Shown in pieces: positions 1-43,070 of a stretch of 43,070 nt of DNA (positions are counted from its first letter, which is position 1; every line of letters starts with the position of its first letter). Made by a program: the position numbers and the translations under genes. The stretch lies in contig PEUO01000073.1 in the NCBI GenBank assembly GCA_002780715.1, positions 1-43,070 on the forward strand. The letters are read 5' to 3'. Below the pieces are notes generated by a model. The model was not told the DNA's origin, did no database searches, and saw only the letters and a program-made list of their open reading frames with translations. Source of the DNA: Deltaproteobacteria bacterium CG03_land_8_20_14_0_80_45_14. Its GTDB lineage: Bacteria > Desulfobacterota > BSN033 > UBA1163.

Positions 1-623
1 AGGTCCACAACAACCAAAAGTGTCACCCAATTTTACCCCCTTTTTTAGCTCATGAATAGGTAGCGTGTACACAGCGCTCCTTTGTTCCTCGAAAGCATCA
101 GAGATGTACTTCAAAACGATCAAGGCTAAGATTATATGTGTTTTTACTCGATAAAGTGAGAATGCGGGGAGAGGGAACGTTGTTGACTGAGTTGAATAAG
201 TCATAATATATTTTCATTTTCCTTTCTTGATTGAGCCTTCCTTCTACCTCTCAATCACGTCCCTGAAAAGCTTGTCTTTGCGAAGTTATTTTTCGATCCC
301 GATCTTGAATTCTCTTGCGTCTGTTTCACCCCCCGGAAGTTGACCTATTTATATCAAAAATTCAATTTTATAGCAATTTCCAAATGGTTTCACTCACGGG
401 AGAGTTAGAAGGCACGAGGCAGTAGGAAGAGCGGATGGGGAGATGGGTAGAAACGGAGATGGGGATATAAACTGAGGAGAAATATCCCCTTTGAAGGAGA
501 GGGTCATCTTTGCCTCTGTGGAAATCCTCACAATTCCTTTCCACATTTCACACAAGGGTCACTCCTTTTTTCCAGCCTTATCGGAACTGCCCGAAGCACT
601 TTGAGGAACCCCTCGCAAAAAAT
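1..623. other. Left-edge intergenic region without a recognisable gene
   Basis: No ORF longer than about 60 codons and no recognisable protein family is visible. The stretch holds one copy of a dispersed repeat (annotated separately) and then the terminator of the downstream minus-strand operon. The first 60 bases could be the end of a gene or insertion element lying outside the window, but nothing proves it. Confidence 0.6.
331..450 (+). repeat. Dispersed intergenic repeat, copy 1
   Basis: The start (ccccggaagttgacctattt, then an AT-rich tract and tatagcaatttcc) recurs at 40219-40270. The second half (gggagagttagaagg, then ggcagtaggaagagcggatg) recurs at 4166-4300. Copy 2 has about 60 extra bases in the middle. 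No ORF or transposase is attached, so this looks like a non-autonomous or decayed element confined to accessory spacers. Confidence 0.7.
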
Positions 624-661
624 CAAACAAAAAAAACCCCCATTCTATAGAAAAGATGGGG
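624..661 (-). terminator. Rho-independent terminator of the XRE-ImmA/PIN operon
   Basis: On the minus strand CCCCAT and ATGGGG form a stem around a 12-nt loop, followed by an uninterrupted run of U residues. It lies 40 bases past the stop of the PIN-like gene, so it ends that operon. Confidence 0.8.
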
Positions 662-700
662 TCCATTTTACCCACTGCCCATAAAAACTTTCCTTTTTTC

Positions 701-1282
701 TTAACTGCCAGGATAATTCCGATGGGTAAGTTTTTTGAATTTCCTTATTTGTCTATCAGGTTGTGGATCCTCATTATTTATTTTCCAATCAGCAAGGTAA
801 CTGTGAACTTCATCGCTCCACGTTATTAATCTTTTCTCTATCCACCTATTAAGCATTCCCAGGGGAGATATGTTACCCTTAAATTCCTCTTTGAATTCCT
901 TTAAAGCGAAATCCACTAAGTTTTGATCCCCAGTTGTCATTCTGTAGCCGTTTGCCAGGGCATAAGAGAGAAATATTTTATCGACAAAACTTAAATCAAA
1001 TGGGTGTCCCGTCTTTTCGTTTATCGCAACGTTGCGGATAAGATAATGGATCGCATCAAAATATCGTTTAAGACGTTCATCAGTGGCAAAGCTGTTTGGC
1101 AAACAACGGATTTTATCTTTATACTGGTTTCTCCATGGATACTTTTGGGAAAATTTTGTAGTTCTAAAAATCTCATCACGCACCTGATGGATTGTGCGAC
1201 ATTGGAACTGGTCCCCAGTAAACATTCCTGGAACTATACGGATTAGCATTAATATACTTGAGGTATCGCATAAGGTATCCAT
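701..1282 (-). CDS. PIN-like domain protein, putative toxin
   Basis: The 193-residue protein has a PIN-like layout: an N-terminal acidic strand (LCDTSSIL, Asp6), a mid-protein Glu/Asp helix (SFVDKIFLSYAL) and a second acidic motif (MTTGDQNLVDFA). PIN proteins are metal-dependent RNases, and many are toxins. It starts 6 bases after the stop of the XRE-ImmA/IrrE gene and shares its terminator, so the two are almost certainly co-transcribed. Pairing of XRE/ImmA-IrrE regulators with PIN-like proteins (for example DUF4411) is a known predicted toxin-antitoxin arrangement. I infer the toxin role from this context; the domain call itself is moderate because the sequence is divergent. Confidence 0.6.
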   Translation of the reverse strand: MDTLCDTSSILMLIRIVPGMFTGDQFQCRTIHQVRDEIFRTTKFSQKYPWRNQYKDKIRCLPNSFATDERLKRYFDAIHYLIRNVAINEKTGHPFDLSFVDKIFLSYALANGYRMTTGDQNLVDFALKEFKEEFKGNISPLGMLNRWIEKRLITWSDEVHSYLADWKINNEDPQPDRQIRKFKKLTHRNYPGS

Positions 1283-1288
1283 TTAGCA

Positions 1289-2386
1289 TCAACTGCAATG
1301 AATCATCCTTTTCCATTCATCAAGCACTTCTCTTCCATCAAGACTGTTTTCCAAGGAAAGCCATTCTGCCATCTTTCTCGTTGTGACATTGTTAATTTGA
1401 TTTGAAACAATCTCGAAGAAAATCGGAGTTAGACTTTGAAGATTCTTGATGTAGCACTTGGGGTCCTGGTCTTCGAACAAAATTTCTCCGACAGACGGGA
1501 ACTCTTTCTTAAGATTTGCATTGGCACCAGCCACATTCAGGTCAAAAGGTGGGAATAGTTTCTTTAACTGTTCAGCAATTCCAAAAACTGAATGGCCGTT
1601 TGCTGCTGAAAATTCTTTGAGAAGATTAATTTGGTGAGAGTTTGGTCTCCCCTCAATAGCCTTGTGGACGATCTCGACATATTCAAGTGGAAATTGAACA
1701 TCGCCCGCTACAGAGTCACAAAAATCTTCCTCCTCTTGATCATAAGAATTGATACCCCTTTCATCCCGAATCGCATGGATTGTCTCATGGAGAAGAGGGA
1801 AGATAAGATCCAGGACATTTGTATCGTTGTCCACAAATACCACCCTATGATTATGAATTTTGCAGCAAAAAGCATAACCCTTTACGCTATCGGGAAAGTT
1901 ACGAAATATGATGACGATCTTAAGGTTCGCTAAGAGGTCAAAACAATGCCTATAATCCATTGGTTTGTCAGCTTCTGTCTTGGCAAGCCCCCTAAGCTGA
2001 CCGGCCATTTCGACTGCACTTTTTGGATCTCTCCTATTGATTCTTAGAATAGGGACAAGTCCAGGAGGAGGGGCAAACCTAAATAGATTTTCATATTCTC
2101 TTGCCATGTCCCTTGAATCTTGTTCCATGGCAGGCGTAACCTTTGCAACTCCTCTCTTTCTATGCAGAGGCACTGATATTTCTTCAGACACTTCATTGGG
2201 AAAAAAGTAGCCAGGATTAATGTCTAACGTGGTGCTGAGCCGAATTAAATGAGATCCTTTAGGAACCTGTCCCTTTATCCAGTCATTTACGGTCTGCCTG
2301 GATACATTTAGGAGATCAGCCAATTTAATTAAAGTAACTCCTCTTTCGTGGGCAAGGATTTTTAATTTAGCTCCATCCCAACTCAT
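1289..2386 (-). CDS. XRE-family regulator fused to ImmA/IrrE metallopeptidase
   Basis: The N-terminal ~60 residues form a helix-turn-helix (LADLLNVSRQTVNDWIKG). The middle carries the zinc-peptidase signature of ImmA/IrrE proteins (LLHETIHAIRDE, an HEXXH-type motif) with a downstream acidic segment (EEEDFCDSVAGD). ImmA/IrrE proteins cleave or bind repressors and act as antitoxin/regulator in XRE-COG2856 modules. The ORF track starts at a GTG, but ATG at 2386 sits 8 bases behind AGGAGG and is the better start. It is the first gene of a two-gene operon with the PIN-like gene. By analogy with the family it probably represses its own promoter. Confidence 0.8.
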   Translation of the reverse strand: MSWDGAKLKILAHERGVTLIKLADLLNVSRQTVNDWIKGQVPKGSHLIRLSTTLDINPGYFFPNEVSEEISVPLHRKRGVAKVTPAMEQDSRDMAREYENLFRFAPPPGLVPILRINRRDPKSAVEMAGQLRGLAKTEADKPMDYRHCFDLLANLKIVIIFRNFPDSVKGYAFCCKIHNHRVVFVDNDTNVLDLIFPLLHETIHAIRDERGINSYDQEEEDFCDSVAGDVQFPLEYVEIVHKAIEGRPNSHQINLLKEFSAANGHSVFGIAEQLKKLFPPFDLNVAGANANLKKEFPSVGEILFEDQDPKCYIKNLQSLTPIFFEIVSNQINNVTTRKMAEWLSLENSLDGREVLDEWKRMIHCS

Positions 2387-2412
2387 GCAGTTCACCTCCT
2401 CTTTTTAGGAAA

Positions 2413-2439
2413 CTTATACCCTTTTTGTGAAAATGTCAA
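2413..2439 (-). promoter_or_regulatory. Candidate sigma-70 promoter of the XRE-ImmA/PIN operon
   Basis: On the minus strand TTGACA is followed after 15 bases by TATAAG, about 26 bases before the start codon. The spacer is shorter than ideal. The flanks contain related GTAAAGTTTTC / TATAAGTTTCC strings that could be an operator for the XRE protein. Confidence 0.5.
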
Positions 2440-3065
2440 GAAAACTTTACATTATTCAGCTTGGGAATGCAAGAATCTTGTGTTTGGGCCCTTAATTTGA
2501 GGAATTCTTGAACCAATTCTATCTAAAAATATTATTAATTTCTTAATGTTAAGACGGGTACGGAATCAAAAGAGAGGCGGGTTCAACAGAATGCTTAGAA
2601 TGGGTCTCGGCCTTGGCGGTCTGTCCCTAAGCCTTTTGATTTTGCTTAGTTGCAGCGAATTCTTTGTGATATATTAAGCGTGCTATAATTACGGTATTCT
2701 CTTAAATATGACACACGCAATATATTTATCTTGACGGAAGTATCTCCTTGATCTTCTGACTTCCAGGGCAGGATGCTCACAATGTCCTCTGGGATCTCGC
2801 CTACCAAGCTCACCGGCGCTGTGCCCTTGCCCTCACAAAATGTAACGAGAAGGATGAGATGTTGACCCCTCTATAAGATAGAGCGGGTTGAAGTGTTGAT
2901 GTGACCCATAAGGAAGATTCGACTTTCCAAGACGGCCCTCACCTTGTCACCTTTGTCTTGAAATACCGCTGTCGTACTTATATATTTTCACCAAAACACA
3001 ACCAACGGATATTCCCCAGATTGATGTCCTGATAATTTCAAATATCTCGAGATCGGAGACAAGCT
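2440..3065. other. Intergenic region, no confident gene
   Basis: The 626-base spacer between the divergent XRE operon and the 3066 gene has no ORF with recognisable homology. A tiny lipoprotein-like reading frame lies at 2591-2677. The section around 2740-2960 is more GC-rich and could be a decayed gene, but I cannot identify it. Confidence 0.5.
2591..2677 (+). CDS. Tiny lipoprotein-signal-like ORF (28 aa), possible remnant
   Basis: From ATG at 2591 the frame encodes a hydrophobic leader ending in a lipobox-like LLSC, then stops seven residues later. It resembles the signal peptide of a lipoprotein whose body has been lost, or a very small lipoprotein. There is no good ribosome-binding site, so this may be chance. 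Confidence 0.2.
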   Translation: MLRMGLGLGGLSLSLLILLSCSEFFVIY

Positions 3066-3938
3066 ATGAACGAGCGCACTGAAATCTATGAACGTGAGAA
3101 ACTCTACGAAGAGGTCTGGAAGGAGCCTGTGCTGGTCGTCGCCAAGCGCTACCGCGTTTCCAACGTCGCCTTAGCAAAGGCCTGTCGGAAACTCGCTGTG
3201 CCCCTTCCGCCACGCGGATACTGGGCCAGAATCCGAGCCGGACAGAAGGCACTCCTGCGTCTGCCACTGCCGCTAACTTATGAGAATCCGGCTATCCAAA
3301 CCACCCGTCGGGGACCGGTAAGAACAGGCGCTGCACCCGATAAGGCCACCAACGGGAAAGGTGGAACCAGCCCCGCAAATTCCACCAGGGTACCTGAGAC
3401 GTCCAATAGCCCCTCCAGTTCGGAAGACAAGACAGCAGATAAGAACCGAACCCGGAGGAAGACCTCGCCGAAGGAATTCCCGGAATACCTTTATTGCACC
3501 ATCGACGGCTGGCAGCGTACATTTCGATTCGGGGTCAACCGTTTCCGGCCGATCAAAGGACTCCAAGATGAGGAAGAAGCGTACGACGAATGGGATCATC
3601 TACAGGTTTTTGCAACCGTCCGATATCACCACAAGCCTCGTAAGGGAAGAAAGAGAACCGGTCAACACGTCGAGCTATGGGTTCACCCGACACACGTTCC
3701 AAGAACAGACTGGCGGGATGATCCAGAGGCCGTCGGCGGCGTGTGGACGGAGCAGGGACGATTGTTCGGGACCCTTTCCATTCCGGCGGACGCGTTCTAT
3801 TCACTCTTCCCGTGCCTGGTCTCAAACCACTTCAAAGAACTCGAACTCAGGATCCTGCGGATGCATTACCGACAGGGGGACATCGATGGAATCAGATTCG
3901 CTCCGAAAGAGACGCCGATGGAAGACCTGCTCGAATAG
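3066..3938 (+). CDS. Hypothetical protein with HTH-like N-terminus
   Basis: This is a 290-residue soluble protein. The first ~65 residues (EEVWKEPVLVVAKRYRVSNV, then a PPRGYWARIRAG motif) look like the short DNA-binding module seen at the start of many plasmid and island hypothetical proteins. Residues ~85-130 are a low-complexity Ser/Thr/Lys linker. The C-terminal half, from about residue 138, has no family I recognise. The gene is noticeably more GC-rich than the housekeeping genes and stands alone between spacers with repeats, which suggests horizontal transfer. Function unknown. Confidence 0.65.
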   Translation: MNERTEIYEREKLYEEVWKEPVLVVAKRYRVSNVALAKACRKLAVPLPPRGYWARIRAGQKALLRLPLPLTYENPAIQTTRRGPVRTGAAPDKATNGKGGTSPANSTRVPETSNSPSSSEDKTADKNRTRRKTSPKEFPEYLYCTIDGWQRTFRFGVNRFRPIKGLQDEEEAYDEWDHLQVFATVRYHHKPRKGRKRTGQHVELWVHPTHVPRTDWRDDPEAVGGVWTEQGRLFGTLSIPADAFYSLFPCLVSNHFKELELRILRMHYRQGDIDGIRFAPKETPMEDLLE

Positions 3939-4165
3939 ACCAGGAAGTCAGGTACAGTTAAGAGTGGCCCCTCTTGAGCAGAATAATATGCTCTGCCCCC
4001 TTGAAGACCGGAAAGCAAATTGCCTTGTTGGGAGCGCTCGACGGCCAATATCTACTGATCCTTTTCAATAACTAAGAAACCTCCCGATCCAATACTATCA
4101 GAGATACGCGATGACCACCAGTCGAGCTTTCGTCGCCTGGACGGGATCGTATCTCCTGGATCTCC

Positions 4166-4300
4166 TATAGCAATTTTCAAATGGTTCCACTCGCGGGAGA
4201 GTTAGAAGGCCCTCCTGCGCTAACCTCCTACGCCGAGGCTACGGAGGTCAAGAAGCTTCGGCGGGTAAACAGGAGGCAGTAGGAAGAGCGGATGGGGAGA
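4166..4300 (+). repeat. Dispersed intergenic repeat, copy 2 (with internal insert)
   Basis: It matches the second half of copy 1: tatagcaattttcaaatggt, cgggagagttagaagg, then aggcagtaggaagagcggat. Between gttagaaggc and aggcagtagg it has about 60 additional bases containing gccgaggctacgg and gaagcttcggcggg, which look like a small palindromic element inserted into the repeat. Confidence 0.65.
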
Positions 4301-4592
4301 TCGGGAGACGAACTGAGACTGAAGGCAGGAAGTAGTAAGCAGTAATCAATGATCAGTGAGCAGCAACCATAAAGGAGCGGAAACGAAAGGTCGCCCCCCC
4401 TTGGTGTCGGATTTTATTGTCAGGAAGAGAATCCGATTTCCTTATTTCGATCAATTGCTCGGCTGGTCTTTAAAGTAATCCAAACCAATTGCGGATCCCG
4501 GAATGCGGATTGCGGATTTCTGAATCCGAAAGATGAAACCTGGAATTTGAAATTACCGTTGATCATCAATCCGGAGCAATCGCTGGGCGTCA

Positions 4593-4640
4593 CCCGTCAG
4601 ACAAGCTCAGGGCATGCCCGTTCGGCAAGCTCAGGGCATG
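4593..4640 (+). repeat. Tandem 24-bp duplication
   Basis: Two adjacent 24-base units (cccgtcagacaagctcaggg + catg and cccgttcggcaagctcaggg + catg) differ at three positions. The core caagctcagggcatg is of the type found in small mobile intergenic repeats. Confidence 0.7.
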
Positions 4641-4751
4641 CTTTTGGGGAAGCACATTATCAATGGCGGATTGCGGAATGTGGAATTTTGAGGCTGAATT
4701 TTACATTCAGTATTCCTGGGCCGCCCCACGGAGAGTCTGATTATTGCTATG

Positions 4752-4772
4752 TGATAGCATTTTGTGCTATCA
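4752..4772. promoter_or_regulatory. Palindromic operator upstream of hicAB
   Basis: TGATAGCA-TTTTG-TGCTATCA is a perfect 8-bp inverted repeat ending 9 bases before the hicA start. HicB antitoxins typically bind such palindromes over their own promoter, so autoregulation is inferred. Confidence 0.65.
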
Positions 4773-4781
4773 TAATAATCA

Positions 4782-5036
4782 ATGAAGGCAAAACATCGCC
4801 GGACACTCGAAGCCATCTTCTCGACGCCGACCCGCGGAGGTATCGTCTTTTCAGACATCGAGGGGCTGATTCGCGCCCTGGGCGGAGAAGTCCGCGAAGG
4901 GGAGGGATCACGGGTTGTCTTTGAGCTGAAACGCAGCCGTAAGTATTTACATCGCCCCCACCCGGGGAAAGAGTCGAAAAAGTATCAGATTGAAGAACTG
5001 CGGGAGTGGTTCGATAAACTGGAGGTTAGACCATGA
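4782..5036 (+). CDS. hicA: HicA-family toxin (mRNA interferase-like)
   Basis: The 84-residue protein has the double-stranded-RNA-binding-like fold pattern of HicA: residues 1-20 carry the KHRRTLEAIF start typical of this subgroup, and the motif GSRVVFEL is followed by HRPHP containing the catalytic His. HicA toxins cleave mRNA and are neutralised by HicB. The last four bases overlap the hicB start (ATGA), so the genes are translationally coupled. The toxin-first order is normal for hicAB. Confidence 0.88.
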   Translation: MKAKHRRTLEAIFSTPTRGGIVFSDIEGLIRALGGEVREGEGSRVVFELKRSRKYLHRPHPGKESKKYQIEELREWFDKLEVRP

Positions 5037-5374
5037 TGAATGTGATGACATACAAAGGCTACAAAGCCCGCGTCGAGTTCGATCCGCGTGACAACATCTT
5101 TGTGGGACGGGTTTTGGGAATTGAAGACGGCATCAGTTTTCATGGCACGACAGTCGCAGCCCTCAAAGAGAGTTTCGCAGCTGCCATAAATCACTATCTT
5201 GCCGACTGCAAAGCCATGTGCCGCAAGCCGGAAAAACCGGCATCGGGGAAACTCATGCTTCGCATCGCACCGGAGATCCATACCAAGGCCCTTGTGATGG
5301 CCCGAGCATCGGGCAAAAGCCTGAACCAATGGGCGACCGAGGTGCTCGCCAAGGCTGCCCATTCGACGCGGTAA
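5033..5374 (+). CDS. hicB: HicB-family antitoxin
   Basis: The 113-residue protein has the partially degraded RNase H-like HicB N-domain (YKGYKARVEFDPRDNIFVGR, then FHGTTVAALKESF) and a C-terminal ribbon-helix-helix-type DNA-binding segment (LRIAPEIHTKALVMARASGK). It should bind HicA and repress the hicAB promoter. Translation may start at ATG 5033 or at the next in-frame ATG 5036; both overlap hicA. Confidence 0.88.
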   Translation: MMNVMTYKGYKARVEFDPRDNIFVGRVLGIEDGISFHGTTVAALKESFAAAINHYLADCKAMCRKPEKPASGKLMLRIAPEIHTKALVMARASGKSLNQWATEVLAKAAHSTR

Positions 5375-5536
5375 GGCGGACAGAAGAGGAGAGAAGACTA
5401 TCTTCCCATCAGAAGGCCAATAACGAAAGCCGTTGCGTCTAGTAATCCCTGCAACTCCCAATTTGATTTTGGCTTGCCGACCTCAGCCAGCTTCAAGGCG
5501 CGGTCGGTGAGTTCCTTTTCTTATCGCCTCACAAAA

Positions 5537-6029
5537 ATGACCACTGGCCGGACATGGGATGCGCTTCCCTGCGACAGATTCACGGAAAGGGACATCGATC
5601 GGAAAGCTGTGAAGGACTAATCCCCGGTTGGCCCATGCATTTTATCGGGCGCGACTGATTGAGCATTGGGGAACGGGTACTTTGCGGATCATTCGTGCCT
5701 GTGAAGGATCTGACATTAAGGTGAAGTTCTCGATTCAGGCCGGTTCATTTGTTGTTCGCCTTCTGAAAAAACACCCCATCCCCCTTGAGGGGGTCGTTGA
5801 AAAGGTCGGTAAAAGGGTCGGTGAAAGGGTCGGTAAAAGGCTTTCTGCAAGACAGCAGGAAATTCTCAATCTCATTCAGCTTGATCCAAGAATTTCCGCG
5901 AAACGGATTGCATCCGAGATTGGGATTTCAACGAGGAAAACGGCGGATCAACTGCGGAAGCTCCAGATTGGAGGTTTTCTGCGCAGAGTCGGCCCCCGTC
6001 GTGGAGGTCACTGGAAAGTCCAGCCATGA
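5537..6029 (+). pseudogene. Decayed AlbA_2/ATP-binding transcriptional regulator
   Basis: Two pieces of one family are visible in different frames. From 5537 a short frame reads TTGRTWDALPCDRF and then ERDID, like the middle of ATP-binding proteins of the AlbA_2/HATPase_c_4 group. From about 5613 another frame gives HAFYRARLIEHWGTGTLR, their conserved C-terminal part, then a Val-Gly-Lys repeat (VEKVGKRVGERVGKRL) and a winged-helix end. The ATPase core and N-terminus are missing. The 5628 ORF in the track (TTG start) is therefore the tail of a pseudogene, not a complete gene. Confidence 0.7.
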
Positions 6030-6085
6030 GCTTGTCCCTCATGGGTCCAGAGAACGTTTGGAGAACGTAATTTCAGGGAGATCAA

Positions 6086-6125
6086 AAATAAAAAGCCCTT
6101 TAAAAACAAGGGCTTTTCTTTTTCA
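6086..6125 (-). terminator. Terminator of ssrA
   Basis: AAAAGCCCTT and AAGGGCTTTT form a long stem around a 7-base loop, with A/T tracts on both sides. It begins four bases past the tmRNA CCA end on the minus strand. Confidence 0.85.
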
Positions 6126-6128
6126 AAT

Positions 6129-6484
6129 TGGTGGAGGCGGCGGGAATCGAACCCGCGTCCGGAAACCTTCCGACAGAACATCTACATACATAGCCTGTGT
6201 TTTAAATTCGCCCTTCCAAACTCCCACAGGCAGGATCTCAGAAGGACTATCTTATGGAGATTCGCCCCTCACCCTATAAGCGTCGGGGAGAGACTATCCT
6301 GTTTTTCTGACATCCCGTCCTGCCCTACAGGAAAGAACAGGGGGGACGCCTAGCTGCGCTTAGGCAGCCAGGGCATAATCGTAGTTGGTTGCGATTATGT
6401 TTATTCCCATTTGTTTTACGAGCCAATGGGACCTCGGTATGCAGCCCTGACGTCAACGATCCCCGTCGAACCCTTTTCGCCCCC
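6129..6484 (-). ncRNA. ssrA: tmRNA
   Basis: This is trans-translation RNA of 356 nt. The 5' GGGGGCG pairs with the 3' CGCCUCC followed by ACCA (7-bp acceptor stem with an encoded CCA end), and the T arm has GGGTTCGATTCCC. The tag reading frame begins at a GCA resume codon preceded by ATAATC and encodes ATNYDYALAA before a TAA stop, the usual YALAA-type degradation tag. It releases stalled ribosomes with SmpB. Its 5' end lies inside the smpB reading frame (32 bases of overlap). ORF-track entries through this region are artefacts. Confidence 0.96.
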
Positions 6485-6914
6485 TTTCCATTTCACGTTC
6501 CATGGTTTTCTTCTTGAGGGTCTCCCTCTTATCGAAGAGCTTCTTTCCCTTTGCGAGAGCGAGATCCACCTTAACCTTTCCATTGACAAAGTAAAGCTTG
6601 ACCGGAATCAGCGTATATCCCCTCTGCTCCACTTTGCCAATGAGGCGTTTGATCTCCTTTTTGTGAAGGAGGAGTCTCCTCTTCCTCAAAGGGTCGTGAT
6701 TCAATCTGTTAGCCTGGGCATAAGGGCTGATATGAGCATCGACCAGGAAGACCTCGCTCCTTTTGATATCGCCGTAACTATCCCCCAGGTTGACCTTTCC
6801 TTCCCGTAGGGATTTGACCTCAGACCCAAGCAGGGAGATCCCGGCATGGTACGTCTCTTCGATAAAGTAGTTATGAAATGCCTTCTTGTTCTGACAAATC
6901 AACTTTTCGCCCAT
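6453..6914 (-). CDS. smpB: SsrA-binding protein SmpB
   Basis: SmpB binds tmRNA and brings it to stalled ribosomes. The 153-residue sequence has the standard OB-fold core (KKAFHNYFIEETYHAGISLL, GSEVKSLREGKVNLGDSY, PYAQANRLNHDPLRKRRLLL) and the basic C-terminal tail (LALAKGKKLFDKRETLKKK). The last ~10 codons, including the stop, are also the first 32 bases of ssrA, so the C-terminus GRKGFDGDR is dictated by the tmRNA acceptor and D-arm region. smpB and ssrA are probably one transcript processed at the tmRNA 5' end. Confidence 0.96.
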   Translation of the reverse strand: MGEKLICQNKKAFHNYFIEETYHAGISLLGSEVKSLREGKVNLGDSYGDIKRSEVFLVDAHISPYAQANRLNHDPLRKRRLLLHKKEIKRLIGKVEQRGYTLIPVKLYFVNGKVKVDLALAKGKKLFDKRETLKKKTMEREMERGRKGFDGDR

Positions 6915-7104
6915 CGATCAAAACCACGCATAGAGCATAGCGATAATAAAGTCAACTAATTAGGTTTATAGGAAAATCACCTTCTTGGCTATCTATATCT
7001 ATTTTAGCGGAAAAATAGATTTAAATCAAAGGATTCCTTTACTCTAACTGCTCTCCTCCCATCGAGTGAAAGGAAAAAGGGGGTCAATTTGCTGGTGGAT
7101 TCTT

Positions 7105-7135
7105 ACGCCATGCCCCATGCGCTATGCGCTCTGCG
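7105..7135 (-). repeat. Short GCGCATAGC-type degenerate repeat
   Basis: A run of gcgcatagcgcatgg-like units on the minus strand lies just upstream of and touching the spacer after the kinase stop region. Related strings occur at 6926-6942 (acgcatagagcatagcg) and 25314-25344 (gcgcagagagcatggcgcat). They look like slippage-prone intergenic repeats rather than regulatory sites. The rest of the 6915-7140 spacer holds only a 9-bp AT-rich stem (6997-7020). Confidence 0.5.
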
Positions 7136-7140
7136 TTCTT

Positions 7141-9312
7141 TTAAATGCGGACGGGGAGTTCAATGAGGAAGGTGGTTCCTTTGGGTTTGTTGTCCCGCAC
7201 CCGGATATATCCGTTGTGATCAGAGATGATGGCGTTGATGATGGTCAGTCCTAACCCCGTTCCACTTTTTCTGGTCGAAAAATAAGGTTCGAAAAGTCTC
7301 CCTTTGTCTTCGTCAGGGATCCCACGACCATCGTCACTCACCTCAAGGCGAACCATCTGTAACTTGGAATCGTAACTCGTCTGGATTCTGATCTTTCCTT
7401 CATTTTCGATGGCAGCAAGACTATTCTTGATCAAATTGATCATCACCCGTTTCATCTGATCCCGGTCGATCTTAAGGACAGGAAGCTCATTGGGAATAAA
7501 TTCAAAACGGACTTGTTTTTGAATCCCCTGGAAGAGAATCAGGGTCTCCTGAATGATCTCATTGAGATGATTGGGAGTAGGTTGGGAGGCTGGCATACGA
7601 GCAAAGTTCGAAAATTCGTTGACCATTCCCTTCAATTCTTCAACTTGTTTCACGATCGTCCGGGTGCACTCATCAAAGACCGTCCCATCGGGTTGAAGTT
7701 TTTCCAAATACCGTTTCCTGAGCCGTTGAGCAGAAAGTTGAATAGGGGTGAGTGGATTTTTGATCTCATGAGCAATCCGCCGAGCCACCTCTCTCCAAGC
7801 CGCCATCCTCTGTGCTTTGATCAACTGGGTGAGGTCATCGAAGACAGCCACGAAACCGAGGGATTTTCCCTCCTCATCCCTCAAGGTGGTTAGATTGATC
7901 AACAGGGACAGGGATTTCCCCTCCAGGTTCACAATGACCTGTCTCTCAATAGAATCCTTTCCAGAAGATCTGAGTTCATTCAATAATCGCTCAATCTGCT
8001 CCACATACTCCTTCGGCAATGCCTCGGAGAATTTTTTCTCCAGGACGGCTTCCCCTTTGAACTCTAACATCTGTTCCGCAGAAGTGTTGATGGTCGTCAC
8101 ATTTCCTTTCTCATCGATGGAGATGACTCCAGCGGCTACATTTTTCAGGACGATCTCCATGTACTTCTTCCGTTGCTCCAACTCAGAACGGCTCACCTGA
8201 AGATCTCCCGTCATTTGATTGAAGGATTGGACAAGCATCCCAATCTCATCTGCCGCTTTCATCTGAATTCGGAAATTGAGATCTCCCGTGGCAATCCGAT
8301 GGGTGGCCTCTGCCAAATCTTTAATCGGAACGGTAATATCCTTAGCTAAATGGAAACCAAACCACGTGGCCGAGAAGACGATGAGAAGGGTGACCATCAG
8401 CAGAGCCATCATGTAGCTAAACTTGATCGGCTTTTTCAAAATCTTCAATTGTTTATATTCCACAAAGGCCTGTGAGATCTCACGCATCTTGACCGTTAGA
8501 CTTTTAGGAATAAAATGCGAGGCCACGACGATTCCCACCACCTCCCCTCCTTCCGAAGGATTGAAAATGGGGGCAATGCCAGTGATCATCTCTCCCTCTC
8601 CCACCGACAAGATTCTGGAAACCTCTTTTCCTGAAAATCCTGCTTCCAACAAATCCTTCGGAAGATGGAGAGAAACAGGTTTGAGCATGGGATCCTCTAC
8701 TCCAATCGTATTCCCCTCTCCTTTCAAAAATATCCCAAGGGTGCTGAGATGGTGTTCCTGTCGTCTAACTTCCAGTTGCTCTCTCAACAGGCTCATTTCT
8801 CTTGATCCTTTGTTAAGGCCTTGTTTGGAGAGGAATTTACTAATCTGTTGAGCGGTGGAAACTGTATTGTTAGCAAAATCTCGATAATAGGTCTGAGCCA
8901 CTTCTAAGGATCCTTGAAGGGACTGCTCCACCTGGGCGCTAAACCAATGTTCCACACTATTGGTGATGAATCCCACTGCTACCAAAAAGAGGAGAATGGT
9001 TGGAATGAGGGAAAGGCTGACAAAAGCCACCACCAATTTGGTTCTGAGCTTGGCTCCCAAGACTTTCCGCTTTCGCTCAAAGATCAGTTTTACCAGATTC
9101 CGGATCACCAAAAAGATCAGGAGGAGAATCAGGATAATGTTGATGTTGATCAGGCTGAAAATGATGATATTGTTGGCGACAGGGATTTTCCCTCCTATTT
9201 GGGGGAATTTCATCTCGAAGGTTGTAAAGATGAGGATGAGGATAGAGATGATCCCAATGATGATCAACTCATTTCGTCGTTTTCTTGCTTCAGGGGAAAT
9301 TGCTTTCTTCAT
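7141..9312 (-). CDS. NtrY-like membrane sensor histidine kinase
   Basis: The 723-residue kinase has two N-terminal membrane segments (about 15-33 and 48-72), a third at 90-117, an extracytoplasmic sensor region, and a fourth at ~300-322. Then come HAMP (to ~375), PAS (~380-490) and a HisKA domain with RRIAHEIKNPLTPIQ (His515), followed by HATPase with N box (~628), DDGRGIP (~660) and GTGLGLTI (~684). The topology and H-box match NtrY-type nitrogen/redox sensors. The signal is unknown. NtrY normally sits next to its regulator NtrX, but here smpB follows and no response-regulator gene occurs in the window. A DUF4390 gene lies directly upstream, as often seen in deltaproteobacteria. Confidence 0.88.
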   Translation of the reverse strand: MKKAISPEARKRRNELIIIGIISILILIFTTFEMKFPQIGGKIPVANNIIIFSLININIILILLLIFLVIRNLVKLIFERKRKVLGAKLRTKLVVAFVSLSLIPTILLFLVAVGFITNSVEHWFSAQVEQSLQGSLEVAQTYYRDFANNTVSTAQQISKFLSKQGLNKGSREMSLLREQLEVRRQEHHLSTLGIFLKGEGNTIGVEDPMLKPVSLHLPKDLLEAGFSGKEVSRILSVGEGEMITGIAPIFNPSEGGEVVGIVVASHFIPKSLTVKMREISQAFVEYKQLKILKKPIKFSYMMALLMVTLLIVFSATWFGFHLAKDITVPIKDLAEATHRIATGDLNFRIQMKAADEIGMLVQSFNQMTGDLQVSRSELEQRKKYMEIVLKNVAAGVISIDEKGNVTTINTSAEQMLEFKGEAVLEKKFSEALPKEYVEQIERLLNELRSSGKDSIERQVIVNLEGKSLSLLINLTTLRDEEGKSLGFVAVFDDLTQLIKAQRMAAWREVARRIAHEIKNPLTPIQLSAQRLRKRYLEKLQPDGTVFDECTRTIVKQVEELKGMVNEFSNFARMPASQPTPNHLNEIIQETLILFQGIQKQVRFEFIPNELPVLKIDRDQMKRVMINLIKNSLAAIENEGKIRIQTSYDSKLQMVRLEVSDDGRGIPDEDKGRLFEPYFSTRKSGTGLGLTIINAIISDHNGYIRVRDNKPKGTTFLIELPVRI

Positions 9313-9332
9313 CTATTAACCTTTTTAATCCC

Positions 9333-9421
9333 CCCCTGCCTACCGGCAGGCAGGCAACCCCCCTTTAGTCTCCGACCCAGAGCGGTCTCTGACCCGGAGG
9401 GTAAAGGGGGGCGAGGGGGGA
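9333..9421. repeat. Nested palindromic element between DUF4390 gene and kinase
   Basis: It has two parts: a GCCTACCGGCAGGC palindrome, then CCCCCCTTTA ... TAAAGGGGGG arms flanking an imperfect direct repeat (gtctccgacccagagcg / gtctctgacccggaggg). The first palindrome recurs at 25380-25398 (cctgcctgcggtaggcagg). It fills the 112-base gap inside an otherwise compact operon and could form a strong hairpin in the transcript. Confidence 0.65.
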
Positions 9422-9424
9422 TTT

Positions 9425-10015
9425 TTAAGGCGGAAGAGGTTCGATATGCCAATCGGTTTCGAAATCCCATAAGGAGACGAAAAAGAAGAGATACTCTAAA
9501 TGAAGAGGAAGCCTGACTGGATCCAATTCGGCCTTGATTCGAAAGTAAGTAGGAATTCCGGGTTCGAGTAGAGAGGAAGACCAAATTTCAAGCTCTTTCA
9601 CTTTAGACATCAGCTTTTTGGCCTCCTCCAAACTGGAAGCAACCGGAGAGGAACGGTTTTCTTCTAGTGTCACTTGATAGACTTTTTGAATGGGATGGTA
9701 TTGGACAGTATGATGAAACTCGTGAGAGGCCACTTTCCGATCCTTCCACCAACTTCTTTTCTGATAAAGATTAATATAAAAGGTGAAGGTCGTCCGTATC
9801 CCCGACTGGATGGCCTCCTCCATCTTCTCCGTAAAACAGTCCTCCACATCGAAACTGACCTTCCAGACCCCATTCGCCCCCTTCACATTGACATCCTTAA
9901 TGGAGGCTTTTTGACAAAAGGCTGAAAGAGGAAAAATCCAGATCAAAAGGAAGGCGATCCCTCCGATGAACCATTGATTTCGTCTCTTGTGTTTCAAATT
10001 GGTTTTGATCGCCAT
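9425..10015 (-). CDS. DUF4390 family exported protein
   Basis: The ORF track starts at 10072, but that lies inside rnpB. ATG 10015 gives a proper export signal: a basic start (KTNLKHKRRNQW), then a hydrophobic core and an Ala-Phe-Cys cleavage region near residue 34. The mature ~160 residues match the DUF4390 pattern (WKVSFDVEDCFTEKMEEAIQ, then GIRTTFTFYI). This is a periplasmic protein of unknown function that co-occurs with NtrY-like kinases, so it may influence the sensor; that is inference. It lies upstream of the kinase on the same strand with a repeat between them. Confidence 0.82.
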   Translation of the reverse strand: MAIKTNLKHKRRNQWFIGGIAFLLIWIFPLSAFCQKASIKDVNVKGANGVWKVSFDVEDCFTEKMEEAIQSGIRTTFTFYINLYQKRSWWKDRKVASHEFHHTVQYHPIQKVYQVTLEENRSSPVASSLEEAKKLMSKVKELEIWSSSLLEPGIPTYFRIKAELDPVRLPLHLEYLFFFVSLWDFETDWHIEPLPP

Positions 10016-10217
10016 AGTGTATAAGTAAAAAAAGGGGATTTTCGAAGGGGACCATAAGCCGAGTTCTGTCATCCCGATCCCGCTTTTCAGTGGGAATCGG
10101 GAGGATGGCCATTTATCTAGGGCCCTGATTGCTCAGGGTCTCAAGCGACCTCACCCGTCCCGCCTTTGTCCCGATGCTATTGCCTCGGGACAAATTTGAA
10201 TGGGCTTTTCTTATCTC

Positions 10218-10252
10218 CCCTGTGGAGTAGGCGTAGCCGCCACTCCACAGGG
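10218..10252. repeat. 35-bp palindromic insert in rnpB, copy 1 (P16/P17 region)
   Basis: CCCTGTGGAGT and ACTCCACAGGG enclose GCGTAGCCGC-type bases, giving an 11 + 4 bp hairpin. The sequence is the exact reverse complement of copy 2. By alignment from memory with E. coli rnpB it falls after CR-III, in the variable P16/P17 arm. Confidence 0.85.
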
Positions 10253-10352
10253 AGGAAGCGGAACCTATTTGGTCTTGCTCCGGGTGGGGTTTACCTAGCT
10301 ACCCCAATCGCTCAGGGTACTGGTGAGCCCTTGCCTCGCCTTTTCACCCTTA

Positions 10353-10387
10353 CCCTGTGGAGTGGCGGCTACGCCTACTCCACAGGG
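10353..10387. repeat. 35-bp palindromic insert in rnpB, copy 2 (P12 region)
   Basis: This is an exact reverse complement of copy 1 over all 35 bases. It sits between ACATACCGCC and GGTAAGGGTG, where E. coli rnpB has the P12 hairpin, so the insert appears to replace the helix tip. Confidence 0.85.
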
Positions 10388-10416
10388 CGGTATGTTTTCT
10401 GTGGCACTTTCCTTAC

Positions 10417-10453
10417 CCCCGTGAAGTGGCGGCTGCGCCTACTTCACAGGGGC
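10417..10453. repeat. Palindromic insert in rnpB, copy 3 (P9 region)
   Basis: This is a diverged member of the same family: GTGAAGT-ggcggctgcgcct-ACTTCAC with CCCC/GGGG flanks. Paired changes (GGAGT to GAAGT with ACTCC to ACTTC) keep the stem. The position matches P9. Confidence 0.8.
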
Positions 10454-10572
10454 AGTCCGTGTTACGGACCACCCTGCCCTTTGGAGCTCGGACTTTCCTC
10501 TCCTCCTCATTTCCCGCTTCGCGTGATATCAGGAGGAGCGACCATCTGCTCCCCTTCGACTCCCCTCCTTTC

Positions 10573-10655
10573 CTGAGATTTCTGGAAAACTGAAGAAATC
10601 TCTGATTAATCAAGAGAGCTTATCGTAGTCTTTTTGAGCTCTCTTCCTTTTTCCT
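10573..10655. repeat. Two-hairpin dispersed repeat, copy A (overlaps rnhA 3' end)
   Basis: GAGATTTCT-10 nt-AGAAATCTC is followed by aatcaagagagc and, after a short spacer, gagctctc. The same order occurs at 42673-42808. The second half is the last ~13 codons plus stop of rnhA. Confidence 0.7.
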
Positions 10656-11103
10656 TTACGATCCTCCTCTGGATCGCTTGATTCGCCAAACGGTCTGCTT
10701 CTTTATTCTCTTCCCTTGGAATGGATTCAATCTCAAAGAATGAAAATGTTTTTAAATTCTGGAGCGCTGTTTTGTGGAGGGCCTTTAAATTCAAATCCTT
10801 CACGCGATAGACCCCTTTAATTTGTCTTTCGACCAATTCTGAATCCGTGAAGATTTGGAGGGTGTTACCCCCCAATCGCTTTGCTTCTCTCAGCCCTAAA
10901 AGAAGGGCCCAGTATTCTGCCTGATTATTCGTCTTGTGGCCGAGATATCGGCTTACCTCCGAAATTTTTTTCCCTTCTCCATTCGTAATCCAAATCCCTG
11001 CCCCTGCACTCCCCGGATTTCCCCTGGAGGCTCCATCAATATAAATGACCAATCGATCTTCTGGTCCCGAGGATTTCATTTCCTGCTTCGATCTCCATCC
11101 CAA
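10606..11103 (-). CDS. Ribonuclease HI family protein
   Basis: RNase HI cleaves RNA in RNA-DNA hybrids. The 165-residue ORF carries the four catalytic acids in order: Asp23 (YIDGASRGNP), Glu63 (NNQAEYWALL), Asp87 (FTDSELV) and Asp137 (NKEADRLAN). It is the compact type without the basic protrusion. ATG 11079 (residue 9) forms an ATGA overlap with the upstream zinc-ribbon gene and may be the true start; the catalytic domain is unaffected. The last ~13 residues (RELKKTTISSLD) are encoded by a dispersed hairpin repeat, so the C-terminus was probably remodelled by that element. Confidence 0.9.
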   Translation of the reverse strand: MGWRSKQEMKSSGPEDRLVIYIDGASRGNPGSAGAGIWITNGEGKKISEVSRYLGHKTNNQAEYWALLLGLREAKRLGGNTLQIFTDSELVERQIKGVYRVKDLNLKALHKTALQNLKTFSFFEIESIPREENKEADRLANQAIQRRIVKEKGRELKKTTISSLD

Positions 11104-11795
11104 TAGAGAATTCGGTTACAGTTGGGACACCGAATGAGGGCATTGTTTTTTAGAACCTCGATGAACATTTGAGGGGGAACATTTACAAAACAGCCCTGGC
11201 AGGTCTCGTTCTTGACGCTGACCACACCCACCCCCTGTCTTTTTTCCTTCAAGGTATGATAGAGTTTGAACAGTTTGGATTCGATCTGTTTAGAAAGGAC
11301 CTCCCTTCGTTCCATCTTTTCGTTCCAGGCCCCCTCATCATGGTCCATCTTTTCTTGAAGCTTTTTTCGCTCCACCTCAATTTTTTCGAGGGTCATCCCC
11401 ACTTCCTTTTCTCTTTTAGAGATATCCTTCTTGAGTTCGTCGATTTCCTCCAAAACCTGGAGGACCTCTTCTTCCATCCGGCTGTTCGCTCCCTTGATAG
11501 CATCGATTTCGATAAGGAGGGCCTGATACTCTTTGTTGGTCTTCACTTCGGACATCCTTCCTTCTGCCCTCTTGATTTTTTCTTGCTCCAAATTCAGCTG
11601 CCCCTCTCTCTGCCTCCGCGTCTTCTCTAAGGATTCGATCTTTTCCTTCTCCTTCTGAATCTTCTCTTTCTCGATCTTCTGTTTTTCATCCAACTTTTTC
11701 ATCTCTTTGGGATACCGATCTTTTTCCTCCTTAATACTCTTGAGTTCAAGATCAACTTTTTGAAGTCCCCAAAGCAGTTCTAATTGCTTCTTCAA
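11076..11795 (-). CDS. C4 zinc-ribbon, coiled-coil protein (DUF164/CdsZ-like)
   Basis: Residues ~10-180 are a long charged coiled coil. The C-terminus has a zinc ribbon with CQGC and CPNC pairs (ETCQGCFVNVPPQMF, RCPNCNRILYW). Family members with this layout sit next to RNase HI genes in many bacteria; some have been linked to ribosome or tRNA quality control, but the role here is not shown by sequence. The track start (TTG 11816) lacks a ribosome-binding site. TTG 11795 follows AGGAGG by 6 bases and gives the usual KKQLELLWGLQKVDLEL beginning. The stop overlaps the possible rnhA start. Confidence 0.82.
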   Translation of the reverse strand: MKKQLELLWGLQKVDLELKSIKEEKDRYPKEMKKLDEKQKIEKEKIQKEKEKIESLEKTRRQREGQLNLEQEKIKRAEGRMSEVKTNKEYQALLIEIDAIKGANSRMEEEVLQVLEEIDELKKDISKREKEVGMTLEKIEVERKKLQEKMDHDEGAWNEKMERREVLSKQIESKLFKLYHTLKEKRQGVGVVSVKNETCQGCFVNVPPQMFIEVLKNNALIRCPNCNRILYWDGDRSRK

Positions 11796-11855
11796 TCCTT
11801 GCCTCCTATCTGACAAATTTTGTAGGAATAAATCCTAAACGGTTTGTCCCCAAAT

Positions 11856-11887
11856 AAAAAGAGTGCATCCCTTTGGTGCACTCTTTT
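11856..11887 (-). terminator. Terminator downstream of the tRNA
   Basis: AAAAAGAGTGCA and TGCACTCTTTTT form a perfect 12-bp stem with a 8-base loop. A/U tracts on both sides make it able to act in both directions. It separates the tRNA from the zinc-ribbon/RNase HI genes. Confidence 0.85.
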
Positions 11888-11958
11888 TATCCCGTCCAGA
11901 CTCACGGAGCATCTTTTCTTTTACCCCCAAGGAGTGCATAAGAAATTCTTCCCTTTCT

Positions 11959-12034
11959 TGGTGGGCCCACCTGGGTTCGAACCAGGGACCTACCGGTTAT
12001 GAGCCGGTGGCTCTTCCAGCTGAGCTATGGGCCC
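11959..12034 (-). tRNA. tRNA with CAU anticodon (Ile2 or elongator Met)
   Basis: A cloverleaf of 76 nt with GGGCCCA/TGGGCCC acceptor, encoded CCA, D arm AGCTCAGCTGGAAGAGC, anticodon loop CTCATAA on a CCGG/CCGG stem, and T arm CCTGGTTCGAACCCAGG. CAU reads AUG, or AUA after lysidine modification. The overall look is closer to tRNA-Ile2 as I remember it, but I cannot separate the two with certainty. The absence of a C1-A mismatch excludes initiator tRNA. Confidence 0.93.
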
Positions 12035-12073
12035 CATCCTTATTATATGTCATCCCCCAAGAGTGTCAACCCC

Positions 12074-12153
12074 ATGCACCACATCGGGTGCATGGCTTCG
12101 CCCTGAACCGCGATAGATTCAGGCCAAAGCCCTGAACCTCACATGGTTCAGGG
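12074..12153 (-). terminator. Multi-hairpin region after rpoD
   Basis: Immediately past the rpoD stop, GCCCTGAACC / GGTTCAGGG form a strong stem, then GCCTGAATC.. / ..GGTTCAGGGC and ATGCACC / GGTGCAT form two more. There is no long U-run, so this could be a terminator or an RNA-stabilising end before the tRNA. Confidence 0.55.
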
Positions 12154-13884
12154 TTATGTTTCGAGGAAACTTTTCAACTTCTTCGCCCGGCTGGGATGTC
12201 GTAATTTCCTTAATGCCTTTGCCTCAATCTGCCGGATTCTTTCCCGGGTGACATCGAAATCCTGCCCCACTTCTTCCAAAGTATGGTCGTATTTTTCCCC
12301 AATCCCAAATCGCATCCTCAAAACCTTCTCCTCTCTGGGAGTGAGACTGGCTAGGACCTTTCGAGTTTGTTCTGATAAATTGGCATTGATCACAGCCTCC
12401 TGGGGTGAGATAATTGCTTTGTCTTCGATAAAGTCCCCTAAGTGGCTATCTTCCTCCTCACCGATGGGTGTTTCAAGAGAGATTGGCTCTTTGGCAATCT
12501 TCAACACCTTCCTCACCTTATCCAAAGCCATATCCATCTTCTCCGCGATCTCTTCGGGAGCGGGCTCTCTCCCTATCTCCTGCACGAGGTATCTGGAGGT
12601 TCGGATCAATTTATTGATCGTCTCGATCATATGAACGGGGATCCGGATGGTCCGCGCCTGATCCGCAATGGCTCGTGTGATGGCTTGCCGGATCCACCAG
12701 GTCGCATAGGTGCTAAATTTATAACCTCGTTGGTATTCAAATTTATCCACCGCTCTCATCAACCCGATATTCCCCTCCTGAATGAGGTCTAAGAATTGAA
12801 GCCCGCGATTGGTATACTTTTTTGCAATGGAGACAACCAGCCTCAGGTTCGCCTTCACCAATTCACTCTTGGCCTCATTGGCTTTTGTCTCCCCTTCCAC
12901 AATAGCCTTCACCGCGGTGGCCAACTTGCCAGCAGTCAGGCCACATTCAGTTTCCACCTTGTGGATCTTCCTCTGGACATTCATGGTGGCCCGGGAAATC
13001 TCTTGGAGATCGGATTTATTCAATTTTCGGGTCCGAAGAAGTTTCTTCTCACTCACACTCCTTGCCTTCAACTTCTTCAGATAGCTCCGCGCCTCCTGAA
13101 CAGAAATTCCCTGCTTTTCTTCAAACTTCTTGATCTCGTTTTCGCCTTTTTCAACCCGGTTCAGCATCTGCTTCATTTTTTGGACAATTTTATTAATCTG
13201 GACGTCTCTCAAATTCATCTGATTGAAACATTCTAAAATCTCCTCCTGTTTCTTTTTAACCTGCCTCTGTATCTTGCCTCTCGGAATTGACCTTTTTTTC
13301 AGAAGCCGCCGAACCTCCTCATTCCTTCGCTTGATTCGATCGATGAGTTCCAAAATCTTTTTTTTCTGGGCCTGTTCTTCTTCGAAGCTAACTTCTTCCT
13401 CGTCGATTTCGTTGGTCACTTCCCGGATCTCTACCTTGCCAGCCTTGATCGCATTGCCCAGATTGATAACCTCTTTGACGACCATGGGACAGTTCAAGAC
13501 GACGCTCAGCACTTCTCTCTTACCCCTTTCAATTCTTTTAGCAATCTCTACCTCTCCTTCTCGGGTGAGAAGGGAAACCGATCCCATCTCGCGGAGATAC
13601 ATTCGAACGGGGTCTGTGGCCCTGCCAAAGGTCTCCATTTCCAATTCATCGCCTTCTTCCTCTTCCTTCTCCACGGCCTTCTCTTCTTCCACTTTCAACC
13701 CTTGTAGATCATCCACCACATCGATGTCCATTTCGTCGAACATCATGAGGACATCATCAATCTGATCAGAGGAGACGATATCGTTAGGAGGGATACCATT
13801 CACCTCATCGAAGGTCAGAAATCCCTTCTCCCCCTCTATTTTAATCAAGTGCTCAACCGCTTTGATCTTTCCTCCCTTCGCCAT
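12154..13884 (-). CDS. rpoD: RNA polymerase primary sigma factor
   Basis: This 576-residue sigma-70 directs housekeeping transcription. Region 1.1 lies at the N-terminus; region 1.2 reads [20 protein letters not shown] (~95); an acidic/coiled non-conserved region follows. Region 2 carries [20 protein letters not shown] and [20 protein letters not shown] (-10 recognition and melting). Region 4 ends with [20 protein letters not shown] (-35 recognition). It is the last gene of the rpsU-yqeY-mutS2-dnaG-rpoD cluster, 12 bases after dnaG, with three hairpins after its stop. Confidence 0.97.
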
Positions 13885-13896
13885 TGACCTCTCCCC

Positions 13897-15699
13897 CTAG
13901 CCTTTCCGAAAACTATCTTTCTGAAGGCCTTTCTCCCTCTTCGCCAGTTCCTGGCGTTCCTTTAAAAGAGGGACCAGCCTTTTTTCCTCTGGATGTTTCT
14001 CCGCCTCTTTAATCCTTTTAAGCAACTCGCCCCTTTCTCTTTTTAACCTCTTTTCACGAATCTTTTGGATACAATCCTGCAATATTTTTCCTCGATCCCC
14101 TCCCTCCAGCCCACTCTCCTGAAAGACAAACTCACACAACCTCCCTTTGAGTTCCTCCTCAAAATTGGCTAAGGCCTCTGGCAGGTCAAGCCTTCCTTTT
14201 CTCTGATAAAGATCTTCCAGGACCTCAGCTATTTTTTGTAAGACGGGGTTCTCAAACTCCTTGACGACACCCTCCTTTGAAATAGTTGGAATGACATCAG
14301 GATCGTGAACCATGAGACGGACCACCATCTCCTCTGACTTTGGAAAAGTCTTCTCTAGGAATGACTTTTTTAAATCTTCTCCTGTCTTGGGGGGCTCCTT
14401 TGGAGAAGATCGGAGCATTTCATAAAGGAAGGACTCCTGGATATCGAGCCTCTCTGCTAAAGCCTTTATATAGAAATCCCTTCGAATCTTATCTGGGATC
14501 TTCCCGAGGAGGGCCATGCCTTCCTTTGCTACTCTAACCTTCCCATCGATAGATTTCAAATCATAGGTCTTCATCAGCCGTTCAAAAAAGAAATCGACGA
14601 GGGGCGTCGCACGCTCCACCCTTTTCCTGAAGTCTTCCAGATTTCCTTTTCTTAGAAACCCATCCGGATCCTCCCCTTTCGGAAGGACGATCGTCTTTCC
14701 TGCCACCTCCTCTTCTAACAAGAGAGGAAGGGAGCGAAGGGTGGCTTGGACCCCCGCCGGGTCCGCATCAAATATGGCGATCAAGTTTTTTGTATATCGT
14801 TTGAGGGTTTGAATATGTTGTGGGGTCAGCGCTGTTCCTAAAGTGGCAACACTATGCTTCAATCCAAATTGGTGGAGAGTTAACAGATCAAAATAACCTT
14901 CAACAATGATAACACAATCCTTCTCCGTGGCATATCGGTTGGCCACATGGAGGCCGTAGAGGACCTCTCCTTTATGATAGATAATCGATTCTGGAGAGTT
15001 AAGATATTTAGGTTGTCCTTCTCGAATCACCCTTCCCCCGAATCCGACTATCCGTTGATGGAGGTCAAAGATGGGGAAGAGGATCCTTCCCCGAAAAGCA
15101 TCATACCAGCCCTCTTTCTTCTTGGGAAAGACCAAACCCAGTTCCCACGCCAGTTCGAGAGAAGCCTTCTTCTCTTGGAGATGTTGGACCAATCCATCCC
15201 AACGATCGGTGGAAGTTCCCAATCGGTGTTCCGCAATGACCTCCTGGCTGATCCCCCTTTGAGATAAATACTTTCTACCCTCCTCACCCTCTCGCTGCTT
15301 GGTCAGGAGATCGTAGAAATACCCTGAGGCAATCTGGTTGACTTGGAAGAGGGCCTCTCTTTTGGCCATCTCCTTCTTTTGGGTTGCAGAAAGTTCACGG
15401 GTGGGGAGTTTCACTCCATAGCGCTTTGCCAGTTCCTCCACTGCTTGTGGAAAAGAAAAATGTCCCGCTTTCATTAAAAAAGTGAAGACATCTCCCCCTT
15501 CCCCGCAGCCGAAACAATGAAATATTTGCTTTTCCTCATTGACCATGAAAGAGGGAGTCTTTTCGGAATGAAATGGACAGAGGCCCTTATAGTTTTTCCC
15601 AGTCTTTTTCAGGGTCACATAATCCGAGACGACTTCCAGAACGCTGGACCGGTCCCGAATTTCCGAAACTTTTTCTTCGGATAAAAACCCAACGGCCAA
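13897..15699 (-). CDS. dnaG: DNA primase
   Basis: DnaG makes RNA primers for replication. The 600-residue protein has the CHC2 zinc finger (Cys41, His44, Cys62, Cys65 in CPFHSEKTPSF and HCFGCGEGGD), the RNAP-like core with a TOPRIM domain (VIIVEGYFDLLTLHQFG; AIFDADPAGVQAT) and a C-terminal helical DnaB-interacting region. The start is a TTG at 15699, preceded 8 bases upstream by GGGG, part of a CCCCGTTAGAAAG inverted-repeat element. It lies between mutS2 and rpoD on the same strand. Confidence 0.96.
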   Translation of the reverse strand: MAVGFLSEEKVSEIRDRSSVLEVVSDYVTLKKTGKNYKGLCPFHSEKTPSFMVNEEKQIFHCFGCGEGGDVFTFLMKAGHFSFPQAVEELAKRYGVKLPTRELSATQKKEMAKREALFQVNQIASGYFYDLLTKQREGEEGRKYLSQRGISQEVIAEHRLGTSTDRWDGLVQHLQEKKASLELAWELGLVFPKKKEGWYDAFRGRILFPIFDLHQRIVGFGGRVIREGQPKYLNSPESIIYHKGEVLYGLHVANRYATEKDCVIIVEGYFDLLTLHQFGLKHSVATLGTALTPQHIQTLKRYTKNLIAIFDADPAGVQATLRSLPLLLEEEVAGKTIVLPKGEDPDGFLRKGNLEDFRKRVERATPLVDFFFERLMKTYDLKSIDGKVRVAKEGMALLGKIPDKIRRDFYIKALAERLDIQESFLYEMLRSSPKEPPKTGEDLKKSFLEKTFPKSEEMVVRLMVHDPDVIPTISKEGVVKEFENPVLQKIAEVLEDLYQRKGRLDLPEALANFEEELKGRLCEFVFQESGLEGGDRGKILQDCIQKIREKRLKRERGELLKRIKEAEKHPEEKRLVPLLKERQELAKREKGLQKDSFRKG

Positions 15700-15707
15700 A
15701 CGATTTA

Positions 15708-15801
15708 CCCCGTTAGAAAGCCCCTCCGTTTATGGCGGGGATGACATTAATGAAAATTCAATTCCCTGCCCTGTTAGAAAGCCACGTATTTTCTAACGGG
15801 G
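15708..15801. repeat. CCCCGTTAGAAA inverted-repeat element between mutS2 and dnaG
   Basis: CCCCGTTAGAAA at 15708 is repeated inverted as TTTCTAACGGGG at 15790-15801, with another half (CTGTTAGAAAG) at 15771 that makes a local hairpin with the right arm. It fills the spacer and supplies the G-rich segment ahead of the dnaG start. Confidence 0.7.
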
Positions 15802-15802
15802 T

Positions 15803-18154
15803 TTACCTCAATTCCACAATCGTGATCCCAGGACCACCCTTCATCGTCTCCCCGGGAGAAAAACTTTTAACAGCCCGATGTCCATTCAGGTATTGACTGA
15901 TCGCATTTCGCAACCTACCAGAACCCACCCCGTGGATAATAGTGACTTTCTCCAATCCATGAAGGAGGGCTTGATCAATAAATTTATCGACCTTTGGGAG
16001 GGCATCCTCCACGGTCAGACCGATGACATTCAATTGAGAGGAAGGCTCTTCGACATCCCCCTTTAAAAGGGGGTGGCTTTTTTGAATCCCCATCTCCTTT
16101 TTCTCTTCTCCATCCGTCACCTGAACGATCTCAGAAAGAGGGGCTTTTACTTTGGCCTTATCCGTCAATATCTCTGCTCGATTTAATGGCTCTTTTACAT
16201 TCGTCAGAATCCCAGTGCTTCGAAGGCTCTCAATTCTAACACGTTCCCCCACCTTCAAGCCACCCGGGATCGCAGAACGTCCTTTTTTTCTGATGGACGG
16301 GAGAAATTTCTCCCTGATCTCCTGAAGTCCTTTATGCTGAAGGCCAAGAGGGGCCTTTTCCTCTTTTCTTCGACGAACCCATTCTTTTAACTCCTCTTCA
16401 ACCTTTTGGACCGCTTTTCTTGACTTCTCCTCAGCCTTGGAATAAATTTCCAGTCTCCTCTCCTTAATCGTCTCCAGTATTTTTTTCAGTCTCTGATGTT
16501 CAAGCCCAACCTCTTCCTTCATCTTGGAAGCTTCCAGCTTTTCTCTTTGTGCATCCCTTTTCAACCTCTCCAAGGTCTCTAAAGCGTGCGTCACTTGCTC
16601 ACCCCTCCCATCTTGATGAGTATGTGCCGCTTCGAGAACCTTTTCTGAAATACCCAGCTTCTCAGCGACTAAAAAGGCATTGCTCAACCCTGACGATCCA
16701 TAGGTGAGTGTATATTGGGGCTCCAAAGTTTCTTCATCAAACTCAACAGCCACATTCTCCACATCTGGGTGAAGGTATCCATAGGCCTTGAGCCGATCGA
16801 AGTGAGTGGTAACCACGATCGAGGCTCCGCTCTCTCGGAATTGATCCAAAAAACCCATGGCCAGTGCACATCCCTCCTGGGCATGGGTTCCCACTCCCAG
16901 TTCATCCAAAAGGACGAGGGATTTCGGCCCTGCTTTTTCTAAGATTTGATCCACATGGAGGAGATGACTGGAGAAGGTGCTCAGATTTTCTTCGATATTT
17001 TGTTCATCGCCAATCACCGCAAAGATGTCTTGAAAGATTCCGACCTGGCTTCCCTCTTCCACAGGGATGGGTAGACCAGATTGAGTCATCAAGGTGAGAA
17101 GTCCCAATGTCTTCAAAGCAACGGTCTTCCCCCCTGCATTCGCTCCGCTCACGATGAGAACCTTAATCCCCTCTCCCATCCGGAGGTGGATGGGAACCAC
17201 CTGATCTTCACGCTGAAGCATGAGAAGAGGATTTCGAGCTTCCTTCATCTCAATCCTTCCCTCTTCATTCAAGCGAGGCGAAATCCCCTTCAAAGGGATG
17301 GAGAGCTTTGCCATTGCATAGAGAAGGTCTAATTCTCCTAATATCTCAAAGTCGTTCCATAGATTTTGTCTTTCCCCTCGGACCTTATTGGTAAGATCTG
17401 CCAGAATTCGAAATTCCTCTTCCTTCTCTTCTCCCATGAGGATATTAATCTCATTGTTGAGAGCGACGACTTGAAGGGGTTCAAAGAAGAAGGTCATCCG
17501 GCTTTGGGACTGATCATGGATGATTCCTTCCAGCCGATTTTTGAAATCGGATTTGATGAGAAGAACGTATCGCCCACTTCTTAAAGTAATGAATTGCTCT
17601 TGAAAGATGGACTGAAGTTCTTCTTGATGGAGAAGGGATTCGAGCGCTCCCTTCACTTTTTCTCTGACCACTCCCAGCCGATGGCGGATATCTAAAAGGG
17701 CCGGGCTGGCTCGGTCGAGAATCTCACCTTTTATATTGATCGTTTGGAGGATCTCCTTCTCCAATGCCTTTTGGTAAGAAAGTCTGGAGTTCTTCTCCTG
17801 AAGATGAGGCGCTTTAACATTCTCCAACTTCTGGAAGAATCGCCTGAGCCCCTTGCACAATACCATTTGTTGATAGAGATCTAATAATTCTTTAACCTCC
17901 AGGATAGATCCTTCGATTTCTAATTTATTTAAAATCCCTTCAATATCTTTCAACCCTCCCAGGGGGATGTCTCCCTCTATTTCAAAAATTTTTTTAAGTT
18001 CCATCACTTCAGCTAATCTGGATTGGATCGAAGGAAGGTCTTTGGAAGGTCTCAAGGCTTCACAGCGTTTTCGACCTAAGGGGGAGATGGAATATTCTTT
18101 CAAAATATCTAATAAATGGTAAAACTCTAAAAGCTTGAGGGAACGATCATCCAT
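15803..18154 (-). CDS. mutS2: Endonuclease MutS2 / ribosome-collision ATPase
   Basis: The 783-residue protein has the MutS-like lever/clamp, then an ABC ATPase with Walker A GANAGGKT (337-344), Walker B (SLVLLDELGVGTHAQEG) and His switch (IVVTTHFDRLKAYGY), a long coiled coil (~515-610), and a C-terminal Smr domain with VTIIHGVGSGRLRNAI. There is no mismatch-recognition domain. Family members act in recombination control and, in Bacillus, in splitting collided ribosomes. Its place between yqeY and dnaG is unusual for the macromolecular-synthesis operon but fits co-expression with rpsU. Confidence 0.95.
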   Translation of the reverse strand: MDDRSLKLLEFYHLLDILKEYSISPLGRKRCEALRPSKDLPSIQSRLAEVMELKKIFEIEGDIPLGGLKDIEGILNKLEIEGSILEVKELLDLYQQMVLCKGLRRFFQKLENVKAPHLQEKNSRLSYQKALEKEILQTINIKGEILDRASPALLDIRHRLGVVREKVKGALESLLHQEELQSIFQEQFITLRSGRYVLLIKSDFKNRLEGIIHDQSQSRMTFFFEPLQVVALNNEINILMGEEKEEEFRILADLTNKVRGERQNLWNDFEILGELDLLYAMAKLSIPLKGISPRLNEEGRIEMKEARNPLLMLQREDQVVPIHLRMGEGIKVLIVSGANAGGKTVALKTLGLLTLMTQSGLPIPVEEGSQVGIFQDIFAVIGDEQNIEENLSTFSSHLLHVDQILEKAGPKSLVLLDELGVGTHAQEGCALAMGFLDQFRESGASIVVTTHFDRLKAYGYLHPDVENVAVEFDEETLEPQYTLTYGSSGLSNAFLVAEKLGISEKVLEAAHTHQDGRGEQVTHALETLERLKRDAQREKLEASKMKEEVGLEHQRLKKILETIKERRLEIYSKAEEKSRKAVQKVEEELKEWVRRRKEEKAPLGLQHKGLQEIREKFLPSIRKKGRSAIPGGLKVGERVRIESLRSTGILTNVKEPLNRAEILTDKAKVKAPLSEIVQVTDGEEKKEMGIQKSHPLLKGDVEEPSSQLNVIGLTVEDALPKVDKFIDQALLHGLEKVTIIHGVGSGRLRNAISQYLNGHRAVKSFSPGETMKGGPGITIVELR

Positions 18155-18198
18155 AAAGCGTGAAAAAGGGAATTGGGTTAACTACAAAGAGGAGGATT

Positions 18199-18645
18199 TT
18201 ATGGGGAAAGCCTTTCTTTCACCAATTGATTGATCAGTTTTCCATCGGCTTTCCCCCCAATTTTTGGCATGACTGATTTCATTACTTTTCCTATATCTTT
18301 TAAGGATGAAGATTGGGTTTCTTGAATGCTTTGATCAATGATCTTTAATATCTCTTCCTGGCTAAGGGGTTGGGGTAAAAAGGATTTTAATATCTCTATC
18401 TCTTTTTTCTCTTTCTCGACCAGGTCCATCCGTCCACCTGTTTGAAATTGTTCAACAGATTCCTCACCCTTTCTCACCATCACCTGGATCACCTTCACCA
18501 CATCTTCGTCCTCCAACTTCTTTCTCAGCTCAATCTCCTTATTTTTCAACGCCGAACGAATCATCCGGATGGTGGAAAGTCTCAATTTATTGTTGGATTT
18601 CAGGGCTTGTTTCATTTCTTCGACCAGTCTCTCTTCCAGGCTCAT
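18199..18645 (-). CDS. yqeY: GatB/YqeY domain protein
   Basis: The 148-residue helical protein has the typical start (LEERLVEEMKQALKSNNKLR, then STIRMIRSALKNKEIE) and the C-terminal tail-domain motif (KDIGKVMKSVMPKIGGKADG, then KLINQLVKE) shared with the tRNA-binding end of GatB. A role in tRNA-dependent amidation is assumed from homology but not proven for stand-alone YqeY. It starts 3 bases after the rpsU stop, with its ribosome-binding site inside rpsU. Confidence 0.94.
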   Translation of the reverse strand: MSLEERLVEEMKQALKSNNKLRLSTIRMIRSALKNKEIELRKKLEDEDVVKVIQVMVRKGEESVEQFQTGGRMDLVEKEKKEIEILKSFLPQPLSQEEILKIIDQSIQETQSSSLKDIGKVMKSVMPKIGGKADGKLINQLVKERLSP

Positions 18646-18648
18646 CCT

Positions 18649-18852
18649 CTATCCCCTCTCCATTATTTTTCTCATTCTTTTCATTGCTCTTTTCTTGGCG
18701 GCCAACGCTTTCTTCTTTCTTTTGATGCTGGGCTTCTCATAATGCTCCCTTTTTCGCATCTCTGACAATATCCCCGTTTTTTCCACTTGTTTTTTAAACC
18801 GCCTGATTGCATTTTCAAAAGATTCGTTTTCCTTAATTTTAATCCCTGGCAT
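18649..18852 (-). CDS. rpsU: 30S ribosomal protein S21 (bS21)
   Basis: A small basic protein with [20 protein letters not shown] and [20 protein letters not shown], the hallmark of bS21, which helps start-site selection on the 30S subunit. ATG 18852 follows GGAGGGG by 8 bases and gives a 67-residue protein; the ORF-track start (18873) would place that Shine-Dalgarno inside the gene. It is the first gene of the cluster leading to rpoD. Confidence 0.95.
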
Positions 18853-18892
18853 CCATTTTTCCCCTCCTTCCATAAATTATTTTAAGGAAATA

Positions 18893-18920
18893 ATTATATT
18901 ATTTTATATTATAAAGTCAA
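18893..18920 (-). promoter_or_regulatory. Sigma-70 promoter of rpsU cluster
   Basis: On the minus strand TTGACT, a 16-base AT-rich spacer and a perfect TATAAT lie about 40 bases before the rpsU start. This is the likely main promoter for rpsU-yqeY-mutS2-dnaG-rpoD. Confidence 0.75.
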
Positions 18921-18963
18921 ATGTTTTTACCTCTTTGCTTACTTTTCCCTGCTTACTTTTCCC

Positions 18964-18992
18964 TTGACAAAGCATTTTTACTCTTTTAACTT
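18964..18992 (+). promoter_or_regulatory. Candidate promoter of acyl-CoA dehydrogenase-comEC
   Basis: TTGACA is followed after 17 bases by TAACTT, 57 bases before the acyl-CoA dehydrogenase start, divergent from the rpsU promoter. Confidence 0.5.
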
Positions 18993-19049
18993 TATAAATT
19001 AAACAACATCCCCACCCGATTCTTCCAAGAAAAAAGCAAAACGAAGAAT

Positions 19050-20180
19050 ATGGAAAAAGAGAGACAAATGATTAGGGCTGCCGCCGAAAAAACTGGACAA
19101 AGGATTGTCCAGCCTCGGGCGGCAAAGATTGATGCCACTGGAGAATTTCCCTGGGATTTAGTAGAAGCCTTTGGAAAACAGGGTTTTCTCTCCCTTCTCC
19201 TCCCTGACCGATACGGTGGGGCTGATGGAGACCTGACCTCATTTTGTATCGTTGTTGAAGAGATTGCAAAGGTTTGCGGTTCCTCCTCTCTCATCATCCT
19301 CGCCCAAGGGGTCGGCACCCTACCCATTTTATTAGGAGGGAATCCATCCCAAAAAGATCTCTATCTCATAGAGATTTCCAAGAAGAACAGCCTCGCCGCC
19401 CTTGCGCTAAACGAACCGGGGGAAGGATCAGAAGTTCCCTTCATCAAGACGAGGGCTGAAAAGCAAGGAACGGATTATCTGATCAACGGGCGTAAATGTT
19501 TCATTACCCATGGGAGCCTGGCCAAATTTTACTCTGTCTTTGCTGTAACCCAACCGGAACACGAAGCAGAAGGAATCTCCGCTTTCATAGTGGGAGATGG
19601 AACGCCTGGCCTCCTTTTTGGGAAGAGGGAGGAAAAGATCGGGATGAGGGGGACAGTGACGACCGATGTGATCTTTGAAAACTGTCGGGTCCCCCAAGAA
19701 AATCGTCTTGGAGAGGAAGGGAAAGGTTGGAAGGTCGCAATGAACACGCTCAACATGTCGAGACCAGCCATTGGGGCGCAGGCCGTAGGTATTGCCCGGG
19801 GAGCCCTTGACTTCGCCATTCGCTATGCCAATGAACGGATTCAGTTTGGGAAACCCATCTCCTCATTTCAAGCGGTTCAATTCATGATCGCCGATATGGC
19901 CACTCAAGTGGAAGCCGCTCGAGCCCTGGTCTATAAGGCAGCCTCTCAGATTGATGAAAAGTTTGGAGACACAGAAAAACTCTCAGCTATCTCAAAATAC
20001 TTTGCCTCCGAAATCGCCATAAAAGTGACCACCGATGCCGTCCAGATCCTGGGAGGTTATGGATATATGAAAGATTATCCTGTGGAGCGGATGATGCGGG
20101 ATGCCAAGGTCACCCAGATTTATGAAGGAGCCAATCAAATCCAGCGGTGGAGGGTGGCTCAACAATTACTAAAAGGTTAA
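19050..20180 (+). CDS. Acyl-CoA dehydrogenase
   Basis: This FAD enzyme oxidises acyl-CoA to enoyl-CoA. The 376-residue protein shows the N-terminal helical domain (LPDRYGGADGDL), the middle beta domain (NGRKCFITHGSLAKF, MRGTVTTDVIFENCRVP) and the C-terminal domain (ERIQFGKPISSFQAVQFMIA, QILGGYGYMKDYPVERMMRD). IYEGANQIQ near the end carries the likely catalytic Glu of short/medium-chain types. The substrate cannot be told from sequence. It is followed 16 bases later by comEC; the pairing is probably positional rather than functional. Confidence 0.93.
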   Translation: MEKERQMIRAAAEKTGQRIVQPRAAKIDATGEFPWDLVEAFGKQGFLSLLLPDRYGGADGDLTSFCIVVEEIAKVCGSSSLIILAQGVGTLPILLGGNPSQKDLYLIEISKKNSLAALALNEPGEGSEVPFIKTRAEKQGTDYLINGRKCFITHGSLAKFYSVFAVTQPEHEAEGISAFIVGDGTPGLLFGKREEKIGMRGTVTTDVIFENCRVPQENRLGEEGKGWKVAMNTLNMSRPAIGAQAVGIARGALDFAIRYANERIQFGKPISSFQAVQFMIADMATQVEAARALVYKAASQIDEKFGDTEKLSAISKYFASEIAIKVTTDAVQILGGYGYMKDYPVERMMRDAKVTQIYEGANQIQRWRVAQQLLKG

Positions 20181-20196
20181 TCCGTTTGAGGCGGAA

Positions 20197-22659
20197 ATGA
20201 GTGGAGCCTTCCACCTTCCTCTCATTCCTATTTTCATCGTCTACACCAGTGGTATTTATTTTGGCCATTTTGACTTTCCTTTTCTTCCTCAAGGTTGGAT
20301 TCTCTTCCTAATACTTCTGTTTTTTTGGGCTCTCCTGATGGCAATGAAAAGAACCCGTTCGGGTTCTTGGATGGCCTTCTCCATTTTCTTCCTTCTCGGA
20401 ATTTTTTCTATCCAGCTTTATCTCCATCCACAGCGCTCCCCCTCTCACATCTCTTATTTCACTGGTTTGGAAAGAATCTCATTGGAGGGAATCATCGATC
20501 GCCCTCCTGAACGCTCTCAAGGAAGAACCCAATTACTTATCCAATCACAAAAGATCATTCTGTCGAACCGCCACATCCCTGTCGACGGTCTTCTCTTGAT
20601 CTTTCTTAAAGAGGAGGATCCCTCGCTTCGAGTGGGGGATCGCCTTCGGTTTTTATGTAAACTCTATCCCCCTCGTGGATTTCATAATCCAGGTGGATTT
20701 TGTTACGAACGCCATCTTGCCTTTGAACGAATTCATACGATTGGATTCTTATCTGAGGAGAAAGGGTTGATTAAATTGGGGGAGGGATTTAAAAATCCTT
20801 TTCTTCTCCGGATGGAAAGCTTGCGAGATCATATTCGTGATTTTTTAGGGAGGGAGGCAACCCCCCTCTCCTCTGGTATTTTTAAAGCCTTAGTGCTGGG
20901 TGAACAGGGAGACATTCCGGAAGAGGTGAAGGAACATTTTATCGCCACAGGAATTGCTCATCTCCTTGCCATTTCAGGTGATCACCTTGGAATCGTTGCG
21001 CTCCTTTCTTTCTCTTTACTGATTTGGATCATGAAGCGTTCAGAATTTCTCCTCCTCACTATAGACGTTAAAAAATGGGCAGCGGCCTTGACTCTCCCCT
21101 GTCTTCTTCTTTATACCTTTATCGCAGGTGGAGGAATCTCCGTGATCCGAGCGACCATCATGGTGATCACCTTCTTCCTCTCCATCCTGTTCAATCGGGA
21201 GAGAAACCTCCTTCACACGCTGTCTCTGGCAGCCTTTCTCATCCTCATCTTCTCACCCCCTTCCCTTTTCGATGTTTCTTTTCAGCTCTCTTTCCTTGCT
21301 GTGCTTTCAATCCTCTATCTGGTGCCACGCATCCTTCAGGGTCTAAAACAAGAGGGAATCTTCCTTCTTCCAAAACCCTCTTGGAAGAAGAACATCTTGA
21401 AATATATCATGTTCCCCCTTCTCGTCACCGGAGTGGCTATTTTGGGTACCGCCCCCTTTGTCGCCTTTCATTTCAACCGGTTCTCCCCCATTGGATTTCT
21501 CACCAACCTCTTCATCATCCCGTGGGTAGGCTTTCTCATTGTTCCCCTCAGCCTTGTGGCCTCCCTCTTCTCCTTTTTCTTCTACCCCTTCGCTACCCTG
21601 TTGTTACATATCAATGATTGGATCGCTCTTATCCTCATTAAGGTGGTTGCCTTCTTTGCCTCCATCCCCTATGCGTCCCTCTATGTCTCTACTACAACAG
21701 TTTTTGAAATAATCATTTTTTACCTCCTCCTCTTTTTAGTCGTCCATCTCCGAAAAGGGAATAAGATCCGATATGTTTTTGTAGGACTCTGCGTTGTTCT
21801 CGTCTTCGATTTGGCATTTTGGAATCTGAAAGATTTATTCCAAAAAGATCTCGGGTTAACTTTTATAGATGTGGGACATGGAGATTCCATTCTCGTCGAA
21901 TTTCCAGGGGGAAAAAGAATGCTGATCGATGGAGGGGGTCTTCATGAGGATCGTTTCGATATTGGAAAGAATGTCATTGCCCCCTTTCTATGGAAAAAGA
22001 AGATTCGAAGGATCGACACCCTTGTCCTCACTCATCCTGACCCAGACCATCTAAAAGGTTTAAACTTCATCGCCTCGCAATTTTCAATTGGCCAATTCTG
22101 GGATAATGGTTTTCAGACAGACTCAGAGCCCTATCTTCAGTTAAGAAAAAAACTTAACGAGAAAAAAGTCAGGACCCAGTCCCTCAATGAGGAAACCCCT
22201 CCTCAAATCATCAATGGAGTTGAGATTTCTGTTCTAAACCCACCCGTGTGGAATGCAACACAAATGAAGGCTCCTAATCTTCGGGATCTGAACAATTCCT
22301 CCCTGGTTATGAAGCTACAATTTAAAAATGTTTCTGTGCTTCTCGCAGGAGACATTGGAAAGGAAGCAGAAGGGCGAATACTGAGAAAAGGTTATCCCTC
22401 CAGATCTGATATTTTAAAGATTCCCCATCATGGAAGTTCCTCCTCCAGTTCCCCGCTTTTTCTGGAAAGGGTAAAACCTACCTATGCCATTCTCAGTGTG
22501 GGTGAACGGAACATTGGCAGACTTCCTCATCCAGAAGTATTGAAGAGATACCAGCAATTGGGTTCGAGGATTTTAAGAACTGATAAACATGGAGCCATTA
22601 CAGTGATTACAGATGGGGAAAATATTGAGGTGAAAACATTTCTAAAACGCGAGTTTTAA
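20197..22659 (+). CDS. comEC: ComEC/Rec2 DNA-uptake channel protein
   Basis: ComEC conducts single-stranded DNA across the inner membrane. The 820-residue protein has N-terminal membrane segments and a DUF4131/OB-like region (~60-190), the competence channel domain with many helices (~220-510; HLLAISGDHLGIVALLSFSL), and a C-terminal metallo-beta-lactamase-like nuclease domain (GLTFIDVGHGDSILVEFPGG, LTHPDPDHLKGL, KIPHHGSSSSSS). It is full length, with GAGG ahead of the start codon. No other competence gene is in the window. Confidence 0.95.
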   Translation: MSGAFHLPLIPIFIVYTSGIYFGHFDFPFLPQGWILFLILLFFWALLMAMKRTRSGSWMAFSIFFLLGIFSIQLYLHPQRSPSHISYFTGLERISLEGIIDRPPERSQGRTQLLIQSQKIILSNRHIPVDGLLLIFLKEEDPSLRVGDRLRFLCKLYPPRGFHNPGGFCYERHLAFERIHTIGFLSEEKGLIKLGEGFKNPFLLRMESLRDHIRDFLGREATPLSSGIFKALVLGEQGDIPEEVKEHFIATGIAHLLAISGDHLGIVALLSFSLLIWIMKRSEFLLLTIDVKKWAAALTLPCLLLYTFIAGGGISVIRATIMVITFFLSILFNRERNLLHTLSLAAFLILIFSPPSLFDVSFQLSFLAVLSILYLVPRILQGLKQEGIFLLPKPSWKKNILKYIMFPLLVTGVAILGTAPFVAFHFNRFSPIGFLTNLFIIPWVGFLIVPLSLVASLFSFFFYPFATLLLHINDWIALILIKVVAFFASIPYASLYVSTTTVFEIIIFYLLLFLVVHLRKGNKIRYVFVGLCVVLVFDLAFWNLKDLFQKDLGLTFIDVGHGDSILVEFPGGKRMLIDGGGLHEDRFDIGKNVIAPFLWKKKIRRIDTLVLTHPDPDHLKGLNFIASQFSIGQFWDNGFQTDSEPYLQLRKKLNEKKVRTQSLNEETPPQIINGVEISVLNPPVWNATQMKAPNLRDLNNSSLVMKLQFKNVSVLLAGDIGKEAEGRILRKGYPSRSDILKIPHHGSSSSSSPLFLERVKPTYAILSVGERNIGRLPHPEVLKRYQQLGSRILRTDKHGAITVITDGENIEVKTFLKREF

Positions 22660-22741
22660 ACTTCACAAGTCAACGAAAATTAAGAGATTGTTCGATGATT
22701 CACAGAAGATCACTTGCCCTGTTAGTCAGCAAGAGGATAAA

Positions 22742-22770
22742 TTGACAATTCATAAAAGGAACGATATGTT
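22742..22770 (+). promoter_or_regulatory. Promoter of the MerB-like selenoprotein gene
   Basis: TTGACA, 17-base spacer, TATGTT. Transcription would start near 22777, leaving a ~54-base leader with AGGAGG ahead of the start codon. The -10 lies in a 13-base string (GAACGATATGTTT) repeated at 24435-24447. Confidence 0.6.
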
Positions 22771-22830
22771 TAACATTAAATAGTTATAAATTGAGGAAGA
22801 ATTGATAACGCTTATTTATAGGAGGTGAGC

Positions 22831-23541
22831 ATGATGACCAATCCAACTGATTTAGATCGGACATTTCATTTTATTATGAAAAGAATGGTGGCATCTGGGC
22901 AGGCGCCGCACTATACGGAGATCGCCTCCGGGTTGGGGATTCCTGTGGAAGAAGGCCGAAAAGCCCTTCACGACCTTTTTGCAGCAGGGATTCCTGGATG
23001 GCTATTTCCAAATACTGATTACATCGCCTCCTTTGCCCCGTTTAACAATCTTCCCACTCAGTATCGGATCACTATCGAGGGCCAGCAGAAATGGTTTGGC
23101 CAGTGAGCGTTCGAATCGCTAGCAGTCTGCTGGCTCTTTTTAGGGAAAACAATCCAAATCGATGCTCCCTGTCTCGATTGTGGGCTTCCGATTCGTGTGG
23201 AGATCCGCAACGGGCAAATCCTTCGAACCGAGCCTGAAGGTCTGATGGGGTATGTGGCTGTGCCCTTTTGGAAGTGGTTTGAAAACGCTCCCTATGCCTG
23301 AAGCACGATGAACCTCTTCCGGTCGGAAGAGCATATTCGGAATTGGGCCCGTTTCGACCCAGCCACAGCCGAGGGTATCGTTTCACTTTTAGATTTGGTC
23401 AAACTCTTTTCAGGCAACTATTTTCACAGACGCCTGGACCTTGACTGGGTCTCACGTAGTCGAGAATATGCCCGGGAAATGGTCACAACGCTTGCGGAGC
23501 TTGGAAAGACCGGCCCTTTCTGGAAGCGACCGAAACCATAG
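22831..23541 (+). CDS. MerB-like protein with two in-frame UGA (selenocysteine) codons
   Basis: Frames 22825-23106 and 23308-23541 are the same frame, broken only by TGA at 23104 and 23299. Read through, they give ~236 residues: a helix-turn-helix (~10-60) as in alkylmercury lyase, then a MerB-type catalytic domain. The UGA residues are 92 and 157. They align with MerB Cys96 (YAWCALD vs FGQ-U-AFE) and Cys159 (SFCCHVHFF vs YA-U-STMNLF); MerB Asp99 becomes Glu95. An extra CLDC pair is Cys114/Cys117. Coding similarity continues across both stops, and each UGA has a SECIS-like hairpin at 18-19 nt. Start: ATG 22831 (or 22834) after AGGAGG. Known MerB cleaves carbon-mercury bonds; the substrate here is unknown. 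I recall a curated family, SaoL, of MerB-like selenoproteins; unverified. A pseudogene is the alternative. Confidence 0.88.
23118..23134 (+). promoter_or_regulatory. Bacterial SECIS-like hairpin for the first UGA
   Basis: GCTAGCA-GTC-TGCTGGC forms a 7-bp stem (one G·U) with a GUC loop. The loop starts 18 bases after the UGA at 23104-23106. The E. coli fdhF SECIS has a GGUCU loop at a similar distance, recognised by SelB. Confidence 0.8.
23314..23331 (+). promoter_or_regulatory. Bacterial SECIS-like hairpin for the second UGA
   Basis: CTCTTCC-GGTC-GGAAGAG is a perfect 7-bp stem with a GGUC loop, the same loop core as E. coli fdhF. The loop starts 19 bases after the UGA at 23299-23301. Confidence 0.88.
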
Positions 23542-23627
23542 CCATTAAGGGTTTCACCTGACGAAGGCATGGTTGTTGCCCCTCGTCAAATAAAAAATCA
23601 TTTTCGATCAAATGGAGGAAAATTCCT

Positions 23628-24425
23628 ATGAAAGAATGGCAAGAGCTTGGTAAGGAACTGAGGCGTTATATCAATCCTGAGACTTTTCTGGTGGCGATAA
23701 GGATATTAAAAGATAAAATAGAAATTCCAAGTGGAACCCGAACTCCTCTGAAGGACCTTAAGGTCAAAATGGCACACTGTCAGGCCCAAGCCATCTGTCG
23801 AAAATACGGTTGGACCATTGCTATGACCAGGGAGGACTTAGGTTGTGCTATTTCAGGGCACACCTACGGGTGGGAGCCAGTAAATCAAAAAGACGCAATT
23901 GATTTTTTCATTCGAATGAATTACGCCGCCGATACTACAGTGGCTCTTAACATCTTTCAATCCTTTAGAACTCTGAAACCGGGTCAATGCGAGGCAGTGG
24001 TTTATTCTCCTCTGGAGTGGACCAAGATAGAGCCAGATGTCATCTTGATCTATCTGAATCCTGCCCAACTCATGCGTTGTTTACATGGAAGCACTCAGCG
24101 TACGGGTCAACCTGTTACCAGCTCTTTTTCTGGTCGGGCGGCTTCATGTTCAGAGGGAGTTCTTGGGGCTTTCTTAGATCAATCCCCTAAAGTGGTCATC
24201 CCTGGAAATGGTGATCGGGTTTGGGCCACAGCCCAAGACCATGAAATGGCTTACGCATTACCCGCTTCGCACCTCAAAGATCTTGTAGAGGGACTTGCCA
24301 GGACTCACGAAAGGGGAATACGATACCCCATCCCCAGTTTTTTACGCTATCAACCTGAGGTGGGACTTACACTTCCTTTGACGGATATCTTTAAACAGGC
24401 TGGGGAAAAGATTAAAAAGGGTTGA
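23628..24425 (+). CDS. DUF169 domain protein
   Basis: The 265-residue protein starts KEWQELGKELRRYINPETF, then VAIRILKD, the DUF169 pattern. It has several conserved Cys (KMAHCQAQAICRKYGW, REDLGCAISG, SGRAASCSEG) and a GNGDRVWATAQDHEMAY segment. DUF169 proteins are common in anaerobes and have no firm function. It lies 86 bases after the MerB-like selenoprotein with GGAGG 9 bases ahead of the ATG. Same strand and no obvious terminator between them suggest co-transcription, so it may act in the same pathway; that is inference only. Confidence 0.85.
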   Translation: MKEWQELGKELRRYINPETFLVAIRILKDKIEIPSGTRTPLKDLKVKMAHCQAQAICRKYGWTIAMTREDLGCAISGHTYGWEPVNQKDAIDFFIRMNYAADTTVALNIFQSFRTLKPGQCEAVVYSPLEWTKIEPDVILIYLNPAQLMRCLHGSTQRTGQPVTSSFSGRAASCSEGVLGAFLDQSPKVVIPGNGDRVWATAQDHEMAYALPASHLKDLVEGLARTHERGIRYPIPSFLRYQPEVGLTLPLTDIFKQAGEKIKKG

Positions 24426-24470
24426 TGTGTGAGAGAACGATATGTTTTCATTACAGAGGATTCGAGCGGC

Positions 24471-24527
24471 CAAGGATTCAAGCGGTCGAGTGAAATACAC
24501 TAGACCCCATGAACCCTTGAATCCTTG
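24471..24527. repeat. Inverted repeat CAAGGATTCAAG ... CTTGAATCCTTG
   Basis: A perfect 12-bp inverted repeat with a 33-base loop lies between the DUF169 and adenosine-kinase-family genes, surrounded by further ggattc/gaaccc echoes. It may stabilise or attenuate the transcript, or be a mobile repeat. Confidence 0.6.
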
Positions 24528-24578
24528 AACCCTTTTAAAGACTTTTAAATCGTATATTCAGAATCAAGGAGGTTAGCC

Positions 24579-25061
24579 ATGGAATTGAAGACGGAGCGAT
24601 TGGAGATTCCAGAAGGAGGTAATATCATTTTTGGTCAAACTCATTTCATCAAGACAGTTGAAGATCTTTTCGAGATCATGGTGGGATCTGTTCCCAATGC
24701 CAAATTTGGAATTGGGTTCTGTGAATCCTCGGGTGCCTGCCTCGTTCGGCTTGAGGGAAATGATGAGGCATTGAAGGAGGTCGCCAAGAAGAATGCCCTG
24801 AAGATTGGAGCAGGCCATACCTTTGTGGTCATTTTAAAGGATGCCTTCCCGATCAATGTCCTCAATGCGGTGAAGATGTGTCAGGAGGTCTGTACGGTCT
24901 TCTGTGCCACGGCAAATCCTGTCGAAGTGATCCTGGCTCAGTCAGAACTGGGCAGAGGAGTCCTCGGTGTCATTGATGGTTCCTCTCCAAAAGGGGTTGA
25001 AAAAGAAGATGGAATTGCCTGGAGGAAAGACCTTCTGAGAAAATTCAATTACAAATTGTGA
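24579..25061 (+). CDS. Adenosine-specific kinase family protein (DUF355)
   Basis: The 160-residue protein follows the small family annotated adenosine-specific kinase: IIFGQTHFIKTVEDLFEIMV, FGIGFCESSGACLVRLEGND, KNALKIGAGHTFVVILKDAF, CTVFCATANPVEVILAQ and GRGVLGVIDG. Length and ends match the family, which is found mainly in archaea and anaerobic bacteria. The start has AAGGAGG 7 bases upstream. The family name rests on a structural study of an archaeal member; the physiological reaction is uncertain. It follows the DUF169 gene but is separated by a hairpin-forming spacer. Confidence 0.88.
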   Translation: MELKTERLEIPEGGNIIFGQTHFIKTVEDLFEIMVGSVPNAKFGIGFCESSGACLVRLEGNDEALKEVAKKNALKIGAGHTFVVILKDAFPINVLNAVKMCQEVCTVFCATANPVEVILAQSELGRGVLGVIDGSSPKGVEKEDGIAWRKDLLRKFNYKL

Positions 25062-25599
25062 AGACAATACGGTATTTCCGATGTCTGATTCTCATTCTTC
25101 CGAAAAGGGACCTGGAAAATTTATGACAGCTGAAGATGTAACCCTTTCTATTGCTCTACCTTTTTTATGGATGAACCTAATTTCTCTTTATTTAGGAAAT
25201 TCAATTTCGAGCTGCAAAGGACGCCGCAGACCTAGCCGAACAACCCCGCGCACCCCCCTTGATTTTCATATTTTGAAGGTGACAAAGTCGTCATGGCCGA
25301 TTAGCTATAAAATCGCAAAGCGCAGAGAGCATGGCGCATAGCGTTAATGAAAAAATGAAGATCATTTCCATTGTTTGTGCCTGCCTGCGGTAGGCAGGGG
25401 TGATGAAACCGCCATAACAAGAGATTACCTATATCCCACACTTTATGGCTTAGGAGGGTTAAAACAAAACCCTGTCAAACCCAAATAAGATCCTGAAAAC
25501 TTGGGATGATATTATCAAATCGGAATCAAAATGCAACAAGAAATTTTGGAGAAGCCATATGCTTTTTTTTAATATCCACCATGAGGAACAAATTTCTTG
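25062..25599. other. Intergenic region with degraded repeats
   Basis: About 540 bases with no supportable gene. It contains a GCGCATAGC-type repeat (25314-25344) and the cctgcctgcggtaggcagg palindrome (25380-25398). The 25081-25341 ORF in the track has no ribosome-binding site or recognisable domain and runs through the repeats, so I do not call it. Confidence 0.6.
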
Positions 25600-25628
25600 T
25601 TGACAAATCTGTCAACAAATAATATCAT
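25600..25628 (+). promoter_or_regulatory. Leaderless promoter with palindromic operator
   Basis: TTGACA, 17 bases, TATCAT. The -10 ends 7 bases before the ATG at 25636, so transcription should start at or next to the A of the start codon. The -35 is one arm of a perfect palindrome, TTGACA-aatc-TGTCAA (25600-25615), a likely binding site for the XRE domain of the encoded protein. Confidence 0.65.
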
Positions 25629-25635
25629 TCGAAAT

Positions 25636-28122
25636 ATGAAGTTCGGCAATTATCTTCGTCATTGTAGACAAGCTGCTGGGCTGTCTCTTCGAGAATTGGC
25701 AGAGCTTGGTCAAATCAATCCAGCTTATCTTTCTCGTGTGGAACGTGGAATCGTTCCACCTTCGGACGCACTAATACAGTCGGTCGCCGATGCATTGAAG
25801 ATCAAGTCTGAGAGCCTATTTCTCCTGGCTGGGCGTGTGCCTGCAAATTGGCAGAAGGCTATATCTTACTCACCTTCCCGAATTGCCGAGACTTTCCGCA
25901 GCGTTCTCGATAGCTATGTTGCCGAACCGAAGAGCCCCTACGGTAGAACCCTACTTTCCTTTGGAGGGGTCCGAGCTATCGAAGATCCTGCTTTTCCATT
26001 TGAATATTTTAGTGACATCGCAGAACTTGAGAGTTGGCGAAAGGAGATCTACCGTCCCATTTACCACATCCACAAGTGGTGGGCCCAACGGCTCGGTTCA
26101 GTCTTCCGGGCTATCATAATAGGCGCTTTTGCTCCCAAGGGATCAAATGTTTTTGAGATGTTCTATCAGCCTGTGAGATTGACAGGAGCTGTTATCTTCG
26201 ACCCCTTCATGGGAAGCGGTACCACCATCGGCGAAGCTCTCAAACTTGGCGCTCGCTCTATAGGCCGTGATATCAATCCCGTTTCCCATTTTATTGTGAA
26301 AAACGCCCTGGGTCTCCATCCCCGTAAAAAAATCATTGAGATCTTTCGAGGCATTGAACGAGATGTTGCCCCTGCTATTCGTCGCCTTTATCAAGCCCGT
26401 CTCCCGGAGGGAGGGATGGCAGATGCTCTCTATTATTTTTGGGTAAAGGTTGTTCAGTGCCCAGAGTGTGAACGCATGGTCGACCTTTTCTCATCCTACA
26501 TATTTTCACAGCATGCCTACCCTGCTCGTAATCCAGAGGCGCATGCACTTTGCTCCAATTGTGGAGCTATCAATAAGATTCGTTACGACACTGAACTTTA
26601 TAAATGCTCGGCCTGTGGCCTGGCCCAGAATCCACAGGTTGGACCTGCAAAGGGTTTAAATGCAGTTTGCCCAGGTTGTGGACACAGCTTCCCAATTGCA
26701 AAAACTGTTCAGAAACATAAAGAACCACCGGCGCACCGCCTGTATGCTAAAATGATCATACGGCCAAATGGCTCAAAGGAATATCTCCTAATTGATGATT
26801 ATGATCTCCACCTATATCAAGAGGCCTCTCAAACTCTCAGGAAACGGAAGAACCCCTATCCTGTTGTCTCAATTGAAGCCGGTTATAATACCAATCAAGT
26901 CCTCAATTACTGCTACCATTACTGGCATCAAATGTTCAATGACCGTCAACTTCTTTGCTTAAGCCTTCTTGCAGATCGCATTCGAAAAATCCCCGACAGG
27001 AGGTTGCGGGATCTTTTTGCTTGCCTCTTCTCTGGCACTCTTGAATTCAACAATATGTTTACCTCGTTTAAAGGGGAAGGCACGGGCGCTGTCCGCCACA
27101 TGTTCTCCCATCACATCCTCAAGCCAGAGCGAACACCTTTGGAGGCAAACCTTTGGGGGACGCCTAAGAGTTCTGGCGCTTTTTCAACACTCTTTGAAAG
27201 TCGCCTCCTTAGGGCTCTCGATTACTGTGAAAACCCTTTTGAAATCGGTTCCACATACAAAAACGGAAAGGCTATTGGGGAGAAGGTATATGGTCTCTCT
27301 TCTCCCTTGGGCATTGACATTGTGGAGACTTTTGATGAGTTCCAAGGAGGTAAGGATTTATACCTCTACTGCGGTGATTCTGCAAAAACCGACCTTTCAA
27401 TAGAAAGCGTAGACGCAGTTGTTACCGATCCGCCTTTTTTTGACAATGTCCATTATTCACAGCTTGCAGATTTCTTTTATGTCTGGCAGCGCCATGTCCT
27501 TGGAGCGAATGGCAACCATAACCCCCAAAGCACCCGTTCTGAGGAAGAGGTTCAACAAAGCGATCCAACGATCTTCACCGATCGCCTTTATGGTGTATGG
27601 AAGGAATGCAATCGGGTTCTCCGACGTGAGGGGCTCCTTATATTCACCTACCACCATTCTCGAAATGAAGGCTGGCGTTCAGTGTTAGAAGCGATTGTCA
27701 GGGCAGATTTTGCAATCGTTGCGACCCATCCGATCAAGGCAGAAATGTCGGTGGCCAAGCCAAAGTTTCAGGCCAAGGAACCCATTGACCTGGATATAAT
27801 TATTGTTTGCCGAAAACGTGATACCACTTTAACTGAATCGTCAGATTCCAAAAGGATCATTAAAAACGCAACCCAAGAAGCTGCCGAGCAGGTCGCTCGC
27901 CTCAATGGATCAGGCAGGTCTTTGAGTCGGAACGATGTTTATGTAATATTAATGTCACAGATCATCAAGCGGTTGTCTTGGCAGCCGTCTCTCCATGAAA
28001 GTCTAAGCTTCCTCGACTCAAACCATACATCGATTGAAAGAGCGATTAGCGAGCTACATGGGGGCCAAAGAATATCCGAGCGTCCTCCGAGCAGGCAATC
28101 AAAACAACTCTCCCTCTGGTGA
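25636..28122 (+). CDS. XRE-HTH fused to adenine-type DNA methyltransferase
   Basis: The 828-residue protein has an N-terminal XRE helix-turn-helix (LRHCRQAAGLSLRELAELGQ, AYLSRVERG; ~1-70), an SAM-binding motif FDPFMGSGTTIGEALKLG (~188), two CXXC zinc-ribbon pairs (CPEC/CSNC and CSAC/CPGC, ~275-365) and a catalytic TDPPFFDNVHYSQLADFFY motif (~597). The order SAM motif before catalytic DPPF resembles DUF1156-like and beta/gamma-class amino-methyltransferases. ATG 25636 is preferred over the TTG track start because the promoter sits between them. A convergent PD-(D/E)XK-like gene follows, so this is probably the self-regulated methylase of a restriction-modification system. Confidence 0.85.
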   Translation: MKFGNYLRHCRQAAGLSLRELAELGQINPAYLSRVERGIVPPSDALIQSVADALKIKSESLFLLAGRVPANWQKAISYSPSRIAETFRSVLDSYVAEPKSPYGRTLLSFGGVRAIEDPAFPFEYFSDIAELESWRKEIYRPIYHIHKWWAQRLGSVFRAIIIGAFAPKGSNVFEMFYQPVRLTGAVIFDPFMGSGTTIGEALKLGARSIGRDINPVSHFIVKNALGLHPRKKIIEIFRGIERDVAPAIRRLYQARLPEGGMADALYYFWVKVVQCPECERMVDLFSSYIFSQHAYPARNPEAHALCSNCGAINKIRYDTELYKCSACGLAQNPQVGPAKGLNAVCPGCGHSFPIAKTVQKHKEPPAHRLYAKMIIRPNGSKEYLLIDDYDLHLYQEASQTLRKRKNPYPVVSIEAGYNTNQVLNYCYHYWHQMFNDRQLLCLSLLADRIRKIPDRRLRDLFACLFSGTLEFNNMFTSFKGEGTGAVRHMFSHHILKPERTPLEANLWGTPKSSGAFSTLFESRLLRALDYCENPFEIGSTYKNGKAIGEKVYGLSSPLGIDIVETFDEFQGGKDLYLYCGDSAKTDLSIESVDAVVTDPPFFDNVHYSQLADFFYVWQRHVLGANGNHNPQSTRSEEEVQQSDPTIFTDRLYGVWKECNRVLRREGLLIFTYHHSRNEGWRSVLEAIVRADFAIVATHPIKAEMSVAKPKFQAKEPIDLDIIIVCRKRDTTLTESSDSKRIIKNATQEAAEQVARLNGSGRSLSRNDVYVILMSQIIKRLSWQPSLHESLSFLDSNHTSIERAISELHGGQRISERPPSRQSKQLSLW

Positions 28123-28172
28123 ACACTGGACACCGTCTTTCATTTGTTAGAATTTATTTTTTAATAGTGTCA

Positions 28173-29102
28173 TTAATTCGTAGGTTGAAAATTCAATCGA
28201 AATCGACCACGTGGCTGTGTTTTTTCTGTTCTGGTAGGCAAAGGGAAGGGGTCCAAGAGCTTAAATTGCCTATGATCTTCTGGAACATCATCGGCAAGGC
28301 GATAACAATAAAAAACGTTTGTACCCCCTCCCTGTATCGTCCGCTTTATGAATCCCACCTGTCGAAGTTGCGAAACGTCCCTCTCTAAGTCATCTCTGGA
28401 ATGGATCAAGGTAACACCATGATCGAGTTGTATGGTACTGAGCGGATTTGAAAAAATGAGCATGGGGCGGGTGCGATTAGTCCCGTTACCATAGGTTCCA
28501 AGACCAATCTCTTTTACTCTTTCTCCAACAATCGACAAGTAGTAATCGAAGTCTTCGTTCAGAAGGTTACCGTCACACAAAACGAACGCCGACAGTCGAT
28601 ATTTACCTGCTTGATTACGAACAGTTTCTTGACACACAAAAAGATAAAACCCACGAATGTCCAATGCGGCCCCACTCGAATCGTAAACGCGAACAGTGCC
28701 ACAAGGCGGAGTAGTATTGTAATCCATACCTGAAGGCCGGGCTATTGTGCCACTTTGCGTCCTTTCGAGCTTTTTTACCTCAATTGCCACAATATGTGTC
28801 AAGTTTGAGGCCAAAGTTGCTTTTGCAGCCGCCTTACAGACTTCCGGTCGCAGAACAACCAAATCGGGGGTTATAAGAGGGCCAGGTGCTTTCAGACAAT
28901 CAACATCGGCTGGGAGGTGATCTGAAAGAAGTCTGTGAATATATTCATCCAAGGGATCATCTTGAGTATTTCGCTTATCACGGAGTCGAAAGGGTCTTGG
29001 CTTTGCACCTTTACCAAAGAAAGAATTTCGAAGAATCAGGAATGATCCCGCTGTCAAATCAGCGATTTTCGGCCTTTTGAGAGTATGTAACATTTCAGAC
29101 AT
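28173..29102 (-). CDS. Putative PD-(D/E)XK restriction endonuclease
   Basis: This is a 309-residue protein of no family I recognise by name. ITPDLVVLRPE (Asp80) followed 27 residues later by IVAIEVKKLER (Glu108, Lys110) has the spacing and hydrophobic strands of a PD-(D/E)XK nuclease core. The C-terminal third contains a winged-helix-like stretch (DDLERDVSQLRQVGFIKRTI). It is convergent with the XRE-methyltransferase, ending 50 bases from it. Restriction function is inferred from motif plus neighbour. Confidence 0.65.
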   Translation of the reverse strand: MSEMLHTLKRPKIADLTAGSFLILRNSFFGKGAKPRPFRLRDKRNTQDDPLDEYIHRLLSDHLPADVDCLKAPGPLITPDLVVLRPEVCKAAAKATLASNLTHIVAIEVKKLERTQSGTIARPSGMDYNTTPPCGTVRVYDSSGAALDIRGFYLFVCQETVRNQAGKYRLSAFVLCDGNLLNEDFDYYLSIVGERVKEIGLGTYGNGTNRTRPMLIFSNPLSTIQLDHGVTLIHSRDDLERDVSQLRQVGFIKRTIQGGGTNVFYCYRLADDVPEDHRQFKLLDPFPLPTRTEKTQPRGRFRLNFQPTN

Positions 29103-29155
29103 CCATTATCTTTTTCAACAATTGGAACAAATAATTGCTGACATTATGATGGAGA

Positions 29156-30148
29156 TCAGCTCCCATTTTTCACCAGGCATTCCAGGGCGGTGATGTATTC
29201 CTCTGTCATGCAAGTGGGAATCTTGTTCCTCTTCAGACATTCAAAACATTTGCTGGGTTCATAGAGAGGAGTGCTTACATATTTCTCTCCACCGTCCGGG
29301 AAGAGTGTAACCATCATACCTTGATCTAATTCCATTGCTTTCTGTAATGTCCCCCACATCGCTGCCCCAGAACTGATTCCACAAAAGATTCCTTCTCGAA
29401 CGGTGAGGGCCCTTGCCATCTCGAAAGCATCCTCATCCTTCACATTGATTTTTTCATCCAATCGGCTGGCATCATAGATCTCCGGGACATACTGGGAACT
29501 CAGGTTTTTTAACCCCTGGATACTCGAATTGGGATAGGGCTCCACACCAACGATTTTGATTTCAGGGTTGTATTCTTTCAGGCGTTTAGAAACACCCATC
29601 AGGGTCCCGGTGGTTCCTAAACCTCCGACAAACATCGTCACTTTTCCTTTCGTCGCTCTCCAGATCTCCCCTCCCGTTGTCTCATAATGGGCAAGCACAT
29701 TATACTTATTCTCAAATTGGTGAGGCATATAATATTTAGAGTCTTTAGCCATCTCCTCGGCCAAATCAATCGCCCCATCCATTCCCTTGGAACCCTCGCT
29801 TAAAATGATCTTCGCTCCAAAGGCAGTGAGGATCTTTCTTCTTTCCATGCTCATCGTCTCCGGCATCACCAATTCCAACCGATATCCTTTGACCGCGCAG
29901 ACCATCGCCAGAGCAATGCCGGTATTTCCGCTGGTGGGTTCGATGACGATCTTATCTTTCGTCAGGAGACCTTCCTTCTCCCCATATTCAATCATGTATT
30001 TGGCAATCCGATCTTTGACCGAACCGACCGGGTTATATCGCTCCAACTTCGCATAGACCTTCACCTTTTTGTTGGGAACAATATGGTTAATCCTCACTAA
30101 GGGCGTATATCCCACTAAATCGACCATATTCTTAGCCACACGATACAT
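29156..30148 (-). CDS. cysK: Cysteine synthase family PLP enzyme
   Basis: This makes cysteine from O-acetylserine and sulfide, or a related beta-replacement. The 330-residue sequence has GSVKDR with the PLP lysine (Lys45), the substrate loop EPTSGNTG, the phosphate-binding loop GGLGTTGT and a typical SSGAA segment near the end. After the usual core it carries a ~35-residue C-terminal extension with four cysteines (SKCFECLKRNKIPTCMTEEY ... ALECL), which may bind metal or form a redox pair. It lies between the restriction gene and map on the minus strand. CysK versus cystathionine beta-synthase-like specificity cannot be settled by eye. Confidence 0.85.
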   Translation of the reverse strand: MYRVAKNMVDLVGYTPLVRINHIVPNKKVKVYAKLERYNPVGSVKDRIAKYMIEYGEKEGLLTKDKIVIEPTSGNTGIALAMVCAVKGYRLELVMPETMSMERRKILTAFGAKIILSEGSKGMDGAIDLAEEMAKDSKYYMPHQFENKYNVLAHYETTGGEIWRATKGKVTMFVGGLGTTGTLMGVSKRLKEYNPEIKIVGVEPYPNSSIQGLKNLSSQYVPEIYDASRLDEKINVKDEDAFEMARALTVREGIFCGISSGAAMWGTLQKAMELDQGMMVTLFPDGGEKYVSTPLYEPSKCFECLKRNKIPTCMTEEYITALECLVKNGS

Positions 30149-30218
30149 AATTCTTCTGCCTCCCCTGAAACCTATTCACGTGCTGCGATGATGCGGTGTT
30201 GCATTACTTCAGTGATAA

Positions 30219-30251
30219 CGGCAACACAGCAGCACGGCAACACGGCAACAC
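30219..30251 (+). repeat. Short CGGCAACAC repeat
   Basis: Three CGGCAACAC-like units occur in the spacer between map and cysK, two of them directly adjacent. They are slippage-prone and have no evident function. Confidence 0.5.
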
Positions 30252-30260
30252 TTCCTCAAA

Positions 30261-31007
30261 TTACAAAATGCTTAAAATCTCAGCTCCATCGTCAGTGATG
30301 GCAACAGTATGCTCAAAATGGGCGGACCTTTTTCCATCCGCCGTTACGACGGTCCAGCCGTCAGAAAGAACTCTAACCTCGTAGGTTCCTTCATTCACCA
30401 TAGGCTCCAGGGCGAAGACCATGCCTTTCTCAAGTCTCGGTCCTTGGTGGGGCGCCCCAAAATTTGGAATCTGTGGTTCCTCATGGAGATCTCTCCCAAT
30501 CCCATGCCCTACAAAATCCCTCACCACAGAAAATTCATGAGACTCCACCCATCTCTGAATGGCGTAGGAAATATCGAAAAGCCGATTCCCTATCTTTGCC
30601 TTCTCAATACCAATATAGAGAGCCTTCTCCGTAACTTCAAGAAGCCTTTTGGCTTCCGGATCTACCTCCCCCACAGGAAAGGTGATGGCTGCATCTCCAA
30701 AATAACCAACAAAATTGACTCCTACATCCAGGCTTACAATATCCCCCTTCTTCAATCGGCGTTGACTGGGTATGCCGTGGACCACCTCCTCATTGATGGA
30801 GATGCAAAGGGTCGCCGGAAATCCTCTGTATCCTTTAAAGGCAGGCCGCGCTCCCTTTAGAAAGATATATTCTTCGGCAACCTGATCCAATTCCTTTGTG
30901 CTGATCCCCGGTACAATCATCCCCTTCAGTTTCTCAAAGACCTCTGCCACAATGGCATTGGATTTCTTCAATTGCTCAATCTCTCGGGGTGATTTGATAA
31001 TAATCAT
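30261..31007 (-). CDS. map: Type I methionyl aminopeptidase
   Basis: It removes N-terminal Met from new proteins. Metal ligands are visible: the two Asp in SLDVGVNFVGYFGDAAITF, His in VGHGIGRDLHEEP, Glu in FALEPMV and Glu in AHFEHTVAI. The track ORF starts at 31130, which would overlap the divergent purB start. ATG 31007 gives the standard IIIKSPREIEQLKKSN beginning and a ~248-residue protein of normal length. The ribosome-binding site is weak. It is not in the usual ribosomal-protein operon context. Confidence 0.94.
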   Translation of the reverse strand: MIIIKSPREIEQLKKSNAIVAEVFEKLKGMIVPGISTKELDQVAEEYIFLKGARPAFKGYRGFPATLCISINEEVVHGIPSQRRLKKGDIVSLDVGVNFVGYFGDAAITFPVGEVDPEAKRLLEVTEKALYIGIEKAKIGNRLFDISYAIQRWVESHEFSVVRDFVGHGIGRDLHEEPQIPNFGAPHQGPRLEKGMVFALEPMVNEGTYEVRVLSDGWTVVTADGKRSAHFEHTVAITDDGAEILSIL

Positions 31008-31120
31008 AGCATTAATATGCATTTGAACCAGGGAATTGTCAATAATGAACAACCCGTTTCTTATTGACTTTTCAACACCATTCAGTAATATAGTTCTATG
31101 CATTCCATAAGGAGCCTGAG

Positions 31121-32419
31121 ATGATTCCAAGATATACCCGGCCGGAGATGGGAAAGATTTGGGCGGATCAGAGAAAGTTTGAAACCTGGCTCCAGATTGA
31201 ACTCTTGGTCTGCGAGGCTCTTTCCCAATTAGGCGAGATTCCAGCGGAGGTTGTTCGAGAGATCAAAGAGAAAGCCTCCTTTGATATCCACCATATTGAT
31301 GAAATAGAGAAGGTGACGAAACACGATGTCCTCGCCTTCCTGACCAATGTGGGAGAGTCTATCGGTCCCCTTTCGAGATATCTCCATTATGGCCTTACCT
31401 CCTCTGATATCCTCGACACCTCCCTGGCCATGCTTTTAAAAGAGGCCTCTGAACTCATCCTTCAAGATATCCAACGGCTTTTAGAAGTGTTGAAGAAAAA
31501 AGCCTTTCAATATAAGAAAACCTTGATGATCGGCCGATCTCATGGCATCCACGCTGAACCCATTACGTTCGGCCTCAAAATGACCCTCTGGTATGATGAG
31601 ATGAAACGAAATCTCGTCCGCATGGAGAGGGCTAAAGAGGCTGTGAGTGTGGGAAAGATCTCAGGGGCTGTAGGAACATTTGCTCATATTCCTCCCTTTA
31701 TTGAGGAGTTTGTCTGCGGAAGATTGGGACTCAAACCAGCGCCCATCTCGACACAGGTTGTTCAGAGAGATCATCATGCCGAATTCTTCACCACCCTGGC
31801 TATCATTGCCTCTTCAATAGAAAAATTTTCTGTGGAACTCAGGCACCTCCAGCGGACCGAAGTCTTAGAAGTTGAGGAATTCTTTTCCAAAGGGCAGAAA
31901 GGTTCCTCTGCCATGCCGCATAAGAGGAATCCCATTTCCTCAGAAAATCTCTCCGGTTTAGCACGCCTTGTGCGATCTTACAGTATGGCTGCTTTGGAAA
32001 ACATTCCTCTCTGGCACGAGCGTGACATCAGCCATTCCTCGGTAGAAAGGGTGATCGCTCCGGATGCCACAATTTTAATCGACTACATGCTCAACCGCCT
32101 CACCTCCCTGGTTGAGAATCTCATCGTCTATCCGGAGAACATGAAAGCCAATTTAGAAAAGATGGGAGGTCTTATCTTTTCGGAATCAATCCTTCTCCAT
32201 CTGACGAAGAAAGGCCTTTCGAGGGAAGAGGCTTATGGGGTGGTCCAAAGGAATGCGATGAGGGTTTGGGAAAAGGGCGAGGATTTCAAAACCCTTCTCT
32301 CCCAGGACGAAATTATCAGGCGTCTCATGACCCAAAAGGAACTGGGCGCTCTCTTCGATGTCCGGACTCATCTTAAACACGTGGATGATATCTTTCGAAG
32401 AGTATTTGGAGATTCTTAA
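31121..32419 (+). CDS. purB: Adenylosuccinate lyase
   Basis: PurB works twice in purine synthesis, releasing fumarate from SAICAR and adenylosuccinate. The 432-residue protein has the fumarase-superfamily regions: [29 protein letters not shown] (catalytic His) and the signature [19 protein letters not shown] with the catalytic Ser loop. AGGAG sits 7 bases before the ATG. It is followed two bases later by ftsH, so the two share a transcript with DUF502 and the small membrane gene. Confidence 0.96.
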
Positions 32420-32420
32420 G

Positions 32421-34307
32421 ATGAAGAAAGATCAAAAACCTACCTCTGACCTGAGAGATCTTCTTCGAATCAAAAGACCTTCAGATCGAGGCGGAAAGAC
32501 CCCCATTCTTAAAAAGACCCGCTTTACGATCTGGTATTTTGTGATCGCTTTTCTCATCATCTTGCTCATCCAGAATTACCTCATGACAAGAAAGGCCGAG
32601 GATGTCATTCCTTATAGTGAATTTAAGGAGTCATTAAGGGCGGATAAGATTAAAGACCTGACCCTCACTCCGGAATCAATCAACGGAAAGAGGGAGACCG
32701 AAAAGGGTCTCTGGGGATTCCAGACCATTCGAGTAGAAGACCCAGATCTGGTGAAGGAACTGGAGGCTCGCCATGTGAAATATACAGGGAAGATCGACAG
32801 TAAATGGCTAACCAACATCGTCTCGTGGATCATTCCTCTTGTCTTTTTCTTTATACTATGGAGGATCCTCTTCTCTCGAATTGGACCGGAGACGAGTGTG
32901 ATGTCCTTTGGAAAGAGCCGGGCTAAAATCTATGCGGAGAAGGAGAAAAAAAACACCTTCGCCGATGTGGCTGGAATCGACGAGGCGAAAGAGGAATTGA
33001 AGGAGGTGGTGGAGTTTCTTAAAACGCCTGGAAAATTTCAACGCCTCGGCGGAAAAATTCCAAAAGGAGTTCTCTTGGTGGGAATGCCCGGAACAGGAAA
33101 AACCTTACTCGCCCGGGCAGTGGCCGGAGAGGCGAATGTTCCCTTTTTCTCCATCAGCGGTTCCGATTTTGTGGAGATGTTTGTCGGCGTGGGCGCGGCG
33201 AGGGTCAGGGACCTCTTTGCCCAGGCTCAAAACCATGCCCCCTGTATCATCTTCATTGATGAACTGGATGCCCTGGGAAAGGCGCGCGGCGTCAATCCCA
33301 TGGGCCGACACGACGAACAGGAGCAGACCCTCAACCAACTCTTATCGGAGATGGATGGTTTTGACCCCAATACAGGGGTGATCATTATGGCCGCCACCAA
33401 CCGACCTGAAATTTTGGATCCGGCTCTTCTTAGACCAGGGAGATTTGATCGCCACGTGGTGGTCGACCGACCCGATATCATTGGCCGGGAGGAGATCCTG
33501 AAGATCCATACTCGAAATATCAAATTATCTCCGGATGTCGACTTGAAGATTATTGCCTCACGAACTCCTGGATTCGTGGGCGCCGATCTTGCCAATATCA
33601 TGAACGAGGCCGCCCTCCTGGCCGCCCGGAAGAATAAAGAGGCTGTAGAAATGGCTGATATTGAAGAGGCGATCGACCGTGTGGTGGCAGGATTGGAGAA
33701 AAAGAGAAGATTGATGTCGAAGAAGGAAAAGGAGATCGTAGCTTTTCACGAATCTGGTCATGCGATTGTAGCCACCCTCTTACCGAACGCTGATCCAGTT
33801 CGTCGAATCTCCATCATTCCAAGAGGGATCTCTGCGTTGGGCTACACGCTTCAATTGCCCACGGAGGATCGCTATTTAATGACCAAAACAGAGCTCCTCG
33901 ACCGCCTGGCAGTTTTGCTGGGTGGAAGGGTGGCCGAGGAAATCGTTTTTGGAGAAATCTCCACCGGCGCTCATAACGATCTTCAGAGGGCGACCGACAT
34001 TGCCACCAGCATGGTGAAAGAATTCGGGATGAGCGAAAAATTAGGCTATGTCACGTTTGAAAAAGAAAAACAACCTCTGTTTCTTCCCTCTTCACTTTTC
34101 CCCGCGAGGGAATACAGTGAGGACACAGCCAAACAGATTGATGAAGAAGTGAAAAAGATTGTGGATGAAACGTATCTGAGGGTCAAAGAAATCCTGATGG
34201 GGAAAAAAGATAAATTGGAAGAACTCGCCCGTCTCTTACTGGAAAAAGAGGTGGTCGAGGAGGGGGATCTGAAAAAGATTCTCGGATTAACACCATCGAA
34301 TCCATGA
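32421..34307 (+). CDS. ftsH: ATP-dependent zinc metalloprotease FtsH
   Basis: FtsH is a hexameric inner-membrane AAA protease for membrane and regulatory proteins. ATG 32421 (628 residues) is the real start; the track start at 32358 lies inside purB. Two membrane segments (~35-53, ~131-151) flank a small periplasmic domain. Walker A is GMPGTGKT (221-228), Walker [15 protein letters not shown] (~276), [22 protein letters not shown], and the zinc site HESGH (443-447) with a distal Asp in [13 protein letters not shown]. It overlaps the next gene by ATGA. Confidence 0.96.
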
Positions 34308-35005
34308 CAAAAAGAATTTTTAAACATCTTCGAACAAAGATCTTTGCGGGAATTTTGGTCATCCTACCCCTCGGGATCACTTTTTTCATCCTGAAGTTCG
34401 TCTTCAACACCCTGGATGGTATCCTGGATCCGCTGATGCCCCGGTTGACTGTCTATCTTTTTAATCGAGAATATTCCATTCCTGGGTTGGGGATCATCGG
34501 TTTCTTCCTCTTGCTCTACCTGATCGGGGTGGTCGCCACCAATGTTTTGGGTCGTAAACTGGTCCATTGGGCTGATCGTCTCTTTACTAATATACCGGTT
34601 GTAAAGAAGATCTATCTTTCTTCAAAACAACTCACCGATGCCTTCTCGGCAACTCGTAAGGGCTCCTTCCGGCAGGCTGTCTTTGTTGAATTCCCACAGG
34701 AAGGAAATTATGTGCTTGGTTTTGTGACGAATGAGTTGACCGATCTCGAGCGCCAAACCAAGGTCACTGTTTTTATCCCGACAGCCTTCGTCCCACCTCA
34801 AGGTTTCCTCCTCTTTCTTCCTAAAGAGAAGATACTCCCTTCCCAGTTGACCATCGAAGAGGCGATCAAAGCCATCATGTCTGTGGGGATTGTCACTCCT
34901 CATACCCTTTCGGTTCCATTATCCAGCCCGAAATCTGAGAAGGAATCGGTTGAAAATTTTAAAGGGATGAAGTATCTTAATTCAAAAATCGAAGGAGGTT
35001 CTTGA
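34304..35005 (+). CDS. DUF502 family membrane protein
   Basis: The 233-residue protein has two strong N-terminal membrane segments ([20 protein letters not shown] and [20 protein letters not shown]), then a cytosolic region with the DUF502 motifs [35 protein letters not shown] and [19 protein letters not shown]. The function is unknown; plant relatives are called LIKE-COV. It starts within the ftsH stop (ATGA) and is translationally coupled to it. Confidence 0.9.
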
Positions 35006-35007
35006 TT

Positions 35008-35244
35008 ATGGAGGGTATCACGCTTCTTATAGCAGTGGTCGCACTCATCATCGCTATTCTCGCCTATCAGCGCACAGGGGGAACGGGAGAATTGAAACGA
35101 CAGATCGAAGCCGGCGCTTCTTCTCCTGATTTGAAGAAACAGATAGACGCCTTGGCAGCGATGACCGATTCCTTGAGGGAGAAGACCGCCGATGCGCTGG
35201 ATCGTTTAGAAAAGGCAATTCGAAAAACAGAAAAGGGCGAATAG
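35008..35244 (+). CDS. Small single-pass membrane protein with coiled coil
   Basis: ATG 35008 follows AAGGAGG by 9 bases, giving 78 residues; the TTG at 35002 in the track is too close to that site. One N-terminal membrane helix (ITLLIAVVALIIAILAYQ) is followed by a charged coiled-coil tail. No family recognised. It lies directly behind DUF502 in the purB-ftsH transcript and may interact with it or with FtsH, which is a guess. Confidence 0.75.
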   Translation: MEGITLLIAVVALIIAILAYQRTGGTGELKRQIEAGASSPDLKKQIDALAAMTDSLREKTADALDRLEKAIRKTEKGE

Positions 35245-35303
35245 GCTGCAGGCAGGCAAATTTCCATTTTTCATTTTACATTTTGCATTGAGATTGAATT
35301 CAT

Positions 35304-36788
35304 ATGGACAAACCCTTACAAATTCTCTTTGCGACGCCTGAGGCTGTCCCCTTTGCTAAGACAGGAGGGTTGGCGGATGTAGCAGGATCCCTTCCTAAAT
35401 CCCTCCAGGCATTGGGATGTGAGATAAAGTTAATCATGCCCTACTACCGAATCGTGAAGGAGTCTGGGCTTCCCCATCAGTATTTGGGTGAAGAGATTGA
35501 AGTTCCCATTGGGGATGAGAAGCTCAAGGCGGATATCTATCTGGGCCATCTGAACCAGGACATCCCAGTCTATTTCATCGGTCGGGAAGAGTTTTTTGAC
35601 AGGGAATATCTCTACAGTACGCCCAAAGGCGATTACTTTGACAATGCCGAGCGCTTCATTTTCTTCTCCAAAGCCATTTTCATCTTTTGCCAGCGTATGG
35701 GGTTCTCCCCTGATATTATCCACCATCATGAATGGCAAACGGGATTGATCCCGGCTTATCTTAAATCAGTCTACCAGAACGATCCTCTTTTTTCCCATAC
35801 CGCGGCGGTGTTCACCATTCATAACATTGCCTATCAGGGATTGTTCAAGAAGGAGAAGTTCTGGCTCACCGGCCTCCCCACAGAGATGTACAATCCAGAA
35901 GGAATAGAATTTTGGGAGAGGATCAACTTCATGAAAGCGGGTATTGTTTATGGCGATGCGATCAATACTGTAAGCCAAAAATATAGCCAAGAGATCCAGA
36001 CCCCTGAATACGGCTATGGGTTGGAAGGCATCTTGAGAAAGAAAAGGGAAAACCTTTATGGGATCCTCAATGGGGTGGATTATGAGGATTGGGACCCTTC
36101 TCATGACCCTCATCTGATCGCCCAATATGACCTGAAAGATATCTCCAGGAAGAGGGATTGTAAAAAGGACCTTCTGAAGGAATTCCATCTGCCCTCTTCC
36201 CTTGAGAACGCACCTCTTTTAGGGATGATCTCTCGATTGGCCGACCAGAAAGGATTTGACCTTCTGATGGAAATTTTAGAGCAACTTTTCGCCCTCAATA
36301 TCGGATTCGTTCTTCTGGGAACAGGGGAGCAGAAATATCACGATCTCTTTACCCAAGTCGCCCGCAAATATCCCCAAAAAGCAGGGATCCGAATCGCCTA
36401 TGATGACCGATTGGCTCATAAAATCGAAGCCGGAGCAGATTTTTTCCTTATGCCATCGAAATATGAGCCGTGTGGTCTCAATCAAATTTATAGCCTGAAA
36501 TATGGGACGATCCCCGTGGTGCGCGCCACCGGAGGGCTGGATGACACCATCACCCATTATGACCCTGCCACAAAGAAAGGAAACGGCTTTAAATTTATCC
36601 GCTATGACGCCAAGGAATTCCTCAACACTATCAAAGGGGCTATCAGTTTTTATTCTCAGCCAGAGCATTGGAGACAACTCCTCCGGAATGCCATGACAGC
36701 GGACTTTTCGTGGGAAAGATCGGCAGAGGCTTACCTGCAACTCTATCGAAAAGCGTTGGAAAAGAAGAGAGGGAGTATCTCAGGCTAA
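35304..36788 (+). CDS. glgA: Glycogen (starch) synthase
   Basis: GlgA is a GT5 glycosyltransferase extending alpha-1,4-glucan from ADP-glucose. The 494-residue sequence starts ILFATPEAVPFAKTGGLADV, with the KTGGL nucleotide-sugar motif at ~20, followed by HHHEWQTGLIPAYL and FTIHNIAYQGLF. The C-terminal domain has the acid-base segment MPSKYEPCGLNQIYSLKYGT and VRATGGLDDT. Its length is normal for the family. No other glycogen gene is in the window; a 59-base spacer separates it from the upstream membrane-protein gene. Confidence 0.95.
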   Translation: MDKPLQILFATPEAVPFAKTGGLADVAGSLPKSLQALGCEIKLIMPYYRIVKESGLPHQYLGEEIEVPIGDEKLKADIYLGHLNQDIPVYFIGREEFFDREYLYSTPKGDYFDNAERFIFFSKAIFIFCQRMGFSPDIIHHHEWQTGLIPAYLKSVYQNDPLFSHTAAVFTIHNIAYQGLFKKEKFWLTGLPTEMYNPEGIEFWERINFMKAGIVYGDAINTVSQKYSQEIQTPEYGYGLEGILRKKRENLYGILNGVDYEDWDPSHDPHLIAQYDLKDISRKRDCKKDLLKEFHLPSSLENAPLLGMISRLADQKGFDLLMEILEQLFALNIGFVLLGTGEQKYHDLFTQVARKYPQKAGIRIAYDDRLAHKIEAGADFFLMPSKYEPCGLNQIYSLKYGTIPVVRATGGLDDTITHYDPATKKGNGFKFIRYDAKEFLNTIKGAISFYSQPEHWRQLLRNAMTADFSWERSAEAYLQLYRKALEKKRGSISG

Positions 36789-36807
36789 AAGGTTCAGGGA
36801 GGTCAGT

Positions 36808-37740
36808 ATGGAGAAACAAAGATATCACGTCCTGATAGGAGGAGTGCTGATCTCAATGGTTTTATTTCTTCCGGGTTTCCTCTCTGCAAAGGCCTCTCCC
36901 TTAAAAAATTTTGACCATCCCAGGCTTATTGAAACGCGAGAATTGCTAAACCTGACCAGCCATCCTTCGATTCGTCTCATTGACATGAGAACTTCGCTCC
37001 TTGATTATCTCAAAGGCCATATTCCAAACGCCGTCTATCTTCATTTTCAAAATCTCCAGATTCCAGACAAAGGCATACCCGACCAGGCGCCCGACCGGAT
37101 CTGTTTAGAAAGATTATTAGGAGACAATTTAAGCCTTTCCAATCACATGTGGGTGATCCTTTACTCCGAGAAATCAAATCCCAATGCAACGTTCCTCGCT
37201 TGGACCTTGGATTACTTGGGCCACAAAAAAGTGGGGATCCTGAATGGGGGCTGGGAGAAATGGATCTCAGAAAAACTTCCCATCACTCAAGAGTACCCTT
37301 CCTTTACCCCTAACAAATTTTTTGGGAAAGTGATCCGTGACACGTTAGCTGAGAAAAAATGGGTTCGTGATCGACTCACGGCGAAAAATGTTGTGATCCT
37401 GGATGCTCGCCCCCCAAAACAATACGGCGGCGAAGAAGGCGAAGAGATCCGAAGAGGCCATATCCCCGGAGCCAAGAACGTATTTTGGGAAACGACTTTG
37501 GAAGGGGAAGAGGTAAAGGTCTGGAAGAAAAAAGAGGAGCTGGAGAAACTCTTTGCCGAGTCCGGAGTGACAAAGGATAAAGAGATCATCGTCCATTGCC
37601 GGACAGGACGGGAGGCGAGTCATCTCTATTTCACCCTGAAATATGTCCTTGGGTTCCCCGATGTTCGTCTCTACCGGGGATCCTGGGTCGAGTGGTCTGC
37701 GGATAAAAACATGCCGGTCAAAATCGGAATGGATCCTTAA
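36808..37740 (+). CDS. Exported tandem rhodanese-like sulfurtransferase
   Basis: The 310-residue protein has a signal peptide (hydrophobic core ~9-25, AKA cleavage ~27-29) and two rhodanese domains (~38-165 and ~185-305). The C-terminal domain has the active loop HCRTGREASH with Cys264; the N-terminal domain has YSEKSNPNAT in that place, with no Cys, so it is a structural pseudo-rhodanese as in classical two-domain thiosulfate sulfurtransferases. It probably handles thiosulfate or sulfane sulfur in the periplasm. GGGAGG precedes the ATG. Confidence 0.88.
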   Translation: MEKQRYHVLIGGVLISMVLFLPGFLSAKASPLKNFDHPRLIETRELLNLTSHPSIRLIDMRTSLLDYLKGHIPNAVYLHFQNLQIPDKGIPDQAPDRICLERLLGDNLSLSNHMWVILYSEKSNPNATFLAWTLDYLGHKKVGILNGGWEKWISEKLPITQEYPSFTPNKFFGKVIRDTLAEKKWVRDRLTAKNVVILDARPPKQYGGEEGEEIRRGHIPGAKNVFWETTLEGEEVKVWKKKEELEKLFAESGVTKDKEIIVHCRTGREASHLYFTLKYVLGFPDVRLYRGSWVEWSADKNMPVKIGMDP

Positions 37741-37764
37741 ATTTCTGGTTTTTCCCCACACAAT

Positions 37765-37959
37765 TTATTTTTTCCTTTCCTCAGCCGTTTTTTGCTTATG
37801 GAGACTTTTGGGAATCAATTGCATAGTTGAGGATTCGTCTCTTCCTCCTTTAGAAAGAGGAATGATATGGTCCACCTCATACCCTGAGGGGATCTTTTTA
37901 TATCCATTGTTTCTTAAAAATCTCTTCTTAGCTGATTCACTGCGTTCAACCTTTGGCAA
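37765..37959 (-). CDS. Small HNH nuclease domain protein, probably 5'-truncated
   Basis: The 64-residue ORF has the HNH core GYEVDHIIPLSKGGRDESST and ends KSLHKQKTAEERKK. The frame stays open upstream to about 38020 without an ATG (TTG is the track start), and that part still looks family-like (TYKGSGLPKVERSESAKKRF), so the beginning may have been lost where it was joined to the PIN gene. It overlaps the PIN reading frame by 46 bases in another frame. Confidence 0.65.
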   Translation of the reverse strand: MPKVERSESAKKRFLRNNGYKKIPSGYEVDHIIPLSKGGRDESSTMQLIPKSLHKQKTAEERKK

Positions 37960-38204
37960 CCCAGAACCTTTATAGGTTTCATTTGAATGGTATGCCTGAT
38001 TTGCTCATTGCTCCACCCAAAATCCTTTTTAAGCGTGCCAGTTAGCTCCTTTAAAATAAAAGGGGAAATATAAACTTCTATTTCCCCTTTCCATGCCAAG
38101 TCTAAGACCTCTCTGGGTTGCCCTTTAAACGTTAATCCCGATACAAAAACGTTGGTGTCTATGACCACCCTTGGTTTTGTTTTACCTTCGCCGGGCATCG
38201 ACAT
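37914..38204 (-). pseudogene. C-terminally truncated PIN-domain toxin (COG1569-like)
   Basis: RVVIDTNVFVSGLTFKGQPR, then EVLDLAWKGEIEVYISPFIL and KELTGTLKKDF match the first half of VapC-like PIN proteins, with the first catalytic Asp present. The second half, with the conserved DPDD and SGD acidic motifs, is absent: the frame ends in QLRRDF, where the HNH gene takes over in another frame. Likely inactive. Start is ATG 38204 (or 38198). Confidence 0.7.
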
Positions 38205-38316
38205 TTTTCTCAAGCGGGATGATATCGCAAACCCTGGCAAGAGTCTCCAGTGATATACGTTGAGGTGGGCGGAGGCTAAGGCGATTGGAGATCGTGTTTA
38301 CATGGGAGCCGTTCAT
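38182..38316 (-). pseudogene. N-terminal fragment of a type III-like restriction (Res/helicase) gene
   Basis: This 44-codon frame is not in the ORF track. It starts at ATG 38316, overlapping the RhuM stop as ATGA, and reads HVNTISNRLSLRPPQRISLE then TLARVCDIIPLEK. This resembles, from memory, the N-terminus of DEAD-box Res subunits of type III-like systems. It breaks off after LEKNVDA, where the PIN gene begins. The other ~900 residues are missing. Confidence 0.55.
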
Positions 38317-39347
38317 CTCTTTTTCCTCCGGTCCTTTCGCTCAAGTTGCCTGGCCACCTTCTCAAATTCCTCTTCTTCCTTCGCCGCTTCTTCGACAAGG
38401 CGGTGCCGGTTGAATTTCTGATATTCCTCCAGTGCCAGGGCCTTGGCTACCTCCATTGACGCCTTCCCCGCATCTTTAAGAATAGCGCGTTCGTTGAATT
38501 TAAGAAAAGCGTCAATTTTTTCACGCCAATCACGCATGTAAAGGGGTTTCCGGCGACGGGCTTGATCCTCCGCATAATCAAGATACATGACGACGATCCT
38601 ATTAAGTTCGCCAATTTCCTCGATGCTCAGGTAATTCTTGGCAACAGCGACATCGGTCCTGCGAACTTTGGACCCTTTCCAGCTCGTCAGCCCCATGTTC
38701 GCTTTGGAAGAATCCGCGCGTTCCGCAATCAACTCCGCTGCCGTCTTACCGGTAATGGCCCAGTGAAGTTTGTTCTGTACGATCTGGAAGAACTCCTTTG
38801 TTTCTTCCGCCTCGGCGTCGTAGTCAATCGCCAATTTATAGATGTCCCTGATTTTCTGGTAGAAGCGTTTTTCGGATGCACGGATGTCACGAATGCGCTC
38901 AAGTAGTTCATCAAAGTAATCTGCCCCTATGTTCCGGCCTTCCTTGAGCCGCTCGTCGTCCATCGTAAAGCCCTTGACCAGATACTCCCGCAACCGTTCG
39001 GTCGCCCACCTTCGGAATTGCGTGCCACGATGAGACCGGACTCGATATCCGACGGAAATGATGACATCGAGGTTATAGTAATATGTCAAATAGCTTTTTC
39101 TATCAGCGGCAGTTGTCAAGTATTCCTTGACAACTGAATCCGGGTCTAATTCACCTTCTTTGAAGATGTTTTTTATATGGAGGCTGATGTTCTGCTTGGT
39201 CGTCTGAAACAGTTCAGCCATAAGGCTCTGTGAGAGCCAGACAGTATTGTCTTCGAGCCTTACTTCGATTCGGTTCCGGCCATCTTCGGTTTGGTAGAAT
39301 AGAATCTCTGAAGAGGGTGTCCGTTTTTCGGGAAGATGATCAGTCAT
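38313..39347 (-). CDS. rhuM: RhuM-family (virulence RhuM / Fic-Doc-associated) protein
   Basis: The 344-residue protein is a complete RhuM family member: an N-terminal winged-helix-like region (IEVRLEDNTVWLSQSLMAEL, FQTTKQNISLHIKNIF), the middle block YRVRSHRGTQFRRWATERLR then EYLVKGFTMDDERLK, and a C-terminal helical region. The name comes from a Salmonella island gene. The biochemical role is unknown, but it is very often encoded inside restriction-modification loci, as here. Both neighbours of that locus (helicase and Res) are truncated, so it is the only intact survivor. Confidence 0.88.
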   Translation of the reverse strand: MTDHLPEKRTPSSEILFYQTEDGRNRIEVRLEDNTVWLSQSLMAELFQTTKQNISLHIKNIFKEGELDPDSVVKEYLTTAADRKSYLTYYYNLDVIISVGYRVRSHRGTQFRRWATERLREYLVKGFTMDDERLKEGRNIGADYFDELLERIRDIRASEKRFYQKIRDIYKLAIDYDAEAEETKEFFQIVQNKLHWAITGKTAAELIAERADSSKANMGLTSWKGSKVRRTDVAVAKNYLSIEEIGELNRIVVMYLDYAEDQARRRKPLYMRDWREKIDAFLKFNERAILKDAGKASMEVAKALALEEYQKFNRHRLVEEAAKEEEEFEKVARQLERKDRRKKR

Positions 39348-39376
39348 TTCTCTTACCGCCTTTCACTCCAGCCAGG

Positions 39377-40045
39377 TCAAAAAGAATGCCCTGTTTTGGT
39401 ATGGGCGTCGATGAAACTCACCAAACCAAATAGCTCCAGCAAGGAATTCTGTAGGGGTGTGGCAGTCAAAAGAAGCTTCGGCGAGTCCTTCAACGCCTCC
39501 TTAAGCGTGTTGGCAATCACGTTTGACGGCTTATAGACGTTACGAAGGCGATGGGCCTCGTCAATGACTACCAGATCCCATCGAATCTGGTTGATCTCTG
39601 TCGCCTTTTTTCGGGCAAACTGATAGGAACAAAGAACGATGTCATCTCCTTCAAAGGGATGAATATCTCCTTTTCGTACCAGGTCATTGTAGGATTTCGT
39701 TTCTATGATACGGCATGGTAGGAAGAACTTCTCCTGCAGTTCCTGGTGCCATTGTTTGCGGAGATTGGGAGGGGTGATGATCAGGACCTTGCGCTTTCGT
39801 TCGGCCCATTTCTGCGAGAGGACAAGTCCAGCCTCGATGGTTTTGCCCAAGCCGACTTCATCGGCGAGCATGGCTCCCCTTGACAGAGGAGACTTGAATG
39901 CAAACAAGGCAGCTTCAATCTGATGGGGATTGAGATCCACGTGTGCATCGACAAGCACCCCCGCGAGCTTCTCAGTGCTGTCCGAGGGACATCTTTTGGT
40001 CAGTCCATGAGCGAAGTACTTGGCGTGGTAGTCGGTTAGTTGCAT
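39377..40045 (-). pseudogene. Truncated SNF2/DEAD-type helicase
   Basis: The 222-residue ORF has helicase motifs I (ADEVGLGKTIEAGLVLSQ), Ia (LIITPPNLRKQWHQEL), II (VVIDEAHRLRN) and III (LLLTATPLQNSLLELFGLVS). It stops at TKTGHSF right after the first RecA-like domain. Full proteins of this group have ~900-1000 residues including motifs IV-VI. The end appears to be a deletion junction: the next bases read in another frame as a plausible gene C-terminus (GILFDLAGVKGGKRND) that overlaps the RhuM start. Confidence 0.8.
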
Positions 40046-40468
40046 TTAAATCATCCACATCCGTGGTTCGAGACGAACTTTGTGGACCAGACTTAGGGTT
40101 ATTACACGGCTCGCAACCTCTCCCTATATTCCTGCATATTCCTGTCCTTCAAGAGTGGCTCTTCTTCTCGTAGATGAACTCCAATATGGCCCAAAGAATT
40201 GTAAAAAATACTAATCATCCCCGAAGTTGACCTATTTATATCAAAAATTGAGTATTATAGCAATTTCCAGACGTGGGAAGGGGAGTGAGAATAAGGAAGA
40301 GGGAAGGTTGCTGTTGTTACGGCCGGGTGCAGCAAACTCCTCCCTCTTGCCTTGTCTGATTCGAGCAAAAAATAAATTTTGGCTTGACATTTTCAAGCGA
40401 TTTATGTCATTAATTTAAAAATGTTTTTTAAATTCCCCCTATCGCCTCGAAAACTCAGGAGGATTTTT
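40046..40468. other. Intergenic region with repeat copy 3 and a candidate promoter
   Basis: No gene is visible. 40219-40270 is the dispersed repeat. TTGACA at 40384-40389 is a good -35 about 80 bases before the lytic transglycosylase start, with only weak -10 candidates after it (around 40407). Confidence 0.5.
40219..40270 (+). repeat. Dispersed intergenic repeat, copy 3 (left part only)
   Basis: ccgaagttgacctatttata, then tcaaaaattgag and attatagcaatttcc match copy 1 at 332-382 nearly base for base. The right part seen in copies 1 and 2 is replaced by unrelated purine-rich sequence. Confidence 0.75.
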
Positions 40469-42172
40469 ATGAAAAGCAAGGTCTTAGTGTTGGGGATGAT
40501 CTTGCTCCTCTCTTTTGCATGCCTACCCCATCGAGGCCCTCTTCACGAAAAAACCCCTTCGAATCCTCCTCCCACAAAAGAAGAGGCCCCCTTGATTGCC
40601 GAAACAGAAATGGAAAAGTCCTCTTTCCAAGAAATCTCTCCCTCTCCAAAGGCATCCTCACCTTCCGATTCTCCGCCTTCAACGGAAAATCAGTTTGTAT
40701 GGAGTTTAGAGCTTCCGATCAGTGATGAATCCAATGACGATTTCAGCCTGGAGATCCTTCCCGGAGATCGGCGTAAAAAGGAACCCGATTTCGATATCCC
40801 TATTGTGATCAATGCGAAAGTGGAACAATTTGTCCAATACTTTCAAACCACAGCGAGAGATAGGTTTTCCAACTGGCTTGCACGATCTGAAAAATATATC
40901 CCCTTCATGAGAAATCTTCTGAAAGAAAACGGCCTTCCAGAAGATCTTGTCTATTTAGCTCTCATCGAGAGCGGCTTCAACCCTTATGCCTATTCCAGGA
41001 GTAAGGCATCCGGTCCGTGGCAATTCATTTACCTCACAGGGAAAAGATATGGGTTAACGTCAAATTGGTGGATCGATGAGAGGAGAGACCCTGAGAAATC
41101 AACCATCGCTGCCGCTAAATATCTCAAAGACCTTTATGATATGTTTGAATGTTGGTATCTTGCCGCCGCCGGTTACAACGCCGGTGAAAATAAGATTGCC
41201 ACCGCGATGAAACGCTATCAGACAGAGGACTTCTGGGAATTGATAAAATATCGATACCTGAAACAGGAGACGAAGGACTATGTCCCCCAGATGATTGCCG
41301 CCGCCCTCATTGCAAAAGACCCGGAGAAATACGGATTCGTCGGCATCGAATATCAAGAGCCTCTCCGATATGATAAGGTGAAGGTGCCTGAAGTCACAGA
41401 CCTTCGTCTGATCGCCCACGCCTGCGAAGTTACCGTTGATGAAATAAAGGACCTCAATCCCGAGCTGTCGAGATGGTGCACCCCTCCCAACTTCCCAGAT
41501 TATGAAATTAAAATTCCTTTTGGGAAGAAGGAGATTTTTTCAAAAAATTTTGAAATCCTTTATCCCGGTGAAAAATTCCAGTTCAAAACCCATATTGTGA
41601 AAAAAAAGGATACCCTTCCAAAAATTGCCAGACTTTATCGGGTCGATCTGGAACCGATCCTCGAGATCAACCGATTGAATAAGAAGAGCCGCCTCTCCAG
41701 GGGAATGAACCTCCTCATCCCCTTGCCGAAAGATCCGGATCCGAAACAGGCTAACGCGGCCAAGGAAAAATTCGATGGAATGGGCCAAAATTCAAAACCT
41801 ATTGAAACAACCTATACGATTAAAAAAGGGGATTCCCTGTGGAGCATTGCCAACGAGACGGGAGTGAATATCGGCGCCCTCAGCCGCCGGAATAACCTCT
41901 ATCCGGAAAAGAAACTGATGCCGGGAGATAAACTGAAAATCAGGATGACTAGGATCTCTAACCCACTGGATGAACCCCATGGAAAACGGGTGGGAAAAGA
42001 AATTATTTATGTAGTGAAAGAGGGAGACACCCTTTGGGGTATTGCCAAAAAGTTTAACCTCACCATTTCAGAAATCAAAACCTGGAATCATCTTAACGAG
42101 GCGGATCTTATTCACCCTGAGGATCAATTGAAATTGAGGGTGGGTGGGATTAAATCTTCAACTCTAAATTGA
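40469..42172 (+). CDS. MltD-like lytic transglycosylase lipoprotein with LysM repeats
   Basis: It cleaves peptidoglycan glycan strands at the outer membrane or periplasm. ATG 40469 follows AGGAGG by 6 bases and gives a lipoprotein signal (LLLSFAC, Cys18), whereas the track start adds 16 unlikely residues. After a Pro/Ser linker comes an SLT domain (~115-260) with catalytic Glu167 in LALIESGFNPYAYSRSKASG and AAGYNAGENKI. Three LysM modules follow (~385-430, ~450-497, ~512-560; HIVKKKDTL, YTIKKGDSLW, YVVKEGDTLW). Length 567 residues. Its 3' end overlaps the convergent GNAT gene by 23 bases. Confidence 0.93.
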   Translation: MKSKVLVLGMILLLSFACLPHRGPLHEKTPSNPPPTKEEAPLIAETEMEKSSFQEISPSPKASSPSDSPPSTENQFVWSLELPISDESNDDFSLEILPGDRRKKEPDFDIPIVINAKVEQFVQYFQTTARDRFSNWLARSEKYIPFMRNLLKENGLPEDLVYLALIESGFNPYAYSRSKASGPWQFIYLTGKRYGLTSNWWIDERRDPEKSTIAAAKYLKDLYDMFECWYLAAAGYNAGENKIATAMKRYQTEDFWELIKYRYLKQETKDYVPQMIAAALIAKDPEKYGFVGIEYQEPLRYDKVKVPEVTDLRLIAHACEVTVDEIKDLNPELSRWCTPPNFPDYEIKIPFGKKEIFSKNFEILYPGEKFQFKTHIVKKKDTLPKIARLYRVDLEPILEINRLNKKSRLSRGMNLLIPLPKDPDPKQANAAKEKFDGMGQNSKPIETTYTIKKGDSLWSIANETGVNIGALSRRNNLYPEKKLMPGDKLKIRMTRISNPLDEPHGKRVGKEIIYVVKEGDTLWGIAKKFNLTISEIKTWNHLNEADLIHPEDQLKLRVGGIKSSTLN

Positions 42173-42596
42173 TCATATCCCCTCTTGTAAATCCCATGGC
42201 ATGAAAAAATTGGAGGAGGTCCCAATCGTTCCAGCTCACCAGGGTATAAATGGTCTTCACCTCAAAGGCCTTTAAATTTTTAATCAGCTCATGAGCTAAA
42301 GCCGTCGCCAACCCTTTTTTCTGATAGATTGGATCAACACCGATGGTATCGATCCAGCCAATGGTTTCCGGCACTCCAAATTCCCAACCACTGACATCGC
42401 CGAGAATGAATCCCACAACTTCCCCCTCTACCTCGGCCACCAATGAGATTTGGGAAGATTTATTGTTCATCAATTCCAATTTTCTCTGCCAATAATTCTT
42501 CCGGTTCTCTCCCAGAACCTTTTCATCAATCTCGACGATGGCATCCAGGTCTTCCTTTTTTAGAGTCCGGATTTTCACATCTTCCAGTGAATTCAT
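42150..42596 (-). CDS. GNAT family N-acetyltransferase
   Basis: The protein has the GNAT fold: VAEVEGEVVGFILGD (beta4), then GWIDTIGVDPIYQKKGLATA, the acetyl-CoA-binding motif A, and YTLVSWNDWDLLQFFHAMGF at the end. The substrate is unknown. ATG 42596 (148 residues) is preferred over 42623. It is a single gene, convergent with the lytic transglycosylase and overlapping its last 23 bases, with repeats upstream. Confidence 0.88.
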   Translation of the reverse strand: MNSLEDVKIRTLKKEDLDAIVEIDEKVLGENRKNYWQRKLELMNNKSSQISLVAEVEGEVVGFILGDVSGWEFGVPETIGWIDTIGVDPIYQKKGLATALAHELIKNLKAFEVKTIYTLVSWNDWDLLQFFHAMGFTRGDMINLELKI

Positions 42597-42670
42597 ATCT
42601 CTTTCACCCCTTTTTAAATCCATTAAACAAGAGTGGAAAATTTGTCAAGTAAAAACTTGTCAGACCTAAA

Positions 42671-42810
42671 ATGAGATTTCTGAAAAAGTCCAGAAATCTC
42701 TGAATACACGGATTAGAAATTTATTGAAAATAAAGAAAAATCTGTGTAATCCTTTTTGGAATCTATGTAATCAAGAGAGCGAAAGGCGGTTTTTCAGAGC
42801 TCTCAAAATT
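42671..42810. repeat. Two-hairpin dispersed repeat, copy B (expanded)
   Basis: GAGATTTCT-10 nt-AGAAATCTC (42673-42700) repeats copy A at 10575-10602, with the same loop length. Then ~66 extra bases containing acacggatta / aatctgtgtaatcc are followed by the shared aatcaagagagc ... agagctctc. Confidence 0.7.
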
Positions 42811-42815
42811 TTAGC

Positions 42816-42849
42816 TTGACAAAAGACTATAATTTGTATACAGTATACA
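42816..42849 (+). promoter_or_regulatory. Promoter-like site with TGTATAC-A-GTATACA operator, no gene behind it
   Basis: TTGACA at 42816 precedes a perfect 15-base palindrome (42835-42849) covering the -10 zone. GTATAC palindromes are typical of GntR-type regulators. No ORF longer than a few codons follows before the REP-like element. Confidence 0.5.
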
Positions 42850-42951
42850 TTATTTACGCCTTTTCTCCCAAATTTGCAATATGAATATAATCTTTTTAAA
42901 TTATTGAATAAAATAAATATCGAAGAAAAGAAAAAATTATTTAGGGTCTGT

Positions 42952-43070
42952 CCATAAAGCCTGTTAGTCCGTCATGCCGGACTTGATCCGGCATCCAGAC
43001 GTCGTCCCGACGAAAGTCGGGAACCATCTTAAAGACTGGGTCCCGGTTTTCACCGGGAACCCTGGATTCC
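42952..43070. repeat. REP-like multi-hairpin element at the right edge
   Basis: Three hairpins in a row: ATGCCGG-acttgat-CCGGCAT (42974-42994), CCCGAC-gaaa-GTCGGG (43006-43021) and TCCCGGT-tttc-ACCGGGA (43041-43058). gtcatgccggacttgatccg is a widespread bacterial intergenic repeat. The element continues past the window. Confidence 0.8.

Follow-up and report, generated by a model that had tools for sequence, protein, structure and literature searches.

The STRR of cyanobacteria, short tandem repeats that occur genome-wide, reportedly lie in a variable part of the RNase P RNA and spare its core. Such STRR have been described from the rnpB genes of cyanobacteria that form heterocysts (Vioque 1997, NAR 25:3471, as cited in PMC2858038), and this bears out the statement of the initial annotation that repeat insertion into rnpB was already known from cyanobacteria. 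The Rickettsia palindromic elements (RPE) measure about 100-150 nt (PMC4316617). Here, we analyzed a stretch of 43,070 nucleotides (the window), in which a single rnpB gene carries three copies of one short palindrome. The genome to which the window belongs (G000) has as its RpoD kin the Syntrophaceae-labelled metagenome bins UBA1163, UBA2188, and UBA2208 (Thermodesulfobacteriota).

The rnpB gene of the window encodes a complete class A bacterial RNase P RNA. An alignment to a bacterial RNase P model, proposed by the initial annotation, gave a full-length match to RF00010 (model positions 1-367; 263.4 bits against a gathering score of 100; E value, 6e-85), in which the ribozyme core is intact, as had been claimed. 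The same Rfam alignment assigns the three copies to arms P16/P17, P12, and P9, the names they had been given before. The features of the locus are as follows.

9425 to 10012, minus strand: gene of a DUF4390 protein, downstream of rnpB (PF14334; E value, 4e-40; predicted start codon)
10039 to 10558, minus strand: rnpB, 520 nt, encoding class A RNase P RNA (RF00010, full model length, 263.4 bits)
10202 to 10205, minus strand: GCCC, putative 3' strand of pseudoknot P6 (from the sequence and by analogy with class A RNase P RNA)
10218 to 10252, minus strand: palindrome copy in the P16/P17 arm, loop GCUA, inverted relative to the P12 copy (Rfam alignment)
10353 to 10387, minus strand: palindrome copy in arm P12, stem GTGGAGT / ACTCCAC, loop UAGC (Rfam alignment)
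10417 to 10451, minus strand: palindrome copy in arm P9, stem GTGAAGT / ACTTCAC, loop CAGC (Rfam alignment)
10606 to 11103, minus strand: RNase H gene, upstream of rnpB (PF00075, PF13456)

The GCCC at 10202 to 10205 lies shortly 3' of the P17 copy and is retained across the family. Two other kinds of repeat were seen in the window. In the spacer from the RNase H gene to rnpB (10575-10602) lies a palindrome, GAGATTTCTGGAAAA..AGAAATCTC, which recurs 32 kb away (42673-42700) and may be either a terminator or a repeat. Repeats of 45 and 51 nt containing TATAGCAATTT, 92-93% alike, occur at both window ends (369-413, 4166-4210, 332-382, and 40219-40269) and probably represent another dispersed repeat.

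Inspection of the three arms confirmed that the RNA contains three copies of one palindrome, as the initial annotation had read. The P17 copy matches the reverse complement of the P12 copy at 35 of 35 positions, again in agreement with that reading, while the P9 copy is 89% identical to the P12 copy. Four bases differ between the latter two, and two of these make up one compensatory pair; thus, the divergence and the compensating change ascribed to the third copy stand, with one compensated pair, but its end is better placed at 10451 than at 10453. The chance expectation for such copies, estimated from shuffles, is zero. Each copy folds as a hairpin (-25 to -29 kcal/mol) with about 15 bp, a single bulged base, and a loop of 4 nt, and over the repeat family, compensatory changes are seen at 5 of 14 stem pairs, a number reached in 1 of 500 shuffles. 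The flank pattern CYGCCC..GGGTAAGG is common to P9 and P12. No direct duplication is visible in the sequence at the three arms; the whole unit is itself an inverted repeat.

Three copies in one RNA had been called unusual, and a survey of 128 rnpB genes with both anchors supports this: only the gene of the window has a sequence repeated between arms. The runner-up owed its score to the paired ends of a MITE-like element in G014, and the rest mostly reflected the normal P1 helix. This element (locus L046) is 131 bp long with ends GAGGCTGTGTCGCAAT, lies in the P16/P17 arm, and is matched 56 times in G014 and 41 times in G000; the corresponding site is empty in G009. Inserts in the P12 arms of G010, G411, and G403/G405 are likewise dispersed repeats. 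These findings suggest that in several lineages dispersed repeats have repeatedly come to rest in the arms of RNase P RNA. Separately, the P12 arms of rnpB at L042, L184, and L187-L190 were seen to contain other repeats, which are dispersed in their own genomes, one example being a palindrome of an rnpB P12 arm, GCAATGAGTA, with about 60 matches in a Nitrospinae genome.

The initial annotation had also proposed that the genome and its relatives be searched for the repeat. Ungapped pattern searches gave the impression that it is confined to rnpB, which proved wrong, as the other copies are at least one base shorter and were found with a gapped search. Gapped BLAST yielded two further copies in G000 (C83 and C231). 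From eight copies, a covariance model was then built, which added the loci C104, C147, C12, C115, C47, C249, and C61. In total, related but diverged copies outside rnpB amount to about 9 loci in G000 and, by the covariance model, about 15 in G017 and G022, two genomes of a sister family. Weaker matches were obtained in other genomes and none in most controls; some of the matches scoring under about 30 bits may be look-alikes. The two best copies of G000 fall outside recognized genes: C231 has a TPP-enzyme (ilvB-type) gene on one side and a DUF465 gene on the other, and C83 is flanked by two short open frames with no known domain. For the remaining copies, the location outside genes was judged by open reading frames only. 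A longer conserved repeat encloses the palindrome in G017 and G022 and at C231 and C104, and a second flank type is common to C147, C12, and C115. Matches in Nitrospirota were set aside as one common, coding-like sequence with no full palindrome, and the viral contigs, plasmids, and phages searched for the repeat gave no real match.

The copies inside rnpB form a distinct subtype. All six complete rnpB copies possess a 35-nt core with AGCC, one base longer than elsewhere. The core AGGC[GT][TC]AGCCGCCA is present in 6/6 rnpB copies versus 0 of about 15 copies of the GGC..GCC class elsewhere, which are shorter (P = 2e-5 by Fisher test, for copies that are not independent of one another). An ungapped search for the subtype across 395 genomes of the phylum found it only in G000, G003, G011, and G272, always inside rnpB (L169 being identified as rnpB); a reversed control pattern had no matches in the same genomes. 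G272 belongs to a different family, the other members of which lack the palindrome. In a tree of the rnpB core, in which some rows, including that of the window, are shorter owing to anchor trimming, G272 groups with G031 of its own family (99/96) and G011 groups with its own genus, lending no support to whole-gene transfer of rnpB into either. The flanks of G272 rnpB also match G031. The P12 base ACCGTCC..GGAT, present in 8 of 15 genes of family f1, occurs outside f1 in 1 of 109 genes, that of G272, which suggests, from this one genome, that the P12 arm alone was transferred into its rnpB. It is possible, and we offer it tentatively, that a palindrome lineage has become specialized to RNase P RNA, its 35-nt subtype having gone from the rest of the genome while spreading between the arms of one rnpB and, through single-arm swaps at conserved flanks, between the rnpB genes of different families. 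If true, the arms of RNase P would be evolving as modules that can be exchanged.

The history that we favor, as a moderately probable one, is that a dispersed palindromic repeat was captured in variable arms of RNase P RNA and was then copied from arm to arm, occasionally between species, instead of making three independent jumps. The location of the repeat, its dispersal, its lineage specificity, the subtype found only in rnpB, and the chimeric P12 arm of G272 are observations; the copying step within rnpB is what we infer. On this view, the initial annotation was correct on the anatomy of the locus and for the most part on its origin. The source would be a short palindromic repeat dispersed chiefly in the intergenic DNA of the host's class. 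As a self-folding hairpin with a CCC/GGG clamp, it could be exchanged for a native hairpin tip, and since this would leave the core untouched, selection would tolerate the insert. Inside rnpB, it may have spread through recombination over short tracts or through template switching, with the CCC/GGG clamps and the conserved P9/P12 flanks as the sites. That a mobile palindrome (REP- or MITE-like, with a transposase acting in trans) inserted three times independently, either preferring hairpin tips or being tolerated only there, seems rather unlikely to us. Dispersed copies do exist, and the arms of relatives host other dispersed elements (the G014 MITE and the P12 inserts of G010, G411, and G403/G405), but the exact subtype is limited to rnpB, the P12 and P17 copies agree at 35/35 positions, and flanking duplication was not seen. 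As the GTGGAGT stem of these two copies also turns up in copies elsewhere than in rnpB, separate insertions keep some probability. The identity of the two copies may go back to recent insertion or to gene conversion, as the initial annotation had suggested.

Since the P12 and P17 copies are complementary, the initial annotation had suspected that they could mispair, and folding calculations favor this, as a prediction, by about 12 kcal/mol. Taken separately, the two hairpins sum to -57.3 kcal/mol, compared with -82.1 kcal/mol for the P12-P17 duplex (nearest-neighbour). The full-length minimum-free-energy structure (-278.9 kcal/mol) contains the 35-bp duplex, while the structure with both hairpins local has -266.8 kcal/mol; when the orientation of P17 was flipped in silico, both arms stayed local. 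In a model without the pseudoknots P4 and P6, without tertiary contacts, and without protein, the complementarity is therefore a predicted folding hazard. During transcription, P12 is finished about 100 nt ahead of the start of P17, and it would close before P17 exists, which presumably secures the native fold. These energies could also be taken to mean that the duplex is an inactive, regulatory state of the enzyme, a functional switch. We regard this as very improbable: the energies come from the limited model just described, 4-nt loops close both hairpins, and the pairing is not kept in relatives, the P17 copy of G003 probably being decayed.

It is also highly unlikely that the palindrome was placed in a wrong arm during assembly of the metagenome bin. 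Of the 6 assemblies of the same genus, 3 (G001, G004, and G400) have a broken rnpB or none, versus 14 of 389 others, which marks the locus as hard to assemble, perhaps on account of the hairpin repeats themselves. However, the full RNase P model is matched with arms and core intact, and G003 and G011, which are independent assemblies, have similar hairpins in P12 and P9, respectively.

Related rnpB genes, which the initial annotation had proposed for comparison, lack the hairpin at the corresponding tips in near relatives. In G002, the P12 and P17 tips are short, P12 has no palindrome, and the P9 hairpin is different. G001 has a minimal P17 arm with no palindrome copy, and its contig ends within a P12 hairpin with matching ACTTCACAGGG, a truncated copy of the GTGAAGT type. 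G003 carries a GTGAAGT-type copy in P12 and probably a decayed copy in P17, and has a different P9 tip; the P9 tip of G007 is also unlike that of the window. In G011, of another genus, the palindrome is found in P9, inverted. Because the tips of near relatives differ or are shorter in each arm, the hairpins of the window are lineage-specific additions and not ancestral helices; gains and losses within the genus are not countable, as the order of forks there is not settled. As a separate observation, the P12 tip of G009, G014, and G015 (L041, L046, and L047), GTGAAATATTATTTCAC (GTGAAATA-TT-ATTTCAC), resembles the palindrome minus its core and, judged by its letters, may be what is left of a family member after deletion of the core. 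The initial annotation had held that kin with the same arms, together with a genome free of further copies, would speak for simple ancestral helices; we found kin without the hairpin and diverged genomic copies. That these are ancestral arms with a mere resemblance is thus scarcely credible, for although all three copies sit at natural arms, the tips of near relatives contradict it, none of the 127 other rnpB genes has an arm-to-arm copy, and diverged copies lie elsewhere in the genome.

Capture followed by copying between arms would show how essential structured RNAs can grow by the uptake of ready-made hairpins. The inserts are datable against relatives without them, and two arms that are perfect 35-nt complements and must still fold locally provide a sharp folding test. 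Like the cyanobacterial STRR, the palindrome is a genome-wide repeat that has entered variable regions of RNase P RNA and spares the core; unlike these short tandem repeats, it is one dispersed palindrome in three separate arms, not in tandem. The 131-bp MITE of G014 is likewise a dispersed palindromic element in an rnpB arm, in the same family, but it is longer, has terminal inverted repeats, and is present as a single copy in the gene. With the REP/RAYT system, the repeat shares the form of a short palindromic hairpin dispersed in intergenic DNA, in places within a larger conserved unit, although its copy number is low. Rickettsia also has palindromes in functional RNAs; at 35 nt, the palindrome of the window falls outside the RPE length range, and RPE also enter reading frames, whereas no coding insertion is established here. 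As repeats in cyanobacterial rnpB and palindromes in functional RNAs of Rickettsia are known, the locus described here is a variant of these.
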